A DNA stretch of 64,000 bases. It comes from Desulfobotulus mexicanus (GTDB lineage: Bacteria > Desulfobacterota > Desulfobacteria > Desulfobacterales > ASO4-4). The stretch is from the NCBI RefSeq assembly GCF_006175995.1, contig NZ_VDMB01000001.1, positions 291,069 through 355,068 of the forward strand, given 5' to 3'. The notes beneath the pieces were generated by a model. The model did no database searches. It was not told where the DNA came from and saw only the letters and a program-made list of their open reading frames with translations. A program made the position numbers and the translations under genes. Below, piece by piece: positions 1 through 64,000 of this stretch. Position 1 is the stretch's first letter. Each line of letters begins with the position of its first letter.

Positions 1-170
1 GTTTCGTCACCCAGATCCAGTTCCAGATCAAAGTCGAGATCCTGAACTTCTTCTTGCTTTTTGGGTGTTTCGTCACCCAGATCCAGTTCCAGATCAAAGT
101 CGAGATCCTGAACTTCTTCTTGCTTTTTGGGTGTTTCGTCACCCAGATCCAGATCGAAATCAAAATCAAT
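1..170. repeat. 66-bp in-frame tandem repeat
   Basis: The motif gtttcgtcacccagatccag starts at 1, 67 and 133, a 66-bp (22-codon) period. The first two units are identical and the third is diverging. The array probably continues beyond the left edge. It encodes a second type of acidic repeat in the same protein. Confidence 0.9.
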
Positions 171-1247
171 ATTATGAGTATCTTCTTCAGTTTCTGGTAT
201 TTCAGGTTCTAGATTGAAGTCCAGATCAAAAGAAATATTATCATCTTCTTTTTTCTGAGCATCTGCTTTTGCTTCAGTTATCGGATCCAGTTCAAAGTCC
301 AGATCTTCTATTCCATCCTGATCCGAAGGAGTTTCTGTTTCCATGTCCAGATCCAGATCAAAGGAGAAGTCTTCTTTTTCCTGAGTCTCCGGTTTTGCTT
401 TGGGCGGCGGGTCCAGTTCAAAGTCCAGATCTTCCATTTCATCCTGATCCGAAGGAGCTTCTGCTTCCATGTCCAGATCCAGATCAAAGGAGAAGTCTTC
501 TTTTTCCTGAGTCTCCGGTTTTGCTTTGGGCTGTGGGTCCAGTTCAAAGTCCAGATCTTCCATTTCATCCTGATCCGAAGGAGCTTCTGCTTCCATGTCC
601 AGATCCAGATCAAAGGAGAAGTCTTCTTTTTCCTGAGTCTCCGGTTTTGCTTTGGGCTGCGGGTCCAGTTCAAAGTCCAGATCTTCCATTTCATCCTGAT
701 CCGAAGGAGCTTCTGCTTCCATGTCCAGATCCAGATCAAAGGAGAAGTCTTCTTTTTCCTGAGTCTCCGGTTTTGCTTTGGGCTGCGGGTCCAGTTCAAA
801 GTCCAGATCTTCTATTCCATCCTGATCCGAAGGAGTTTCTGCTTCCATTTCCAGATCAAAGCTATGATCTTCAACAATGCCTTCAACGATCGGATATGCG
901 ACATCCATATCAGTGAGTTCTGGAATATCAAAAGAAGGATAGTCAGTTTCATCCGGCAGTTCATCTGTTGGCAGGGGTGCAAGATCTGGCAGTGAATCGT
1001 GGGGGCTTTTCTGGCTTTCTGGTTTGTCCGGATCTTTTTTTGTTGGTGGCGGGGCAGCATGGAGTGGTTTTTGAATATCATCAATATTCAGCAGATCATC
1101 TTGTGGTTCGCCCACAGGAGGTTCCGGATCCCGGAAGGCCTTAAATACGTGCTGGCATCTGGCGCATCGTACCTTGGTGCCCGTGGGTTGAATATAATGA
1201 TCGTCAAGTTGGAATCGGGCGGCGCAGGCCTCGCACGTGATGATCAT
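1..1247 (-). CDS. Zinc-ribbon protein with long acidic tandem-repeat tail (3' end outside window)
   Basis: The N-terminus carries a treble-clef-like zinc ribbon: two CxxC pairs within about the first 35 residues (CEAC and CARC), as in the MJ0042/DUF3426-type zinc-ribbon proteins common in Deltaproteobacteria. The remaining 380 or so visible residues are very acidic and low complexity, built from 42-residue units and then 22-residue units rich in Asp, Glu, Leu and Phe (for example DLDFELDPQPKAKPETQEKE). The ATG at 1247 follows AAGGAGAGG at a good distance. The reading frame stays open to base 1, so the C-terminus, which in relatives often holds a membrane segment and a DUF3426 domain, is not visible. 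It lies 15 bp downstream of hpt on the same strand. The function is unknown; the tail looks like a flexible, possibly Ca2+- or partner-binding spacer. Confidence 0.8.
   Translation of the reverse strand, partial: MIITCEACAARFQLDDHYIQPTGTKVRCARCQHVFKAFRDPEPPVGEPQDDLLNIDDIQKPLHAAPPPTKKDPDKPESQKSPHDSLPDLAPLPTDELPDETDYPSFDIPELTDMDVAYPIVEGIVEDHSFDLEMEAETPSDQDGIEDLDFELDPQPKAKPETQEKEDFSFDLDLDMEAEAPSDQDEMEDLDFELDPQPKAKPETQEKEDFSFDLDLDMEAEAPSDQDEMEDLDFELDPQPKAKPETQEKEDFSFDLDLDMEAEAPSDQDEMEDLDFELDPPPKAKPETQEKEDFSFDLDLDMETETPSDQDGIEDLDFELDPITEAKADAQKKEDDNISFDLDFNLEPEIPETEEDTHNIDFDFDLDLGDETPKKQEEVQDLDFDLELDLGDETPKKQEEVQDLDFDLELDLGDE
285..860. repeat. 126-bp in-frame tandem repeat
   Basis: A unit beginning tccagttcaaagtccagatc recurs at about 285, 411, 537, 663 and 789, exactly 126 bp (42 codons) apart. 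The three central units are almost identical at DNA level, while the outer ones have diverged. The period is a multiple of three, so copy-number change keeps the acidic protein in frame. Near-identity implies recent duplication or gene conversion. Confidence 0.93.
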
Positions 1248-1262
1248 GCGGCTTTCCTCTCC

Positions 1263-1781
1263 TTAGGATTGAATATGGTAGATGGCTGGCAGGTGGCGGT
1301 ATTTTTCAGCGTAATCAATGCCGTATCCCACAATAAAGCCTTCTTGAATGGTGTGGCAGACATAGTCCAGGGGGACATTGTTTTCTCGTCGTTCATGCTT
1401 ATCCAGGAGGGTGCAGATTTTTACGGATGCTGCTCCCCGGTTTTCCAGGTGCTTGATCAGATAGCTGAGGGTAAGGCCTGTATCAACGATATCTTCCACA
1501 AGAACCACATGGGCACCGTCAAGGTTGAGATCCACGTCTTTTGTGATCCGAACATGGCCGGAAGACATCTTTTCTTTGCCGTAGCTGGATGCCCCTATGA
1601 AGTCAATGGTGCAGGGGATGGAAATCTGGCGGACAAGGTCTGCAAGGAAGATAAAGGCTCCCTTGAGTACGCCGATCATGATCAGGTTTTTTCCTTGGTG
1701 ATCTTCGGAAATTTTTTGGGCCACCGCTTTTATGCGGGTATGAATCTGTTCTTCGGAAAGCAAGGGCATCAGTTCCGTCAT
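1263..1781 (-). CDS. hpt: Hypoxanthine phosphoribosyltransferase
   Basis: Purine-salvage enzyme that joins hypoxanthine (and usually guanine) to PRPP, giving IMP or GMP in the cytoplasm. The 172-residue length is typical. The PRPP-binding loop is clear at residues 93-102 (VLVEDIVDTG, with the acidic pair E96-D97 and D100-T101), and the flexible-loop region around residues 66-75 contains SSYGKEKMSSG. The C-terminal FIVGYGIDYAEKYR segment is also characteristic. The start at 1781 has only a distant AAGGA; a second ATG four codons later is possible. It lies in a same-strand run with the J-protein gene upstream and the zinc-ribbon gene 15 bp downstream. Confidence 0.93.
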   Translation of the reverse strand: MTELMPLLSEEQIHTRIKAVAQKISEDHQGKNLIMIGVLKGAFIFLADLVRQISIPCTIDFIGASSYGKEKMSSGHVRITKDVDLNLDGAHVVLVEDIVDTGLTLSYLIKHLENRGAASVKICTLLDKHERRENNVPLDYVCHTIQEGFIVGYGIDYAEKYRHLPAIYHIQS

Positions 1782-1918
1782 ATAAAATATAATCCTTACA
1801 GGTTTTTGTATATTATTATTTCAATATTTTTTAAATCTGTAAAAAAATATCCGGTATCCGGCAGAAAGTCAACCGATCTGCCGGATTCAAGTGGACTTTT
1901 GAAAAAAAGTGAACTTTT

Positions 1919-2809
1919 TTAAAGACCCGTATCTTTGAGTTTTATGATCAGTTCTTTTTGTTCACTGCTTAACTCCTTTGGCATGCGGACAATAATATTG
2001 ATGTAGAGATCACCCTTCTGATCCGGATTCTGCATTTGCGGAAGGCCCCGGTTGGGAATGCGCATTCTGGTTTTATGCTGGGTGCCGGGGGAGATGTTTA
2101 TTTCCAGCTCTTTGCCGTCCAGGGTTGGGACACGGATGCGGGTACCCAGCAGAACGTCCGTCAGTCCGATATGATGGTCAATGAAAAGGTCCTGATCTTC
2201 ATGGCGGAAAACGGGGTCCGGGATTAAAGATGACTGAATATAAAGATCTCCGGGAGGTCCGCCGGTGGGGCTGGGATTGCCCTTGCCCGTAAGGCGGATT
2301 TTTTTGCCCGGAAGCATTCCCTTTGGAATGCGGACCTGTAGTTGCTCGTTTTTCCCCTGTATGGAAAAACTTAAGGTTTTTTGTGCGCCTTCGGCCATTT
2401 CCCTTAAAGTCAGGGGCAGCTGATACACCCTGTCCTGTCCTTTGGCCGGTGTATGGTGAAAACGGGTACCGCCGTTGCGTCCGCTTCCGAAAAAAGAAGT
2501 AAAACCGGAACCGCCAAATCCGAACTCCCGGAAAACATCTGAAAAATCGAAGTTCCGGAAAATATCTTCCTGGCTGTAGCGTTGCTGAAAGCCTGCGGAG
2601 CCGTACATATCATACTGCTGTCTTTTTTCAGGATCACTCAGAACCGCATATGCTTCACTGATTTTTTTGAAGGTGGCTTCTGCACCGGGATCATCAGGGT
2701 TTTTATCCGGATGATGTTTAACGGCAAGTTTCCGGTAAGCTTTTTTTATTTCTTCTGTACTTGCTTTGCGATCCACACCAAGAATTTTATAGTAATCCGT
2801 ATTGCCCAT
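1919..2809 (-). CDS. CbpA-like DnaJ-family co-chaperone without zinc finger
   Basis: A J-domain occupies residues 4-67 with the HPD tripeptide (KHHPDKNP) that stimulates DnaK ATPase. A Gly/Phe-rich linker follows at about residues 88-120 ([24 protein letters not shown]). The two beta-rich C-terminal substrate-binding domains run from about 128 to 290. The four CxxCxGxG zinc-finger repeats of true DnaJ are absent, so this is a type-II/CbpA-like protein of about normal length (296 residues). It probably acts as a cytosolic partner of DnaK. The 3' neighbour is hpt on the same strand, 137 bp away. Confidence 0.88.
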
Positions 2810-2923
2810 AGTCCCTCACAAGTGGATATCTTTCCGGTATTAAAGTCTTTTTTTCCGGAAAAAAGATAAAAAGGTTTTTAAAAGTGTCAAGCGCATGAGC
2901 TGGCCGCTGATTCTGCCGCAGGG

Positions 2924-3718
2924 TTATTTTTTCTTTCCAAGGCGATCCAGCCGCAGGCGGTCCCTGCCATCGGAAAGTCTTTTTGCACCAGCACCCACGG
3001 CAAAGATGGTTCCGAAACCGGCCCCGCCTGCAATGAGAAACATGATAAGGATTTGATATTTTACGGCTTCCATGGGCGGTGCCCCGGCAAGGATCTGGCC
3101 GGTCATCATTCCGGGCAGGCTGACAATACCGGCAACACTCATGGCATTGATAATGGGGATCAGACCGCTGCGTATGCTGTCTCTGCGGATGTCTGAAACC
3201 GCTTCGGAAAATTTCTGGCCGAGCATCAGGCGGGTTTCAATGACAGCTTTTTTTTCCCAGACGGTCTGGGTAAGTCTGTCCAGACCGATGGCAATGCCCG
3301 TCATGGTGTTCCCGAGAATCATGCCCAGCAGGGGGATGGCATACTGGGGAGCGTACCATGGATCTTTACCGATAATGGCGATGAGGGCAAAGAGGGTGAT
3401 GAGAAAGGAGGAAAGACACATGGCAGAGGTACCGATGCCGAACCCCCATATACCTGAAAAACGGTAGGACTGCCGTTGCATGACCTCCCACCCGGCGGTG
3501 GTGATCATAAAAAAGGCCATGAGGGCAATGAGTCCGGGATTTACAAGATCAAAGATAAATTTCAGAACAAAACCCAGCAGAGAAAGCTGGAGCACCGTGC
3601 GCAGGGCAGATACCATCAGCTGACGTCCGATGTTCAGGCGCAGCAGCAGGGAGAGTCCGGCGTTGATGAAAATCAGCGTGCCTGCCAGTGCCAGATCAAA
3701 TGGAGAGAGTGTTACCAT
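2924..3718 (-). CDS. fetB: FetB-like ABC transporter permease (UPF0014)
   Basis: A 264-residue protein with about seven hydrophobic segments. The family-defining stretch near residues 185-215 (GLIPIINAMSVAGIVSLPGMM) is clear. E. coli FetAB (YbbL/YbbM) is linked to iron export and peroxide tolerance; the substrate here is inferred by family only. It starts 10 bp after the ATPase gene fetA, so the two are almost certainly co-translated. The C-terminus is a basic tail (RLRLDRLGKKK). Confidence 0.85.
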   Translation of the reverse strand: MVTLSPFDLALAGTLIFINAGLSLLLRLNIGRQLMVSALRTVLQLSLLGFVLKFIFDLVNPGLIALMAFFMITTAGWEVMQRQSYRFSGIWGFGIGTSAMCLSSFLITLFALIAIIGKDPWYAPQYAIPLLGMILGNTMTGIAIGLDRLTQTVWEKKAVIETRLMLGQKFSEAVSDIRRDSIRSGLIPIINAMSVAGIVSLPGMMTGQILAGAPPMEAVKYQILIMFLIAGGAGFGTIFAVGAGAKRLSDGRDRLRLDRLGKKK

Positions 3719-3728
3719 GACAATTCCT

Positions 3729-4334
3729 TCAATACAGAACCTTGCCTGTTCTGGAAAGCCTGCCGTCTTCCAGCTTGTAAAGGGTATGGCAGACCCGGCG
3801 CAACTGCTCCGGATCGTGACTGATCCATACCAGACCAGACCGGGTTTTATTCAGATACGCCAGAATAAAATTTTCAGCTTTTTCAGTGTTCAGGCTGTCC
3901 AGATTGGCTGTGGGCTCATCCAGCAGCAGCACTTCAGGTTGATGGGTCAGGATACGCAGCAGGGCGAGCCGTTGTTTTTCACCGCTGGAAAGGCGATGGA
4001 TTTCCCAGTTCCGTACATCCGTAGGGAAGCCAAGGGAAGCGGCAGCTTCTTCAGGAAATTCTTCTGTGAAATGCTCGCCCACCGTATGGAACCACCACTG
4101 GCTTTCAGCGGGCATCAGGGCGACCTTCTTACGCCACTCCGGGCCTGAAAAGTTGTTATGGGGAATATCCTTCAGGCTCAGATCGCCTGAAAAGGGTTCC
4201 ATATCTGCAAAGGCCCGCATAAGGATGCTTTTTCCTGCCCCGGAAGGACCTGATATCCCGGCACATTCTCCGGGGCTGAGGTTAAGGGAAAGGGGGCCGA
4301 TATTGTGGATTCTGATATTCTGTGCACGGAACAT
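3729..4334 (-). CDS. fetA: FetA-like ABC transporter ATP-binding protein
   Basis: A compact 201-residue ABC ATPase. The Walker A motif is at residues 29-36 (GPSGAGKS), the signature LSSGEKQR is near 115, and Walker B plus the catalytic Glu (VLLLDEPTANLD) is near 135. The switch histidine lies in VWISHDPEQL. Short length and pairing with a UPF0014 permease identify the FetA/YbbL type rather than a generic importer ATPase. It is 9 bp downstream of mnmG and 10 bp upstream of fetB, so the three genes look like one transcription unit. Confidence 0.87.
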   Translation of the reverse strand: MFRAQNIRIHNIGPLSLNLSPGECAGISGPSGAGKSILMRAFADMEPFSGDLSLKDIPHNNFSGPEWRKKVALMPAESQWWFHTVGEHFTEEFPEEAAASLGFPTDVRNWEIHRLSSGEKQRLALLRILTHQPEVLLLDEPTANLDSLNTEKAENFILAYLNKTRSGLVWISHDPEQLRRVCHTLYKLEDGRLSRTGKVLY

Positions 4335-4343
4335 AAGGTCCCC

Positions 4344-6218
4344 TCAGGCAGAAGTGGGTACTTTTTTCAGTGCCATCCGGATCAGGGCAAGGGCTGCAGG
4401 GGTGATGCCTTCCATGCGGGAAGCCTGCCCCAGTGTCCTTGGCCGGATTTTCTGCAGTTTGGCACTGAGCTCAGAAGAAAGACCGGGCATGCCTTCATAG
4501 GAGAAGTCCTCAGGGATGCGGATTTTTTCAAGATCCCGGAAGCGGTCAACCTCCTGCATCTGTCTTTGGATATAGCCCTCATATTTGATGCCGATTTCCA
4601 CCTGTTGTTTTACCCGGTCCTGAAGGGTTTTTTCCGGCGGTGCCAGGGCTTCTATGCATGAATAGTCCAGCTCCGCCCTTTTCAGCAGCTGATCCAGCGG
4701 TACTCCGTTTTTCAGCTCCGCAGATCCTTTTTCCACAAGAAAATGGTTGGCCGTAGCCGGGCCTAGATGGATGCTCCGGATGCGCTGAATTTCAAGCTCT
4801 GTCCGGCGGCGGTATTCCCTTACCTTCTCTACGCTGATCTTATCCACCAGTCCAAGTTCATGGCCCTTTTCCGCAAGGCGCAGATCCGCATTGTCCTCCC
4901 GGAGCAGAAGGCGGTACTCTGCCCTTGAGGTGAACATGCGGTAAGGTTCTATGGTGCCACGGGTAACCAGATCATCCACCATAACGGCCATGTAGGCTTC
5001 GGATCTGTCCGGTATAAATGGTGGACGGCCCTGAACCCTGCATGCGGCATTGATGCCGGCCCAGATTCCTTGAGCTGCGGCTTCCTCGTACCCGGAGGTT
5101 CCGTTGATCTGGCCTGCCAGAAAAAGACCTTTTACGCTTTTTGTTTCCAAGGTGGGTTGAAGCTGCACTGGATCCACATAATCATATTCTATGGCATAAC
5201 CGGGTCTTATGATTTCCGCTTCTTCCAGTCCGGGGACACAGCGGACAAAGGGAATCTGCACATCCATGGGCAGGCTGTTGCCAAGGCCGCTGGCATAAAT
5301 TTCATCCGTATCAATGCCTTCGGGTTCAAGGATCACCTGATGGGTTTTTCTCTCTGGAAATTTAACGGCCTTGTCCTCAAAGGAAGGACAATATCGGGCG
5401 GATACTCCCTGAATGCGGCCGGAATAAAGGGGAGATCTGTCCAGATTGGCCAGTACGATTTCCCTGCTTTTTTCGCTGGTGTGTCCCATCCAGCTGGGAA
5501 GCTGGGGTAAAGTAGAAGGATGCAGGGATGAAAAGGAAAAGGGTCTGGGGTCACTGTCTGCGATGTGGAGCGTAAATTTTGAAAAATCAATGGAGTTTTT
5601 TTTGAGTCTGGGGGGTGTGCCCGTTTTCATGCGTCCCAGAGATAAGCCCAGCTTTTTCATGCTGGCGGCCAGTCCGTAGGCGGCAAATTCTCCGGCTCTT
5701 CCTGCTTCAATGGAGCGAAGGCCTATGTGCACCCTTCCGGAAAGAAAGGTGCCTGTGGCAAGGACGACGCATCTGGCCCTGTACTCAAAGCCCGTGTGGT
5801 CCATAACACCGGCAATGCGGCCGTCTTCCACCAGAAGTTCCTCAATCAGAGCCTGACGGAGATCCAGTCCGGGGCATTTTTCCACCACCTGTTTCATGGC
5901 TCTGTGGTAGAGGTTTTTATCATTCTGGGTACGGGTAGACCAGACAGCCGGACCTTTTTTGGTGTTAAGGGTTTTATACTGGATGGCGGTGAGATCACTT
6001 ATTTTTGCCATTTCTCCGCCAAGGGCGTCCACTTCCCGTACCAGGTGGCCCTTGGCTGTTCCGCCAATGGAAGGACTGCAGGGCATGGATGCCAGTTTAT
6101 CCAGATCAATGGCAAAAAGACAGGTGCGGCATCCCATACGGGCGGCGGCCAGAGCGGCTTCGCAGCCTGCATGACCGGCGCCGATGACAAGGATATCATA
6201 TGCAGGTATATGGGACAT
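4344..6218 (-). CDS. mnmG: tRNA uridine-5-carboxymethylaminomethyl(34) synthesis enzyme MnmG (GidA)
   Basis: FAD-dependent enzyme that, with MnmE, installs the carboxymethylaminomethyl group on wobble uridine 34 of several tRNAs. The Rossmann FAD site is at residues 13-18 (GAGHAG), and the family motif [17 protein letters not shown] follows near residue 52. The second FAD motif ([21 protein letters not shown]) is near 365-385, and the helical C-terminal MnmE/tRNA-binding domain is complete. At 624 residues it matches the usual length. It is first in a minus-strand run with fetA and fetB; the region to its right is shared with a divergent radical SAM gene. Confidence 0.96.
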
Positions 6219-6378
6219 GGTTTTCTGGTGATCTCCCCTGTGCTGTGGTATCTGATTTTTACGGTCGGGGCAAAGTGCCTTTGCCCTGTCCCTCTGCTGT
6301 ATAAGGCCCCGATGCCGGGAACTTAAAAAACATTAAAGTATAAGACCCTGTAGCTATTCGGGTCAAGGAGTGTTTCAG

Positions 6379-7305
6379 ATGCGTCAGAATCATGCCCGTT
6401 TTTATGATCTTAATGCCTTTTTAAGAAATCATTTCGGGGAAAGGGTGCAGAAAATCAGCGTGGATGCGGGCATGGACTGTCCGAACCGGGATGGCCTTCT
6501 GGGAACCGGAGGTTGTATCTACTGCAACCCAAGAGGTTCGGGTACAGGCGCTCTGGGAGTGGGGAAAAGCATCACAGAGCAGATCCTTGAGGGAAAACGC
6601 AATATGGGCAGGCGCTACAAAGCCAGAAAATTCATGGCATATTTTCAGAGTTATACCAATACCTATGCTCCGCTGGAAAACCTGAAGGCCATCTGGGATG
6701 AGGCCTTGTCCGTGGATGGGGTGGTGGGGCTTGCCATTGGTACCCGGCCGGACTGTGTCAGTGAAGAGATTCTGGATCTGCTGGAAAGCTATGTGAAAAA
6801 GGGTATTCTGGTATGGATAGAGTACGGCCTGCAGAGTGTGCATGATGAAACCCTTGCCCTCATCGGCAGGGGCCATGATTTTGCATCCTTTGAGAGGGCC
6901 GTGACCATGACCCGTGGCCGGGGGATTTTCATATGCGTGCATGTGATTCTGGGACTGCCCGGCGAAGATGAGGCCATGATGCAGGAGAGTGCAAGGGTTC
7001 TGGCCTCCATGGGTATTGATGGAGTGAAAATCCATCTGCTCTATGTGGTGAAGGGAACCCCGCTGGAAGGCATGTACAGGGGAGGGGATTATGTCTGCAT
7101 GGAAGAGGAGGTTTATGTGAGGGCGGTCTGTGATTTTCTGGAGATTCTTCCGGAAAATATGGTGATACAGCGCCTGACCGGAGATCCACATGAAGATGAG
7201 CTTGTGGCACCGCTCTGGGCCATGGAAAAGGAAAAAACCCGCAATGCCATTCTGGAACGTCTGGAAAAAAGAAATACCCGGCAGGGGAGCCGGTATGGTT
7301 TTTAA
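6379..7305 (+). CDS. TIGR01212-family (YhcC-like) radical SAM protein
   Basis: A 308-residue radical SAM protein. The iron-sulfur cluster cysteines are C34, C46 and C49 in a CX11CX2C arrangement, the unusual spacing of the YhcC/TIGR01212 family and of elongator-like Elp3 relatives. Other family blocks visible are the GTRPDC segment, WIEYGLQS and HVILGLPGE. The biochemical role of this family is not settled. A GTG at 6370 could extend the frame, but the AAGGAG at 6365-6370 overlaps it and is correctly placed for the ATG at 6379, which I prefer. It is divergent from mnmG. Confidence 0.88.
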   Translation: MRQNHARFYDLNAFLRNHFGERVQKISVDAGMDCPNRDGLLGTGGCIYCNPRGSGTGALGVGKSITEQILEGKRNMGRRYKARKFMAYFQSYTNTYAPLENLKAIWDEALSVDGVVGLAIGTRPDCVSEEILDLLESYVKKGILVWIEYGLQSVHDETLALIGRGHDFASFERAVTMTRGRGIFICVHVILGLPGEDEAMMQESARVLASMGIDGVKIHLLYVVKGTPLEGMYRGGDYVCMEEEVYVRAVCDFLEILPENMVIQRLTGDPHEDELVAPLWAMEKEKTRNAILERLEKRNTRQGSRYGF

Positions 7306-7317
7306 CTTTGTTTTTTT

Positions 7318-7664
7318 GTAATTGTTCAGCACCGTTTTTTTAGTATGATACCTGCCAGACAGATGCACAGGCACCCAGGCTATTTGCCTGTGACGCAATC
7401 TTATTCTTAGAGCTTCTTGCCCTGTGCGGAAGCGGCAAAAACTCCCCGCCACAGGTAGGATAAGCTTTTTGATTACCATAGCAGATTTAAGCACGCTGCC
7501 TTTGTGGCGGCTCAGACAGTTTGCCGCTTCTTTCGCACAGGCCTTCGAATCTCTGATCCGAAACGATTGCAACGTCACTTGCAAATAGCCAAGGTGCCTT
7601 GCAATAATACGAAACTGCTGCAATTGCAGCATTGGATTTTCAAAATAAATTGTGCTGAATAGCA
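7318..7664 (+). repeat. Dispersed palindromic element, copy 1 (forward)
   Basis: First full copy of the window-wide repeat family; it fills most of the 487-bp gap between the radical SAM gene and the next gene. It runs from gtaattgttcagcac to gtgctgaatagcagc. Its left and right halves pair over most of their length: terminal repeats, the AGGC..GGCTATTTGC..GTGAC..GCAATC arm, the CCTGTGCG arm, AAGCGGCAAA with TTTGCCGCTT, and CCGCCACA with TGTGGCGG. T-rich runs flank both ends. No protein is encoded; short open frames inside it are chance. Forward means the orientation beginning with the GTGACGCAATC arm. Confidence 0.92.
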
Positions 7665-7677
7665 GCGTTTTTTAAAA

Positions 7678-7698
7678 GAGTCCGCTTGCGGCTTTTTT
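7678..7698 (+). terminator. Possible small intrinsic terminator
   Basis: A short CCGC-tt-GCGG hairpin followed by six T residues just after repeat copy 1. The stem is small, so the call is tentative. The rest of the gap to 7792 holds only the ribosome-binding site GGGAGG of the next gene. Confidence 0.35.
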
Positions 7699-7792
7699 CC
7701 TTCCGGGTTATGCTCTTCCATCAACACTCATTCATGCAGTTATTCCATGGGTTACGGGTTGTTTTCGGCCTGTTCGGATAAGGGAGGTTTTC

Positions 7793-10597
7793 ATGGGCCA
7801 CAACAGCCTGAAAGGCTGCTTTGGTATCTGTCTGGTCATACTGTTTTTCAGTCTGTCAGCTTCAAGGGCGGATGCCCTTTCCGTTGCCTGGGGCGGGGAT
7901 TGGAAAACCCTTAAAAGTGAGCATTTTGAAATTCACTTCGAAGATGGTTTTCAGGAGATGGCCCGGCGCTGTCTTGCCATTGCAGAAGGTGTGCACCTTG
8001 AGCTTCTTCCTTTTTTTGGGTCCGGGCCTGTAAAAAGAACGCATATCGTATTGTCCGATGATACGGATTTTTCCAATGGCTGGGCAACGGTTCTGCCCTA
8101 TGGCCGGATCAGGCTTTTTGTTGCAGCACCTTCCGATCCCGGAAGTCTTGAGAGTTATGATGAATGGCTGCATCTTCTTATCCGCCATGAGTATGTACAT
8201 ATCCTTCATATGGAAATGGGCCGGGGAGCTGTAAATGCAGGCAGAAAGATTTTTGGCCGTTTTCCCCTGCTTTTTCCCCATGTCCTGACTCCTGTTTTTC
8301 TGCTGGAGGGTATGGCCGTTTATTTTGAATCCGATGCGGTCGCAGGTTACGGTCGGTTGCAGGGCAGCCATTATGCAGCCCAGATGGCCCTTGAGGTAAG
8401 AAACGGAAACTGGAAGGATCTTCAGGAAGTGGTGGTTCCCCTGCGGAACTGGCCCATTAATAAGGCTTATCTTTATGGGGCCTTTTTTATTGACTACCTG
8501 ATTTCCGTTTATGGCAAAGATGCTGTGGCTGAATTTCTGTACCGCCAGAGTGGGGAGCTGATTCCTTTTTTCACACTGAATTTTCAGGCAAAGCGGGTGT
8601 TTGGAAAAATTTTTCCTGCACTCTGGGAAGATTTCCGGCTGGCCATGGAAGAACGCTTTGCCGATGGTCACTCCGAAGGGGAAGGCATGGAAGAAAGGAT
8701 GCTGCCTTCCGGGAACTTTTTCCATCAGGTGACTGCCGTTGCAGGAGATGATTTTTTTCTTGTGGAAGACAGTGGAAAGGATCGTCGCAGGCTTTTCAGG
8801 TATACGGAAAAGGGGCGTGAGCCCATAATGGCCCTGCGGCCCCTGAGCGATATGGATGTGGCCGAAGATGGCCGCCTTGCCGTTTCCCGTATCCTGAGGA
8901 GTGTGGATGGCCGGGTGTTCCATGATATATTTATCCATATGCCGGAGGTGGGATGGAAGAGACTGACCCGGAATCAGCGTTTCAGCAGGGTACGCTGGAT
9001 GCCCTCAGGTGAGAGTCTTCTGGTCAGTCGGCAGCAGGCGGGGCTGAGTGAGCTGTATTTCCTTGATATGGAAGGAAGTATGCGGCTCCTCTGGCGGGGA
9101 AGCGAAGGGGATGTGCTGGGGGCCTTTGATGTGGATGCCGCAGGGGAGCGGCTGGTAGCAGGTCTGAAGCGGGCCGGACAGGGCTGGAATCTGGAAATTA
9201 TGGACCTTGCCACAGGAGGATGGAGCGGGCTGACATCTACTCCTTTTATGGAGAACCAGCCTTCTTTTATGCCGGATGGTCGTATCCTTTTTTCTGCGGA
9301 TTATGATGGTGTCTATAATGTCTATGTCATGGATACGGAAACGGGGATGCTGGAGCAGTGGACCCGTTCTTCCGGTGGTGCATTCAGTCCCGGTTTTGCA
9401 GGGAATAAGGGTCTTTATTATCAGGCCTATACCGCAGATGGATTCAGGCTTATGCGGGTGGATCATCCTGCTGCCCTGAAGGCTTTTCCCAAGGAAGATG
9501 TGGCCGGTGAAAAGATTTCCCCCTTTCTTTTTGATGCAATAGAGAATCTGGGGTCGGAAAGAAAATATTCTCCCCTTCAAAGCCTTAGGCCCCGGTACTG
9601 GTTTCCTGTGTGGCTTTCCAGTGGGGAGTCAAGCCAGCTGGGATTTGAGACCCATGGAAGTGATGCCCTGGACCGCCACAGTTATGGTCTCATGGCTGCC
9701 TATGATATGAAAAATGATCTTGTAAACGGCAGCCTGACCTATGCCTGTGATAATCGATGGCTTCTGCTTCTGGACAGGAGCCATCGTTTTGGTGAGGTGA
9801 GGGTCGGCGAGGTTTTTTGGGATTACACCATACGTGAAGACCGTGTGACCCTGCAGCGTAACCATCTTTTGAATTTTTTTGAGGACAGGTTGGCCCTGCA
9901 CGGGGGGCTCGTCCATGAGCGGGATACTCTGGTGGATGCTCCTTCAGTTTTTTCAAGGGTGTCCATGGAATCCAATCTGGCCGGTATGGCCCTGACCTTC
10001 AGGGACGAGGAACACTATATCCATGTGCCCGGTATAGGATGGGGTTTTTACGGAGAGCTGATAGCAGAAAGTAATGAGATTCTGGACAGCGATTACAAGG
10101 GCGCTGTGGTGCAGGGTGCCATCCGTAAAATATGGAATCTGCCGGGGCCACGTACCCTTGGTGTACGCCTTGCCGGGGGTTATGCGGATCAGGAAGCAAA
10201 ACCCTTTCGCATCGGTGGTACCCGTACAGGGGAGGAAATGAGGCTTTTCGGCAGGAATGAGGCTGTCCTCAGGGGTTATCCCCGCTCCGTTCAGACGGGA
10301 AACATATATGCGGCCCAGCGCCTGAGTCTTACTTCCATGCTTTTTCGGGTGGAGCGGAACTGGTCCCTGATGCCCTTTGGTCTGGGGGATATTTCCGGAA
10401 GCATTCACGTGGATTCCGGAAGCGCCTGGGATGAGGGCAGGGCCATGCGTCAGCTTACCGGAGCAGGTCTTGAGCTTCATGTGGAACTGGTGCTGGGGTA
10501 TCATTTCACAGCACCCCTTGTGCTCGGGTATGCCAGGGGGCTGGATAAGGATCTGGGAGAAGATCAGTTCTATACGGCCTTAGGTTTTTCCTTTTAA
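7793..10597 (+). CDS. Secreted HExxH metallopeptidase-like protein with PD40 propeller and C-terminal outer-membrane barrel
   Basis: A 934-residue protein with a signal peptide (residues 1-28, cleavage near SRADA-LSV). A peptidase-MA-like domain follows: the zinc motif HEYVH at 132-136 and a plausible third ligand E172 in LLEGMAVYFESD. Residues of about 310-540 contain repeated propeller motifs (FMPDGRILFSADYDGVYNVYVMD and similar) typical of TolB-like PD40 repeats. The last 350 or so residues are a string of amphipathic beta-strands with a terminal aromatic (GFSF), as expected for an outer-membrane barrel of the Omp85/surface-antigen type. GGGAGG precedes the ATG. Likely location is periplasm/outer membrane. 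Substrate unknown; proteolysis is inferred from the motif only. Confidence 0.8.
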   Translation: MGHNSLKGCFGICLVILFFSLSASRADALSVAWGGDWKTLKSEHFEIHFEDGFQEMARRCLAIAEGVHLELLPFFGSGPVKRTHIVLSDDTDFSNGWATVLPYGRIRLFVAAPSDPGSLESYDEWLHLLIRHEYVHILHMEMGRGAVNAGRKIFGRFPLLFPHVLTPVFLLEGMAVYFESDAVAGYGRLQGSHYAAQMALEVRNGNWKDLQEVVVPLRNWPINKAYLYGAFFIDYLISVYGKDAVAEFLYRQSGELIPFFTLNFQAKRVFGKIFPALWEDFRLAMEERFADGHSEGEGMEERMLPSGNFFHQVTAVAGDDFFLVEDSGKDRRRLFRYTEKGREPIMALRPLSDMDVAEDGRLAVSRILRSVDGRVFHDIFIHMPEVGWKRLTRNQRFSRVRWMPSGESLLVSRQQAGLSELYFLDMEGSMRLLWRGSEGDVLGAFDVDAAGERLVAGLKRAGQGWNLEIMDLATGGWSGLTSTPFMENQPSFMPDGRILFSADYDGVYNVYVMDTETGMLEQWTRSSGGAFSPGFAGNKGLYYQAYTADGFRLMRVDHPAALKAFPKEDVAGEKISPFLFDAIENLGSERKYSPLQSLRPRYWFPVWLSSGESSQLGFETHGSDALDRHSYGLMAAYDMKNDLVNGSLTYACDNRWLLLLDRSHRFGEVRVGEVFWDYTIREDRVTLQRNHLLNFFEDRLALHGGLVHERDTLVDAPSVFSRVSMESNLAGMALTFRDEEHYIHVPGIGWGFYGELIAESNEILDSDYKGAVVQGAIRKIWNLPGPRTLGVRLAGGYADQEAKPFRIGGTRTGEEMRLFGRNEAVLRGYPRSVQTGNIYAAQRLSLTSMLFRVERNWSLMPFGLGDISGSIHVDSGSAWDEGRAMRQLTGAGLELHVELVLGYHFTAPLVLGYARGLDKDLGEDQFYTALGFSF

Positions 10598-10618
10598 ACT
10601 GTGAATAAAAACAATGCT

Positions 10619-10972
10619 GTAACTATTCAACGCCGTCTGCGTTGGCTTAGGACCATAGCTGTCAGGCATATGCACAGGCACCCAGGCTGTTTGCCCGTGA
10701 CGCAATCTTATTCGGAAGCTTCTTGTCCTGTGCGGAAGCGGCAAAAACTCCCCGCCACAGGCAGGATAAGCTTTTTGATTACCATGGCAGGCTTAAGCAC
10801 GCTGCCTTTGTGGCGGCTCAGACAGTTTGCCGCTTCTTTCGCACAGGTCTGCAAAGCTTTGATCCGAAACGATTGCAAAGTCACTTGCAAACAGCCAAGG
10901 TGCCTTGCAATCGTTCAAAGCTGTTGAAATTACAATGCATGAAATTCAAAATTAAATTTCCTGAATAATTAC
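10619..10972 (+). repeat. Dispersed palindromic element, copy 2 (forward)
   Basis: Full copy filling almost the whole gap (10598-11004): it starts 21 nt after the preceding stop codon and ends 32 nt before the next ATG. Terminal repeats are worn (gtaactattcaacgc and ctgaataattac), while the internal arms are intact. There is no room for a separate promoter between the element and the downstream ribosome-binding site. Confidence 0.92.
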
Positions 10973-11004
10973 ACAAAATTTTTAGCATAAAGGAGATCTG
11001 TTTT

Positions 11005-11820
11005 ATGTCGCCCTATCCCTTTCCATGGTTTCTGTCCTATCCCGCAGCCTTTGCTGGGCTGGCTCTGGCCCTGATTCTGAACGTATGGTCCTTTGGTCAT
11101 GCCCTTCTCATGGGTTTTCAGGTTCTGTTGCTTTTTGTTGCAGCTCTCTGGCTGGTTCTGGGACTGCCCTATGTGCAGGGGCGTTACAGGGAAAAAAAGA
11201 CCCGCTTCAGAACGGCTTTTTCCCGGATGCAGGATGAAGGGCTTTCGGAAGAAGAAAGGGAGAAAATTCTGAAAAAAGAGGGCGGGGAAAAAGAGACTTC
11301 AGTCAATGCTGCGGCAGATACGGCTTCAGATAATACAGTTCGTAAGCCCGATTTTCATGGAACATCCCGAAGTGGGCAGAGTCAATTGTCACAAGAGCTG
11401 GATCCGGGCGACTGGCTCGAAGATGCCCTTTCAAAAGAAATATCTCCGGTTCCTGTTCAGGAAAAAAAGGGTGCAGCAAAGCCTGAGGAGGAAGCTCCCC
11501 TGCTTTCTGGACAGGAGGATGCCATTTTATTTCAAGGGTCTGAGGACGGGCAGGAGAAGGAAGTTGATCAGGCTGCATCTGTGCCGGAAAGTTCCGGAAC
11601 TGACCAGAGAAGAGGGCTGGAAGCTCTGGCAGTGCCCTTGGTTGTGATACGGGAAATTCTGGAAAAAGAAGCCCCGGTTTCCGTGGATATGGCAGAGGTC
11701 TTTTGTCTTCAGGAAGGCTATGGACTCAATCAGGCTTTGGGAGAAATCAATATGGCTGCGGAAGAAAGTCTGGGGCATCGCCTCTTTCAGGTAAGAGGTG
11801 AGGTGGTTGAAAAAATTTAA
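11005..11820 (+). CDS. Unrecognised membrane-anchored protein
   Basis: A 271-residue protein that I do not recognise. Two hydrophobic segments (about residues 12-32 and 36-57) would anchor it in the inner membrane. A charged helical stretch rich in Lys and Glu (60-95) follows, then a low-complexity acidic linker (95-200). A conserved-looking C-terminal domain (about 205-271, containing VVIREILEKEAPVSVDMAE and LGHRLFQVRGEVV) is loosely reminiscent of TerB-C-like helical modules, which is only a guess. The start is well supported by AAGGAG ten bases upstream of the ATG. It lies between repeat copy 2 and a repeat fragment, with no clear operon partner. Confidence 0.7.
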   Translation: MSPYPFPWFLSYPAAFAGLALALILNVWSFGHALLMGFQVLLLFVAALWLVLGLPYVQGRYREKKTRFRTAFSRMQDEGLSEEEREKILKKEGGEKETSVNAAADTASDNTVRKPDFHGTSRSGQSQLSQELDPGDWLEDALSKEISPVPVQEKKGAAKPEEEAPLLSGQEDAILFQGSEDGQEKEVDQAASVPESSGTDQRRGLEALAVPLVVIREILEKEAPVSVDMAEVFCLQEGYGLNQALGEINMAAEESLGHRLFQVRGEVVEKI

Positions 11821-11912
11821 ATATTCAGCATCTTTATTCTTGAGATACAGGTGTGGGTTTTCAAGTGGAAGAGACAGTCAGGCTGTTGGTGGGTGACATT
11901 GCAATCGTTTCG
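11819..11912 (-). repeat. Fragment of the dispersed palindromic element
   Basis: Between the convergent ends of the previous gene and ubiX. It begins with a worn terminal repeat (aatattcagcat) and ends in gtgacattgcaatcgtttcg, a 20-nt match to the reverse-orientation arm of full copies. It stops abruptly there, so only about one quarter to one third of an element remains. Confidence 0.7.
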
Positions 11913-11935
11913 TAATTAAGAAATGGTCTGCTTGT

Positions 11936-12520
11936 CTATGCCCCCTGCCAGGGTGGCATTAGATTCTGGGGGCAGCCCAGGTGGTCAAGAATCCGGGCCA
12001 CAACGGAGTCCACAAGGGCTTCCATGTCTTTGGGGAAATGATAAAAGGCCGGGCTTGCCGGAAGGATGGTGGCCCCGGTATTTGCGAGGGAGAGAAGATT
12101 TTTCAGGTGGATGGCGTGGAGGGGGGCTTCTCTGGGTACCAGAATGAGGGGCCTTTTTTCTTTGAGGCAGACATCTGCGGCCCTGTGAATGAGGTTGTCT
12201 CCTATGCCTGCGGCAATGTTGCCTATGCTGCGCATGGCACAGGGGACGATGGCCATGCCGTTATGGGCAAACGATCCCGATGCCGGAGGTGTAAAGAAGT
12301 CATGGACTTCATGGATGTTCAGGCCGGAAATACTGCTGAGCTTATTGCGGTTTTCAAGAATGTCTAAGATCTTATCCGAACCCATTTCATGGGCCAGCAC
12401 GCTTTTTCCCGAATCCGAGATTACAAGGTGAACTTCTGCCCTTTGAAGCAGAAGGTTTTCTAAGGTCCGGATGCCGTAGATGACGCCGGATGCGCCTGTA
12501 ATGGCAAGAACAAAGCGCAT
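11936..12520 (-). CDS. ubiX: UbiX-family flavin prenyltransferase
   Basis: A 194-residue flavoprotein that makes prenylated FMN, the cofactor of UbiD-type decarboxylases. The flavin-binding N-terminus (LAITGASGVIYG, residues 5-16), the VPCAMRSIGNIAAGIGDNLI block and the LVPREAPLHAIHLKNLLSLANTGATILPASPAFY block are diagnostic. Its start codon directly abuts the stop of ubiA (12520/12521), indicating translational coupling. Together with UbiA this points to isoprenoid quinone synthesis, in this kind of anaerobe probably menaquinone, but the decarboxylase partner is not in the window. Confidence 0.94.
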   Translation of the reverse strand: MRFVLAITGASGVIYGIRTLENLLLQRAEVHLVISDSGKSVLAHEMGSDKILDILENRNKLSSISGLNIHEVHDFFTPPASGSFAHNGMAIVPCAMRSIGNIAAGIGDNLIHRAADVCLKEKRPLILVPREAPLHAIHLKNLLSLANTGATILPASPAFYHFPKDMEALVDSVVARILDHLGCPQNLMPPWQGA

Positions 12521-13405
12521 TTAAAAGCCTTTCCCTGTCCAGATGTCGAGAAGTATACCCACAAAGAGAAGCAGGCTTATGATGCTGTTCACATGGAAAA
12601 AGGCTATGGGTATGCTGGAAAGGTCATTTTCTTTTACCATGCTGTGTTCCAGTATGAGAAGACCGCAGATGATAAGGGCAAAAATGATGAATACAGGCCC
12701 CAGATCAAAGGCTGGATAAAGGGAGAAGATGAAAAGGGCACAGATGCCATGGAGTGTTCTGGCAAGCAGAAGGGCTTTTCTGATGCCCAATCGTGCAGGT
12801 ATGGAGTGGAGTCCTGCTTTTTTGTCAAAGTCCGTATCCTGACAGGCATAGAGGATGTCAAAGCCTGCTATGTGGGTGAAAAGTACTGCGGAAAGCAGGA
12901 GAACTTCCAAGGAAAGACTGCCCGTAAGGGCCACCCATGCGGCGGCCGGGGCCATGGCAATGGCCAGCCCCAGATAGAAATGACAGAGCAGTGTAAAACG
13001 TTTGGTGTAGGAATAGCCAAAAAGAAATAAGAGAACGGGAATGGAAAGATTTCTGCATAGGGGACCAAGGGCTGCAGCACTAATAATAAAAACCATGCTG
13101 GAAAGTATAACGAGAAGAAGGGCTGCATTGGGGGATATTTTGCCTGCTGGAATTTCACGCATGGCGGTTCTGGGATTGCCAGCATCCAGTTTTGCATCGG
13201 CAATGCGGTTAAAGCCCATGGCAGCGGTACGGGCCGATACTACGGCCACAAGGATGAAAAGGAGCTCTATGGCATGTATGGGTGTTTCACGGGCTGCCAG
13301 CACCACAGCAGAAAGAACAAAGGGCAGGGCAAAAACGGAATGGGAAAATTTGATCATCTGACCGTAGGTGATTGTTGTGTCTATGGCTTTATGAAGGGGG
13401 CTCAT
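12521..13405 (-). CDS. ubiA: UbiA-family prenyltransferase (quinone biosynthesis; MqnP-like possible)
   Basis: A 294-residue integral membrane prenyltransferase with about eight hydrophobic helices. The first Asp-rich motif is N66-R-I-A-D70-A-K-L-D74; the second is near 190 (DILYACQDTDFD). It attaches a polyprenyl chain to an aromatic quinone precursor. Family members of this kind in Deltaproteobacteria often act in the futalosine menaquinone route (MqnP); choosing between 4-hydroxybenzoate and dihydroxynaphthoate substrates is not possible from sequence alone. It follows the methyltransferase gene by 26 bp and abuts ubiX. Confidence 0.88.
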   Translation of the reverse strand: MSPLHKAIDTTITYGQMIKFSHSVFALPFVLSAVVLAARETPIHAIELLFILVAVVSARTAAMGFNRIADAKLDAGNPRTAMREIPAGKISPNAALLLVILSSMVFIISAAALGPLCRNLSIPVLLFLFGYSYTKRFTLLCHFYLGLAIAMAPAAAWVALTGSLSLEVLLLSAVLFTHIAGFDILYACQDTDFDKKAGLHSIPARLGIRKALLLARTLHGICALFIFSLYPAFDLGPVFIIFALIICGLLILEHSMVKENDLSSIPIAFFHVNSIISLLLFVGILLDIWTGKGF

Positions 13406-13431
13406 GGCTTTCTTTCAGGCGGGTTTCAGTA

Positions 13432-14220
13432 TCAGGAATCCTTACGCATTTTTTCCCCGGACTGGGCAGCAAAGCCCGTAATGCCCTCATTATATCTGGA
13501 TTCCGAAGGATAGGGAAGGGCCAGGGGCCGGACCCGGAATCTGGGTTTCAGGGTAACAACCATGCCCACAAAGGTACCAAAGGGCATGCGTCGGGCCAGG
13601 GGCCAGGTATCCGGAGAAAAACTTATGGAGCCGGATGTCTCGGGAAAAAGACAGATGGATCTCCAGGTGACGGGGACATCTCCGACCAGTTCCTTTACCA
13701 TGGTTTTCATTTCCCACAATGAAAAAAAACGGGCCTTTGCGTAGATGCCCTTGCCAAAAAAACCCTGAATGCGGCGTTGTACACCCTTGATGGCGTATCT
13801 GTTGAGTACCCCGATAAAAACCCGGTCTTTGGCCACGCGGAAGGCTTCTTCCATGGCTTTTTTCGGTTCAGAAACAAACTCCAGGGTGGTGAAAAGGCAG
13901 GCGTGGTTGAAGGAATTGTCATCAAAGGGAAGGTCTTCTGCATAGCCACGGAAAAGGCCTGCTTTGTTTCCCAGTCTTTCCAGAGCAAGATCCAGCATGA
14001 AGGGAGAGGGCTCCAGTCCCGTACAGTCCAGGCCCCGGCTGATGCAGGCTTCCAGAATTTCTCCGTACCCGCATCCTATATCCAGAATGGAGTCTTCCGG
14101 TGCAGGGCAGAGAAGGTCAAAGAAAAGTCTGGTTTCCAGGGTTGTGGAAAGAAGGCCTTCTTCACTCTGTCGCCATTTCAGGTAGGTTTCGCTGTCTTTT
14201 TGGTCGAATACGTGTCCCAT
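13432..14220 (-). CDS. Class I SAM-dependent methyltransferase
   Basis: A 262-residue protein. SAM-binding motif I is at about residues 40-50 (ILDIGCGYGEI), followed by the acidic motif II end (GLEPSP) and motif III/IV (GYAEDLPFDDNSFNHACLFTTLEFV). The C-terminal half is basic and less typical. Placement 26 bp upstream of ubiA on the same strand suggests co-transcription. A role in methylating a quinone intermediate is possible, but the sequence is not clearly UbiE/MenG, so the substrate is left open. The start at 14220 is the first ATG in frame. Confidence 0.75.
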   Translation of the reverse strand: MGHVFDQKDSETYLKWRQSEEGLLSTTLETRLFFDLLCPAPEDSILDIGCGYGEILEACISRGLDCTGLEPSPFMLDLALERLGNKAGLFRGYAEDLPFDDNSFNHACLFTTLEFVSEPKKAMEEAFRVAKDRVFIGVLNRYAIKGVQRRIQGFFGKGIYAKARFFSLWEMKTMVKELVGDVPVTWRSICLFPETSGSISFSPDTWPLARRMPFGTFVGMVVTLKPRFRVRPLALPYPSESRYNEGITGFAAQSGEKMRKDS

Positions 14221-14357
14221 AGAAAAGATTTTTAGGCAATTCGGGCGGTGTATGCAAGTAAAAAACAGGGTGATTGCTTTTTAGTTTATGGTTTTCGGTC
14301 TGTGTTTTTCGGAAATATGGTCTTTGGTGGGGGAGCAGTGTCAGAGGGGGGAGGGGT

Positions 14358-14786
14358 TCAAAAACAGCCGGGAATGTCTTTTTCCAGAGTCAGACGGTTT
14401 CCTTTTTCATTATAACGGAAGGTGTTGAAATAGTTTTTCATGATATGGATTCCCCTGCCGTTTTCTGCGTCCGGATTTGTTTTCTGGGATGTTCGCCAGT
14501 TGAACCCAGGACCTTCATCCATAATCTCAAGGACAATGCGCTGACCGATGATCTGGACCTGGTAGGTGATTATTCCTTCCGGAAGATTGATGCTGCCGTG
14601 GCGGACGGCATTGGTCAGTGCTTCCCGCATCCCAAGGCAGATGGAAAAGGTGAGGGCTTCAAGATTTTGTTTTTTTAAAAAAAGCTGGGTTTCATGGCTG
14701 GCCAGGTCAATATTTCTCATATCGGCACCCATGCGGATGGCAAGGCCCTGTGCTATTTCTTCCACGATGAAAAGTTTATGGTTCAT
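14358..14786 (-). CDS. RsbW-like histidine-kinase-type ATPase (anti-sigma/switch kinase)
   Basis: A 142-residue single-domain GHKL ATPase: N box REALTNAVRHG (about 55-65), G1 box DEGPGFNW (about 90-97) and G2 box GRGIHIMKNY (about 111-120). There is no phosphorylatable His domain or sensor, matching the RsbW/SpoIIAB group that phosphorylate anti-anti-sigma (STAS) proteins or bind sigma factors. It is the last gene of a minus-strand set with a receiver-SpoIIE phosphatase and an Hpt protein, the usual composition of a partner-switching module. No STAS protein is found nearby. Confidence 0.83.
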   Translation of the reverse strand: MNHKLFIVEEIAQGLAIRMGADMRNIDLASHETQLFLKKQNLEALTFSICLGMREALTNAVRHGSINLPEGIITYQVQIIGQRIVLEIMDEGPGFNWRTSQKTNPDAENGRGIHIMKNYFNTFRYNEKGNRLTLEKDIPGCF

Positions 14787-14834
14787 GGCTTTGCTCCATA
14801 AAAAAAGCGGAGGGTTTATCCTGTAGGCAGAAGT

Positions 14835-15992
14835 TCAGATTTCAATGGCCAGGATAACAATATCATCTTCAATGGGGACTTCCGGAGGCAGAAGAATATT
14901 CCGGATACCTTTTACGGCCTCTGCAATGGGAAGACCGCGTACTTCTTCACAGGCACCCAGCATGCGTTCCGATGCCTGGGACCATACGGAACGGTCCAGG
15001 CTGCTTTCCACAAGGCCGTCTGAATACAGATAAAAACGGTCCCCGGACTTAACGGGAAGAACCTGTGTTCCGAAGATAACATTGCGGAACATACCCAGAA
15101 TATCCCCATCTATACGGATCAGCCGGGCCGGAGCATTTTCCGGTACATATACCGCAGGAGGGTGGCCGGCATTTACCAGGGTCAGTTTCATGGTTTTACG
15201 GTTCAGGTGGGCATAGGATGCTGTCAGGTATTTGTTTTCAGGCAGAATCTCTACCAGAACATCATTGATAAGCTTTATACTTTCTGCTGGCTGGTATATG
15301 GGAGTGCAGTTCTGTTTCATCAGGGCTTTGATGGATGCCGTAAGATAGGAGGTGCTGATGTCATGGCCGGAAAAGTCCGCCACAAGGTAGCCGTGTATGT
15401 CTTTGCATATGGCAATAACATCATAGAAGTCGCCACCTGCCTCCTGAAAGGATTCATAAATGGCTGCAAAGCGGGCTTCCGGTAAAGATTCCGGAGTTAC
15501 CAGCAGGGATGTCTGGGCTTTTTTGAGTTGCCTCAGTTTCTGGGCCTGGCTGATGATAAGGGAGTTGGTGGCAATGGACAGCTTCAGATGCAGTCTTACC
15601 CTTGCCAGCACTTCCATGGGATGAAAGGGCTTTATAATATAATCCACAGCACCCAGATCAAAACCTTCGATTTTGGATTCTATTTCGCTGACACCCGTGA
15701 GAAAGATCACTGGAATGGATGCGGTGGCTGTGTGGTTTTTAAGAAAACGGATCACGCTGAAACCGTCTTCACCGGGCATCATGATATCCAGCAGAATCAG
15801 ATCCGGCATGTTTTCCAGCGCAAGCTCCCGGGCCTTTGGCCCGTTGGCTGCCGTAAGAATTCTGTAACCTTCCTTGGAGAGAGCCGTTTCCAGAAGTCTG
15901 ACGTTTATGGGGCTGTCGTCCACCACAAGAAGGGTCAGTTCCTTTGGGGCAGGTATATGGGAAGCCGGGAGATCGGGCATGGAAGTCTCCAT
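14835..15992 (-). CDS. Response regulator with SpoIIE/PP2C phosphatase output (RsbU-like)
   Basis: A 385-residue protein. The receiver domain spans about residues 17-135, with the acidic pair in VVDDSP, the phospho-acceptor Asp in LILLDIMMPGEDGF and the conserved Lys in YIIKPF. The C-terminal PP2C-type SpoIIE phosphatase has the metal-binding blocks GGDFYDV, VADFSGHD and a later EDDIVIL. It would dephosphorylate a STAS antagonist in response to phosphorylation. It lies 5 bp downstream of the Hpt gene, which could donate or receive phosphate, and 48 bp upstream of the RsbW-like gene. Confidence 0.9.
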   Translation of the reverse strand: METSMPDLPASHIPAPKELTLLVVDDSPINVRLLETALSKEGYRILTAANGPKARELALENMPDLILLDIMMPGEDGFSVIRFLKNHTATASIPVIFLTGVSEIESKIEGFDLGAVDYIIKPFHPMEVLARVRLHLKLSIATNSLIISQAQKLRQLKKAQTSLLVTPESLPEARFAAIYESFQEAGGDFYDVIAICKDIHGYLVADFSGHDISTSYLTASIKALMKQNCTPIYQPAESIKLINDVLVEILPENKYLTASYAHLNRKTMKLTLVNAGHPPAVYVPENAPARLIRIDGDILGMFRNVIFGTQVLPVKSGDRFYLYSDGLVESSLDRSVWSQASERMLGACEEVRGLPIAEAVKGIRNILLPPEVPIEDDIVILAIEI

Positions 15993-15997
15993 TTGTA

Positions 15998-16312
15998 TTA
16001 CAGGGCGCTTTGAAGGATGGTAACTTCTTTTTTCAGGGCTGCAGGCAGGGATGCAAGGACGCTGAGTTTGCCTTCAGCTGCTTTTTTTTCACCCACAGTG
16101 GTGAGGACATAAATGGCTTTAAAGCCAAGATTACCTGAGGCTCCTTTTATGTTGTGGGCAATATCCTTTACAGAATTGGCATCCTGGTTCTCAAGGGCTT
16201 TTTCAAGGCGTGCAATATCATCAGTGGTTGTTTGAATGAAAAGTTCTGTCAGTTCGATAAAATCCGCTATCTCCAGTCCGAGTTCTTCGGCAAGTTTTTT
16301 AAAGTCTGTCAT
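15998..16312 (-). CDS. Histidine phosphotransfer (Hpt) domain protein
   Basis: A 104-residue all-helical protein. The phospho-accepting histidine is H53 in the Hpt consensus AHNIKGASGNLG. It has no other domain. The gene starts the signalling set and is followed after 5 bp by the receiver-SpoIIE gene, so the natural partner is that receiver. A hybrid histidine kinase feeding this relay is not present in the window. Confidence 0.87.
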   Translation of the reverse strand: MTDFKKLAEELGLEIADFIELTELFIQTTTDDIARLEKALENQDANSVKDIAHNIKGASGNLGFKAIYVLTTVGEKKAAEGKLSVLASLPAALKKEVTILQSAL

Positions 16313-16473
16313 GGCAGCGTCTCCATGGGGGAGAAGAGGAGGAAGGGGATAAAAAGTATGCTTTTTTCAGGTTGGGACATATAATGCCTTTTACTTTACC
16401 CTGACAGGCTCAGGACTGCAAGTCCAAAGCCTGTGAGAAGAAAAAGAAGGCCCATGGCGTGTTCATAAAAAGC

Positions 16474-16513
16474 TTGACCTCATGGTTTCTTTGGGAGATA
16501 TATCAAGAGATAT
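16474..16513 (+). promoter_or_regulatory. Candidate promoter and palindromic operator at the SahR-like gene
   Basis: TTGACC (16474-16479), a 17-nt spacer and GATATA resemble a sigma70 promoter. A perfect inverted repeat ATATC-AAGA-GATAT spans 16500-16513. The two together suggest autoregulation by the ArsR-type protein encoded here. If this is the promoter, translation would start at the ATG at 16512 rather than 16482. No experimental motif is matched; this is pattern reading only. Confidence 0.35.
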
Positions 16514-17429
16514 GGATATTTTAATATTTTGCAAGGCTCTGTCCGACCCCACACGAATCCGACTAATCCATATATTGGATCGACATGAACTCAGCGTCAA
16601 TGAAATCGTTGCGGTGATGGGTATGGGCCAGTCCCGTATTTCAAGGCACTTAAAAATTCTGACCGATGCAGGGCTTCTTTCCTGCAGGAGAGACGGTGTA
16701 TGGGCCTTTTATGGTGTGCCTTCCGAAGGCAGTGGAAGAAATTTTGTTACGGCTGTCCGGGAATGGCTGCGGCAGGAGCCGGATCTGGAAGCGGACATGG
16801 TCCGGGCAGCAGAAGTACTTGAGGCAAGAAGGAAAAGCACATCCCGCTTTTTTGATACCATTGCAACGGACTGGGACCGTCTCAGGCTTGAGATTCTTGG
16901 TCCCTTTGACTTGAATGCAACCCTGCTGGACCGGGCTGGAAAGCCGGGGCTTGCGGTGGATCTTGGTTGCGGTACGGGGGAACTTCTCCGGGGGCTTGCA
17001 GCCCAGGCCCGGAGTGTTATCGGTGTGGATTATTCCATGGAAATGCTGGCCGAAGCTGAACGGCGTTTTCTTGAGGAAGGCCTTGAAGGAGATTTCCGGC
17101 TGGGTGCCATTGAGCATCTTCCCGTGGGCGATGGTGTGGCAGATCTGGCGGTGATTTCCCTTGCCCTCCACCACCTGCCCGATCCCGAGGGTGGTATCCG
17201 GGATGCGGCCCGTATTCTTGTGCCGGGTGGTGTGCTGTTGTTGGCGGATTTTGACAGGCATGAGAAAGAGTTTCTGCGGGAGCGCTTCGGGGACAGGTGG
17301 CTGGGTTTTGCCGAGGAAACCATCCGTCGTTTTCTTGATGGAGCCGGTTTTGAGCTTATGGAGTTGGAAACCTTTACCCTGCCTTCTTCCCTGCGCCTGC
17401 ATCTTTACCGGGCCATACGCAGGGCCTGA
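16482..17429 (+). CDS. ArsR-family regulator fused to a SAM-dependent methyltransferase domain (SahR-like)
   Basis: A 315-residue protein. The N-terminal winged helix (about residues 10-95: ALSDPTRIRLIHIL, then the recognition helix in GQSRISRHLKILTDAGLL) is ArsR/SmtB type, without the usual metal-binding Cys pair. A methyltransferase fold follows, with the SAM motif VDLGCGTGELLRGLA near residue 152. SahR regulators, described in Proteobacteria including Desulfovibrio, are ArsR proteins that sense S-adenosylhomocysteine and control SAM-cycle genes. The next gene, ahcY, is the SAH hydrolase, which supports that assignment by context. The start is uncertain (16482 or 16512); neither has a strong ribosome-binding site. 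Confidence 0.8.
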   Translation: MVSLGDISRDMDILIFCKALSDPTRIRLIHILDRHELSVNEIVAVMGMGQSRISRHLKILTDAGLLSCRRDGVWAFYGVPSEGSGRNFVTAVREWLRQEPDLEADMVRAAEVLEARRKSTSRFFDTIATDWDRLRLEILGPFDLNATLLDRAGKPGLAVDLGCGTGELLRGLAAQARSVIGVDYSMEMLAEAERRFLEEGLEGDFRLGAIEHLPVGDGVADLAVISLALHHLPDPEGGIRDAARILVPGGVLLLADFDRHEKEFLRERFGDRWLGFAEETIRRFLDGAGFELMELETFTLPSSLRLHLYRAIRRA

Positions 17430-17558
17430 GGTCAGCAGAGTTTAGGGAAAGCAAGAACATAAAGTTTATGATATTGAGTAATTATTCAGCACAGTGTTCC
17501 AAGTACCATAGCTGCAAGACAGATGCACAGGCCCCAGGCTATTTGCCCGTGACGCAAT

Positions 17559-17627
17559 CCGGCACTCAAGCTGAAAAGCTCAAGCCCTTTACGGGAGCAA
17601 AAAGTGCCTATGGATCTTGAGTGCCGG
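17559..17627. repeat. Nested 69-bp inverted-repeat insert A
   Basis: The ends are ccggcactcaag and cttgagtgccgg, perfectly complementary. The roughly 45-nt interior differs from the three other inserts. It sits at a different place in the host element (between the outer GCAATC arm and the CCTGTGCG arm), so it is an independent insertion or a separate lineage. Confidence 0.88.
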
Positions 17628-17765
17628 ATTTGGGAGCTTCTTGCCCTGTGCGGAAGCGGCAAAAACTCCCCGCCACAGGCAGGATAAGCTTTTTGATTAC
17701 CATGGCAGGCTTAAGCACGCTGCCTTTGTGGCGGGTCAGACAGTTTGCCGCTTCTTATTAGCACT

Positions 17766-17834
17766 CCGGCACTCAAGCCTGAAAAAGCTTATTGCCTTTT
17801 ATAGTAGGCTTTGGGTTTTTGGCTTGAGTGCCGG
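17766..17834. repeat. Nested 69-bp inverted-repeat insert B
   Basis: The ends are ccggcactcaagcc and ggcttgagtgccgg, preceded by ttattagcact. It replaces the right-hand TCGCACAGGCC arm of the host element. The interior, read in reverse, is recognisably related to insert D and more distantly to insert C. Confidence 0.88.
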
Positions 17835-17995
17835 ACGAAGCTCTGATCCGAAACGATTGCAATGTCACTTGCAAATAGCCACGGAGCCTTGCAACAGTAC
17901 GAAGCTGCTGCAATTAAAGCATTGGCAGTTCAGAAAAAACCATGCTGAACAGTTACGATATTTATAGATGTATAACCCAAAAGGAGAGTGAATTC

Positions 17996-19420
17996 ATGTC
18001 AGTACAGCCGATGGAACTGGACCTTGGATACAAGGTTGCGGATATGGCGGGTGCGGATTTCGGCCGTAAGGAAATGCAGCTTGCGGAAAACGAGATGCCC
18101 GGTCTTATGGCTGCAAGGGAAAAATATGGTAAGGAAAAGCCCCTTGCAGGTCTGAAGGTAACGGGTTCCCTGCACATGACCATACAGACGGCCATGCTCA
18201 TTGAAACCTTAAAGGAGCTTGGGGCGGATATACGCTGGGCTTCCTGCAACATTTTTTCCACCCAGGACCATGCCGCCGCCGCCATTGCAGCCAATGGTTC
18301 CGCAGCGGTTTTTGCCTGGAAGGGTGAAACCCTTGAGGAATACTGGTGGTGTACGGAAATGGCCCTGACCTGGCCCGATGGGTCCGGCCCGGACCTTATT
18401 GTGGATGATGGCGGGGATGCCACCCTTATGATCCATGAGGGTGTTCGTGTGGAAAAAGATCCTTCCCTTCTGGATAAAAAGCCGGGCTCCCTTGAGGAAA
18501 AATGCCTGCAGGACCGTCTTCGTCTGGCCTATGAAACGGATTCCGGCAAATGGACCCGCATGGCAGAAAAAATCCGTGGGGTTTCCGAAGAAACCACCAC
18601 AGGCGTAGGACGGCTTTACCAGTTGCAGAAAAAAGGAGAGCTCCTCTTTCCTGCCATAAATGTGAATGACTCCGTTACCAAGAGCAAGTTTGATAATCTT
18701 TACGGATGTCAGGAATCCCTTGCAGACGGTATCAAGCGGGCCACCGATGTTATGATTGCCGGTAAGGTGGTTGTGATCTGCGGTTATGGGGATGTGGGCA
18801 AGGGTTGTGCCCGGTCTATGAAAGGCTTTGGCGCACGGGTTCTTGTTACGGAGATTGATCCCATCTGTGCCCTGCAGGCTGCCATGGAAGGCTTTGAGGT
18901 ACTTACCATGGAAGAAGCTGCCCCCATGGGAGATATTTTTGTTACGGCCACGGGGAATTTCCATGTCATTACGGGTGAGCACATGGAATCCATGAAAAAC
19001 GAGGCTATTGTCTGCAATATCGGTCATTTTGATAATGAGATTGACATGGCTTATCTGGAGGAAACTCCGGAATGTCTGTGCCTGAACATCAAGCCCCAGG
19101 TGGATAAATGGACGCTGAAATCAGGCCGTTCCATCATTGTGCTGGCCGAAGGCCGTCTGGTCAATCTTGGCTGTGCCACGGGGCATCCCAGTTTCGTTAT
19201 GAGCAATTCCTTCACCAATCAGACCCTTGCCCAGATTGCTCTGGCAACGGAGCCCCATAAAAAGGAAGTTTACACCCTTTCCAAAGCTCTGGATGAGGAG
19301 GTTGCCCGCCTTCACCTTGGAAGGCTGGGTGTGCGGCTCACAAAGCTGACACCGGAGCAGTCTGCCTATCTGGGAATTTCTCCCGAAGGTCCCTTCAAAC
19401 CGGATCATTATCGTTATTAA
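17996..19420 (+). CDS. ahcY: Adenosylhomocysteinase (S-adenosyl-L-homocysteine hydrolase)
   Basis: NAD-dependent enzyme that splits S-adenosylhomocysteine into adenosine and homocysteine, removing the product inhibitor of methyltransferases. The 474-residue length is typical. Visible family blocks are the substrate region [14 protein letters not shown], the NAD-binding loop [10 protein letters not shown] and the C-terminal KPDHYRY tail. The frame is open further upstream, but AAGGAG at 17981-17986 places the start at the ATG at 17996. The upstream gene is the SahR-like regulator and the whole intervening space is repeat copy 3, which raises the question of whether the repeat takes part in expression. 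Confidence 0.97.
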
Positions 19421-19425
19421 GGGAA

Positions 19426-19453
19426 TAGCAGCATGGGGGAAACCCTATGCTGC
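19426..19453 (+). terminator. Hairpin after ahcY
   Basis: GCAGCAT and ATGCTGC pair around a GGG..CCC extension just downstream of the ahcY stop codon. No T run follows, so it may be a processing or attenuating hairpin rather than a complete intrinsic terminator. Confidence 0.45.
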
Positions 19454-19603
19454 ATGACAGCAAAAACGCCATGAAATTCAGACGGATACTTGTTCCGGTG
19501 TGGAAACAAAGCAATTGACAGGCCTTGTTCCCCTCTGCTATTTGAAAAAATTCACCGTATCCATTGATTTTGCGGATATCCTTAATGAAGCAGGGAGGAA
19601 TAC

Positions 19604-20725
19604 ATGAAAAAAGTTCTGTGTCTTGCGGCAGCTTTGTGTTTTATGGCGGCTCCGGCCTTTGCCGAAACCATCCGTATTGGCCTCATGGCCCCCATGACCG
19701 GATCCTGGGCCAGTGAAGGTCAGGATATGCGGGATATTGTGACGCTTATGGCCGAAGAGCTGAATGCTAAAGGCGGTGTTCTCGATAAGAAGGTTGAAAT
19801 TGTGGTGGAAGATGATGCGGGAGATCCCAGGGCTGCGGCACTGGCAGCCCAGCGTCTTTCCACACGGAAAGTGGCTGCGGTTATAGGCACCTATGGTTCT
19901 TCCGTGGCAGAAGCTGCCCAGAACATCTATGACGATTATGATATCATACAGGTTGCCAATGGTGCCACCAGTAACCGCCTGACGGAAAAGGGTCTGAATT
20001 TCTTTTTCCGCACCTGCCCCAGAAATGACGAGCAGGCCATGGTAGCGGCAAAAGCCCTTCAGAGCATGGGTTTTTCAAAGATAGCCATTCTCCATGATAA
20101 TACTTCCTATGCCAGAGGCCTTGCCGATGATGCCAGAAAATTCATTGGTGAGGTTTCCGATGCAAAAGTGGTGTTTTTCAATGCCCTGACTCCAGGAGAG
20201 CGGGATTTCAATACGGTACTGACCCGTATGCGGGCATCTGATCCGGATGTGATTCTGTTTACGGGTTACTACCCCGAAGCAGGCCTTCTGCTGCGCCAGA
20301 AAATGGAAATGGGCTGGGATGTTCCCATGATGGGCGGGGATGCCACCAACAACCCGGATCTTGTGGAAATAGCAGGTACTCAGGCGGCCAGTGGTTTTTA
20401 TTTTTTAAGCCCTCCGGTTCCCCAGGATCTGCCCACGGATGAAGCCCGTGCCTTCCTTGCAGCCTTTGAGAAAAAATACAGCAAGTTGCCTGGTTCCATC
20501 TGGGCGGTTCTGGCGGGGGATGCCTTTACGGCCATTGTGACAGCCATTGAAGGGGCTGGCTCCACGGATTCCAAAAAAGTTGCCGAGTATATGCGTACCC
20601 GGCTTAAGGATATGCCTGCCCTCACCGGCACCATTTCCTTTAACAGTGTCGGAGACCGCATCGGTGATGTTTACCGGGTGTATCAGGTGAATGCTGAGGG
20701 TGCCTTTGTTCTGATGAATCCTTAA
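19604..20725 (+). CDS. livK: Branched-chain amino acid ABC transporter, periplasmic binding protein
   Basis: A 373-residue LivK/Leu-Ile-Val-type binding protein. The signal peptide (residues 1-20, ending APAFA) is followed by mature ETIRIGLMAPMTGSWASEGQDM, the typical first strand and ligand loop. Blocks such as VVIEDDAGDPR-like VVEDDAGDPRAAALAAQRL and FRTCPRNDEQ are characteristic. It delivers amino acids or related compounds to the membrane complex encoded by the next four genes. The ATG is preceded by GGGAGG. Ligand specificity cannot be read from sequence. Confidence 0.93.
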   Translation: MKKVLCLAAALCFMAAPAFAETIRIGLMAPMTGSWASEGQDMRDIVTLMAEELNAKGGVLDKKVEIVVEDDAGDPRAAALAAQRLSTRKVAAVIGTYGSSVAEAAQNIYDDYDIIQVANGATSNRLTEKGLNFFFRTCPRNDEQAMVAAKALQSMGFSKIAILHDNTSYARGLADDARKFIGEVSDAKVVFFNALTPGERDFNTVLTRMRASDPDVILFTGYYPEAGLLLRQKMEMGWDVPMMGGDATNNPDLVEIAGTQAASGFYFLSPPVPQDLPTDEARAFLAAFEKKYSKLPGSIWAVLAGDAFTAIVTAIEGAGSTDSKKVAEYMRTRLKDMPALTGTISFNSVGDRIGDVYRVYQVNAEGAFVLMNP

Positions 20726-20796
20726 TATAAGGGCTTTGTCTCTTCTGGATTTTTATCCTTAAAGATATCTGCCGGACAGCTTTTTGAGACTGTGCG

Positions 20797-20827
20797 GGGT
20801 CGCTTCTGTAAGGGAAGCGGCCCCGTA
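20797..20827 (+). terminator. Hairpin between livK and livH
   Basis: GGGGTCGCTTC pairs with GGAAGCGGCCCC over a short loop. There is no T run. It may protect the livK transcript end or lower expression of the membrane genes, as often seen after binding-protein genes. Confidence 0.45.
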
Positions 20828-20876
20828 TTCCTGTCCGCTTTACGGGTATCTTTTCCCTGTTTTTCAGGAAGAAGCC

Positions 20877-21782
20877 ATGGAATTTTTTCTGCAGCAGTTG
20901 TTTAACGGTCTGGCCGTGGGTGGCATTTATGCCCTGGTTGCCTTAGGGTATACTATGGTCTACGGTGTCATGAAGCTCATGAATTTTGCCCATGGGGAGC
21001 TTTTTACCATGGGTGCTTTTCTAGGGCTGACCCTTCTCGGTACCTTTGCTTTTACAGAGGTATTGGGGCCCTTTGGCGGTGTATTTGTGCTCATTCTGAT
21101 GGTCATGGGCATGGTAGCCATTATGGGTGTGCTTCTGGAGCGGGTGGCCTACAGGCCCCTGCGCAATTCTCCCCGTCTTTCCGCCATTGTCTCTGCCCTT
21201 GGTGCTTCGATTTTTCTTCAGAATGCCATTATGTTGATGTATGGTGCCCGTTTTCAGGTTTATCCCCACGGTATTCTGCCCAATACTCCCATATCTGTTT
21301 TTGGTGTTGATATTCCCCTGCTCAGGATACTTTTGTTTGTGGTTTCCATTCTGATGATGGCGGCTCTCTACTTTTTTGTTCAGAGAACCCGGATAGGCAC
21401 AGCCATCCGTGCTGCAGCCATTGATCAGGATGCGGCACGGCTCATGGGTATCAATGTGGACCGGGTGATTCAGATTGTCTTTATTATCGGGCCTGCCTTA
21501 GGTGCTGCGGCGGGTGTCATGGTGGGGATTTATTACGGTCAGATTAATTTCACCATGGGGTGGATTTTTGGTCTCAAGGCCTTTACTGCAGCCATCATAG
21601 GCGGTATCGGTAATATTCCCGGTGCCATGCTGGGTGGTCTTCTTCTCGGTGTTCTGGAAGCCATGGGAGCTGCTTATATTTCCACAGCATGGAAGGATGC
21701 CATTGCCTTTGCTGTTCTAATTCTCATTCTTCTGGTTCGTCCGAGGGGCATTCTGGGAGAACGTGTGGCGGATAAGTTATGA
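20877..21782 (+). CDS. livH: Branched-chain amino acid ABC transporter permease LivH
   Basis: A 301-residue inner-membrane permease with about eight hydrophobic helices. Family blocks: LFNGLAVGGIYALVALGYTMVYGVMKLMNFAHGE-type N-terminus (visible as GIYALVALGYTMVYG) and the FTMGWIFGLKAFTAAIIGGIGNIPGA coupling region. The frame extends to 20784, but AGGAAG before the ATG at 20877 and the family start (MEFFLQQLFNG) support the shorter form. The stop overlaps the livM start by 4 bp (ATGA). Confidence 0.95.
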   Translation: MEFFLQQLFNGLAVGGIYALVALGYTMVYGVMKLMNFAHGELFTMGAFLGLTLLGTFAFTEVLGPFGGVFVLILMVMGMVAIMGVLLERVAYRPLRNSPRLSAIVSALGASIFLQNAIMLMYGARFQVYPHGILPNTPISVFGVDIPLLRILLFVVSILMMAALYFFVQRTRIGTAIRAAAIDQDAARLMGINVDRVIQIVFIIGPALGAAAGVMVGIYYGQINFTMGWIFGLKAFTAAIIGGIGNIPGAMLGGLLLGVLEAMGAAYISTAWKDAIAFAVLILILLVRPRGILGERVADKL

Positions 21783-22735
21783 ATAAGAAAGTTTTTGTCA
21801 TAAGTGTGCTGCTGGCATTTTTTGCCTGTTTCCCTGTACTTTTCAGCAATCCTTACTGGATAGGTGTGCTTAACGATATATGGCTTTATGCCATTTTAGG
21901 TTTGAGCCTGAACTGGATAGTGGGGCATACGGGGCTGTTCAATCTTGGTCATGCAGCTTATTATGCGGTGGGAGCCTATACGGCAGCCATCTTAAGTACC
22001 CGGTACAACATCCCTATCCTCTGGCTTATTCCCGTTGCCGGTGCTGCCGCAGGTCTTTTTGCCCTGGCCGTGGCCCGGCCCATCATTCATCTGCGGGGGG
22101 ATTATCTGGCCATTGTTACCATCGGTGTGGGGGAGATTGTACGCATAGCCCTTGAAAACGATATTTTTGGCCTGACCGGAGGATCCAATGGGATTTTTGG
22201 TATTCCAAGGCCGGAAATCTTTGATATGCGTCTTCGCCGTCCATGGCAGCTGTATTATCTCATCGGCGGCTTTCTTTTGATTACCATATGGTTTTTCTAC
22301 AGGCTGGAGCAGTCCCGTTTCGGCCGGGCCTTAAACTATATCAAAGAAGATGAGACGGCAGCCGAAGGTTCGGGCATCAATACGGCCTGGTACAAGCTGG
22401 CGGCCTTTGTCATAGGAGCGGTATGGGCTGGTATGGCAGGAACGCTTTTTGCCGCTAAAATGACCATTATTTCTCCGGGTTCTTTTAATTTCTGGGAGTC
22501 GGTGCTGATTTTTGCCATTGTCATATTGGGCGGTGCAGGCAGCATTCCAGGTGTGATTCTGGGAGCTTTTCTGCTGGTGGGGTTGCCGGAATTCTTCAGG
22601 AATTTTGCCGATGCCCGTATGCTTTTCTTCGGAGCCGCCATGGTGCTGATGATGATTTTCCGTAACAAAGGCCTGCTGCCGCCTCTGGTCCGTAAATATG
22701 CCGGTGTGCCCAGGGTCAGGGGAGGGGATGCATGA
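21779..22735 (+). CDS. livM: Branched-chain amino acid ABC transporter permease LivM
   Basis: A 318-residue second permease of the transporter, about eight to nine hydrophobic helices. The blocks [26 protein letters not shown] and [20 protein letters not shown] are typical of LivM. It overlaps livH and livG by 4 bp each, indicating tight translational coupling within the operon. Confidence 0.95.
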
Positions 22736-23508
22736 GTCTTTTATCCCTTGAAAAGGTGGTGAAAACCTTTGGCGGTCTCACCGCCGTCAATCGGGTGAGC
22801 TTTTCCGTGGAAGCCGGGGAGATCGTGGGGCTGATCGGTCCCAATGGTGCCGGTAAAACCACGCTATTCAATCTCATTACCGGAAATTATACACCTGATT
22901 CCGGTGATATTCTTTTTGAAGGCAGGTCCGTAAAGGGGAAAAAGCCCCATAAGATTGTGGATATGGGTATTGCCCGGACTTTTCAGAGCATACGTCTTTT
23001 CCAGAACATGCCTGTGGTGGAAAATGCTTTGGCCGGGTGTCACTGTCGCATGAAATCCGGTATTTTTGCTTCCATGATCCGCACACCGGGGCAGCGCAGG
23101 GAAGAGAAAAAAGCCCTGGAAACCGCAAGGGAAGTTCTTGATTTTGTGGGGCTCTGGGAATATGCAGGTCTTTCCGCTTCCAGTCTTTCCTATGGAAAAC
23201 AGCGGCTGCTTGAGATTGCCCGTGCCCTTGCAAGTCGTCCCCGCCTCATTATTCTTGATGAGCCCGCAGGCGGTATGAACGATCAGGAGACGGCGGAGCT
23301 GCTTCATCTGATCCGGGAAATCAGCCGCAAAGGCATTACCGTACTGCTCATTGAGCATGATATGGGCCTTGTGATGCGCGCCTGTGAAAAGCTGGTGGTG
23401 ATAGAGTACGGCACTAAAATAGCCGTGGGCAGTCCCGAAGAGGTGAAAAACAACCCCAGAGTCATTGAGGCCTATCTGGGCAGTGACGAGGAAGAGGATG
23501 CATGCTGA
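22732..23508 (+). CDS. livG: Branched-chain amino acid ABC transporter ATPase LivG
   Basis: A 258-residue ATPase. Walker A is GPNGAGKTT near residue 37, the ABC signature [15 protein letters not shown] is near 150, and Walker B ([12 protein letters not shown]) is near 170-180. The GGMN after the Walker B Glu is the LivG-type D-loop. It powers transport with LivF. It overlaps livF by 7 bp. Confidence 0.95.
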
Positions 23509-24212
23509 GCCTTGAGAATCTTGTGGTGAAATACGGTAATGTGGAGGCCCTGCACGGCATTGACATGGAGGTGGCCGAAGGGGAGATAGTCAGTATTCTC
23601 GGAGCCAATGGTGCGGGAAAATCCACTACCCTGATGAGCATCAGCGGGCTTGTGAAACCCGCATCCGGCAGTATTGTCTTTGAAGGTAAGCCCATTCATA
23701 CCCTGCCAGCCCATAAGATTGTGGAAATGGGCATTGCCCAGGTTCCCGAAGGCAGGCGGGTTTTCGGTACCCTGACGGTAGCGGAAAACCTAAGGCTGGG
23801 AGCCTTTACCAGTAAAGACCGTAACAGGGATGCCAAAACCCGGGACTGGATTTTTTCCCTCTTTCCCATTCTGAAGGAAAGGCGTAAACAGCTTGCTGGC
23901 ACCCTTTCCGGCGGAGAGCAGCAGATGCTGGCTATAGGAAGGGCACTGATGGCCCATCCCCGCCTCTTGCTTCTGGATGAGCCTTCCTTAGGCCTTGCTC
24001 CCCTAATCATCAAGGCCATTTTTGAAACCATTCGGGAGATTAACGGCAGCGGTGTCACCGTTGTTCTGGTGGAGCAGAATGCCAGGGCTGCCCTGCGTCT
24101 GGCCCACCGGGGCTATGTTCTGGAGGTGGGCAAGGTGGTTCTGGCGGATACGGCAGGCAGCCTTCTTGCCAATCCTGAGATTCATTCCGCTTATCTTGGT
24201 CATGGGAATTAG
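23502..24212 (+). CDS. livF: Branched-chain amino acid ABC transporter ATPase LivF
   Basis: A 236-residue ATPase with Walker A GANGAGKST near residue 34, signature LSGGEQQMLAIGRALM near 137 and Walker B LLLLDEPSLGLAP near 157. The SLGLAP after Walker B is typical of LivF. It is the last gene of the livKHMGF operon. Downstream lies a shrunken repeat element and then the convergent nadE gene. Confidence 0.95.
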   Translation: MLSLENLVVKYGNVEALHGIDMEVAEGEIVSILGANGAGKSTTLMSISGLVKPASGSIVFEGKPIHTLPAHKIVEMGIAQVPEGRRVFGTLTVAENLRLGAFTSKDRNRDAKTRDWIFSLFPILKERRKQLAGTLSGGEQQMLAIGRALMAHPRLLLLDEPSLGLAPLIIKAIFETIREINGSGVTVVLVEQNARAALRLAHRGYVLEVGKVVLADTAGSLLANPEIHSAYLGHGN

Positions 24213-24221
24213 GCTTCGCTA

Positions 24222-24326
24222 ATACCGTCAAGGGGTTTATGGGTACAAAGGCTCTTTGCCCATGACGCATTCAAAACGTTTACAAAGTCACCCACAAACA
24301 CCCCGGTACGCCTTAGTAAGTATAAG
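24222..24326 (+). repeat. Shrunken derivative of the dispersed palindromic element
   Basis: A roughly 100-bp palindrome-like block between convergent livF and nadE. Its left arm (ggctctttgcccatgacgcattc) matches the outer arm of full copies at most positions, and the right arm (cgtttacaaagtcacccacaaac) matches the opposite arm less well. The central hairpin of full copies is missing entirely. It is either a deletion derivative or a diverged relative. Confidence 0.55.
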
Positions 24327-25964
24327 CTAATAGTGCAGCCTGCAGGCCATGGGATAACGTCTGCCGTATCCAAAGCTTCTGGATGTTATGCGTATTACAG
24401 GGGCTGCCTGCTGGCGCTTGTATTCATTGAGCTGGATTCTTCGGATCACATCCCGTACTTCATTTTCAGCATATCCCCTGGCAATTATACTTTCAGCATC
24501 TTCAAGATCTTCCACATGATGGGCCACAATGGCATCCACCACACCATAATCGGGCAGATCGTCCTGATCCCTTTGGTCGGGTTTGAGTTCCGCACTGGGT
24601 GCTTTTTCTATGATGCGCTCAGGAATCAGGGCAAAACCAGCCTTTTCATTGATGCGGCGTGAAAGGGCCCAGACCCTTGTCTTGGAAACATCCCCCAGCA
24701 CGGCAAGTCCGCCGTTCATGTCCCCGTAAAGGGTGCTGTAGCCCACGGCCATTTCCGCCTTGTTGCCCGTGGGCAGTGCCAGGGCATGGTAGCGGTTGGC
24801 ATAGCCCATTATCAGGGTTCCCCGGATACGGGCCTGGAGGTTTTGTTCTGTGATCCCATGGCTTTCAGGATCAAAGAGGGAAGATGAGGCCGCCATGGCT
24901 TCCATGGTCTGCTGGATGGGCACAATGTCAAGGCGGATTTTCAAATTTTCCGCCAGCAGCCGGGTATCCTCAAAATTGTCCGCCGCCGTGTAGGGTCCGG
25001 GCATGAAAACACTGATGATGTTTTCAGCACTGAGGGCTTCCGCAGCCAGTGCCAGAACAAGGGCGGAGTCAATTCCGCCGGAAGAACCCACCACAGCCTT
25101 TGTAAAACCGCACTTATGCAGATAATCCCTGATCCCAGTTACCAAAGCCCTATGAATCTGGTCCTCTTCCCTTTCCGGCAGCAGCCGGATATCACCGGTA
25201 TTTTTTTCCAGATCCACGAGTATGAGATCTTCCTCAAAGGCTGCTGCCCTTCCAATGATATTTCCCTTCCTGTCATAGGCCGTGCTGGCCCCGTCAAAGA
25301 CCAGAGTGTCATTGGCTCCCGCCTGATTCACTTCCAGAACTGGGATGGCGTACTGCCTTGCAATGCCTGAAAAGAGCTGATCCCTAAGGCGGACCTTATC
25401 CACATGAAAGGGAGAGGCGGACAGATTGATGAGAATATCGGAGCCCGGGGCAATGTCTGCCACGGGATTTTCTGTGTAGCCTTTCTGGACTGGTATATCT
25501 TCGCTGTTCCAGGCGTCCTCGCAGATGGTGATGCCGAAGCGAAGCCCCCCGTAAAGAACCGGTTCTGCGGTTTTTCCCGGTGCAAAGTAGCGGCACTCAT
25601 CAAAGACATCGTACTGGGGCAGCAGAACCTTCCGGATTTCTCCGAGAATTTTTCCGTCCTTTGCAAACACAGCGGCGTTCTGCAGCTCCGGCCCTTCACT
25701 GCCCGGATTTATGGCCACATAGCCGAAAAGAAATGCGATGCCCATTATTTTTTCGATGAGCTTTTCTTTCATGGCAAGATTGGCGCTTATAAAGGCCTTT
25801 CGCTCCAGCAGATCCAGAGGCGGATAGCCCGTGAGGGTGAGCTCCGGAAAAATGATAAGCTCAGCACCTTTCTGTCTGGCACTTTGGCAGGCTTCGATGA
25901 TTTTTGTCGCATTTCCCTCAAGATCTCCAACCAGAGGATTGAGCTGGGCCATGGTAATTTTCAT
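24327..25964 (-). CDS. nadE: Glutamine-hydrolysing NAD+ synthase
   Basis: A 545-residue two-domain enzyme for the last step of NAD synthesis. The N-terminal nitrilase-like glutaminase (residues 1-260) has the catalytic Glu in ELTLTGYPP, Lys in RKVLLPQYDVFDE and the Cys in GITICEDAW. The C-terminal synthetase has the PP-loop GSSGGIDSALVLALAA near 285. Ammonia released by the first domain amidates nicotinic acid adenine dinucleotide in the second. The frame could start at 26021, but AAGGGAA upstream of the ATG at 25964 and the family start (MKITMAQLNP) favour the shorter form. Confidence 0.94.
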   Translation of the reverse strand: MKITMAQLNPLVGDLEGNATKIIEACQSARQKGAELIIFPELTLTGYPPLDLLERKAFISANLAMKEKLIEKIMGIAFLFGYVAINPGSEGPELQNAAVFAKDGKILGEIRKVLLPQYDVFDECRYFAPGKTAEPVLYGGLRFGITICEDAWNSEDIPVQKGYTENPVADIAPGSDILINLSASPFHVDKVRLRDQLFSGIARQYAIPVLEVNQAGANDTLVFDGASTAYDRKGNIIGRAAAFEEDLILVDLEKNTGDIRLLPEREEDQIHRALVTGIRDYLHKCGFTKAVVGSSGGIDSALVLALAAEALSAENIISVFMPGPYTAADNFEDTRLLAENLKIRLDIVPIQQTMEAMAASSSLFDPESHGITEQNLQARIRGTLIMGYANRYHALALPTGNKAEMAVGYSTLYGDMNGGLAVLGDVSKTRVWALSRRINEKAGFALIPERIIEKAPSAELKPDQRDQDDLPDYGVVDAIVAHHVEDLEDAESIIARGYAENEVRDVIRRIQLNEYKRQQAAPVIRITSRSFGYGRRYPMACRLHY

Positions 25965-26152
25965 GGATAGTGTTCCCTTAGTGTATTTGGCCGGAGGTTT
26001 TTCCGGCATCTTCATCTGCAAGTTTGTTCCGGTTCAGATGTCTAGCAGAATATGCCTTTTATGGCAAAAAGAAGAGAGGTGAGTGATCTTTACCTTTTCT
26101 TGACAGTTTCAATGAATCGGTGCATGGTAGAAGAAAAATTTATAAAAAAGAT

Positions 26153-26505
26153 GTAAATATTCGGCAAATTTTATTTTGAAATTCAGGTATTGTAATTTCA
26201 ACAGCTTTGAATCATTGCAAGACACCTTGGATGTTTGCAAGTGACATTGCAATCGTTTCGGATCAGAGCTTTGCAGACCTGTGCGAAAGAAGCGGCAAAC
26301 TGTCTGAGCCGCCACAAAGGCAGCGTGCTTAAGCCTGCTATGGTAATTAAAAAGTTCATCCTGCCTGTGGCGGGGAGTTTTTGCCGATTCCGCACAGGGC
26401 AAAAAGCTTCCGAAAAAGATTGCGTCACGGGCAAACAGCCTGGGTGTCTGTGCACCTGTCTGACATTATGGTCCTTAGCCAGCGAAGAGGGTGTTGGACA
26501 GTTAC
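26153..26505 (-). repeat. Dispersed palindromic element, copy 4 (reverse)
   Basis: Full copy in the 640-bp divergent gap between nadE and the efflux operon (25965-26603), no nested insert. Terminal repeats are worn (gtaaatattcggc and gttggacagttac); the internal arms are intact. The rest of the gap (26506-26603) is AT-rich and presumably holds the promoter of the efflux operon. Confidence 0.92.
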
Positions 26506-26603
26506 AATAAGATAAGAGTTCTGAACATTCTGTCCTGAAATTCTAATGCTGTAATTTTATCGGATGTTTGTGAAACGATGTTTTTATTTGTGACGGAGGA
26601 AGA

Positions 26604-29030
26604 ATGCGGCGGAATTTATTTTTACTGCTGGGGATACTCTGCTTTTTTTCCGGCAGTCCTGTTTTTGCGGATCTCCCTGTCGTGCATATCGCTGTCATAG
26701 AAGATGGCCCTGCCATGCGCTATGGGGGCATTGCGGAGCTGAAGGCCGAGATTCTGGATCTGACAAAAAATGAATTTGACGTCCGTTTCCCCGAGACCCT
26801 GCATTTTTCAGGAAGCTGGGATGTGAAAGAGATAGGAAGGCAGGTGGAAAGGGCCCTGACGAATCCAGTGACGGATATCGTCATTGCCGCAGGCGTTATT
26901 TCTTCACACCTTCTCTGCCACAGGGATAATCTTCAAAAACCTGCCATTGCCTCGCTGGTTATTGATGCAAATCTCCAGAACCTGCCCGAAAGTCAGGGAA
27001 GCTCCGGAGTCAGGAATCTGAATTACATCAAATCATTTCAGAATTTTGACAGGGATATGGAAGCCTTCGGCCGCATGGTGCCCTTTAAGAGGCTTGCCCT
27101 CATTGGTGATGAAACCATTGTGGCTGGCCTGCCTGATCTTGCGGAAAGGACAAAAAGCGCAGGGAAAAAATTTGGGGTGGAGATTGACTTCATTGCTGCG
27201 ACATCCCGGGCTTCTCATGTTCTGGCTTCTCTGCCGGAATCTGTGGATGCGGTATTCATTACTCCTCTTATGAGATTTTCCCATGATGAATTTGCCCTCC
27301 TGATTCAGGGGCTTGAAGAAAAAAAACTGCCTTCCTTTTCCCTCTGGGGCAGGGATGAGGTTGAAAGGGGTATTCTGGCTGGAATGGCGCCTTCGGAGCG
27401 TATTAATCGTCTCTCCAGGCGTATTTCCCTTCATGTACAGCAGATTCTTCTGGGCAGGGATGCGGGAAGTCTTTCCGTTGCCTTTCATCCGGACATGGAT
27501 TTTACGGTTAATATGGAAACAGCCAGACGCATCGGGGTGTATCCGGACTGGGATATTCTGCTGGATGCGGATCTGATCCATGAAGACCCGCATCCCATTG
27601 GCAGGCCCCTTGCCATTAACGGGGCCGTGCAGGCTGCCCTTTCCGCCAATCTGGAAATCAGGCTGGCGGAAAGGGAGGAGGCCATCCGTAAAGCCCTGGC
27701 CCGGAGCCAGCGTTCGCCCTTGCGGCCCCAGGGACTTTTTTCCCTGGAAGGTCGTGTTACGGACAGTAAAAATGCGGCTTCCAGTATGGGGCGTCAGCCC
27801 GAAGAGGAGATCTGGGCTGAAGTGATGCTGCGACAGATTCTATTTTCTGAAAAAAAAAGAAGTGTTGCGGATGTGGCGGACATAGAGCTTAAGACCCAGC
27901 AGGTGATGAGGCGGCAGGTGGAGCTGGATATTGCAGAATCTGCAGCTCTGGCTTTTCTGGATGTGCTCCGGGCAGGGCGTCTGGTGCAGATCCGTAAAGA
28001 TGATCTGGATCTGAGCCGGGCGAACCTGGAACGGGCGGAAAACCGCAGAGAGGTTGGATATGCAGGGCCTTCGGAAGTTTATCGATGGCAGAGCCGTCTG
28101 GCTTCGGCCCGCAAGGCACTTCTGGAAGCCAGATCTTTGCTGCGGCAGGCGGAAACGGGCCTGAACCTTATTTTGAACCGGCCTTTGGATCAGCCTGTGT
28201 TTCTTTCGGATACCAGGCTTTCTGATCCCCTTTTCTTTGTGAGTGATCCCCGTATCCGCTGGTTTTCGGAGAATCCGGGTCGTATGGGAGTTTTCCATGA
28301 TTTTGTGGTGGCAGAGGCCAGGGATCAGGCACCGGAGCTGGAGCGTGTGGAGCTGGCCATGGAAGCGGCCCGAAGGGGCATTCTTGCGGCCAGAAGATCA
28401 TGGTATCTGCCGGATCTTCTGGCTGAAGGCGGGATGCGTCAGCGTCTGCTTTCCCAAGGTAAGGGCAGTGGTGCCGCAGAAATCGAACTTATGCCGGGGG
28501 TGCCGCCCATCAGGCTGCCGGAAAGCGAGGATTTCGGATGGCAGGTGGGGATAAAGGCTTCTTATCCCCTTATAACCGGCGGGGCCAGACCTGCTGCCCT
28601 GGATGAGGGGCTTGAAAGACTGGAATCTCTTCGTACCCGGAGATTACAGATAGCCGAAGGGCTGGAGGCAAGGATGAGAGTGTCCCTGCACAGGACAACG
28701 GCATCCTGGCCGGGAATTCGTCTTTCTGCGGATGCTGCTGCGGCTGCCTCAAAGAATCTGGAGCTGGTTACTGATGCTTATGAAAGGGGCCTTGTTTCCG
28801 CCATGGAACTTCTGGATGCCCAGCATGCAAGTCTTGTGGCAGAGCAGATGTCTGCCACCAGTGTCTATGATTTTCTAAAGGATCTGATGGCAGTGCAGCG
28901 GCTTCTGGGCAATGTGGATTTCTCTGCAACTCTGGAGGCAAGAGATGCCATGTTTGAGCGCCTGAAAAGGCATTTTGAGGATTCGGGGATGGATCTGCCT
29001 TTGGTTTCTGCGGGAGGGGGAGAGGAATGA
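26604..29030 (+). CDS. TolC-family outer-membrane efflux protein with N-terminal periplasmic-binding-like domain
   Basis: An 808-residue protein, nearly twice the usual TolC length. A signal peptide (1-22, ending PVFA) is followed by about 310 residues resembling an ABC-type substrate-binding fold: strand-helix repeats such as VVHIAVIEDGPAMRYGG, DIVIAAGVISS, RLALIGDETIV and AVFITPLMRFS. From about 375 to 790 the protein is TolC-like, with long heptad-rich helices and repeated outer-membrane-factor motifs (RADLDLSRANLERAENRREVG-type; visible as LSRANLERAENRREVGYAG, and AYERGLVSAMELLDAQ). GGAGGA precedes the ATG. It overlaps the adaptor gene by 4 bp, so it is the outer-membrane channel of this tripartite pump. 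The added domain is unusual and may bind substrate or signal in the periplasm. Confidence 0.83.
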   Translation: MRRNLFLLLGILCFFSGSPVFADLPVVHIAVIEDGPAMRYGGIAELKAEILDLTKNEFDVRFPETLHFSGSWDVKEIGRQVERALTNPVTDIVIAAGVISSHLLCHRDNLQKPAIASLVIDANLQNLPESQGSSGVRNLNYIKSFQNFDRDMEAFGRMVPFKRLALIGDETIVAGLPDLAERTKSAGKKFGVEIDFIAATSRASHVLASLPESVDAVFITPLMRFSHDEFALLIQGLEEKKLPSFSLWGRDEVERGILAGMAPSERINRLSRRISLHVQQILLGRDAGSLSVAFHPDMDFTVNMETARRIGVYPDWDILLDADLIHEDPHPIGRPLAINGAVQAALSANLEIRLAEREEAIRKALARSQRSPLRPQGLFSLEGRVTDSKNAASSMGRQPEEEIWAEVMLRQILFSEKKRSVADVADIELKTQQVMRRQVELDIAESAALAFLDVLRAGRLVQIRKDDLDLSRANLERAENRREVGYAGPSEVYRWQSRLASARKALLEARSLLRQAETGLNLILNRPLDQPVFLSDTRLSDPLFFVSDPRIRWFSENPGRMGVFHDFVVAEARDQAPELERVELAMEAARRGILAARRSWYLPDLLAEGGMRQRLLSQGKGSGAAEIELMPGVPPIRLPESEDFGWQVGIKASYPLITGGARPAALDEGLERLESLRTRRLQIAEGLEARMRVSLHRTTASWPGIRLSADAAAAASKNLELVTDAYERGLVSAMELLDAQHASLVAEQMSATSVYDFLKDLMAVQRLLGNVDFSATLEARDAMFERLKRHFEDSGMDLPLVSAGGGEE

Positions 29031-30136
29031 ATAAAAAATCACCTTTGATACTGGGATGCGTTTTTTTGATACTGCTGGTTTTTGCAGGCTGCAGGGAAGC
29101 TCCCCATGAAGTGCAGGAACCCGAACTGAGGCCCGTTCGTTATATTGAGGTGCAGGCCGATGAAGGGCTTCGGATAAGGACATTTACAGGTCTTGCCCGT
29201 GCGGGTATGGCATCCCGCATGAGTTTCCGTGTACCCGGAACCCTGCAGAAACTCCATGTGCGGGTAGGAGACGTGTTGGAAAAGGGACAGCTTATTGCCG
29301 AGCTGGATGCCACGGATTTTCAGCTGAAACTCCAGGAAGCCGAGGCTGCCCTCAGCCGGGCCCAGGCCCAGGCAAGGAATGCCGAAGCCATTTATGGCAG
29401 AGTGCAGGCCCTTTATGAGCGGCGTAATGCTTCCCGCAGTGAGTTGGATGCGGCAAGAACGGGTGCGGAGTCAGCGGAAGCAGCGGTACGTTCCATTGAG
29501 AACCAGCTGGCTCTGGCCAGACGCCAGCTTACCTATGCCAGGCTGGAAGCACCGGATCGTTGTGCCGTGGCGGCTGTGCCCGTGGAGAAAAACGAGAATG
29601 TGGGAGCCGGTCAGGCCGTGGCAGTCATTAACTGCGGTAAAGGCGTGGATGTCCGCATCGCAGTGCCTGCCATCCACATTTCCGGTGTGCGTGAGGGTAT
29701 GCCCGTTAAAGTCCGGGTGGATGCCCTTGGCAATGGCGAATATATCGGCATTATAACTGAGGTGGGGGTTTCGTCCATGGGTCTTGAAACCACCTTTCCC
29801 GTGACGGTAAGACTGGAAGATCCTGATGTACGCATTCTTCCCGGCATGGCTGCGGAAGTGGATGTTTCCATGGATGTGAGCAGCAGCAGGGGGCTTGTGG
29901 TTCCCTTCAGAAGTGTTGGCGAGGATGAAAAAGGGCGCTTTGTCTATTCTCTGGAGCTTCTGGAGGACGGGGAGACAGCTATGGTTAAGAGGCAGCCTGT
30001 GGAAATAGCAGGGATGACACCCGATGGGCTTGAGATAGCTCAGGGGCTTCAGATCGGTGATCTTCTGGTGACAGCGGGTATTGCCCATATCCATGATGGG
30101 CTCAGGGTGAAGCTCTGGAAGGAGGAGAGGCCATGA
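29027..30136 (+). CDS. RND efflux periplasmic adaptor lipoprotein (HlyD/AcrA family)
   Basis: A 369-residue membrane-fusion protein. The lipobox LVFAGC ends at C22, so it should be lipid-anchored to the inner membrane. The biotinyl-lipoyl-like half motif (PGTLQKLHVRVGDVLEKGQLIAELD, shown here in part) is near residues 66-90, a helical hairpin rich in Ala, Glu and Arg follows (95-170), and then beta-barrel and membrane-proximal domains. It links the RND pump to the TolC-like protein. It overlaps both neighbouring genes by 4 bp. Confidence 0.92.
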   Translation: MNKKSPLILGCVFLILLVFAGCREAPHEVQEPELRPVRYIEVQADEGLRIRTFTGLARAGMASRMSFRVPGTLQKLHVRVGDVLEKGQLIAELDATDFQLKLQEAEAALSRAQAQARNAEAIYGRVQALYERRNASRSELDAARTGAESAEAAVRSIENQLALARRQLTYARLEAPDRCAVAAVPVEKNENVGAGQAVAVINCGKGVDVRIAVPAIHISGVREGMPVKVRVDALGNGEYIGIITEVGVSSMGLETTFPVTVRLEDPDVRILPGMAAEVDVSMDVSSSRGLVVPFRSVGEDEKGRFVYSLELLEDGETAMVKRQPVEIAGMTPDGLEIAQGLQIGDLLVTAGIAHIHDGLRVKLWKEERP

Positions 30137-33100
30137 ACCTGACCCGCCTTGCCATAGAAAAAAACCGCATATCCCTTGTTTTTCTCTTTGTTATTATTGT
30201 CGGCGGACTCATTGCCTACAGGGATCTTCCCAGGGATTATGATCCGGGTTTTGTGTTGCGGGTTGCAAGGGTGGTGACCTATTTCCCCGGTGCTTCTCCG
30301 GAGAGGGTGGAGCAGCTGGTCACAGACAGGCTTGAAAAGGTGATTCAGGAGATTCCTGAGCTGGATTATGTGAAAAGTCAGTCAAAAACCGGGGTTTCCA
30401 TCATTGATGTGTGGGTGAAGGAGCGGTACCGGAACATGCGGCCCATATGGGATAATTTGCGGCGCAAGGTGGAGCGTGCCGCTCTGGATCTTCCCGAAGG
30501 CGTATATGCTCCCATTGTAAATGATGAATTCTCCGATGTTTTTGGCACTCTCATAGGAATAACAGGTGAAGATTACAGCTACAGGGAACTCAAAGCTGTG
30601 GCGGATGAGGTGCGGGATGCCCTGCTCATGCTGGACGAAGTGGCCAAGGTGGACCTTTACGGTGTTCAGGATGAACGGATTTTTGTGGAGTACAGCAATG
30701 CAAGGCTGGGGGAGATGGGCATATCCCCCTATCAGCTCATGGGTATACTGAAGTCAAGGAACATCATTATTCCCGGAGGAGCCATTGATGTGGAGGGAGA
30801 GCGCATTGCCCTTGAACCTTCCGGAAATTTTGAGTCCCTGGATGAGCTGCGTCAGACCGTGGTGCAGGTACCCGGCCGGGCGGAGATGCTGTTTCTCGCG
30901 GATATGGTGGATATCCGCAGGGGCTACGCCGACCCTCCGTCCAGCATGATGCGGGCCAACGGCATTCCGTCCATAGGTCTTGCCGTATCCATGCGCGAGG
31001 GAGGTAATCTCATTGATCTGGGAGATGCCGTGAGCGGGCTTCTGGAAGGGGTGCGGCTTTATTATCCCTATGGCATTGAGTTTCACCTGGTGAATTTTTC
31101 GCCGGGTGAAGTGCGGGACAAGGTGAGCCTGTTTCAGAAAAATCTTTTTCAGGCGGTTTTGATGGTTTTAGGTATCACCTTTGTTGCCCTTGGCTTGCGC
31201 ACGGGCCTTGTGGTGGCGGCTCTGATCCCCATGACCATGTTCATGGGGCTGATGCTTATGTCTTTTTTCGGCATCGGTATTGATCAGATGAGCCTTGCTT
31301 CTCTGGTGATTTCTCTGGGTATGCTGGTGGATAACGCCATTGTCATGAGTGAGTCCATCAGTGTCCGTATGGAGGAAGGGGAAGCACCTGTAGCTGCGGC
31401 CATTGCTTCTGCCAGAGAACTCACCGTTCCCCTTCTGACCTCTTCGCTGGCAACTGCGGCATCTTTTCTGCCTATATTCCTCGCTAAATCCACCACAGGG
31501 GAATATACAGCTCCCCTTTTCAAGGTGGTTACCCTGATTCTTCTGTCTTCCTGGCTGATTTCCATGACCCTGATTCCCCTGCTGGCGACGAAGGTTCTGA
31601 AGGTGAGAAAAAGCCGGGCCGGGAAAAAGACCTATAACAGCGGTTTTTACCGTATCTATAGAAAGATGCTGGGGCTTTCTTTGAGGCACAGGGGGTTGAG
31701 TCTGGGTCTTGTGTTTATGGTTTTTCTTTCGGTGATGTATACCTTCCGTTATCTTCCCGTGATTTTTTTCCCGCCATCGGACCGGCTTTTTTTCACGGCC
31801 GAGCTGGAGCTTCCCGCAGGCAGCACCATAGAAAGTACCGAGGCCATGGTAAAGGATGTGGAAGCCTTCATGAAAAAGCGCTTTCTTACGGGGCCGGAGC
31901 GCAGCGAAGGTATCCGGAGCTGGGTGACCCATATCGCTCAGGGTGGACCGAGGTATCTGCTTACCCATGTACCTGAACAGGGGGTGCCCCACTATGCTCT
32001 TATGATTATTAATATAACGGACCTTGATCTAATGCCGGGTATCAAGGCCGAGATGGAAGCCTATGTGGAAAAAAGATATCTCGATGCAAAAATTGAATTG
32101 AAAAGAATCCAGAATGGCCCGCCTGTGCAGGATCCTGTGCAGATAAGGATTTCCGGAAGGGATACGGAAAAGCTTTTTGCCATTGCCGAAGAGGTGAAGC
32201 AGCGTCTTGCCGGGGAAGCGGGGGTGCGGCAGATTTCCGATGACTGGGGGCGAAGAATAAAAAAACTTGTGGTCCGTGTCAACCAGCCCAGAGCCCGCAT
32301 GGCCGGGGTTTCCAGTCAGGATATAGCCATAAGTCTTCAGACCGGCCTTTCCGGTTTTACCCTCACGGAATTCAGGGAGGATGATAAGCTGATTCCGGTT
32401 TCCCTGCGAAGTGTGGCCGCAGACAGAAAGGATATAGGCAAGCTGGAGAACATCCATGTTTATGCCCAGGCCACGGGGCGTTCCGTTCCCCTGAGTCAGG
32501 TGGCAGATATTGAGATCGTCTGGCAGCCTTCGGAGGTGTTGCGCAGGGACAGGCTGCGTACGGTGACAGTCAGTTCCGGTCTTATGCCGGGATATACGGC
32601 GGAAGAGATCATCCGCAGCATGCAGCCCTGGCTGGATCAGGAAATGCTTTCCTGGGGTATGGGATTCCGCTATGCCTTTGGAGGTGAAAGGGAAAAGTCC
32701 ACCCAGGCCAATGCTGCCATCATGGAGCAGATTCCCGTGGGAGGTTTTATTATTCTGATGCTGCTAATGCTGCAGTTCAATTCTTTCCGTAAAACCCTCA
32801 TCATCATGACCACAATCCCTCTGGGTCTTATCGGTGTTGTGGCAGGACTTCATATCACAGGTCTGTATTTTGGCTTTATGACTCTGCTGGGGATTATTTC
32901 TCTTTCGGGTATTGTGGTGAACAATGCCATTGTGCTTTTGGATCGTATCCGCATTGAAATGGAGGAAATGAAACGGACGCCCCAGGAGGCCATAGTGGAG
33001 GCGGGGTGCAGGCGTATGCGGCCCATTGTTCTGAGTACAGCCACCACAGCCCTTGGCATGGTTCCCCTGCTCTGGGGGGGAGGCCCTATCTGGGCACCCA

Positions 33101-33201
33101 TGGCCGTGGGGATTATTTTTGGTCTGATTTTTTCAACGGTGCTGACCCTTGGGGTGGTGCCTGTCCTTTATGCCCTGCTTTTTCGTGTGCGTTTTAACTG
33201 A
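30133..33201 (+). CDS. RND-family efflux pump permease (AcrB/HAE-like)
   Basis: A 1022-residue inner-membrane transporter with the twelve-helix RND layout: one N-terminal helix, a large periplasmic loop (about 40-330), six helices, a second loop (about 555-860) and five helices. The proton-relay region reads GMLVDNAIVMSES, keeping the first Asp of the AcrB Asp-Asp pair; the duplicated motif is GIVVNNAIVLLDR. It exports drugs or other small molecules by proton antiport. Specificity is unknown. It ends the three-gene operon and is followed by a strong terminator. Confidence 0.93.
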   Translation: MNLTRLAIEKNRISLVFLFVIIVGGLIAYRDLPRDYDPGFVLRVARVVTYFPGASPERVEQLVTDRLEKVIQEIPELDYVKSQSKTGVSIIDVWVKERYRNMRPIWDNLRRKVERAALDLPEGVYAPIVNDEFSDVFGTLIGITGEDYSYRELKAVADEVRDALLMLDEVAKVDLYGVQDERIFVEYSNARLGEMGISPYQLMGILKSRNIIIPGGAIDVEGERIALEPSGNFESLDELRQTVVQVPGRAEMLFLADMVDIRRGYADPPSSMMRANGIPSIGLAVSMREGGNLIDLGDAVSGLLEGVRLYYPYGIEFHLVNFSPGEVRDKVSLFQKNLFQAVLMVLGITFVALGLRTGLVVAALIPMTMFMGLMLMSFFGIGIDQMSLASLVISLGMLVDNAIVMSESISVRMEEGEAPVAAAIASARELTVPLLTSSLATAASFLPIFLAKSTTGEYTAPLFKVVTLILLSSWLISMTLIPLLATKVLKVRKSRAGKKTYNSGFYRIYRKMLGLSLRHRGLSLGLVFMVFLSVMYTFRYLPVIFFPPSDRLFFTAELELPAGSTIESTEAMVKDVEAFMKKRFLTGPERSEGIRSWVTHIAQGGPRYLLTHVPEQGVPHYALMIINITDLDLMPGIKAEMEAYVEKRYLDAKIELKRIQNGPPVQDPVQIRISGRDTEKLFAIAEEVKQRLAGEAGVRQISDDWGRRIKKLVVRVNQPRARMAGVSSQDIAISLQTGLSGFTLTEFREDDKLIPVSLRSVAADRKDIGKLENIHVYAQATGRSVPLSQVADIEIVWQPSEVLRRDRLRTVTVSSGLMPGYTAEEIIRSMQPWLDQEMLSWGMGFRYAFGGEREKSTQANAAIMEQIPVGGFIILMLLMLQFNSFRKTLIIMTTIPLGLIGVVAGLHITGLYFGFMTLLGIISLSGIVVNNAIVLLDRIRIEMEEMKRTPQEAIVEAGCRRMRPIVLSTATTALGMVPLLWGGGPIWAPMAVGIIFGLIFSTVLTLGVVPVLYALLFRVRFN

Positions 33202-33245
33202 GCAGGGGCAGGCGTGAAGGCCTGCCCCTGCAATTTTGTGTTTTG
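33202..33245 (+). terminator. Intrinsic terminator of the RND operon
   Basis: A perfect 12-bp stem GCAGGGGCAGGC / GCCTGCCCCTGC with a 6-nt loop, followed by a T-rich tract, directly after the permease stop codon. Confidence 0.85.
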
Positions 33246-33380
33246 TAACTTCTGAGCAGCTTAAATTTAGTTCTTTTAATTCAGAAGTTTAAAAAATGAC
33301 CAGTAGCCCATCACGGATCGAAATGAGTTTGAATCCGGCATAAGTTACTTTATGACAAGATGCCGTAGCAGGACCTGCGT
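33246..33380. other. Unexplained intergenic segment
   Basis: AT-rich, no open frame with coding character. It opens with an inverted repeat (acttctga at 33248 and tcagaagt near 33283) whose first bases, gtaacttctgagcag, faintly resemble the terminal repeat of the dispersed element. Possibly a decayed element end. Nothing else is recognised. Confidence 0.4.
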
Positions 33381-33794
33381 TGCTGTTCAGCACATTTTAT
33401 TTAGATGTATCAATGATGTAGCTTCAGCAGCTTCGTGCTCGATGCAAGGCACCTTGGCTGTTTGCAAGTGACATTGCAATCGTTTCGGATCAGAGATTCG
33501 TCCGGCACTCAAGCCATAAATTCAAAGCCAATCATTTAGAACAATAAAACTTTATTGAGCTTGAGTGCCGGAGTGCTAATAAGAAGCGGCAAACTGTCTG
33601 AGCCGCCCCAAAGGCATCGTGCTTAAGCTTGCCATGGTAATCAAAAAGCTTATCCTGCCTGTGGCGGCGAGTTTTTGCCGCTTCCGCAGAGGGAAGAAGC
33701 TCCCGAATAAGATTGCGTCACGGGCAAATAGCCTTGGTGCCTGTGCATTTGTCTGGCAGGTATGATACCTGGAAAATAGTGCTGAACAGTAACT
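33381..33794 (-). repeat. Dispersed palindromic element, copy 5 (reverse, with nested insert)
   Basis: Full copy between convergent genes. The ends are tgctgttcagcac and gtgctgaacagtaac. It carries one nested 70-bp inverted-repeat insert at the same internal position as copies 3 and 7. Confidence 0.93.
33502..33571. repeat. Nested 70-bp inverted-repeat insert C
   Basis: The ends are ccggcactcaagcc and gcttgagtgccgg, followed by agtgctaataag. The interior is the most AT-rich of the four and only distantly similar to inserts B and D. Confidence 0.88.
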
Positions 33795-33807
33795 ATTTTT
33801 TGCCGTA

Positions 33808-35157
33808 TCAGGCATCCTTTTTATTGGAGCGCTTCCAGATTTTCTGGGCTTCGGCTTTTTTGATCAGCTCATCCCGGAAGTCGGGGTGGGCAATGTTCAC
33901 CATCATTTCGGCGCGCTCCCATGTTGAGCGGGCCCGGACCTCGGCTACACCATACTCTGTAACAATGGTATCCACCTGCTGGCGGGGAATGGTGGTGATG
34001 GAGCAGGGATCAAAGTGGGGCACAATGCGGGAGATGCGCTGGCCTTCCTTGTTGGTGGCGGTGGAAGCCAGACAGATAAGGCTTTTGCCACCTTTGGACC
34101 ACTGGGCACCCATGACAAAGTCCCACATACCGCCGTTGCCGGAAATCTGGTGAATGTCCGCACTTTCCGCATTTACCTGACTGTAGAGATCCACTTCCAC
34201 TGCATTGTTGATGGAAATGAAGTTGTCGATCTGGGCAATGCGGCGGGGGTCATTGGTGTACTGGGCCGGGTAGGAAGCCACCGCAGGGTTGTTATGGATG
34301 AAATCATAAAGACGCTTAGGCCCAAGGGCAAAGGTATAGGGCACCCTGCACTTGTCAAAGGGCTTGTGAATTCCCGTCATGCGTCCGGATTCAATCATGT
34401 CCACATAGGCCTCGGACAGCATTTCCGTATGGCCCCCAAGGTTTTTCAGGTCCGATGCGGCTATCATTTTCCCCACGGCATCGGGCATTCCGCCAATTCC
34501 CAGCTGAATGCAGCAGCCATCATGGATGAAACCCATGACATTGGCGGCAATCTGCCGGTCCACCTCTGATGGCTCTGCTGCAGGAGCCTCAAAAACGGGC
34601 ATGTCTTCCTTCACTTCCACTATATAATCCACCTGAGAGATATGGATGGATTCTTCCGCACCTCCCAGGGCTATGGGAAGGTTGGGGTTTATTTCCAGTA
34701 TGACCTTTTCGCAGTGCTGGGCATTGGCAAGGCTTGCGGAGTTGGTTATGGAAAAATTGAAGTATCCGTGTTTATCCATGGGGCAGACCTGACCGATGAA
34801 AACATGGTGTTGGCTTGCAATCCCTTCCCTCAGCCATTTCCCAGCCTCATGGTACATAATGGGTACATAATAGCAGAGGTTGAAATCCCGCTGGATGATG
34901 CGGCTGATTTTGCTGAAGTGCATGTCGTGGTAATGGAAGCTCTGGGGATGCTTGACCACTTCCGGAACAGGAAGCACAGTTATGGCCGCATATACTTCCA
35001 CATCCTGCAGCTCTCCATTGCGGGCAGCCAGGGCCGCATCGCAGGCAATGGGCTTGGTGGTCATGAAACTGTAGTCCACCCGGTCTCCGGAGCGTATGCA
35101 TTTAACGGCTTCTTCCGCAGAAACAAGTTTCTGCTGATACTCTTTCTGGTGGTTCAT
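33808..35157 (-). CDS. Acetyl-CoA hydrolase/transferase family protein (4-hydroxybutyrate-type CoA-transferase)
   Basis: A 449-residue family member that moves CoA between acyl-CoA and a carboxylate such as acetate. Visible blocks are RSGDRVDYSFMTTKP near the N-terminus, QLGIGGMPDAVGK in the middle, SGNGGMWDFVMGAQ and the VTEYGVAEVRARS segment that carries a family Glu. An ATG at 35172 is possible, but AAAGGGAAA sits six bases before the ATG at 35157, which I prefer. A minus-strand promoter lies about 190 bp upstream. It is divergent from a second, larger member of the same superfamily; probable roles are acetate handling or beta-oxidation-like metabolism. Confidence 0.88.
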   Translation of the reverse strand: MNHQKEYQQKLVSAEEAVKCIRSGDRVDYSFMTTKPIACDAALAARNGELQDVEVYAAITVLPVPEVVKHPQSFHYHDMHFSKISRIIQRDFNLCYYVPIMYHEAGKWLREGIASQHHVFIGQVCPMDKHGYFNFSITNSASLANAQHCEKVILEINPNLPIALGGAEESIHISQVDYIVEVKEDMPVFEAPAAEPSEVDRQIAANVMGFIHDGCCIQLGIGGMPDAVGKMIAASDLKNLGGHTEMLSEAYVDMIESGRMTGIHKPFDKCRVPYTFALGPKRLYDFIHNNPAVASYPAQYTNDPRRIAQIDNFISINNAVEVDLYSQVNAESADIHQISGNGGMWDFVMGAQWSKGGKSLICLASTATNKEGQRISRIVPHFDPCSITTIPRQQVDTIVTEYGVAEVRARSTWERAEMMVNIAHPDFRDELIKKAEAQKIWKRSNKKDA

Positions 35158-35342
35158 TACTTTCCCTTTCATTTAAATTTTTTGATTTTTGCGTTAATTA
35201 CTTCTGTTTTTTTTGATATAATGAGATATTTGTTCTCTCATTTCAATATCTTCTAGGTTTAGTTGAGGATTCTTTGTGTAAACACGGTTATCAGATGCAA
35301 ACAATTGAAAATATAGTTTATTTTGCATAATAGCTTGCGCGT

Positions 35343-35370
35343 CATATAAATTCTTTTTTGTTTCTGTCAA
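35343..35370 (-). promoter_or_regulatory. Sigma70-type promoter for the 449-residue CoA-transferase gene
   Basis: Read on the minus strand: TTGACA, 16-nt spacer, TATATG. The expected transcript start is near 35335, giving a leader of about 180 nt. Confidence 0.6.
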
Positions 35371-35630
35371 GTATAAACTGAGTTCTTTGTGGTGGGCGCT
35401 GAATTGATATTATGCCCTGTTGAGGGCTGCTTGCGTCCTTTAATTTTGAAAACACTCTTTTTTTTGTTGTTTTTCTTTTAAAAAAGCCTTTTTTTATTTT
35501 GTATCCCAAGGAAGGTCTATGCTTCTTTCAAGGGTAAAAATTAATAAAGAAGCCTGAATGACAGGTGGTGTGATGCTGTAGTGGCTGTGTTGCCATGGAA
35601 AAGGGTAGTGTTAATGCATGATGGGAAATG

Positions 35631-35659
35631 TTGACTTTTGCTGCGTCTATGCATATAAG
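35631..35659 (+). promoter_or_regulatory. Sigma70-type promoter for the 729-residue acetyl-CoA hydrolase gene
   Basis: TTGACT, a 17-nt spacer and TATAAG. The expected transcript start is near 35666, about 110 nt before the start codon. Confidence 0.65.
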
Positions 35660-35777
35660 ATACTTTCAATTTTTAAAGTGAATAATGTTTACGGTGTGAG
35701 AGTGGTCGGTCTTGCTTAGTGTGCAAAGGGAAAATATTTAACACCTTAACAACCTAAAAAGAGCTGCGGGGGGAAGT

Positions 35778-37967
35778 ATGAAGAAACCTGTTATATTCAA
35801 TGATCCTGAACAGATGGTGGATTTCATCATTGAGAATGTGGGAAAAAAACTGGTGTTCGGGACACAGCTGGGTCTTGGAAAACCCAATAATATCCTCAAT
35901 GCGGTGTACAGGCGCGTCCAGAAAGACCAGAGCATCAGTCTGCATATCATTACGGGTCTTTCCCTGGAGCCCCCCGTACCGGGAAGCGAGCTGGAACGTC
36001 GTTTTCTCGGTCCCCTTGTGGAAAGGGTATGGGGTGGCTATGTGGAACTGGATTATGCAAGGGACATGCGCCTTAAGAAGCTGCCGCCCAATGTGACCAT
36101 CAGCGAGTTTTTCTATAAGGCCGGGGCATTCATGAATAATGCCCATATGCAGCAGAACTACATCAACAGTAATTACACCCATGCGGCCCGTGACGTGAAC
36201 CTCAACGGCATGAATGTGGCGGGAGCCCTTCTGGGCAAAAAAGAGATCAATGGGCAGCTCAAGTACTCTGTGGGATGTAATGCGGATACGGCCATTGATG
36301 CAGTAGATATCATGAAGGCTAAATGCGAGAAGGGTTTCAAAGGGATAGCCATTGGTGAGATTAATAATAATCTCCCCTTCATGTTCGGTGATGCCGTTAC
36401 GGAGCCTGAAGTTTTTGATGCTATCCTGGAAAGCCCCCAGAGCGATTACAGGCTTTTTGGAGCGCCCAAGGAATCCATCAATACAATTGATTACTGCATC
36501 GGCCTGCATGCCAGTGCCCTGATTCCTGATGATGGCACCCTGCAGATAGGTATCGGCTCCCTGGGTGATGCCATTACCTATGGACTCACCGTGCGCCACA
36601 AGCATAATGATCAGTACAAGAAGCTGCTGAACGAAGCAGGGATCATGGACAAGTACAAGGACATGATTGATACTTGGGGTGGAACAGATCCCTTTAAAAA
36701 AGGTCTTTACGGATCCACCGAAATGCTGGTGGACACCTTTGTGGACCTTTATAAGGAAGGCATCATGAACCGCAGGGTCTATGATGATATCCGAATTCAG
36801 AGGGTGGTCAATGCCGGTCTCTTTACCGATGACAGAAATGTAACTCCTGAAGGCTTCCGTCAGATTATTGTGGATGGCGGTGTGCACCGGGTACTCACGG
36901 AAAAGGATGTGACTTTCCTTAAGCGATTCGGTGTTCTGAAGGAGAGTGTTGTCTATCAGGATGGTAAGCTGGTGGATGGTGGCACTACCGTGTCTGCTGA
37001 TATGGGAGATGTGGAAAACCTTAAGGTTGTTGCCGGAACCATGCTGGGGGATAAGCTTAAGGAGGGTTACTGGGCCCATGCGGGTTTCTATCTCGGGCCC
37101 CTGAAGCTTTATGAGACACTCAATGCAATGAGTGACGAAGAGAGGGCGCTGATTAACATGACCAGCGTACTCAATGTAAACCAGCTTTATTCAAACAATA
37201 AGTACGGCAGCCTTGAGCTGAGGGTGTTGCAGCGTAAAAACGCCCGTTTCATCAATGCGGGTCTTATGGTGACCCTGTCCGGCATGGTTGTTTCGGACAG
37301 CCTGGACAACCTGAAGGTGGTTTCCGGTATCGGTGGTCAGTATAACTTTGTGGCCATGGCCCATGCCCTTGCGGATGCCAGGGGTGCCCTTATGATCCGG
37401 GCCACCCGCGGGGAAGGTCCGAAAACAGTTTCCAATGTTGTTTTCAATTACGGTCACTGCTCCGTACCCCGTCACCTGAGGGATATTATTATTACGGAAT
37501 ATGGTATTGCGGATCTCAGGGGGCAGTCCGATAAGAATGTTATCAAGCAGCTTTTGAATGTGGCTGATTCCCGTTTCCAGGAAGGTCTGCTGGAAAAAGC
37601 CAAGCAGGCGGGCAAGATTGAGGCGGATTACAAAATTCCCGATGCTTTCCGGAATAATTATCCTGAAAAGCTGGAGAAAGTAATTGCGCCATATAAAAAG
37701 GACGGCCTGTTCGGACCCTTCCCCTTTGGTACTGTCTTTACGGACGAGGAAATTGCCATCGGCAAGGCTTTGAGAACATTTAAGACCAAGGCGGAGATCA
37801 GCAAGTTTGCCGCAGCCAAGGGTGTTATCGGTCAGTTTATGGCATCTGTTCCTGAATCGGCAAAGCCCTATCTCAAGCGGATGGACCTTGAAAACCCTGC
37901 AAACTTTAAAGAAAAAGCCATGCAGAAGGTTGTTCTCTGTGCCCTGAAGGATACGGGCGCAATCTAA
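35778..37967 (+). CDS. Large acetyl-CoA hydrolase/transferase family protein
   Basis: A 729-residue member of the CoA-transferase superfamily, with an extra region of about 250 residues compared with the 449-residue protein next door. Blocks include KLVFGTQLGLGKPNNILNAVY near residue 24, LQIGIGSLGDAITYGLTVRH near 255, VSGIGGQYNFVAMAH near 520, and IITEYGIADLRGQSD near 570 with the conserved Glu. It is expected to hydrolyse acetyl-CoA or exchange CoA with acetate. GGGGGGAAGT precedes the ATG. A strong sigma70 promoter and a terminator bracket it, so it is a single-gene unit. Confidence 0.88.
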   Translation: MKKPVIFNDPEQMVDFIIENVGKKLVFGTQLGLGKPNNILNAVYRRVQKDQSISLHIITGLSLEPPVPGSELERRFLGPLVERVWGGYVELDYARDMRLKKLPPNVTISEFFYKAGAFMNNAHMQQNYINSNYTHAARDVNLNGMNVAGALLGKKEINGQLKYSVGCNADTAIDAVDIMKAKCEKGFKGIAIGEINNNLPFMFGDAVTEPEVFDAILESPQSDYRLFGAPKESINTIDYCIGLHASALIPDDGTLQIGIGSLGDAITYGLTVRHKHNDQYKKLLNEAGIMDKYKDMIDTWGGTDPFKKGLYGSTEMLVDTFVDLYKEGIMNRRVYDDIRIQRVVNAGLFTDDRNVTPEGFRQIIVDGGVHRVLTEKDVTFLKRFGVLKESVVYQDGKLVDGGTTVSADMGDVENLKVVAGTMLGDKLKEGYWAHAGFYLGPLKLYETLNAMSDEERALINMTSVLNVNQLYSNNKYGSLELRVLQRKNARFINAGLMVTLSGMVVSDSLDNLKVVSGIGGQYNFVAMAHALADARGALMIRATRGEGPKTVSNVVFNYGHCSVPRHLRDIIITEYGIADLRGQSDKNVIKQLLNVADSRFQEGLLEKAKQAGKIEADYKIPDAFRNNYPEKLEKVIAPYKKDGLFGPFPFGTVFTDEEIAIGKALRTFKTKAEISKFAAAKGVIGQFMASVPESAKPYLKRMDLENPANFKEKAMQKVVLCALKDTGAI

Positions 37968-37994
37968 GGAATTCAGTTTTTTTACTCTATATAT

Positions 37995-38034
37995 AAAGCC
38001 GGTTTTTCCAGAAGGGAAAACCGGCTTTATGGTT
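37995..38034 (+). terminator. Intrinsic terminator after the acetyl-CoA hydrolase gene
   Basis: AAAGCCGGTTTT pairs with AAAACCGGCTTT around a 10-nt loop, 27 nt after the stop codon. The structure is symmetrical and may work on both strands. Confidence 0.75.
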
Positions 38035-38043
38035 TGGTCGGAA

Positions 38044-38392
38044 GTAATTGTTCAGCACAATTTTCTAAGTATCATACTTGGCAGACAGATGGACAGGCAC
38101 CCAAGCTATTTGCTCGTGACGCAATCTTCTTCGGGAGCTTCTTGCCCTGTGCTGAATCGCCAAAACTTGTCGGCACAGGCAGAATGAACATTTTTATTTC
38201 CATATCAAACTTAAGTACGCTGCCTTTTGTGCCGACTTCAGACAGTTGGCGATTCTTTACGCACAGGCCTTTAAAGCTCTGATCCGAAACGATTGCAACG
38301 TCACTTGCAAATAGCCATGGAGCCTTGCAATAGTACGAAGCTGCTGAAATTACAATGCTGGTATTGCTGAATAAAATATGCTGAGCAGTTAG
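38044..38392 (+). repeat. Dispersed palindromic element, copy 6 (forward, variant stems)
   Basis: Full copy between convergent genes, without nested insert. Terminal repeats are gtaattgttcagcac and atgctgagcagttag. Both central stems have changed sequence on both strands while keeping pairing: AATCGCCAA with TTGGCGATT instead of AAGCGGCAAA with TTTGCCGCTT, and GTCGGCACA with TGTGCCGAC instead of CCGCCACA with TGTGGCGG. Confidence 0.92.
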
Positions 38393-38408
38393 GACAGGAT
38401 TTTAAAAA

Positions 38409-39668
38409 TCACGGATTCAGCCTGCTTTCCTGAAAGGTGAGGGTGGTAAAAAGATCCTCTATGGTTTCTCCCCTGCGTATGCGGGAGATGCCTCCGTCTT
38501 CATGGAAGAGCAGTTCCTGGGGCCTAAGCTGGCCGTTGTAGTTGAAACCCATGGCATGGCCGTGGGCACCGGTGTCATGGATGACGAGAAGGTCTCCTTC
38601 CTCCACCGGGGGCAGGGGCCTCTGGACTGCAAACTTGTCGTTGTTTTCACAGAGGGCACCTACCACGTCCACGGGCTGATCTGTCGGGCTGCTGTCTTTT
38701 CCCAGAACATCGATATGGTGGTAGGCATCATACATCCCCGGTCGCATGAGCGAAGACATGCAGGCATCTACGCCAACATAGCTGCGGTAGGTCTCCTTGT
38801 GATTGATGGCCCGGGTCACCAGCACGCCATGGGGACCGGTCATAAAACGGCCGGACTCCATGAAAAGGGCGGGCATGTATCCCCGTTTTTCTTCAAAATC
38901 TTTGAAAAGGGCTGTGACTTCTTTTCCCATGGCTTCCAGGTCCAGCGGTGAATCCTCCGGTCTGTAGGGAATGCCAAGCCCGCCTCCGATATTGAGGAAA
39001 TCAAATCGTATGCCCAGGGCATCTTCCGTATCTGCCGCAAGGGTGAGGAGCATGCGTGCTGTTTCCACCATATAGGTATAATTTCTCTCATTGGATACCA
39101 CCATGGTGTGCATGCCAAAGCGGGTGGCTCCCCTTTCCATGGCAGCCCTGTAGGCGGGAATCACCTGTTCGTGGGTGATGCCGTATTTGGCTTCCACGGG
39201 ATTACCGATGATGGCATTTCCTGTGCGTCTGGGACCGGGGTTGTAACGGAAGCAGATGGTTTCAGGCATCACGGGAACCTTGGGAATGAGACTGATGTCA
39301 TCAAGGTTGAGAATGCAGCCCCCGTTTTCAAGGGCCATGTCAAAATCTTCCTGTGATGTGTTGTTGGATGTGAACAGGATGTCCTGCTGGCCTGCACCGA
39401 TCTTCCTTGCCAGGGTCAGTTCGGCTCTGGAGCTGCAGTCAAAGCCAAATCCCATGGATTGCATGAGTTTGAGGATGGAGGGATTGGGCAGGGCCTTGAC
39501 GGCATAATATTCCCTGAAACCCGGAATCCCGCTGAAATGTTTTTTCAGCTTTGCACCGGTTTCCAGAATGCCCTTTTCGTCATAAATGTGAAAAGGGGTG
39601 CCAAAGTGGGCTGCAATTTCAGGCAGCCGGGGAAAAAGACGGTCTTTGAACTCTCCGGACATGGGCAT
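38409..39668 (-). CDS. lysA: Diaminopimelate decarboxylase
   Basis: PLP enzyme that converts meso-diaminopimelate to L-lysine, the last step of the DAP pathway. The PLP lysine lies in YYAVKALPNP near residue 58. The phosphate-binding glycine loop is LNIGGGLGIPY near 225, the later substrate loop contains ESGRFMTGPHG, and CENNDKF has the family Cys that acts across the dimer interface. At 419 residues the length is typical. AAGGAG lies nine bases before the ATG at 39668. Repeat copy 7 lies immediately upstream (72 nt from the start). Confidence 0.93.
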   Translation of the reverse strand: MPMSGEFKDRLFPRLPEIAAHFGTPFHIYDEKGILETGAKLKKHFSGIPGFREYYAVKALPNPSILKLMQSMGFGFDCSSRAELTLARKIGAGQQDILFTSNNTSQEDFDMALENGGCILNLDDISLIPKVPVMPETICFRYNPGPRRTGNAIIGNPVEAKYGITHEQVIPAYRAAMERGATRFGMHTMVVSNERNYTYMVETARMLLTLAADTEDALGIRFDFLNIGGGLGIPYRPEDSPLDLEAMGKEVTALFKDFEEKRGYMPALFMESGRFMTGPHGVLVTRAINHKETYRSYVGVDACMSSLMRPGMYDAYHHIDVLGKDSSPTDQPVDVVGALCENNDKFAVQRPLPPVEEGDLLVIHDTGAHGHAMGFNYNGQLRPQELLFHEDGGISRIRRGETIEDLFTTLTFQESRLNP

Positions 39669-39740
39669 GGGAAGGGGCTCCTTTCAGATCGCTGTGACAG
39701 AGGGGCTCTTTTATTTCAAAAGTGCTTTATATGTTTTTTA

Positions 39741-40151
39741 GTAATTATTCAGAACGGTTTATTCCAAACTGCCAATGCTGTAATTGCAGCAGCTTCGTAC
39801 TATTGCAAGGCTCCATGGCTATTTGCAAGTGACATTGCAATCGTTTCGGATCAGAGCTTTGTCCGGCACTCAAGCCAGAAACCCAGAGCCTGCGATGAAA
39901 ACAATGGGCTTTTGCAAGCTTGAGTGCCGGAGTGCTAATAAAAGCGGCAAGCTGTCTGAGCCGCCACAAAGGCAGCGTGCTTAAGCCTGCTATGGCAATC
40001 AAAAAGCTTATTCTGCCTGTGGCGGGGAGTTTTTGCCGCTTCCGCACAGGGCAAGAAGCTCCCGAATAAGATTGCGTCATGGGCAAATAGCCTGGGGCCT
40101 GTGCATCTGTCTTGCAGCTATGGTACTTAGAAAACTACGCTGAACAGTTAC
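39741..40151 (-). repeat. Dispersed palindromic element, copy 7 (reverse, with nested insert)
   Basis: Full copy filling most of the 488-bp gap between the Lrp-type gene and lysA, both transcribed leftwards. Ends are gtaattattcagaac and gctgaacagttac. Relative to transcription it has the same orientation as copies 1, 2, 3 and 8. Confidence 0.93.
39863..39930. repeat. Nested 68-bp inverted-repeat insert D
   Basis: Ends ccggcactcaagcc and gcttgagtgccgg, followed by agtgctaata. Its interior aligns with insert B read in reverse (shared blocks aaaccca.agcc and aggcttttgca-like ends). Confidence 0.88.
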
Positions 40152-40156
40152 CTTTT

Positions 40157-40642
40157 TTATACTGTGCTGCTGCGGGTTTCAGGGCTGATGGCATCCAGCG
40201 GAATTGTGGCGCTTTCCTTGTGGGTGGCCAGGGCAATCCGCGTATTGACCCTTGCAATGCCCGGAAGGCCTGCAATCTGTTTTTGAATCGTATGGTGAAG
40301 TTCTGCAACACAGGAGCTGCGCATTTTCACAAGAAAGACATCATCTCCGGAGACAAAATGTACCTCCTGGGTGTCGGGAAGGGCTGTCAGTGCCGCAGCC
40401 ACATCCTCATATGCTTCCGGTCGGACAAGGGAGATCTGTAAAAAGGCCACCAGATTCCGGTGCAGTTTTTCAGGGTTCAGACGGACTTCATAGCCGTCTA
40501 TGATACCCTGTTTTTCCAGTTTCCGGATACGTTCCAGTACTGCTGAGGGAGCAAGGCCCACCTGCCGGGCCACTTCCACATTGGGAATCCTGGCCTTTTC
40601 CTGAAGTATTTTCAGAATCTGCAGACTGATATCATCGATCAT
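40157..40642 (-). CDS. Lrp/AsnC-family transcriptional regulator
   Basis: A 161-residue regulator. The N-terminal helix-turn-helix (LQILKILQEKARIPNVEVARQVG, then SAVLERIRKLEKQGIIDGY) is followed by the alpha-beta RAM/AsnC ligand-binding domain (residues 65-145) with the VHFVSGDDVFLVKMR strand pair. It binds DNA as an oligomer and usually responds to an amino acid. Earlier in-frame starts exist at 40723 (ATG) and 40732 (TTG), but the family begins at MIDD. It is upstream of lysA on the same strand, so regulating lysine synthesis is possible but unproven. Confidence 0.88.
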   Translation of the reverse strand: MIDDISLQILKILQEKARIPNVEVARQVGLAPSAVLERIRKLEKQGIIDGYEVRLNPEKLHRNLVAFLQISLVRPEAYEDVAAALTALPDTQEVHFVSGDDVFLVKMRSSCVAELHHTIQKQIAGLPGIARVNTRIALATHKESATIPLDAISPETRSSTV

Positions 40643-40759
40643 GCTGTTTTTCTTTCTTGCTTTCTCGGGATACGGCCCTTGATCAGGGCCATTTTTAAGG
40701 GCATGGTATTCCTGTTTTGCCATCTTGGTCAAGAATAAAATTATCAGAATTCTATTTTA

Positions 40760-42211
40760 TTATGAATAATCTTCTGGGAAGAGTCTGTTCCACTCGTCTT
40801 TATTCTGATTCTCACCGTAAACACGGAGGCGATGCCGGGCCATGGACGTGAGAACATCCACATTGATATCCACGTAATCAAAAACCCTTGCGGTTTTTTT
40901 TTCGTCCGAAGGTCTAAGGATTCGGCCGAGGTATTGCAGGAGACGACCGGAAAAACGGATGGGCGTGGCGAGAAACAGGGTGGAGAGATCTCTGCAGTCA
41001 AAACCCTCACCAATGAGCTGGCCTGTGGCCACCAGCACCTGTACTTCACCTGCATCCAGGTCCTCCATGACTTCTTTTCTTTCCGCCGCCTTGAGATCTC
41101 CGGTGAGCAGGGATGCCTGGATTTTATGGCCATAACGGAGCAGGCCGTGGAGAATTTCACAATGCTGACGTCTGTCGGAGAGAACCAGCATCACACCATC
41201 TCCGTGTATGCGGCACTGCCGGGCCACATCTTCGGCAATGAGATGGTTTCTGTCTTTGTCCGTGATGAGTTCCTTCATCATTTTTGCGTAAGCTGTTACG
41301 GGGTCGTGGAAGGGTTTGAAATCCGTTTTCCGGAAATGGACCTCCGCTGCCAGAATATCCCCGTTCCGGACCAGCTTTCTGGAGTCTACAGCGTGATGAA
41401 CGTCGCCCAGATACCAGAAAATAAGCCGGGCCAGATTATCTCTTCGAAAAAGGGTGGCTGAGAGCCCAAGGCTGTAACGGGCGGGAAAGGCGGAAACGGC
41501 GTCTGTGAAGGTTTTTGAAGGTGTCCTGTGGCACTCGTCCACAATGATGTGGCCAATATGGGGGCTGATTTCTTCTTTATTTTTTACAAGGCTCTGGACG
41601 AGGGCCACGGTAATTTTTTCTCCGGTCCGGTTTTTTCCGCCGCCGATCATGCCTATAAGGTCTTTGGGAATGCCCAGAAACTGTTCAATGCGGGATGCCC
41701 ATTGCAGGGCCAGCTCCCGGGTGTGGACCACAATGAGGGCTGGTTGTTTCCTTGCGGCCACCAGAGCCAGAGCCATGACGGTTTTTCCTGCACCCGTAGG
41801 GGCATTGAGGGTGCCGAATTCTTTGGCAGCCATGGCAGAGACGGCCTGCTTCTGGAAATCTTTGAGGGTTCCTGTAAAATTAAATTCAACTTCCGGAAGG
41901 CAGAGGCGTTGGTCTTCCAGTTCCCAGGAGAGATTGTGGCTGCGGAGCATCAGCATAAGACTTCGGGTAAATCCCCTTGGGATACGAAGGGAGCCTTCTT
42001 TTTCTTCGGTATAAAAAAAAAGGTGTTTTGCAGTGTTGCCGTTCCATCTTCCCATGCGCTGATTTTCCAGCCATTTCGGGTTTTCCATGCGGAGTGTCCG
42101 GCACAGATCTTCTTTCAGTTGCTCCGGCAGGCGGAGTACCTCAAGGTCCCGGCTCAGCCGGAGTATAGGGAGGGAATTGGTATTCCCGGTTGAAAAGGAT
42201 GTGGTCTGCAT
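40760..42211 (-). CDS. Superfamily 2 DEAD/DEAH-box helicase
   Basis: A 483-residue helicase. Motif I is NAPTGAGKTVMAL near residue 135, motif II DECHR near 220, motif III LSATLFR near 252, and the C-terminal motif VI region reads QYLGRILRPS near 435. The family resembles ERCC3/XPB-like or restriction-type single-protein helicases rather than RecQ or UvrB. No nuclease domain or methylase partner is present next to it, so a repair or nucleic-acid remodelling role is as likely as a defence role. It is upstream of the Lrp gene on the same strand. Confidence 0.82.
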   Translation of the reverse strand: MQTTSFSTGNTNSLPILRLSRDLEVLRLPEQLKEDLCRTLRMENPKWLENQRMGRWNGNTAKHLFFYTEEKEGSLRIPRGFTRSLMLMLRSHNLSWELEDQRLCLPEVEFNFTGTLKDFQKQAVSAMAAKEFGTLNAPTGAGKTVMALALVAARKQPALIVVHTRELALQWASRIEQFLGIPKDLIGMIGGGKNRTGEKITVALVQSLVKNKEEISPHIGHIIVDECHRTPSKTFTDAVSAFPARYSLGLSATLFRRDNLARLIFWYLGDVHHAVDSRKLVRNGDILAAEVHFRKTDFKPFHDPVTAYAKMMKELITDKDRNHLIAEDVARQCRIHGDGVMLVLSDRRQHCEILHGLLRYGHKIQASLLTGDLKAAERKEVMEDLDAGEVQVLVATGQLIGEGFDCRDLSTLFLATPIRFSGRLLQYLGRILRPSDEKKTARVFDYVDINVDVLTSMARHRLRVYGENQNKDEWNRLFPEDYS

Positions 42212-42487
42212 GATAGAATAAAATTCTGCATTTGGAATTACAGGAGATGGTTCCTTGAGGGCACGGCTTTCCGCTATTCCGGTACAGAAGCCCCCGGTTG
42301 TTGTCGTAAGTCTGTCTTAGGACAGAGACCGCATGAAAACCAGCTTTTTTTGAATTTTTCAATACAATGACAGCAGAGGATCATTTTTTGTCCTGTATGC
42401 GGGTTCTGCTTTCAGTATTATTGTTTTGTATGTTGAATCATCCGTATGCATTTTTTGATGTATGTGTCTGAAAAAGGATGCCAGGGC

Positions 42488-43996
42488 ATGGGAAAAGAGG
42501 ATAAAAAAGAAACTATTCTTTTTGTTGATGATGAAATAAGTATTCTTGAAATTGCTCAGGAATTTTTTCAGCATAAAGGGTACCGGGTCTTTACGGCGGT
42601 GAATGGCGTTAAGGCCCTTGAAATCTTAGAAAAAGAACGTATTGGATGCTGTTTTACGGATATAAATATGCCGGAAATGGACGGACTTGAGCTGGCTGAA
42701 CATATCCGGCGCATGGATAATACACTGCCTGTTGTGGTCATGACTGGATACCCTTCTTTAGAAAATACCATCCGGACCTTAAAAAATGGTGTTGTGGATT
42801 TTCTGATCAAGCCTGTGAATCTCAATCAGATGGATCTTTGTGTAAAGCGGGTGCTGCGGGAACGCAGGCTTTTTGTGGAAAACCTTCTTCTGAAAGAGGA
42901 GGTGGCCCGCAAGGTTCAGCTGGAAAGTCTGAACAGGGATCTGGAAGCCCGTGTTTCGGAGCTGGGAATTCTGAACCGTATCATGGATGCCTTCACCCAT
43001 GTTCCGGAAAGCGGGGATGTGTTCCGCCGCCTGGTCGATATGGCCCGTGAGTTCTGTTTTGCAAGTGCTGCCTGGTTTTATGTGGTAAATGATCTTTTTC
43101 CTTTTCCCAGAGAAGTGGCTGCGGTTTCGGGAATGGTTCCGGGGGCAGGCGGTCCGGATTCCGGCCTGTCAATGCTGCTGCAGGATGTGGCATCGGACGG
43201 TCTTCCTTTTCTTTTGAAAAATAATCCCATGGATGGATCTCTGCCGGATAATGTGGGTTCTGCAATGGTTATTCCCCTCAAAATCAGGGAAAAAGTCTTT
43301 GGCCTTCTTTATGCGGTCAGGGAAAAATCCGGGGGTGCCTTTGTTGATAAGGATCTTTATTATGCCAGTGCCATGGCGGTGCATGCGGCCCATGCCATAG
43401 AAAACCTTGCATTGTATGAAAATATTTATGAAAATCTTTTTGCAACCCTCTATGCTTTTGTTTCTGCCATAGAAGCCAAGGATGCCTATACCCAGCAGCA
43501 TTCGAACCGGGTTGCCGATCTTTCCGTTCTTCTGGGCAGGGAGCTGGGGCTGGATGCGGAATCTCTGGATGTCCTGCTTTTTGCCGGTCGCCTGCATGAC
43601 ATTGGTAAAATTGGTGTGCGGGATGAGGTGCTGCTTAAACCTGGTCGCCTGAATGATGCTGAATATGAGGCCATCAAGGAGCATCCGGTTATTGGTGCGG
43701 GCATAGTGAGTAAACTCGGACTCTGGAACCGTGAGCAGGAAATTATTCTGTACCACCACGAGCGTTATGATGGCACTGGCTATCCCAAGGGGCTTTCCGG
43801 GAAGGAAATTCCTTTTTTGGCCCGTATTCTCAGTGTTGCGGATGCCTACGATGCCATGGCTTCGGATCGTGCCTACCGCAGACGTATGGCAGAAAAGGAT
43901 ATTTTTTCTGTGATGCAGGAAGTACGGGGAAAACAGTTTGACCCTGAAATACTGGATGTTTTTTTACGGCTGGGCCAGGATGGGCGGCTTGCATGA
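42488..43996 (+). CDS. Response regulator with GAF-like and HD-GYP domains (c-di-GMP phosphodiesterase)
   Basis: A 502-residue protein. Receiver domain about 8-125 with phospho-acceptor D58 (FTDINMPEMDG) and the Lys of FLIKPV; a short coiled coil near 140-165; a GAF-like segment about 170-320; and HD-GYP at about 330-500. The catalytic pair is H370-D371 in HDIGKIG, with the signature HHERYDGTGYPKG near 421-433, so cyclic-di-GMP hydrolysis is likely. AAAGGA precedes the ATG at 42488; longer in-frame starts are less likely. It is upstream of a PilZ (c-di-GMP receptor) gene and chemotaxis genes. Confidence 0.9.
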   Translation: MGKEDKKETILFVDDEISILEIAQEFFQHKGYRVFTAVNGVKALEILEKERIGCCFTDINMPEMDGLELAEHIRRMDNTLPVVVMTGYPSLENTIRTLKNGVVDFLIKPVNLNQMDLCVKRVLRERRLFVENLLLKEEVARKVQLESLNRDLEARVSELGILNRIMDAFTHVPESGDVFRRLVDMAREFCFASAAWFYVVNDLFPFPREVAAVSGMVPGAGGPDSGLSMLLQDVASDGLPFLLKNNPMDGSLPDNVGSAMVIPLKIREKVFGLLYAVREKSGGAFVDKDLYYASAMAVHAAHAIENLALYENIYENLFATLYAFVSAIEAKDAYTQQHSNRVADLSVLLGRELGLDAESLDVLLFAGRLHDIGKIGVRDEVLLKPGRLNDAEYEAIKEHPVIGAGIVSKLGLWNREQEIILYHHERYDGTGYPKGLSGKEIPFLARILSVADAYDAMASDRAYRRRMAEKDIFSVMQEVRGKQFDPEILDVFLRLGQDGRLA

Positions 43997-44119
43997 CAGA
44001 AGATGAACATCTGTGTTTTTTATGCAGGTCTTCAAAATAAATGTGTGAAAAAAATGAAAACAAGGTTTGATCTGCCTGAAAGTCATGACGGCGAATGATG
44101 TTTCCATGAAGGAGGCCAT

Positions 44120-44476
44120 ATGGTTGAAACAGTGGATGGTATGGGTGAAAGGCGACGGATGAAGCGGGTGGCCTTTGAGACCGAGGTGCGTCTTCATGTG
44201 GGGGAACATGAGATTCGTGTTGAGGGGAGTTCTCTGGACCTGAGCCAGAAGGGGGTTTTTGTTGCTACGGAAGTTCCTTTAAAAGAAGGAACGGAATGCC
44301 GTGTGGAGATCCAGCTTTCCGGTATGGAAGAGCCGATCCGTCTTTTCATGAAGGGTAAAATTGCACGCATTGTTAATAAGGGGGTGGGCGTAGAATTCTT
44401 TGAAATGGATCTGGAAACTTTTACCCATTTACGGAATGTGGTACTTTATAATAGTGATAATGGTGGTGGTTTATAA
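44120..44476 (+). CDS. PilZ-domain protein (c-di-GMP receptor)
   Basis: A 118-residue single-domain protein with the two c-di-GMP-binding motifs: the Arg-rich ERRRMKR near residue 10 and DLSQKGVFV near 40. It should bind c-di-GMP and change shape or partner binding. The ATG follows GAAGGAGG. Position after an HD-GYP gene and before cheX and cheY suggests control of flagellar behaviour, which is inference. Confidence 0.88.
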   Translation: MVETVDGMGERRRMKRVAFETEVRLHVGEHEIRVEGSSLDLSQKGVFVATEVPLKEGTECRVEIQLSGMEEPIRLFMKGKIARIVNKGVGVEFFEMDLETFTHLRNVVLYNSDNGGGL

Positions 44477-44615
44477 TGGATAAAATATGGATCACCGTCT
44501 TGTGGTTTTTTTGAGCATGGCATTTAAAGTATGAAGAACGACAGATTACAGTCAGGGCGTGTCAGAAACGTTATTTTATAATATACAGAAAAAATGTATC
44601 AGAGAGGAATCCTGC

Positions 44616-45077
44616 ATGGATGCAACACTGATCAATCCTTTTATCAACGCAACCATCAATGTGCTGGAAACCATGGCCTTTGTTAAATCAAAGCCGGGTA
44701 AGCCTTTTTTAAAAAAGGAAGATGTGGCCCGGGGAGATGTTACCGGGGTTATCGGACTGACCGGTGCTGCCAATGGCACCATAGCCGTTACCTTTGACGA
44801 AGGTTCTATTTTAAAGGTGGTTTCCAATATGTTCGGAGAACCCATGACGGAGCTTAACAGTGAGGTGGCCGATGCAGTGGGTGAGATTACCAATATGATA
44901 TCCGGTCAGGCCCGTCGGGAGCTGGAAGGGCTGGGCAAGGTTTTTGAAGCGGCAATTCCCTCTGTGGTCAGCGGTAAGAATCATACCATTACCCATTATA
45001 CGGATGGACCTAAGATTGCCATTCCCTTCACAACGGAGGGCGGACAGTTTACAATTGAAGTCTGTCTGGAAAAGTAA
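44616..45077 (+). CDS. cheX: CheX-type chemotaxis phosphatase
   Basis: A 153-residue CheX/CheC-like protein that dephosphorylates CheY-P. Family signs are the alternation of FINATINVLETMA (N-terminus), the phosphatase helix with the E-x2-N pattern in VADAVGEITNMISGQARREL near 87-106, and the beta-rich C-terminus. The frame extends upstream to 44559, but the AGAGAGGAA before the ATG at 44616 and the family N-terminus (MDATLINPF) favour that start. It is 47 bp upstream of cheY. Confidence 0.87.
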   Translation: MDATLINPFINATINVLETMAFVKSKPGKPFLKKEDVARGDVTGVIGLTGAANGTIAVTFDEGSILKVVSNMFGEPMTELNSEVADAVGEITNMISGQARRELEGLGKVFEAAIPSVVSGKNHTITHYTDGPKIAIPFTTEGGQFTIEVCLEK

Positions 45078-45124
45078 CTTCTCAATTTGGCTGCAAATAC
45101 TGCAAGAAAAGGAGCTTATTTCCC

Positions 45125-45502
45125 ATGGATACTTCCATTAGAATCCTTTGCGTTGATGACTTTGCCACCATGCGTCGTATCTTGAAGAATATTCTCAAGC
45201 AGCTTGGTTTTACTAATATCACTGAGGCTGATGACGGAACAACGGCTTTGGAAGAGTTGAAAAAAGGAAAGTTTGATCTGATTATTTCAGACTGGAATAT
45301 GCCGAAAATGTCAGGACTTGAACTTCTCAAGACAGTCAGAGGGATGGATGATTACAAAGATATTCCCTTTCTCATGGTAACGGCGGAAGCCCAGAAGCAG
45401 AATGTTGTGGAGGCGGTGCAGGCTGGGGTTTCCAATTATGTTGTGAAGCCTTTCACTGCTGAGTCCATATCTGAGAAGATAGAAAAAATTCTTGCAAAAT
45501 AA
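45125..45502 (+). CDS. cheY: Chemotaxis response regulator CheY
   Basis: A 125-residue receiver-only protein. Acidic pair D11-D12, phospho-acceptor D56 (SDWNMPKMSG), conserved Thr in MVTAEA and Lys in VKPFTAE are all present. The typical CheY traits (F in DDFATMRR, NMPKMSG loop) distinguish it from generic receivers. It binds the flagellar switch when phosphorylated. It is preceded by cheX; no CheA or CheW is in the window. Confidence 0.93.
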   Translation: MDTSIRILCVDDFATMRRILKNILKQLGFTNITEADDGTTALEELKKGKFDLIISDWNMPKMSGLELLKTVRGMDDYKDIPFLMVTAEAQKQNVVEAVQAGVSNYVVKPFTAESISEKIEKILAK

Positions 45503-45542
45503 GCATAGGCAGCTTTTGTGATTTTTCTTCAAGGGTATTTTT

Positions 45543-45572
45543 TTGATTATCTTTTTATACCATTAAGATAAT
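45543..45572 (+). promoter_or_regulatory. Candidate promoter/inverted repeat before the sigma54 activator gene
   Basis: TTGATT, 18-nt spacer, GATAAT. The same stretch forms a perfect 8-bp inverted repeat, ATTATCTT and AAGATAAT. It may be a promoter, a cheY transcript-end hairpin, or both. Confidence 0.35.
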
Positions 45573-45655
45573 TGTGCTGTAATGAACAGGGTGGAAGTTG
45601 GGCCGGGGCATGAAACAGGCTTGCGGGTTACCGTAGCCGGATCGGATGCGTTTAG

Positions 45656-46714
45656 ATGAGTCTTGGAGTGATGCAGCGGGAACTTTTATCGGAAGATACC
45701 TGTCGTGGGGAAACTCCCCTGTCTTTTATGGGCCTTGTGGGGCAGAGTGCTCCGATGCAAAGGGTTTTCAAGACCATCGGGAAAGTGGCTGCAACGGACA
45801 GTTCCGTTCTTATCACCGGAGAATCCGGTACTGGGAAGGAATTGATTGCCCGGGCCATTCATCATATGAGTTCCCGAAAAAATGGCCCTCTGGTAGTGAT
45901 TAACTGTGGTGCTATTCCAGGGGAGCTTCTGGAATCAGAACTTTTCGGTCATGAAAAAGGAGCTTTTACAGGTGCCCACCGCAGTCGTATGGGGCGCTTT
46001 GAAATGGCCCATGGAGGGACCATCTTCCTCGATGAAATCGGGGATATGAGTCCGGGGCTTCAGGTCAAGCTGCTCCGTGCCATACAGGAACAGACCTTTG
46101 AACGTGTTGGGGGTACCCAGTCCATTCATGTGGATATGCGCGTGCTGTCGGCCACCCACAGGGATCTTGTGTCTGCCATTGGCACCGGTGATTTCCGGGA
46201 GGATCTTTACTACCGCCTGAACGTTATCCCCATTAAAGTGCCGCCCTTAAGGGAGCGCAAAGAGGATATCCCCCTTTTGTGCAGCTATTTTCTCGATCGT
46301 CTGGCTGCCCGTTTTGATGAAGAAACTAAAACATTTTCTCCGGCGGCTCAGGATCTCCTTCTGGCCTACGAGTGGCCCGGAAATATCCGGGAGCTGGAGA
46401 ATATGATGGAACGTATGGCCGTCATGAGTGAGTTTTCCCTTATCGGCGAAGAGGACCTTCCGGAATCCGTCAGGGGAATCCGTACTCCGGAGCGGGTACT
46501 GGCTTTAAATCCTTTGCATAATGGAATGGGTTTTGCCGAAGCTGTGGATCTGTATCAGAAAACCCTGATTATTGAGGCCCTTAACCGTTGTGGCTGGGTG
46601 AAGGCCAAGGCTGCAGCCCTTTTGAAGATGAACCGTACCACCCTTGTGGAAAAGATAAAAAAACTGCAGATTGTGCGGGAAGAACCTCTGCCAACGGATC
46701 TGGATTTTTTTTAA
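45656..46714 (+). CDS. Sigma54-dependent transcriptional activator without receiver domain (flagellar-type)
   Basis: A 352-residue AAA+ activator. Walker A is GESGTGKE at 55-62, the sigma54-contact loop GAFTGA at 102-107, Walker [13 protein letters not shown] near 121-131, and the arginine-finger region follows. A Fis-type helix-turn-helix lies at about 300-340. Only about 25 residues precede the AAA+ domain, so there is no sensor or receiver, and activity must be set by expression or partner proteins, as in FlrA/FleQ-like or FlgR-like minimal activators. It probably serves the sigma54 promoters downstream. No good ribosome-binding site was seen before the ATG. Confidence 0.88.
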
Positions 46715-46802
46715 GATAAAAGTTTTTGCTCCCGTATGCCGATGGGTTTTTTTAGTCAGCGTCGGGTCTTTTTGGCAGAGGTGTTGGATTTATGACACGG
46801 TC

Positions 46803-46831
46803 ACCGGCGGCAAAACCGCCGGTTTTTTTTT
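46803..46831 (+). terminator. Intrinsic terminator after the sigma54 activator gene
   Basis: ACCGGCGG pairs with CCGCCGGT around a 5-nt loop and is followed by nine T residues; a textbook intrinsic terminator. Confidence 0.92.
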
Positions 46832-46873
46832 GGAAACGCCATTTTTCTACAGCTGTGCATTAATTGTGCATAG

Positions 46874-46889
46874 TGGCACCTTCTTTGCA
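46874..46889 (+). promoter_or_regulatory. Sigma54 promoter for the TPR-protein gene
   Basis: TGGCAC, 5-nt spacer, TTGCA: a perfect -24/-12 element. It lies directly after a terminator and about 190 bp before the TPR gene. The long leader may hold activator-binding sites further upstream or downstream. Confidence 0.85.
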
Positions 46890-47075
46890 AATATCAGGGC
46901 ATTAGCTTTTGCAGCCCACCGGACCTGCCCGAAGGTTTTTACCCTTATTGCAGCTTCGGTTCTGCTTGATGTAAAAGTTATTTGTGGTTGATGGATTTTG
47001 AAAGCCGGAAGGCTGCTGTTCTAAAAGCCTGTCTTCAAGGAGGCAGAAACCGGGTATTGAACGAGGCGGTTGTCC

Positions 47076-49577
47076 ATGGATCGAATCCTTATGGTCAAAT
47101 TCATGAAAATGTTATGCCGGGTCTGGCTGGGGGGGATATTCTTCTTCATGCTGGTCCTTCCGGTAGCAGCCGCATCTTTGTTGGAAGGAATAGAGCTTGC
47201 TGAAAATCCTGCCCGGATTGCCCTGCGTTTTGACAGGGATGTGCAGTGGCGGGTTTTTCAGACGGGGCCAAGGGAGCTTGTGGTGGCGCTGGCCGGAGCT
47301 TCTGTGGCAAGGGATCTGGCACGAAGTGGTTCGGCCCTTCCCGTTGTGCAGCGTATCGTTTATAAAAGAACAGCGGACGGGGATGCCACCCTTATTGTGG
47401 AAACAGGCCCTGCCATTCGTTCCGTGGAAACCCGCTGGCGGGGTGGGGTACGGATTCTGGAAATTTATCTGTATCCGGAAGTTCAGCAGGTACATAAAGT
47501 CCCCCGGGGCAGCCTTGAACAGCGCAGGCGTGTGGACACGGCTTTGAGGGAAGTGAAGCCTGCGGATCCTGAAGCGGACAGGGTTGCCGTTGCCAGAGAC
47601 AGGGCAAAGTCCATTCGTGTGGAATCTCTTCAGGAGGAGAAATCCCCGCTGGACCTTGATGGTTATGGCGGCATTGATACGCTTCTGGATGCGGTGCTTG
47701 CTTCTCCCTGCGGAGGTGGCGTCCATGTGCGGGTTGCAGTGCGGAACATCCGTGAAGGGATGTGCGGCCAGGGACTGGATACTCTGGCTCAGGGCCTGAT
47801 GGACGGATGCGGGGATGTTTTTGACTATTTAAGTGCCTGGTGTGATTTTGACTCTGTGCTAAGGCCTGTGGAACAGCTTGCTCTGGCAAGGAATCTGGTT
47901 TCCCTTGCGATGAAAAACCCCGGCTCTGATTATTTGCCATGGGCCTACGCCATGCTAGGGGTTCTGTATCACAGGATGGGCAATGACCCTGTGGGGATGG
48001 GCTATTTTGAGCTGCTGCGGGAAAAGGAACCTGAGTTTGCCGGGATGCCAGAGATCCTTTTGAATCTTGGCAGGATGTATATGCGTATCCAGCGCCTTGA
48101 CGAAGCTGAGCCCCTGCTCAGGGACCTTGTGGCCAGTTACGGGGATACGGTTTTCGCTCAGGATGCCAGAATGGAGCTGGGGCGGCTGCTCTTTGAAAGA
48201 AAAAGATATTTTGATACCCTGAAAATGCTGGAAACGTTGCTCCATGAAACTCCCGACAGAATATTTAAAGACAAAGACCTGCTGCTCCTTGTGGGCAACA
48301 GCCATTTCCATACAGGTTCCTATGCTAAGGCCATTGAATCCCTTACACGGGCATACAATGATTTTCCGGATATGGCGGAGCGGTCCCTGGTCCTTACCCG
48401 CATTGCTGATTCCTATGCTTTTCTGGAGGAAAAGGATAAGGCGAAAAAGCTCTATGAGTTTGTCCGGGAGCTTTTCCCTGGAAGTGACGGCTTTGTCATC
48501 AGCTCCATCCGTCTTGCGGAACTCCTTGAGGACAGAGAAAAAAAAGATGAACTTTTTGAGATGGTCATCCGTGACTATCCTGACCATCCCCTTGCACGTC
48601 TGGCTCTGATGCGTCTGGCCGAGTCCCGTTATGAAGCAGGCGAGTACAGTGCCAGTGTGAATCTGATCCGCAGGCTTCTGGTCGCAGATCCCAGGGCACT
48701 TCGCAGGGGGGCGTTGGATTTGATGGGGCGCAGCCTTGAAGCTCTTTTTGATGAGTTTCTTTCTGTCGGTCTTTATCCTGAAGTGATACGTCGCTATGAA
48801 ATGGAAAAAGGGCCCTTGTATGAAATGGAAAAGCCTGAGCTGCATGCCCAGGTTGGCAGGGCTTTTCTGGAAGGGCATCTTTACCCCCAGGCTGTGAATC
48901 ACTACCGCAGGGCTGAAATGCTTTTTGGCGGAGCAGCGGTACCTCCTGAGATTCGTTTCAGGTATGGCGTGGCAGCAAAAGGGGCGGGAGACGGAGAAAT
49001 GGCTCTGGCCCAGCTCACTCTTTTTTTAAGGGCTGTTCCCGGTGATCCACTGCGCAGTTCCCTTGCTCTGGGCCATATTGGAGATATTCGTCTGGAAACG
49101 GGTGAGCTGGATGCTGCCCTCAAGGCGTATCAGGATGCAGCCAGTCTGGCCGAAACCGCTGAAAATAAGGTGGTTTTCCTTTTCTCTGCTGCAAAAATCC
49201 TCAGGGAGAAGGGGCAAAGGCAGAAAGAAGCAGAAATTCTGGAAAGGGCCCTTGCATTTTCAGACCTGGAAAGTCAAGATTCCCCAGATCTTCATTTTAC
49301 CATTCTGCGTTCTCTGGGAGAGGCACGTGTGGCTCAGGGAAAATATGCAGAAGCCTCAGGGGCCTATGGGAAGGCTGAAGCCATACCGGGTATCGCTGTG
49401 GCAGATAGGAATGCCGTACGTTTCAGGCTTGCAGAAGTTCTTGAGAGAACAGGAGATACGGTGGATGCAAGGCGTTTGTATGAGTTTTTAATTGAGGATG
49501 CGGATCCTCTCTGGGGTTCCATGGCCCGGGAACGTCTGGCTGGAATGCGTATAGAAAATAAGTTGCTGGATTCCTGA
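47076..49577 (+). CDS. Large secreted tetratricopeptide-repeat protein in the flagellar region
   Basis: An 833-residue protein. An N-terminal hydrophobic segment (about 12-33, ending LVLPVAAAS) looks like a signal peptide. A short AMIN-like beta domain may follow (residues of about 35-130), with a charged linker. From about 255 to 820 there are roughly twelve degenerate TPR helix pairs (for example LLNLGRMYMRIQRLDEAEPLLRDL and AKAIESLTRAYNDFP). It is driven by a perfect sigma54 promoter and lies between two sigma54 activator genes, so a role in flagellar assembly or motility is likely though unproven. GAGG precedes the ATG at 47076. Confidence 0.8.
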   Translation: MDRILMVKFMKMLCRVWLGGIFFFMLVLPVAAASLLEGIELAENPARIALRFDRDVQWRVFQTGPRELVVALAGASVARDLARSGSALPVVQRIVYKRTADGDATLIVETGPAIRSVETRWRGGVRILEIYLYPEVQQVHKVPRGSLEQRRRVDTALREVKPADPEADRVAVARDRAKSIRVESLQEEKSPLDLDGYGGIDTLLDAVLASPCGGGVHVRVAVRNIREGMCGQGLDTLAQGLMDGCGDVFDYLSAWCDFDSVLRPVEQLALARNLVSLAMKNPGSDYLPWAYAMLGVLYHRMGNDPVGMGYFELLREKEPEFAGMPEILLNLGRMYMRIQRLDEAEPLLRDLVASYGDTVFAQDARMELGRLLFERKRYFDTLKMLETLLHETPDRIFKDKDLLLLVGNSHFHTGSYAKAIESLTRAYNDFPDMAERSLVLTRIADSYAFLEEKDKAKKLYEFVRELFPGSDGFVISSIRLAELLEDREKKDELFEMVIRDYPDHPLARLALMRLAESRYEAGEYSASVNLIRRLLVADPRALRRGALDLMGRSLEALFDEFLSVGLYPEVIRRYEMEKGPLYEMEKPELHAQVGRAFLEGHLYPQAVNHYRRAEMLFGGAAVPPEIRFRYGVAAKGAGDGEMALAQLTLFLRAVPGDPLRSSLALGHIGDIRLETGELDAALKAYQDAASLAETAENKVVFLFSAAKILREKGQRQKEAEILERALAFSDLESQDSPDLHFTILRSLGEARVAQGKYAEASGAYGKAEAIPGIAVADRNAVRFRLAEVLERTGDTVDARRLYEFLIEDADPLWGSMARERLAGMRIENKLLDS

Positions 49578-49670
49578 TTGAAGTTTGCTGTCTGGTTAAG
49601 GCGATGGTACTGACACCTGTTTTCAAGATATGTGTCCTGATGTATTTTATTAATAATACAGGGTTTTATC

Positions 49671-51023
49671 ATGACGAGTTCACGACAGGCCGTGATTTTT
49701 GCTTCTGACTCCGGAGTCCGTGATTCCCTGAACCGTATGTTGGAAAACTGTAGTTGTTCGGTGCGTCCAGGAAGAACGGAAACAGAAGCCCTGCAGCTGA
49801 TGCAGTCCCAGGCTCCCAGCCTGGTTGTGGGTGTATGGGAGGATGGAAAGAACCCACTGCCCTTTGTGGCGCAGGCGGTGTCCAGCCGGATTCCTGTGCT
49901 GGTACTTTCTGGCAGCGTGGATGTGGAGCTGGCTGTGGATTGCATTCGTGCTGGTGCCCTGGATTTCATGCTGCTGCCCCTGGAAGAGGATCGTCTGCAA
50001 AAAATTTTCACCGGGATTTTCGGGGAAAAAGCCATGCCTGTATCCGGCAGAAGTCTGGTGACCCAGGATCCTGGGATGCAGCGCCTTGTGGATCTGACCC
50101 TGAGGGTTGCAGCCAGCCGTGCCCCGGTTTTTATTCAGGGTGAGTCCGGTACGGGTAAGGAGCTTTTTGCCCGTATGGTGCATGATAACAGCCCCAGAAG
50201 GCAGGGAGCCTTTGTGGCTATTAACTGTGCGGCCCTGCCGGAAAATCTTCTGGAGAGTGAGCTTTTCGGTCATGAAAAAGGCGCCTTTACAGGGGCGACT
50301 TTCCGCAAGGAAGGAAAGTTTGAGCTGGCCCATGGGGGAACCCTTCTTCTGGATGAGGTTACGGAAATGCCCGTACATCTGCAGGCCAAGCTTTTGAGGG
50401 TGTTGCAGGAAGGCGCCGTGGACCGGGTTGGTGGTTTGCGGCCTGTCCATGTGGATGTTCGGATTGTGGCCACCACCAACAGGGATCTTCGGGAGGCCAT
50501 GGAAGAGGGTATTTTCCGGGAAGATCTTTATCACAGACTGAATACCATCCCCCTTCGTATTCCGCCATTGCGGGAACGTCCCGGAGATATTCCCCTGCTG
50601 GCTCGCCATTTTATTGAAAAGTATAATGCAGAGGATGGGCGGAGTGTCAAGGGTTTGACGGACGAGGCTTTAAACTGTTTAACTTCCGTCACTTTCACGG
50701 GTAATGTCCGGGAGCTTGAAAACGTGATCCGTCGTGCAGTACTTCTTTGTGACGGTACTGATATCAAGATTGCGGACCTTCTGCTGGAAGAAGATCTTCC
50801 CCACAGTCTCTCCCCGGGCCTTGCGGAAGGTTCCTGGTCTCTGCCCGAAGCTTTTCTGGATGCTCCTTTAAAGGAGGTGGAAAAGCAGATGATTTTCCAT
50901 ACCCTGAAACGTTTTGACGGAAACCGTACCCATGCGGCCCAGCTTCTGGGGATCAGCGTACGTACCCTGCGTAACAAGCTCAATGAATATAAAAATGATC
51001 CGGATATGACGGCTGCGGTTTGA
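49671..51023 (+). CDS. Sigma54-dependent NtrC-type activator with degenerate receiver
   Basis: A 450-residue activator. Residues 1-125 have the receiver fold, but the phospho-acceptor position is valine (V55, in SLVVGVWEDGK), the conserved Lys is replaced (MLLPLEED) and the usual acidic pair is weak (FASDSG). The AAA+ domain is intact: Walker A GESGTGKE near 157, GAFTGA near 205, and a Walker B with DE (LLLDEVTEM). A Fis-type helix-turn-helix ends the protein. It resembles FlrC/FleR-like flagellar activators and is followed by the sigma54-controlled flgB operon. Activation cannot use standard aspartate phosphorylation. Confidence 0.87.
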   Translation: MTSSRQAVIFASDSGVRDSLNRMLENCSCSVRPGRTETEALQLMQSQAPSLVVGVWEDGKNPLPFVAQAVSSRIPVLVLSGSVDVELAVDCIRAGALDFMLLPLEEDRLQKIFTGIFGEKAMPVSGRSLVTQDPGMQRLVDLTLRVAASRAPVFIQGESGTGKELFARMVHDNSPRRQGAFVAINCAALPENLLESELFGHEKGAFTGATFRKEGKFELAHGGTLLLDEVTEMPVHLQAKLLRVLQEGAVDRVGGLRPVHVDVRIVATTNRDLREAMEEGIFREDLYHRLNTIPLRIPPLRERPGDIPLLARHFIEKYNAEDGRSVKGLTDEALNCLTSVTFTGNVRELENVIRRAVLLCDGTDIKIADLLLEEDLPHSLSPGLAEGSWSLPEAFLDAPLKEVEKQMIFHTLKRFDGNRTHAAQLLGISVRTLRNKLNEYKNDPDMTAAV

Positions 51024-51047
51024 TTTTACTTCAATAATTGTAAGCGT

Positions 51048-51394
51048 TTAATTGTTTAGCACAGTTTTCCAAGTACTATAGCTGCAAGACAGATGCACAG
51101 GCCCCAGGCTATTTGCCCGTGACGCAATCTTATTCGGAAGCTTCTTGCCCTGTGCGGAAGCGGCAAAAACTCCCCGCCAAAGGCAGGATAAGCTTTTTGA
51201 TTACCATAGCAGGCCTTGGTACGCTGCCTTTGTGGCGGCTCAGACAGTTTGCCGCTTCTTTCGCACAGGCCTGCAAAGCTCTAATCCGAAACGATTGCAA
51301 TGTCACTTGCAAATAGCCAAGGAGCCTTGCAATAGTACGAAGCTGCTGCAATTACAGCATTGGCAGTTTGGGATAAACTGTGCTGAACAGTTAC
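51048..51394 (+). repeat. Dispersed palindromic element, copy 8 (forward)
   Basis: Full copy of 347 bp between the second activator gene and the flgB promoter, no nested insert. Ends are ttaattgtttagcac and gtgctgaacagttac. The two halves align over almost the entire length when one is reversed, making it the best copy for folding. Confidence 0.93.
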
Positions 51395-51411
51395 GTAAGT
51401 ACCAATCATTC

Positions 51412-51439
51412 AGCTCCGCTGTCCAGCGGGGCTTTTTTT
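51412..51439 (+). terminator. Intrinsic terminator between repeat copy 8 and flgB
   Basis: AGCTCCGCTG pairs with CAGCGGGGCT (one G-T pair) and is followed by seven T residues. It lies two nucleotides before the flgB sigma54 promoter, insulating the flagellar operon from upstream transcription. Confidence 0.85.
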
Positions 51440-51440
51440 A

Positions 51441-51456
51441 TGGCACATCTGTTGCA
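51441..51456 (+). promoter_or_regulatory. Sigma54 promoter of the flgB operon
   Basis: TGGCAC, 5-nt spacer, TTGCA: a perfect -24/-12 element 52 nt before the flgB start codon. Confidence 0.92.
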
Positions 51457-51507
51457 TATTTTTCAGGGCAGGATTGATTATCTGTCCTTAGAGAAAGGAG
51501 GTGCCTT

Positions 51508-51915
51508 TTGGGCGGTCACCGTTTATTTGATTCCACCTACAATATGATGGGCAAGGGGCTGGATGTTTCCAGTTTTCGTCATAGCCTGATTTCTGCCAAT
51601 GTGGCCAATGTGGATACGATCCATTACAAGCCGAGGGATCTGGATTTTAATGCAACCCTGAAACAGGCCATGGCCGGTCCTCCTCCAAGGGAGGTGGCCA
51701 TGACCCATGAAAAGCATCTGGACGCCGGTCCGCTTCCGGACCCCATACGGGCATCCATATATGACAATGCCGATGCCTATCATCTGGACTCGGTGGATAT
51801 TGATGAGGAGATGAGTAATCTTGTGGAAAACAATATGAAATACAGGACAACGGCTGAAATGATGGTGAGAAAGATGACCATCCTCCGTCATGCCATTGCC
51901 GAAGGAGGCAGCTGA
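51508..51915 (+). CDS. flgB: Flagellar basal-body rod protein FlgB
   Basis: A 135-residue proximal rod protein exported by the flagellar type III system. The N-terminal rod motif is present (SLISANVANVDTIHYKPRDLDF near 25-46), followed by the C-terminal NNMKYRTTAEMMVRKM helix. Start is TTG at 51508, five bases after AAAGGAGGT; no better start is available. It overlaps flgC. First gene of the sigma54-driven operon. Confidence 0.95.
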   Translation: MGGHRLFDSTYNMMGKGLDVSSFRHSLISANVANVDTIHYKPRDLDFNATLKQAMAGPPPREVAMTHEKHLDAGPLPDPIRASIYDNADAYHLDSVDIDEEMSNLVENNMKYRTTAEMMVRKMTILRHAIAEGGS

Positions 51916-52415
51916 TGACAGATCTGATCAAGTCTTTTAAAATTGGCGGTACGGCCCTTTCCGCACACCGGATGAAAATGAACGTCATTGCCCAGAACCT
52001 CGCCAATGTGGACACCACCCGGACGGAGGAAGGTGGACCCTATCGCCGGAAAATGGTGGTTTATGAGGGGCGTCAGCTGGAGGAGATTCCTCTGGGTCTG
52101 CAGAAGGCAGAAGCCAGGGAGAATTATGATGACTTAGGATTTTATGAGATGTTTGAGCGGGAAAGGGACAGGGGGGGGGATCAGCGGGGCGTTAAGGTTA
52201 CCGATGTGGTGCAGTCCCAGGAGGATTTTCGTCTTGTATACAATCCCAGCCATCCGGATGCGGACCCTGTGACGGGTTATGTGGCCATGCCCAATGTGGA
52301 TCACCTCACGGAAATGGCGGATATGCTGGTGGCCAGAAGGGCTTATGAAGCCAGTATTACGGTAATGAACAACACCAAGGCCATGATGATGAAGGCACTG
52401 GAAATTGGTAAGTAG
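51915..52415 (+). CDS. flgC: Flagellar basal-body rod protein FlgC
   Basis: A 166-residue proximal rod protein. The N-terminal ALSAHRMKMNVIAQNLANVDTT pattern and the C-terminal EMADMLVARRAYEASITVMNNTKAMMMKALEIGK are diagnostic. A somewhat longer middle region (about residues 45-110) than the minimal family. The start codon overlaps the flgB stop. Confidence 0.95.
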   Translation: MTDLIKSFKIGGTALSAHRMKMNVIAQNLANVDTTRTEEGGPYRRKMVVYEGRQLEEIPLGLQKAEARENYDDLGFYEMFERERDRGGDQRGVKVTDVVQSQEDFRLVYNPSHPDADPVTGYVAMPNVDHLTEMADMLVARRAYEASITVMNNTKAMMMKALEIGK

Positions 52416-52550
52416 TTGCCTTTATCGTGGCGTGCCGGACTCTCTCTGTGCTGTGTAGTATGCAGGGAGGCGAATACTTGAAATTTGAAATTTCTACAGC
52501 CCAGACAAAGAGTCCTTGCCGGGTATATACTCTTGGAAAAGGAGAACAGA

Positions 52551-52853
52551 ATGAATCCCGTAAATAACCGTTTTTTTTCTCTTCCGGTTGCAGATACAGG
52601 GCAGATTTCCGCCACTGCTCTGCCCCCTTTTTCCGGCATGAGTTTTTCCGAGCGTCTTAACAGTGCCGTTCGTGAGGTGAATACCCTGCAGAATGTTTCG
52701 GATCTTGCAGCGGAAAAGGTCATGCTTGGAGAGCTGGATCTGCACGAAGGCATGATGGCTCTTCAGGAGGCGGATCTTTCCATGCGCCTTCTGGTACAGA
52801 CACGGTCCAAAGCCCTGGAAGCCTATAAAGAAATCATGCACATGCAGTTCTGA
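52551..52853 (+). CDS. fliE: Flagellar hook-basal body protein FliE
   Basis: A 100-residue protein that links the MS ring to the rod. The C-terminal signature runs from the GELDLHEGMMALQEADLSM block to QTRSKALEAYKEIMHMQF. GGAG lies seven bases before the ATG. The 135-bp gap after flgC shows no repeat or promoter. Confidence 0.94.
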   Translation: MNPVNNRFFSLPVADTGQISATALPPFSGMSFSERLNSAVREVNTLQNVSDLAAEKVMLGELDLHEGMMALQEADLSMRLLVQTRSKALEAYKEIMHMQF

Positions 52854-52883
52854 TTATAGCCAACTTTTTTCGGAGAGAACGCC

Positions 52884-54482
52884 ATGAATCCTGTTATTGA
52901 ACAAATCCTTTCCATCTGGCGCAGTATGCCCCTTCCAAGAAAAATTATTCTGGGGGCTGTTGTGGTGCTGACCACCATCGGGTTTGCTTCCCTCTTTTTC
53001 ATGGCAAACAGAACTGAATTTGGTGTGCTGTATACCAATCTTTCTGAAAAGGACGCATCAGAGATTGTAGACAAACTTAAAGAGATGCGTGTTCCCTATG
53101 AGCTGGAAGGGGGGGGGAGTGCCATCCGTGTTCCTTCAGGTCAGATCCATGAGACCCGTCTGTCTCTGGCGGGTGAAGGTCTGCCCAAGGGGGGCGGTGT
53201 GGGTTTTGAGGTTTTTGACAAGAGTGATTTCGGAACCACGGAATTTGTGCAGAAACTGAATCTGCAACGGGCTCTGCAGGGAGAGCTGGCACGCACCATC
53301 CGTCAGTTTCAGGAAGTTACCGATGCCAGGGTCATGGTGGTCATGCCCAAGGATTCGGTTTTTATAGAAGAATCCCGGCCACCCAGTGTTTCTGTTCTGT
53401 TACGCCTGAAGCAGGGTGCCGACCTCCCCCAGAGCAAGGTGGAGGCGGTGGTGCATCTGGTGGCGTCCGCCATTCAGGATATGACACCTGAGCTGGTGAC
53501 GGTGGTGGATACCAGAGGACGGGTTCTGTACAGAGGGCACAGTGATGAGGAAAAGCTGGCGGAGCTGGAAAATACCCGGGTGAGAAACCAGGTCCAGTAT
53601 AAAACCATACGGGAAAGGGAGCTGGCCCAGCGCATTGAAAGTCTCCTTGAGCGTGTGGTGGGAAAGGACAGGGCCATTGTAAGGGTCACGGCAGAGATGG
53701 ATTTTTCCCGTGAGGAAATGAGTGAGGAAATTTTTGATCCCAATGAAACCGAAGCCATTTTTGTCCGGAGTCGAAAAAACCTGAATGAGGAAACGGAAAG
53801 ACTGCGTGGCCCTCTTGGCGCCATCTCCAGTGTCAATCCTGTTGTGCCACCGGGAACGGAAGGTGGCCCCCTTGAAACTCTGGAAAAGGGCAGGAAACAG
53901 GATGATGTGGTTAATTATGAATTGAGCAAGCGGGTAAGGACTACGGAAAAACCCTTTGCCGTATTAAGCCGCCTCAGCGTGGCTGCGGTGATTGATGGTC
54001 GTTATGAATGGCAGCGGGATGAAAAGGGAGTAATGACCCGCCGCTATGTGCAGAGAACACCGGAAGAGATGGCGCAGTTTACGGAAGTGGTGAAAAACGC
54101 CATGGGTTTTTCAGAGGCCAGGGGAGATCAGGTGGTGGTGGAATCCTTTGCCTTTAACCCCGATGAAGAACCTCCCATGGATGAAGATCCTCTGACTGGT
54201 CTTGCCCGTTTGCGTAAGGATTATGGGCGTATTGCCGCGAACCTGATTCTTCTGCTAATGCTTTTCCTTTTTGTTCTTAGGCCCATTCATAAAACAGTGA
54301 AGGAAATCCGTGAAGGTGCAGAACCACCTGCCTTGCCGGAAGAACCCGGAAGTCTTCTGGATATTACGGATGAGTCCCTTGAGGAGGATTTGCCTCTGGA
54401 GGAAAAGGCTGTCAAACTGGCTCAGGCGGATCTGGATCGTTCCGCCAATATTCTTAAAGGCTGGCTCCGGGATGAGGAATGA
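52884..54482 (+). CDS. fliF: Flagellar MS-ring protein FliF
   Basis: A 532-residue inner-membrane ring protein with two membrane segments (about 25-45 and 450-470) flanking the periplasmic ring-building domains. Blocks such as VLYTNLSEKDASEIVDKL, FGTTEFVQKLNLQRALQGELARTI and VVMPKDSVFIEE are typical. The C-terminal cytoplasmic tail, rich in Glu and Leu, should bind FliG, encoded 75 bp downstream. Confidence 0.96.
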   Translation: MNPVIEQILSIWRSMPLPRKIILGAVVVLTTIGFASLFFMANRTEFGVLYTNLSEKDASEIVDKLKEMRVPYELEGGGSAIRVPSGQIHETRLSLAGEGLPKGGGVGFEVFDKSDFGTTEFVQKLNLQRALQGELARTIRQFQEVTDARVMVVMPKDSVFIEESRPPSVSVLLRLKQGADLPQSKVEAVVHLVASAIQDMTPELVTVVDTRGRVLYRGHSDEEKLAELENTRVRNQVQYKTIRERELAQRIESLLERVVGKDRAIVRVTAEMDFSREEMSEEIFDPNETEAIFVRSRKNLNEETERLRGPLGAISSVNPVVPPGTEGGPLETLEKGRKQDDVVNYELSKRVRTTEKPFAVLSRLSVAAVIDGRYEWQRDEKGVMTRRYVQRTPEEMAQFTEVVKNAMGFSEARGDQVVVESFAFNPDEEPPMDEDPLTGLARLRKDYGRIAANLILLLMLFLFVLRPIHKTVKEIREGAEPPALPEEPGSLLDITDESLEEDLPLEEKAVKLAQADLDRSANILKGWLRDEE

Positions 54483-54557
54483 TGACACCTGATTATTTTG
54501 GCCGATTCTTTTCTGGTGAGAAAGGTTCGGGGATTTTAAAAAAAGGGGGCATAACAG

Positions 54558-55580
54558 GTGGCAGATAACAAGAAAAAGAGTATGGAAATCACCAAAGGAG
54601 CCCGGAGGGCAGCGATTTTCCTCCTGCTCATGGGAGAAGAATATGCTTCGGAGATGTTCCGGCGGATGAAGCCTGAAGAAATCCGAACAGCAGCCACAGC
54701 CATGGGCAGCATAGACAAGGTGGAGCCTGATGAAATGGAAGAGGTTCTTGCCATGTTTGTGGAAGCCTTTGAGGGCGAGATCAGTCTTTTTGTGGAAGGT
54801 GGTGATTTTTTCAGGAAAACTCTGGAAAAGGCCCTGGGGCCAGAAGCGGCCAGTGCCATCATCAAGGAGATTGAGGATGCCCAGAGGGAAATTCCCTTTG
54901 ACTGGAGTCGCCGCATCAACATCGATACCCTGGCTTCCTATGTGGAAGGTGAGCATCCCCAGACCATTGCCATGATTCTCGCCCATCTGCCACCTGAAGT
55001 TGCTTCGGAAATCATGATGGTGATACCCAATGAGAAAAAGGGAGATATTGCCTATCGTATAGCCTTGCTGGGGCAGGTGCCCGAAGAGGTTGTGAGGGAT
55101 GTGGATACTGCATTGCGCCGGGATCTTGAGCTTGTGGGTGCAAGCCTTGGCAAAACCGGTGGCCTTCAGGTTCTGGTGGATATCCTCAACGGTGTGGACA
55201 AGAGCACCGAAGAGGTGGTCATGGAGCTGATCGAATCTGAGAGTGCTGATATGGCTACGGAAATCCGGGAGCTGATGTTTGTTTTCGAAGATCTGGTCCG
55301 TGTCAGCGACAAGGACATGCGGGAGATTCTCAAAAAAGTGGAGGGCGGCCAGCTTACTCTGGCCCTCAAGGCCACCAGCGAGGATATGCGTCAGAAAATT
55401 CTTGGCAACCTTTCGGCCCGTGCTTCGGAAATGTTGCTGGAGGATCTGGAGGTCATGGGACCTGTGAAACTTTCCGAAGTGGAAGATGCGCAGATGAATA
55501 TTGTCCGTGCTGCTAAAGAGCTGGAGGAGCAGGGAACCATCAGTCTGGGTGGTAAAGGAAAGGACGATATCCTTGTCTGA
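54558..55580 (+). CDS. fliG: Flagellar motor switch protein FliG
   Basis: A 340-residue rotor protein. The N-terminal MS-ring-binding domain (ARRAAIFLLLMGEEYASEMF), the middle EHPQTIAMILAHL motif near 135, the GG-containing linker, and the C-terminal torque helix with charged residues (LMFVFEDLVRVSDKDMREIL) are all present. Start is GTG, with GGGGG about nine bases upstream. It overlaps the TTG start of fliH. Confidence 0.96.
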   Translation: MADNKKKSMEITKGARRAAIFLLLMGEEYASEMFRRMKPEEIRTAATAMGSIDKVEPDEMEEVLAMFVEAFEGEISLFVEGGDFFRKTLEKALGPEAASAIIKEIEDAQREIPFDWSRRINIDTLASYVEGEHPQTIAMILAHLPPEVASEIMMVIPNEKKGDIAYRIALLGQVPEEVVRDVDTALRRDLELVGASLGKTGGLQVLVDILNGVDKSTEEVVMELIESESADMATEIRELMFVFEDLVRVSDKDMREILKKVEGGQLTLALKATSEDMRQKILGNLSARASEMLLEDLEVMGPVKLSEVEDAQMNIVRAAKELEEQGTISLGGKGKDDILV

Positions 55581-56616
55581 TGAGAAAAAAGATAATGCTG
55601 AAGTCTGGCAGCAGATGGATGTGGGGAATCTGAGGAAATTTATCCGGGAGGATATTCCTGTGGTTCCACCTGCTGCACGGAATAAGGAAGCGGAAGATAC
55701 CTTCGAAAGTGTCTATACCCGCAAGCATAGCCCGGAAGAGTCCTTTAAGTCCTTTGGAGACAGATTGCCTCCTGTGACTCCGAAGCAGGATTTTTCAGCC
55801 GGGAGAGCAGCTCGATCAGGAGCTGCAGCAGCGCCACAACCGGGTTTTCAGGATGCCTTTCCCTCAGGTCGGGCAGGTGGGAAAGGGGGCAGCGTACCTT
55901 CTTCCCCACCCCCATTGCAGCAGCCGGATCTTAGGGTTCCGGTTGCTGCAGAGGAAAAACGGTCGGGAGTAACTGATTTTAAAGAGGAGAAAGAAGCAGC
56001 CCGGAAGCAGGGATATGATGAAGGTTTTGCAAAGGGCAGGGAAGAAGGTTACAGCGAAGGTCTTGCAGCAGGCCATGGAGAAGGCTTTGCCTCAGGCCGG
56101 GAAGAGGGCTTGGCCCAGGGATCTGCCGAAGGCTATGATAAAGGATATGATGAAGGCAGGGAGGCGGGCCTTTCCGATCTGGAAGCCCGGTCAGGTGAGC
56201 TGGGACAGCTAATGGCCAGTATGCAGGAACAGTGGGTATTGATTCTGACTCGCTATGAAAAGGAGATAGTTTCCCTTGCCACAGACATTGCAGAAACACT
56301 GGTTCAGGCAACACTTGCCGTGGATAATGCTGTGGTGGAAAGGGCTGTGATTTCTGCCCTTCAACGCCTTCCCGATCCTTTGAAGGTAACGGTGTCCGTT
56401 CATCCGGAGGATTTTCAGCAGGTGGAGATGGCCAGGGAACGTTTTTTTGAGGCTGTGCCGGAACTGCGTCAGCTGGATCTTTCTTCGGATCCGGGTGTGG
56501 GAAGGGGAGGCTGCCGTATCACGGCCGCATCGGGAAGCATACGTGAAGATCTGAGTCAGCGCCTGTCTGTTTTAAAGGAAACCATGATTATGGCTGCGGA
56601 TACTAAGGGGGGCTGA
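55573..56616 (+). CDS. fliH: Flagellar assembly protein FliH
   Basis: A 347-residue regulator of the export ATPase FliI. The N-terminal 130 residues are low-complexity and Pro-rich. A long run of GxxxG-type repeats (GYDEGFAKGREEGYSEGLAA and similar, about residues 150-205) is the FliH hallmark, and the C-terminal stator-like domain follows. I place the start at TTG 55573, preceded by AAAGGA and overlapping the fliG stop; the frame is open further upstream inside fliG but without start support. Confidence 0.9.
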   Translation: MSDEKKDNAEVWQQMDVGNLRKFIREDIPVVPPAARNKEAEDTFESVYTRKHSPEESFKSFGDRLPPVTPKQDFSAGRAARSGAAAAPQPGFQDAFPSGRAGGKGGSVPSSPPPLQQPDLRVPVAAEEKRSGVTDFKEEKEAARKQGYDEGFAKGREEGYSEGLAAGHGEGFASGREEGLAQGSAEGYDKGYDEGREAGLSDLEARSGELGQLMASMQEQWVLILTRYEKEIVSLATDIAETLVQATLAVDNAVVERAVISALQRLPDPLKVTVSVHPEDFQQVEMARERFFEAVPELRQLDLSSDPGVGRGGCRITAASGSIREDLSQRLSVLKETMIMAADTKGG

Positions 56617-56617
56617 G

Positions 56618-57961
56618 ATGGCAGCATCCTTTGATTTCCATATGGATTTTTCCCGTTATCACCGATTGGTCAGGGAGATGCCACCGCCTGCTCCGGAAGG
56701 GCGGGTTGTTCAGGTGGTGGGACTTATTGCCGAGGCCGAGGGCATGGGGCAGGGAATCGGGGGGTTTTGCCGAATTGTTCTGGATGATGGTGGTGATGTT
56801 CTGGCTGAGATTGTTGGTTTCAGGAAAACCAATACCCTCCTCATGCCCTATGGCAGTACCCGCGGTATCCGGCCCGGCAGCCGGGTGATTGTGGAGGCAT
56901 CAAGGCCCCTTGCCCCTGTTGGGGATGCCTATCTGGGCCGTGTCATCGATGGTATGGGCGAACCTCTCGATGGCCTCGGGCCTGTGAAAGCCGATGCTTC
57001 CTATCCCCTTTATGGTAAGCCCATAAATCCCCTGGACAGGGATCCTGTTAAAATCCCAATGGATGTGGGGATCTGTGCCATCAACACCATGATCCCTCTG
57101 GGCAGGGGGCAGCGTGTGGCCATTATGGCAGGTTCCGGTGTGGGGAAAAGTGTACTTATGGGCATGATGACCCGGCATACTGCAGCGGATGTGGTGGTGA
57201 TTGGTCTCGTCGGAGAGCGGGGCCGGGAGGTCAAGGATTTTGTGGAGGATATCCTCGGGGAGGAAGGCCGTAAGAAAGCAGTTGTTATTGCTGCGACTTC
57301 CGATGTTCCGCCCCTGGTGCGCATGCGGGGAGCTTACCTTGCCACCACCATGGCAGAATATTTCAGGGATCAGGGAAAGGATGTGCTGCTGCTGGTGGAT
57401 TCTCTGACCCGATATGCCATGTCCAGCCGGGATGTGGGTCTTGCTGCGGGGGAGCCGCCCACCACCCGTGGTTATACTCCCTCTTTTTTTGTGCAGGTAC
57501 CCATTCTGCTGGAAAGGGCTGGCACGGTAAAGGGCAAGGGGAGCATCACGGGAATTTATACCGTGCTTGTGGAAGGCGATGACATGAATGATCCTGTGGG
57601 GGATACGGTTCGTTCCATTGTGGACGGGCATATTGTGCTTTCCCGGCAGATTGCCAGCCGGGGGCAGTATCCTGCCATTGACGTGCTGGCCAGTGTCAGC
57701 CGTGTGGCAAGGGATGTCAGTCGGCCTGAGAATCTGGCATTGCGGGATCAGGCTGTGCGTATCCTTGCCACCTACAGGGAGGCCGAAGATATGATACAGA
57801 TAGGGGCCTATGTGGACGGGGCCAGCCCTGCCATCGACATTGCCAAGAAAATGGCACCGAAAATACAGGAGTTTCTTCGTCAGCGTGTGGATGTGCGGGT
57901 TACTTCAGAAGATGGCTTTTCCACCCTTGCGGGTATTCTTTCCGGGGATAAAAATCCATGA
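56618..57961 (+). CDS. fliI: Flagellum-specific export ATPase FliI
   Basis: A 447-residue ATPase homologous to the F1 beta subunit. Walker A is GSGVGKS near residue 170, Walker B is VLLLVDSLTRYAMSSRDVGLAAGEPP, and RGYTPSFF-like TRGYTPSFFVQVP is the family block. It powers substrate unfolding for type III export together with FliH and FliJ. It overlaps fliJ by 4 bp. Confidence 0.97.
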   Translation: MAASFDFHMDFSRYHRLVREMPPPAPEGRVVQVVGLIAEAEGMGQGIGGFCRIVLDDGGDVLAEIVGFRKTNTLLMPYGSTRGIRPGSRVIVEASRPLAPVGDAYLGRVIDGMGEPLDGLGPVKADASYPLYGKPINPLDRDPVKIPMDVGICAINTMIPLGRGQRVAIMAGSGVGKSVLMGMMTRHTAADVVVIGLVGERGREVKDFVEDILGEEGRKKAVVIAATSDVPPLVRMRGAYLATTMAEYFRDQGKDVLLLVDSLTRYAMSSRDVGLAAGEPPTTRGYTPSFFVQVPILLERAGTVKGKGSITGIYTVLVEGDDMNDPVGDTVRSIVDGHIVLSRQIASRGQYPAIDVLASVSRVARDVSRPENLALRDQAVRILATYREAEDMIQIGAYVDGASPAIDIAKKMAPKIQEFLRQRVDVRVTSEDGFSTLAGILSGDKNP

Positions 57962-58407
57962 AACGCTTTGTTTTCCGCCTGGAATCTTTGCTTCGTTACC
58001 GGAGTTTTCAGGTAAAACAGGCCCTGCAGGCCCTTATGGTGGTACAGAAGCTGCTGGAAGAGTGTGAGGCAGAGATACTAAAGCTGGGGGAGGATCAGCA
58101 GGCTGCTCTGATATTGCTGGAAAAGGAAACACAGGAAGGGATTTCCGGGGAGCGTTTTCGTCTGCATACGGATTATCTGGCGGATATGGAAATGCGTATG
58201 CTGAAGATGGAGGAAAGAAAAAAGCGTATCCTTTATCAGCTCCGGGAAAAACAGAAGCTGCTGGATCAGGCCCGAATGGCTGAAAAAGCCCTTGAAAACC
58301 TTAAGGAAGGGCAGCGGGAAGCCTATATGAAGGAGATGGATCTCTGGCAGCAGAAAGAGACCGATGATATGGTTTCCATACGCAAAGCCCGGGAGGGCAT
58401 GTCATGA
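57958..58407 (+). CDS. fliJ: Flagellar export chaperone FliJ
   Basis: A 149-residue coiled-coil protein of the export apparatus, entirely helical and rich in Lys, Glu and Leu. The N-terminus (MKRFVFRLESLLRYRSFQVKQ in part) is typical of FliJ. It overlaps both fliI and the next gene by 4 bp. Confidence 0.9.
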   Translation: MKRFVFRLESLLRYRSFQVKQALQALMVVQKLLEECEAEILKLGEDQQAALILLEKETQEGISGERFRLHTDYLADMEMRMLKMEERKKRILYQLREKQKLLDQARMAEKALENLKEGQREAYMKEMDLWQQKETDDMVSIRKAREGMS

Positions 58408-58946
58408 AAAAAGAAAAATTCAGAAGTCTTGTCATGGGCCTTGCTGCTGGTTTTTTATTTACTCCTGTATTCCAGTCGGCCTCTCTGGCAGAGAAAGCCC
58501 CTGAAAAAGAAGCCGTTGTGATCGAGCTGGAAGGGCTGGCAGAAAGGCGGGAGGTGATCCGCAGGGAAATGGATGCCCTGAATGAGGAACGCAGACGCCT
58601 GGCCCAGCTCCGGCGGGAGGTGGAAGAGGAAATTGAGCGTTTGCAGGAGCTGAACCGTCAGGTAGAGGAAGGTCTGGAGCGTCTTGCCAGAAGACGCAGT
58701 GAGGCAGAACGACAGGCTGAAGCCGAAGAGCTGGCCAAGGTGCAGCAGCTGGCCCGTTTTTATGCGGGGATGAGGCCTAATCAGGCTGGGCCCATTTTCG
58801 ATGCCATGGATCCCGATGTGGCCAGGGACATTTTCCGGGAAATGCGGCCCGAGGCGGCGGCAAATATCCTCGGCCGGATGAATGCAGAGAGGGCTGCGGT
58901 GATCAGTCAGAAAATGGCCGAAAGGGATGTGCGGGTCAGGGAGTAG
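58404..58946 (+). CDS. MotE-like periplasmic coiled-coil protein
   Basis: A 180-residue protein with a signal peptide or anchor (about 1-28), a charged coiled coil (about 40-110) and a C-terminal MgtE-N-like/MotE domain (YAGMRPNQAGPIFDAMDPDVARDIFREMRPEAAANILGRMNAERAA). MotE proteins chaperone MotC-type motor components in some bacteria; the exact role here is inferred. It closes the continuous flgB-fliJ run and overlaps the end of a convergent Ig-like gene by 11 bp. Confidence 0.82.
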   Translation: MKKEKFRSLVMGLAAGFLFTPVFQSASLAEKAPEKEAVVIELEGLAERREVIRREMDALNEERRRLAQLRREVEEEIERLQELNRQVEEGLERLARRRSEAERQAEAEELAKVQQLARFYAGMRPNQAGPIFDAMDPDVARDIFREMRPEAAANILGRMNAERAAVISQKMAERDVRVRE

Positions 58947-60000
58947 GATCAGGTTTTACGGTGATTATTTCCGATATTCTTCCCTGCCCTCCGTCGCTGT
59001 CTGTGGCAATCAGAGTGATGGTATGTTCTCCTGCAGGTAGTTGTATCTGTCTCAGTAGACATCCTCTACCTAGTCTGAGAATTTGACTGCTGGAATACCA
59101 TTCAAGATCGTCACATGGGATTTTCCCGTCTTCTCTGTCCCAGGCCTCCCCATGAAAAATTATATACTCAGAAACTGTAGGGGCGTTGGGCTTTATGCTG
59201 AGGATTTTGGGTACGGGCAGGTGGTTGTTTGTGATGTGAATGCTTATGGAATCAGGCTTGCTGGGCATGTTTTGGGAATCCCAAACCGTAAGAGATATGG
59301 TGTGATCACCTTGGGCCAGGGTATTGGCCTGTATTTGAAGTTCAAAGCCTTTTCCAAGCTCTTTTTCATGCCTGCTGGACTTCCATACTAGCTGCTTGGG
59401 TAAAAACATGGCATCTTCTTCATCTTCAGCCGTACCGGAGAATAATATCGTGCTATTTATATGGAAATAACTATCGCTTGCAGGGGAAAGAATTTTTGCT
59501 GTTGGGCGTGTATTGTTGTAGGGGTTGACGGACAGGCTGATTGTTTTACTGTTTGTTGTCCCGTTTTTGCTACGTGCTTCAAGGGTGATTTCATGGGTAC
59601 CCGTTGAAAGCCAGTTAAGCCAGAAGCTGTCACCTGTTCCTATTTGGCCAACAAGATCTGAAGTCCATATAAGCTGTGAACCCTGAAGATAGCTTTTTGT
59701 TTCAGGATCATAGACTTCTCCGCGGAAATAAATGTTACTTCCCTCTTCAAAAAAAGACACTTTGGGTTCATGGATAGTAATCTGGGGTGGCGTTGGTTCA
59801 CTTGGCTGGGGTGCAGGGGGCGCAGGCTTGGAAGAGTCGCCGTCCCCCGTTGCCACAATCAGGGCGAAGCCAAGGGCCATGATGAGAAGAAGCGAGCAAG
59901 ATCTGAGTATGGATAACAGCATTTGCTGAATCCTTTCTTTTGAAAATCCGTTCAAGAAACAGTTTTTTAAAGCTGGTGGAACTTTAATCTGATTTTCCAT
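58936..60000 (-). CDS. Surface/periplasmic protein with tandem Ig-like domains
   Basis: A 354-residue protein. A hydrophobic stretch (about 27-50, LLLIMALGFALIVATG) should anchor or export it, followed by a Pro-rich spacer and three Ig/PKD-like beta repeats (starting near 72, 168 and 265, with recurring FSGTAEDEED, FHGEAWDREDGKI and AGEHTITLIATDSDGGQG motifs). Such repeats usually bind sugars, proteins or surfaces. It is transcribed against the flagellar operon and is more AT-rich than its neighbours. No function is recognised. Confidence 0.68.
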   Translation of the reverse strand: MENQIKVPPALKNCFLNGFSKERIQQMLLSILRSCSLLLIMALGFALIVATGDGDSSKPAPPAPQPSEPTPPQITIHEPKVSFFEEGSNIYFRGEVYDPETKSYLQGSQLIWTSDLVGQIGTGDSFWLNWLSTGTHEITLEARSKNGTTNSKTISLSVNPYNNTRPTAKILSPASDSYFHINSTILFSGTAEDEEDAMFLPKQLVWKSSRHEKELGKGFELQIQANTLAQGDHTISLTVWDSQNMPSKPDSISIHITNNHLPVPKILSIKPNAPTVSEYIIFHGEAWDREDGKIPCDDLEWYSSSQILRLGRGCLLRQIQLPAGEHTITLIATDSDGGQGRISEIITVKPDPTP

Positions 60001-60201
60001 AATGTATGATAGCTAATTTTCTACCCGATATCTGCAATTCAGCTTTACTGACTCGGCTTTAAGATTTCGGGACTGTATCTTTGTCCCTATTTAGTAACAT
60101 TTCGTATGCGGGAAAGAAAAACTTGAATTTTTTTGTTGTTGTCTGTTTGTAAGGATTTTTGCTGCGGGTTGAAGAGGTAAATTAATTAGAAGTGTTATTT
60201 T

Positions 60202-60645
60202 TTAGGATGAATGAATGGTGGAAATTAGCCATGCTGCTGTGCTGCCCAGTATTATACCCATAATATCTATGGGATCAAAGGTTCCGTGGATAAAATAAAG
60301 AGATATGTGATCCAGAACCGGAATGCTTTTCCAGTTTTCCGGTATAAGGGCGGCTGCTTTTTCTCCGTAATACTGACCCGTTTCCATGATAAGTCCCACA
60401 ATTCCCCAGAAGACAGCCCAGAAGCGTAAAGATGCAGCCCTGCCACCGGCAATTCCGGCACTGATAAGAGCCATGCCAAAGGGATGCATTGCATCGGGAA
60501 GCCAGTCTCCCATACTGCCGAACCCTATGCCCTCCACACCATTTCCGAAAACAGAAAAAATACCCACCGGCCTGTCAAGTATGTAGACCAGAGAACCTAT
60601 ACCCAGACTGATTATGCCTGCTAAAATCATCTGCCAGGGTTTCAT
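60202..60645 (-). CDS. Small integral membrane protein, function unknown
   Basis: A 147-residue protein with about four hydrophobic helices (near 5-25, 45-65, 72-92 and 120-142) and no recognised family. The ATG at 60645 follows AGGCCGAAC seven nucleotides after the stop of the lipoprotein gene, indicating co-translation; longer in-frame starts would overlap that gene. The 200 bp downstream (60001-60201) are AT-rich and empty. Confidence 0.65.
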   Translation of the reverse strand: MKPWQMILAGIISLGIGSLVYILDRPVGIFSVFGNGVEGIGFGSMGDWLPDAMHPFGMALISAGIAGGRAASLRFWAVFWGIVGLIMETGQYYGEKAAALIPENWKSIPVLDHISLYFIHGTFDPIDIMGIILGSTAAWLISTIHSS

Positions 60646-60652
60646 GTTCGGC

Positions 60653-61300
60653 CTATTGTGTGGACATGATGGCACCGCCTGCGGCTCCTGCTGCGGCAGC
60701 TGTACCCATGGTCCTATATATGACTGCATCCGTTGATCCCGTAAGAATTCCGGCGGCTCCGCCAGCTATAGCACCCAGAGAAGCTCCGGCAAGGGCCCCT
60801 GCCAGCACGCGTGAAAGTTCTGAACCATGGTAGAATTTGAGCTGCCTGGGGTGGATAAAGACAACTACCCTTGTGGTGGCAATGCCGTCTTCGTAGCTAA
60901 GCTCATAGTTTCTTGCACCCCGGAGATAGGCATTGGTTTCACTTATTACCATATCCTGCCGGATGGTGTTGTGCCCGGCTTCCGTGTACACCTGCATGAT
61001 GGTGCCGGCCAGGCGTTCGGATAATTGACGGTAGCCGTCAATGACCGCAGCACGTTCCGCCATCAGGCGTCTTTGCTGGGGAGATCCGGTTTCAGGAGCC
61101 AGGCCTTTTCCGATGACCGCCACCTGTATCGTATTGGCAGCTTCTTCCGGTTCCATGCCCGGAATGAAATTATGGCGGTACATTTTAGGTTCCTTGTATT
61201 TAAGAACCTGATGGCCTGTGATACCACAGCCCGTCAGAAAGACAAGGGCAGGCAGCAGGATAATTATTAAACAGGTATGGGTACGGTGGAAGATCTTCAT
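60653..61300 (-). CDS. Lipoprotein with LPP20/FlgP-like domain and glycine zipper
   Basis: A 215-residue protein. The lipobox LVFLTGC near residue 20 predicts lipid modification. The region AERAAVIDGYRQLSERLAGTIM is the LPP20-type motif found in the flagellar outer-membrane proteins FlgP and FlgT-like families. The C-terminus is a glycine-zipper (ALAGASLGAIAGGAAGILTGS) suggesting membrane insertion. The start follows AGGTG; an upstream in-frame ATG at 61393 is unlikely. Although inside the flagellar locus, its link to motility is an inference. Confidence 0.72.
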   Translation of the reverse strand: MKIFHRTHTCLIIILLPALVFLTGCGITGHQVLKYKEPKMYRHNFIPGMEPEEAANTIQVAVIGKGLAPETGSPQQRRLMAERAAVIDGYRQLSERLAGTIMQVYTEAGHNTIRQDMVISETNAYLRGARNYELSYEDGIATTRVVVFIHPRQLKFYHGSELSRVLAGALAGASLGAIAGGAAGILTGSTDAVIYRTMGTAAAAGAAGGAIMSTQ

Positions 61301-61566
61301 GGTCACCTCTTCAGCTTCGTTGTTGAACGGAAAAAACGGTTTACAACGGGCAGGATTTTCCGTTGGTAACACATTAAGCATGAAGTGTGCCATGGCCTCA
61401 TGTTTGGTAGGCTCTGTTCCTTACCTGCCGGGAGGATATGTATCCGGCTTTTTTTTCCGGGTTGCGGAGGAAAGATTTGCCTTTTTTGTTTCAGCAGCGG
61501 CATAAAGATTGTAGTGTCAGTCATATTAATCTTTTTAAATCAAGGCCTTTCTCCTTTTTTGAGGGG

Positions 61567-61582
61567 TGGCACATGGATTGCT
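61567..61582 (+). promoter_or_regulatory. Sigma54 promoter of the fliK-flgD operon
   Basis: TGGCAC, 5-nt spacer, TTGCT: a perfect -24/-12 element 77 nt before the fliK ATG. Its presence rules out the GTG at 61566 as the fliK start. The stretch from 61301 to 61560 holds no gene and no repeat element. Confidence 0.9.
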
Positions 61583-61658
61583 AAAAGAAAAACAGGCAAG
61601 CTTCGGGATCCTGTTTGTTTTGGTCAGAGATCTTTTACCCGGAAGAAAGGAAGCCCCC

Positions 61659-63380
61659 ATGATTTTTTCTCCAGCACCAGCCATGTCTTTTGAAAAGGGT
61701 TTCATGCCCTCCCGGTCTGGTAACCAGGGCAGTGGTGGAATGGATTTTGATACTTTTCTTGAAAAAGCCCGGGGGCTGGAAGAAAAGGGTGACTCAAAGA
61801 CCGACCCAAAGCTTTCCCTGCAGACTGTTTTGGACAGGATGCGTATGCAGCTTCAGGCTTTTATGGGTATGGGGCGGCAGGATATGTCCGCAGATCCGGA
61901 AGCCATGGACTGGCTCAGGCAGATGATTCAGGGTGCAGGCCTTGATGAAAAGAGCAGGGATGCTCTTCTGGATGTCATTGAAAATGGCAGCAGGGGAAAT
62001 GTTTCCATGGGGCGTTTGCTGGACCGTTTGAGGATGGCATCAGAGGAGATGGATATCGAACTTTCCGTTGATTCATCAGGCCTGTCTCTGGGTTCTCTGC
62101 CTTATATTTATAATTTTTTTAAAGATATTGGAATCTCTCAGGAAAGAATCCATACAATGCTGGATCGTTCCGCTATGGAAGGCCAGGGTTTTTCTCTGGA
62201 CAGGCTGGGTCGTGAGATGGCCCTTCTGCGGCAGGATCTGAGTCAGGCAGGGCCCGGTGGTTCAGAGGGTATATCCAGGGCTGGTGTCATCGGAGTGCTG
62301 GACAGTATGCTTGAGAGCCTGAGGGCTATGGGTGCAGGCGGGCCGGAGAAGGGCTTTTCCCATGATACGGCAAGGCTTCTGGAACGGTCCGTACTGTCTG
62401 CCATGGCAGACAGGGATATGTCCGCCATGGCTTCTGACAGGAAGGCGGAATTCTATTTACCTGCCCATGAGGTTGCAGCGGATTTTCTTCGCAAGATGCA
62501 GCCGGGGGACAAAGCTCTAGGGGTTACGGAGGCAAGGGAGCCTGTAGCAGGAAAAGGTGCCGTGAATCCTGAAGCTATGAAATATGAGTGGGCAGATGTA
62601 CGGAATGGCATGGAGCCTGTTGCAGAAAAGCTGGTTTTGAATTCTGCATCTCTGAAAAAAGAGTGGAATCTTAAAGAATATGGTTCTGGCTTGGATTCCG
62701 ATAGCAGTGAGGAAGGTGATGACTCTTTTTGGGGGCAGGTAAAATCCATGGGAGAGCTTCAGGGTCAAGAAAGTGGAGAAGACAATGGCTCCAGACGAGG
62801 GGCCGGGCCACAGGATATGTTTAGCGGTATGGAGAAGAAAAATTCAAAGGGAGACGGTCAGCTTTCAGAATCGGTTTTAGGAGCACAGGGAACACGGGGA
62901 GCTGAAAACCGGATAACGAGAGCTGACCCTGCTCCACCTCCACCCCCTCCGGCCTATGTAATGGATCAGGTGGGCCGTAAAATGGCCGATGCCATCCGTG
63001 ATGGACAGAATGAGGTGAGTTTTCAGCTGAAACCTGAACACCTTGGTCGCCTGCATATGCGCATTGAAAATATTGCAGGGGTTGTGAATATCAGAATTCT
63101 TGCGGAGCAGAAGGGAACCCACGAAATGCTCCTTGCTCAGGCTGCGGAGCTTAAGGCCCAGATGCAGGAGCAGGGGATGCGGGTGGAGCGTATTGAGGTT
63201 ACTGTGTCCCCTGATTTTGATTCAGCCCTTTTCCGGGAGCGGGAAAGGGATCGGGAATCCCGCAGATCAAGAAACGGGGAAAAGCGGGCAACGGGCATGG
63301 CCGTTTCTCCGGCACTGGATGAGAATCCGGTATCCATGTCAAAAAACAGCAGAGATTCCCGGCTGCATCTGATGGCTTGA
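61659..63380 (+). CDS. fliK: Flagellar hook-length control protein FliK
   Basis: A 573-residue molecular ruler. The long N-terminal and central part is low-complexity and Met/Gly/Ser-rich, as expected. The conserved C-terminal domain is at about 450-545 (QVGRKMADAIRDGQNEVSFQLKPEHLGRLHMRIENIAGVVNIRILAE in part), with the LKPEHLGRL motif that matches PF02120. AGGAAG precedes the ATG at 61659. It should be exported to gauge hook length and switch export specificity. It starts the second flagellar operon with flgD. Confidence 0.92.
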   Translation: MIFSPAPAMSFEKGFMPSRSGNQGSGGMDFDTFLEKARGLEEKGDSKTDPKLSLQTVLDRMRMQLQAFMGMGRQDMSADPEAMDWLRQMIQGAGLDEKSRDALLDVIENGSRGNVSMGRLLDRLRMASEEMDIELSVDSSGLSLGSLPYIYNFFKDIGISQERIHTMLDRSAMEGQGFSLDRLGREMALLRQDLSQAGPGGSEGISRAGVIGVLDSMLESLRAMGAGGPEKGFSHDTARLLERSVLSAMADRDMSAMASDRKAEFYLPAHEVAADFLRKMQPGDKALGVTEAREPVAGKGAVNPEAMKYEWADVRNGMEPVAEKLVLNSASLKKEWNLKEYGSGLDSDSSEEGDDSFWGQVKSMGELQGQESGEDNGSRRGAGPQDMFSGMEKKNSKGDGQLSESVLGAQGTRGAENRITRADPAPPPPPPAYVMDQVGRKMADAIRDGQNEVSFQLKPEHLGRLHMRIENIAGVVNIRILAEQKGTHEMLLAQAAELKAQMQEQGMRVERIEVTVSPDFDSALFRERERDRESRRSRNGEKRATGMAVSPALDENPVSMSKNSRDSRLHLMA

Positions 63381-63396
63381 GGATAAGGGGGCACAA

Positions 63397-64000
63397 ATGG
63401 AAACAAATGTAATGGGTAATGCGGCACTGGCAAGGGTTGCAGCAGATTACAAGGCTAGGGAAGATGAGGAGAAGGATCCCCTGGGAAGGGAAGCCTTTCT
63501 CACCATGCTGGTGGCCCAGCTTCAGAATCAGGATCCCCTGAACCCCATGGAAGGAACGGATTTTACATCCCAGCTGGCCCAGTTCTCCCAGCTGGAAGCG
63601 GCCTTTAATACCAATAAAACCCTGGAAAGTATTCTTAAAGCCATGGAGGCTGGTTCTTCAAGGGATCTGGAAGCATACATGGGTAAGGAAATCCTTGCGG
63701 AGGTGGATTCCATAGAGGTTTCCAGTGGCAAGGCCGTGGGTGGCTTTTACACCCTGGAAGAGAACGCTTCTGTCACCATTAATATCTATGATGAAAAGGG
63801 TCAGCAGGTCCGAACCCTTTCTATGGGCCAGCAGGAGGCAGGTTCCCACCCCATTTCCTGGGATGCAAGGGACGCCGGAGACCGGCAGGTTCCGGATGGT
63901 TCCTATCGTTATGATGTTATTGCCATCGGGCCCGGTGGGATGACGCGGGTACAGACCACGGTGGAGGGAACGGTGGAGGGTATTCTCTATGCCAACGGAA
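63397..64000 (+). CDS. flgD: Flagellar hook-capping protein FlgD (3' end outside window)
   Basis: The visible 201 residues show the N-terminal export and folding motif FLTMLVAQLQNQDPLNPMEGTDFTSQLAQFSQLE (in part), then the FlgD-like beta domain with the FLGD-Ig module (WDARDAGDRQVPDGSYRYDV). It caps the growing hook. The ATG is 16 nt downstream of the fliK stop, and AAGGGGG is nearby. The reading frame runs past the right edge, so the gene is incomplete here. Confidence 0.94.
   Translation, partial: METNVMGNAALARVAADYKAREDEEKDPLGREAFLTMLVAQLQNQDPLNPMEGTDFTSQLAQFSQLEAAFNTNKTLESILKAMEAGSSRDLEAYMGKEILAEVDSIEVSSGKAVGGFYTLEENASVTINIYDEKGQQVRTLSMGQQEAGSHPISWDARDAGDRQVPDGSYRYDVIAIGPGGMTRVQTTVEGTVEGILYANG

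Follow-up and report, generated by a model that had tools for sequence, protein, structure and literature searches.

A MITE-like repeat of Desulfobotulus mexicanus with a folded, covarying core that probably acts as RNA

The window analysed here, a stretch of 64,000 nucleotides from Desulfobotulus mexicanus (contig NZ_VDMB01000001.1, positions 291,069 to 355,068 of the forward strand), holds eight copies of a nearly palindromic repeat, the sixth of which sits between two convergent open frames (35778-37967 on the plus strand and 38409-39668 on the minus strand). Inspection by eye revealed no clear target duplication at copy 6, and promoter-like and terminator-like matches in its vicinity were at chance level in our scan. 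A hairpin, AAAGCCGG...CCGGCTTT, can also be read by eye at 37995-38029, between the left gene and copy 6, where the terminator scan was silent. The features of copy 6 are as follows.

38040..38395, plus strand: copy 6, whole element, GTAATTGTTCAGCACA ... TGCTGAGCAGTTAG, ends placed by comparison with other copies
38133..38289, minus strand (the strand read by the covariance model): conserved folded core, match of model R2 at G000:C1:329201-329357:-, E 1e-12
38155..38163, plus strand: stem I, 5' arm, AATCGCCAA
38246..38254, plus strand: stem I, 3' arm, TTGGCGATT, the exact complement of AATCGCCAA
38169..38177, plus strand: stem II, 5' arm, GTCGGCACA, facing TGTGCCGAC
38228..38236, plus strand: stem II, 3' arm, TGTGCCGAC

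An earlier note on this DNA had claimed that copy 6 was rewritten on both arms of both central stems, and this was borne out, with pairing kept. Read by eye, the change is not made up of substitutions alone: stem I has become one base shorter in a paired manner, and stem II has gained one pair. The 9-mer AATCGCCAA has only two matches in the window (the two arms), and 0.93 are expected by chance, so that by itself it is weak proof. Each strand of copy 6 gives a far better fold than its shuffled versions (z of -7.1 and -6.9), none of 100 shuffles being as good. The claim that the seven other copies share one set of stems held exactly for copies 1, 2 and 3, but copies 4, 5, 7 and 8 each carry a one-sided change in one arm; nor is copy 6 the sole variant, since L164 also has variant stems among the 75 full-length D. 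mexicanus copies.

7317..7663, plus strand: copy 1; core 7408-7563 on the minus strand, R2 E 4.7e-18
10618..10972, plus strand: copy 2; core 10714-10869 on the minus strand, R2 E 4.7e-18
17476..17957, plus strand: copy 3, carrying the two optional modules; its D. alkaliphilus counterpart (L077) is inverted
26153..26507, minus strand: copy 4; core 26256-26411 on the plus strand, R2 E 7.6e-17
33379..33795, minus strand: copy 5, with the 3'-arm module; the D. alkaliphilus site (L218) is without a copy
39741..40152, minus strand: copy 7, with the 3'-arm module; the D. alkaliphilus ortholog has the same orientation and is without the module
51047..51395, plus strand: copy 8; core 51136-51291 on the minus strand, R2 E 8.4e-18
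17560-17626, 17767-17833, 33503-33570 and 39864-39929: optional modules of 50-70 bases with inverted ends CGGCACTCAAGC

The optional modules, recognised by their CGGCACTCAAGC ends, occupy two fixed positions in the element (alignment columns 84 and 227) and were found in 35 of 178 copies. Their presence differs between orthologs; copy 6, for example, is without one that its D. alkaliphilus ortholog carries. A stretch of about 150 bp adjoining copy 5 (33231-33378) is missing in D. alkaliphilus too; it is about 79% like part of the L164 locus, and is perhaps another repeat.

Eight copies are a small sample of the family. A 31-base core pattern, searched with at most three mismatches and with fragments counted, was found at 113 places in the D. 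mexicanus genome (56 forward and 57 reverse), against none in the reversed control. Among the 100 matches listed, at least 18 D. mexicanus places have the identical core GATCCGAAACGATTGCAATGTCACTCACAAA, and these are perhaps a young subfamily. BLAST with copy 6 detected the element in three of 58 genomes, all of one genus and D. mexicanus included, and an exact-pattern scan of 84,980 species genomes, a collection that may lack the D. mexicanus genome itself, returned 117 stretches, all from Desulfobotulus alkaliphilus ASO4-4. BLASTN against plasmid and phage collections and a search of viral contigs with one exact pattern gave no match, and our searches of open PMC papers brought up no description of the element.

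The repeat is a MITE-like mobile element of about 350 bp, with ends GTAAYTGTTCAGCA and 8-bp target duplications. Among 147 copies with both ends recognisable in D. mexicanus and D. alkaliphilus, 108 start with GTAA and 116 end with TTAC, and the flanking 8-mers match at a mean of 5.73 of 8 positions, compared to 2.51 ± 0.11 for shuffled flanks; in 86 of the 147 they match at seven or eight positions. Other duplication lengths gave far weaker signals (for 7 bases, 2.94 vs 2.19). At three of the seven D. alkaliphilus sites without a copy for which sequences were printed, the target is present once (L162, L182 and L210 in D. mexicanus; L134, L132 and L037 in D. alkaliphilus), as exemplified by TAAAAATC in the comparison of L162 with L134; the remaining four sites were ambiguous. 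The element thus has several features of a MITE, being short and present in many copies, with terminal inverted repeats, a target duplication and empty sites. Some reading frames stay open across the 54 codons of the conserved inner part in the majority of copies (one frame in 154 of 178), but the inner part hardly varies.

The ends resemble those of ISDge4, a member of the ISBst12 group of the IS66 family in Deinococcus geothermalis, for which ends of GTGACTACTCAGCA and GTAACTGCTCAGCA and an 8-base direct repeat are given (PMC12898284). The two sets of ends are nearly the same and both elements have an 8-base duplication, so that the Desulfobotulus ends appear to be of ISBst12 type, with GTAA-type ends and an 8-bp duplication as in this one published member that was compared. 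However, ISDge4 encodes a 449-residue transposase (PMC12898284), and no cognate transposase was found for the Desulfobotulus element. IS66 transposase (PF03050) had no match in the D. mexicanus genome or in G002, a further Desulfobotulus genome, and we therefore rejected a local IS66 transposase of D. mexicanus as the source. The single PF03050 gene in D. alkaliphilus (L219, on G001:C66) lies between perfect 24-base ends, GTAACTTCTCAATAAGTGTAGGCA, that are unlike those of the element. Judged by their letters, the ends are ISBst12-like, and we claim no parent element.

To compare orientations, the flanks on both sides of D. mexicanus copies were used to find their places in the D. alkaliphilus loci, giving 41 sites (42 rows, with copy 3 represented twice). 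At 11 of these sites D. alkaliphilus had no profile-detected copy, at 18 the copy had the same orientation, and at 12 it was inverted relative to the flanks; the D. alkaliphilus loci amount to about a quarter of the genome and were chosen for holding a core, so that occupied sites are over-represented. Inverted copies, including copy 6, therefore make up 12 of the 30 occupied D. alkaliphilus sites, some of the matches being partial. In the comparison of L181 with L125, the interior matches in inverted orientation over 346 bases at 96%, and the flanks match directly. At sites other than L196/L143 (see below), the outermost 12–32 bases match directly as well, which says little because the ends repeat each other. 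Copy 6 is inverted relative to its ortholog in D. alkaliphilus L218, with 93.9% identity over 229 interior bases.

Opposite orientations could also have arisen from independent insertions, or from replacement of one copy by another. When orthologous pairs were ranked by similarity, eight of 16 came first of 102 (four of seven inverted pairs and four of nine direct ones). The three remaining inverted pairs (ranks 37, 88 and 37 of 102) and five of the nine same-orientation pairs (ranks 75, 74, 5, 2 and 60) were not closest relatives, as replacement would predict; at L166, moreover, the D. mexicanus copy is of the copy-6 type and incomplete, and the D. alkaliphilus copy is full length and only 83% like it. 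Against replacement stand the four inverted pairs that ranked first of 102, with the copy 6 pair far ahead of its runner-up (0.889 vs 0.822), and the pair L196/L143, in which a variant end (GTGATTG) keeps its side in both species and the interior is reversed. Furthermore, L157_2893 and L051 have the same 8-bp duplication in common, although that pair ranks 88. We regard replacement or independent insertion as a minor possibility for the inverted orthologs taken together. From these comparisons, some pairs, copy 6 included, are best read as inverted in place, and others may be replacements.

Stems of the copy-6 type were found in ten copies in three Desulfobotulus genomes, among the loci examined and with incomplete copies included, some with single departures: copy 6, L164, L166, L203 and L210 in D. 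mexicanus, L118 and L218 in D. alkaliphilus, and L228, L230 and L240 in G002. An eleventh copy, D. mexicanus L156, is variant in stem II only. Five of the ten (L164, L210, L118, L230 and L240, the last with one departure) have AATCGGC facing GCCGATT, with only the first stem I swap, and the other five (copy 6, L166, L203, L218 and L228) have AATCGCC facing GGCGATT, with both swaps. From these two variants it follows that the change in stem I took no fewer than two paired steps. Several copies of this type keep the core without recognisable ends. L203 and its counterpart L228 in G002 lie in 2.4 kb of collinear sequence at 83.7% identity, in which the 239-base core is 90.4% identical and in opposite orientation. 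Across orthologous pairs (16 of 21 in the alignment), the inner stems were 97.0% identical, the apical loop 89.4%, and the outer arms 82–84%. These figures suggest that the core is under constraint at the individual sites. Had copies only converted one another, the copy-6 type would be expected to be gone, and its stems persist in three species.

To quantify covariation within the genus, we used a pair test similar to R-scape (a G test with APC, three null schemes and a FastTree tree) on 178 end-to-end copies, 76 from D. mexicanus and 102 from D. alkaliphilus, drawn from 105 and 182 merged matches respectively. Columns gapped in at least half of the copies were dropped, which removed the optional modules and the inserted bases of copy 6. 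None of the 127 pairs was significant against the phylogenetic null under any scheme, and RNAalifold returned weak structures from the genus alignments, at least partly because indels shift the stems of copy-6-type copies out of register. In aggregate, however, double changes from one Watson-Crick pair to another on a single branch numbered 31, vs 14.5 ± 4.2 for matched pairs outside the structure, a value reached in none of 200 control draws.

Paired changes of this kind could arise without selection for folding if the arms of the palindrome copy each other, by template switching or arm-to-arm conversion. The element is nearly palindromic and its interior is reversed at many orthologous sites; paired changes on the same branch do occur, and no single pair is significant within the genus, all of which copying would accommodate. 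Mismatches facing each other in the outer arms (columns 6/344 and 8/342) also became Watson-Crick in 37 of 58 changes, and those in the mid arm (columns 71/262 and 72/261) in eight of 33. Yet the mismatched loop between stems I and II (columns 122-124/199-201) underwent 17 changes, none of them to Watson-Crick, and arm copying would not be expected to spare this inner loop; it could contribute in the outer arms. Copying should erase both these mismatches and the loop motifs that recur across genera between different stems, and it gives no reason for the asymmetry between strands described below. We consider arm copying without folding selection very improbable. The earlier note had named a single conversion event between palindrome halves as something that would overturn its reading of copy 6; such an event fits badly with at least two paired steps in stem I and with a loop in which none of 17 changes led to a Watson-Crick pair.

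The fold extends beyond Desulfobotulus, to many other bacteria that reduce sulfate. A covariance model of the core (R1) matched five of 194 genomes, namely three of Desulfobotulus plus G079 and G182. The G079 version is about 240 bp long with ends, read by eye, of GTAAC...GTTAC, and has different helices with the same loops. We assembled 25 sequences from these three lineages (11 standard Desulfobotulus copies, 12 from G079 and two from G182), with the structure named by us from these same sequences; rows of the copy-6 type were omitted because the aligner shifts them by one base, and an alignment with such rows (A3) was left unused for counts. In this set 92.4% of cells were paired, nine of 34 pairs had double changes, and double-changed cells numbered 47, against 2–9 in slid versions. 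A second model built from this set (R2) matched 74 of 389 genomes of the order, in 31 of 150 genera, at E ≤ 0.001, the E-values being rough. In a sample of the phylum it matched seven of 395 genomes. Two of the seven lie outside the order, and the match in one of them, L277, is GC-rich and palindrome-like and may be due to chance. With 150 candidates scored in each, five genomes had 86, 63, 41, 26 and 7 places.

For a wider comparison, alignment A5 brought together 46 sequences, 45 of which are distinct, each from its own genome. Of these genomes 45 belong to the 74, and one, that of L275 (G414), lies outside the order; the rows of A5 were 40 places, one per genome, taken from the matches listed, plus the six loci L268 and L272-L276. 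In A5, which was fitted to the structure of the model and hence leans towards pairing, 89.7% of cells are paired, and double changes occur in 19 of 26 pairs. Double-changed cells numbered 203, vs 61.8 ± 6.9 when shuffled and 23–45 when slid. Taken from these alignments, covariation across genera is strong, and the core has the covarying helices and conserved loops by which a structured RNA is recognised. In the earlier note, an absence of significant covariation among many aligned copies was to count against folding; this is what the individual pairs gave within the genus, but the comparison across genera showed strong covariation. Selection for folding, which the note had read from copy 6, is supported by the excess of double changes within the genus and the covariation between genera, and not by copy 6 alone. 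Neither the window nor ten loci from other genera had a match above the gathering threshold of an Rfam 15 family, and permissive Rfam scans gave matches only far below gathering scores.

The sequences around the core differ among genera. The loci with the same core in other genera (L272-L276 and L279-L318 among them) have ends CGTAAAAAGTC/GACTTTTTACG, with at most two mismatches, in 29 of 46 cases, some extending to TGATGAACTCGTAAAAAGTC, so that two or more kinds of ends flank the same core. Direct repeats of 5 bases flanking these other-genera loci matched at 4.34 of 5 positions, vs 2.40 for shuffled flanks, and were exact in 18 of 29, the repeat length and offset being the best of many choices and neighbouring choices nearly equal. 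We tentatively propose, at somewhat less than even odds, that the core represents a previously undescribed family of structured RNAs in Desulfobacterota, carried as cargo between at least two unrelated sets of transposon-like ends (GTAAC..., with 8-bp duplications, and TGATGAACTCGTAAAAAGTC, with duplications of about 5 bp), whose copies can be inverted in Desulfobotulus.

The earlier note had left the folding molecule as either RNA or a cruciform or hairpin substrate for transposition. In the inner stems, changes that produce G.U on the minus strand outnumber the opposite by 2.77 to 1 (95% interval 1.79–4.58), compared to 1.21 (0.92–1.68) in the outer arms. Relative to unpaired columns the excess was 2.06 (0.99–4.63), and relative to inner unpaired columns only 1.76 (0.67–4.73), both intervals including 1; all of these ratios were corrected for base composition and column-bootstrapped. 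A first count of 138 vs 37 (p 3e-11) was set aside since its control was uncorrected for base composition, and the corrected value is weaker. Predicted energy was lower on the minus strand in 174 of 178 copies. In other genera, 20 pairs that both strands are predicted to form had 34 G.T and 13 A.C when read on the modelled strand, and one stem I pair was G.U in 26 sequences and A-U in 18. Of the 46 stem II loops, four were GNRA and eight CUUG, both of them stable tetraloops in RNA; the commonest was GUUA, which is no classic tetraloop. We also considered whether the GA/GA internal loop is a k-turn, but this reading is speculative: the loop has five bases, not three, and copies of the copy-6 type are without one GA. 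Orientation with respect to tandem neighbours, with genes called by a simple codon score, was random (28:27 in D. mexicanus and 42:38 in D. alkaliphilus), which is odd for an RNA read from its neighbours on one strand.

It is conceivable that the fold is kept as DNA, as a cruciform or single-stranded hairpin acted upon by a transposase or recombinase, with selection on mobility or inversion. Consistent with this, the element is mobile, its orientation changes in place, and a core without recognisable ends has also been inverted between species (L203/L228). However, target duplications of 8 bp are characteristic of DDE transposases that work on duplex ends and not of single-strand hairpin transposition, and they argue against such a substrate here. 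The bias of wobble changes towards one strand, seen both within the inner stems and among other genera, the GNRA and CUUG tetraloops, and the conservation of cores even where ends are unrecognisable all speak against it as well, and we judge a DNA fold unlikely. RNA on the minus strand of copy 6 is the likeliest of the alternatives, favoured in the sequence comparisons by the wobble asymmetry and some of the tetraloops, and the hairpin-transposition half of the note's suggestion loses ground.

Taking these results together, we estimate a probability of roughly two in three that copy 6 is an old member of a MITE-like family whose core forms its fold single-stranded, RNA of the minus strand being the likeliest molecule, and whose helices are under selection. 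Selection would keep the helices and internal loops, and the letters of the helices would drift in compensating pairs. The folding strand would be RNA, requiring that the core is transcribed, and copies without recognisable ends would once have had them. A protein may bind or process the conserved internal loop, in which most copies have CUGUYUGAG facing GAGU, and the core hairpin could act in transcripts much like the hairpins of Correia or ERIC repeats. Because the element is nearly palindromic it would fold either way round, and flipping between the arms would be tolerated.

Comparison with described repeats, made by description, offers several parallels. Correia repeat enclosed elements (NEMIS) of Neisseria are likewise intergenic MITEs, in about 100–250 copies; RNase III can cut the hairpins formed by their transcripts (PMC10969869, PMC2649163), and inversion of Correia elements in Neisseria has been reported (reference 52 of the review PMC10969869). 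They differ from the Desulfobotulus element in host and length, and the portions of these sources consulted do not mention a covarying core common to many genera (PMC10969869, PMC2649163). QMITE2 of Coxiella burnetii, also compared by description, is a MITE with 7–9 bp duplications and a predicted structured transcript, with no mention of covariation in the figure legend that describes it; the same review also mentions ERIC and BOX (PMC10969869). ERIC, REP/BIME and BOX likewise form many intergenic hairpins per genome, as compared by description. REP elements, to our knowledge, leave no 8-bp duplication, unlike the Desulfobotulus element.

Bacterial MITEs are often regarded as selfish leftovers. 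The middle of this element is better conserved than the ends, shows covariation over many genera and apparently persists longer than the ends do. These properties suggest that transposons carry a functional RNA here. The RNA motif is concrete and testable, and some genomes hold from dozens to about a hundred natural copies of it. Since orthologous copies often lie in opposite orientations, effects of orientation on neighbouring genes can be tested directly as well. If the reading of the core as a cargo RNA is true, one genome would hold about a hundred flipping copies of one RNA.
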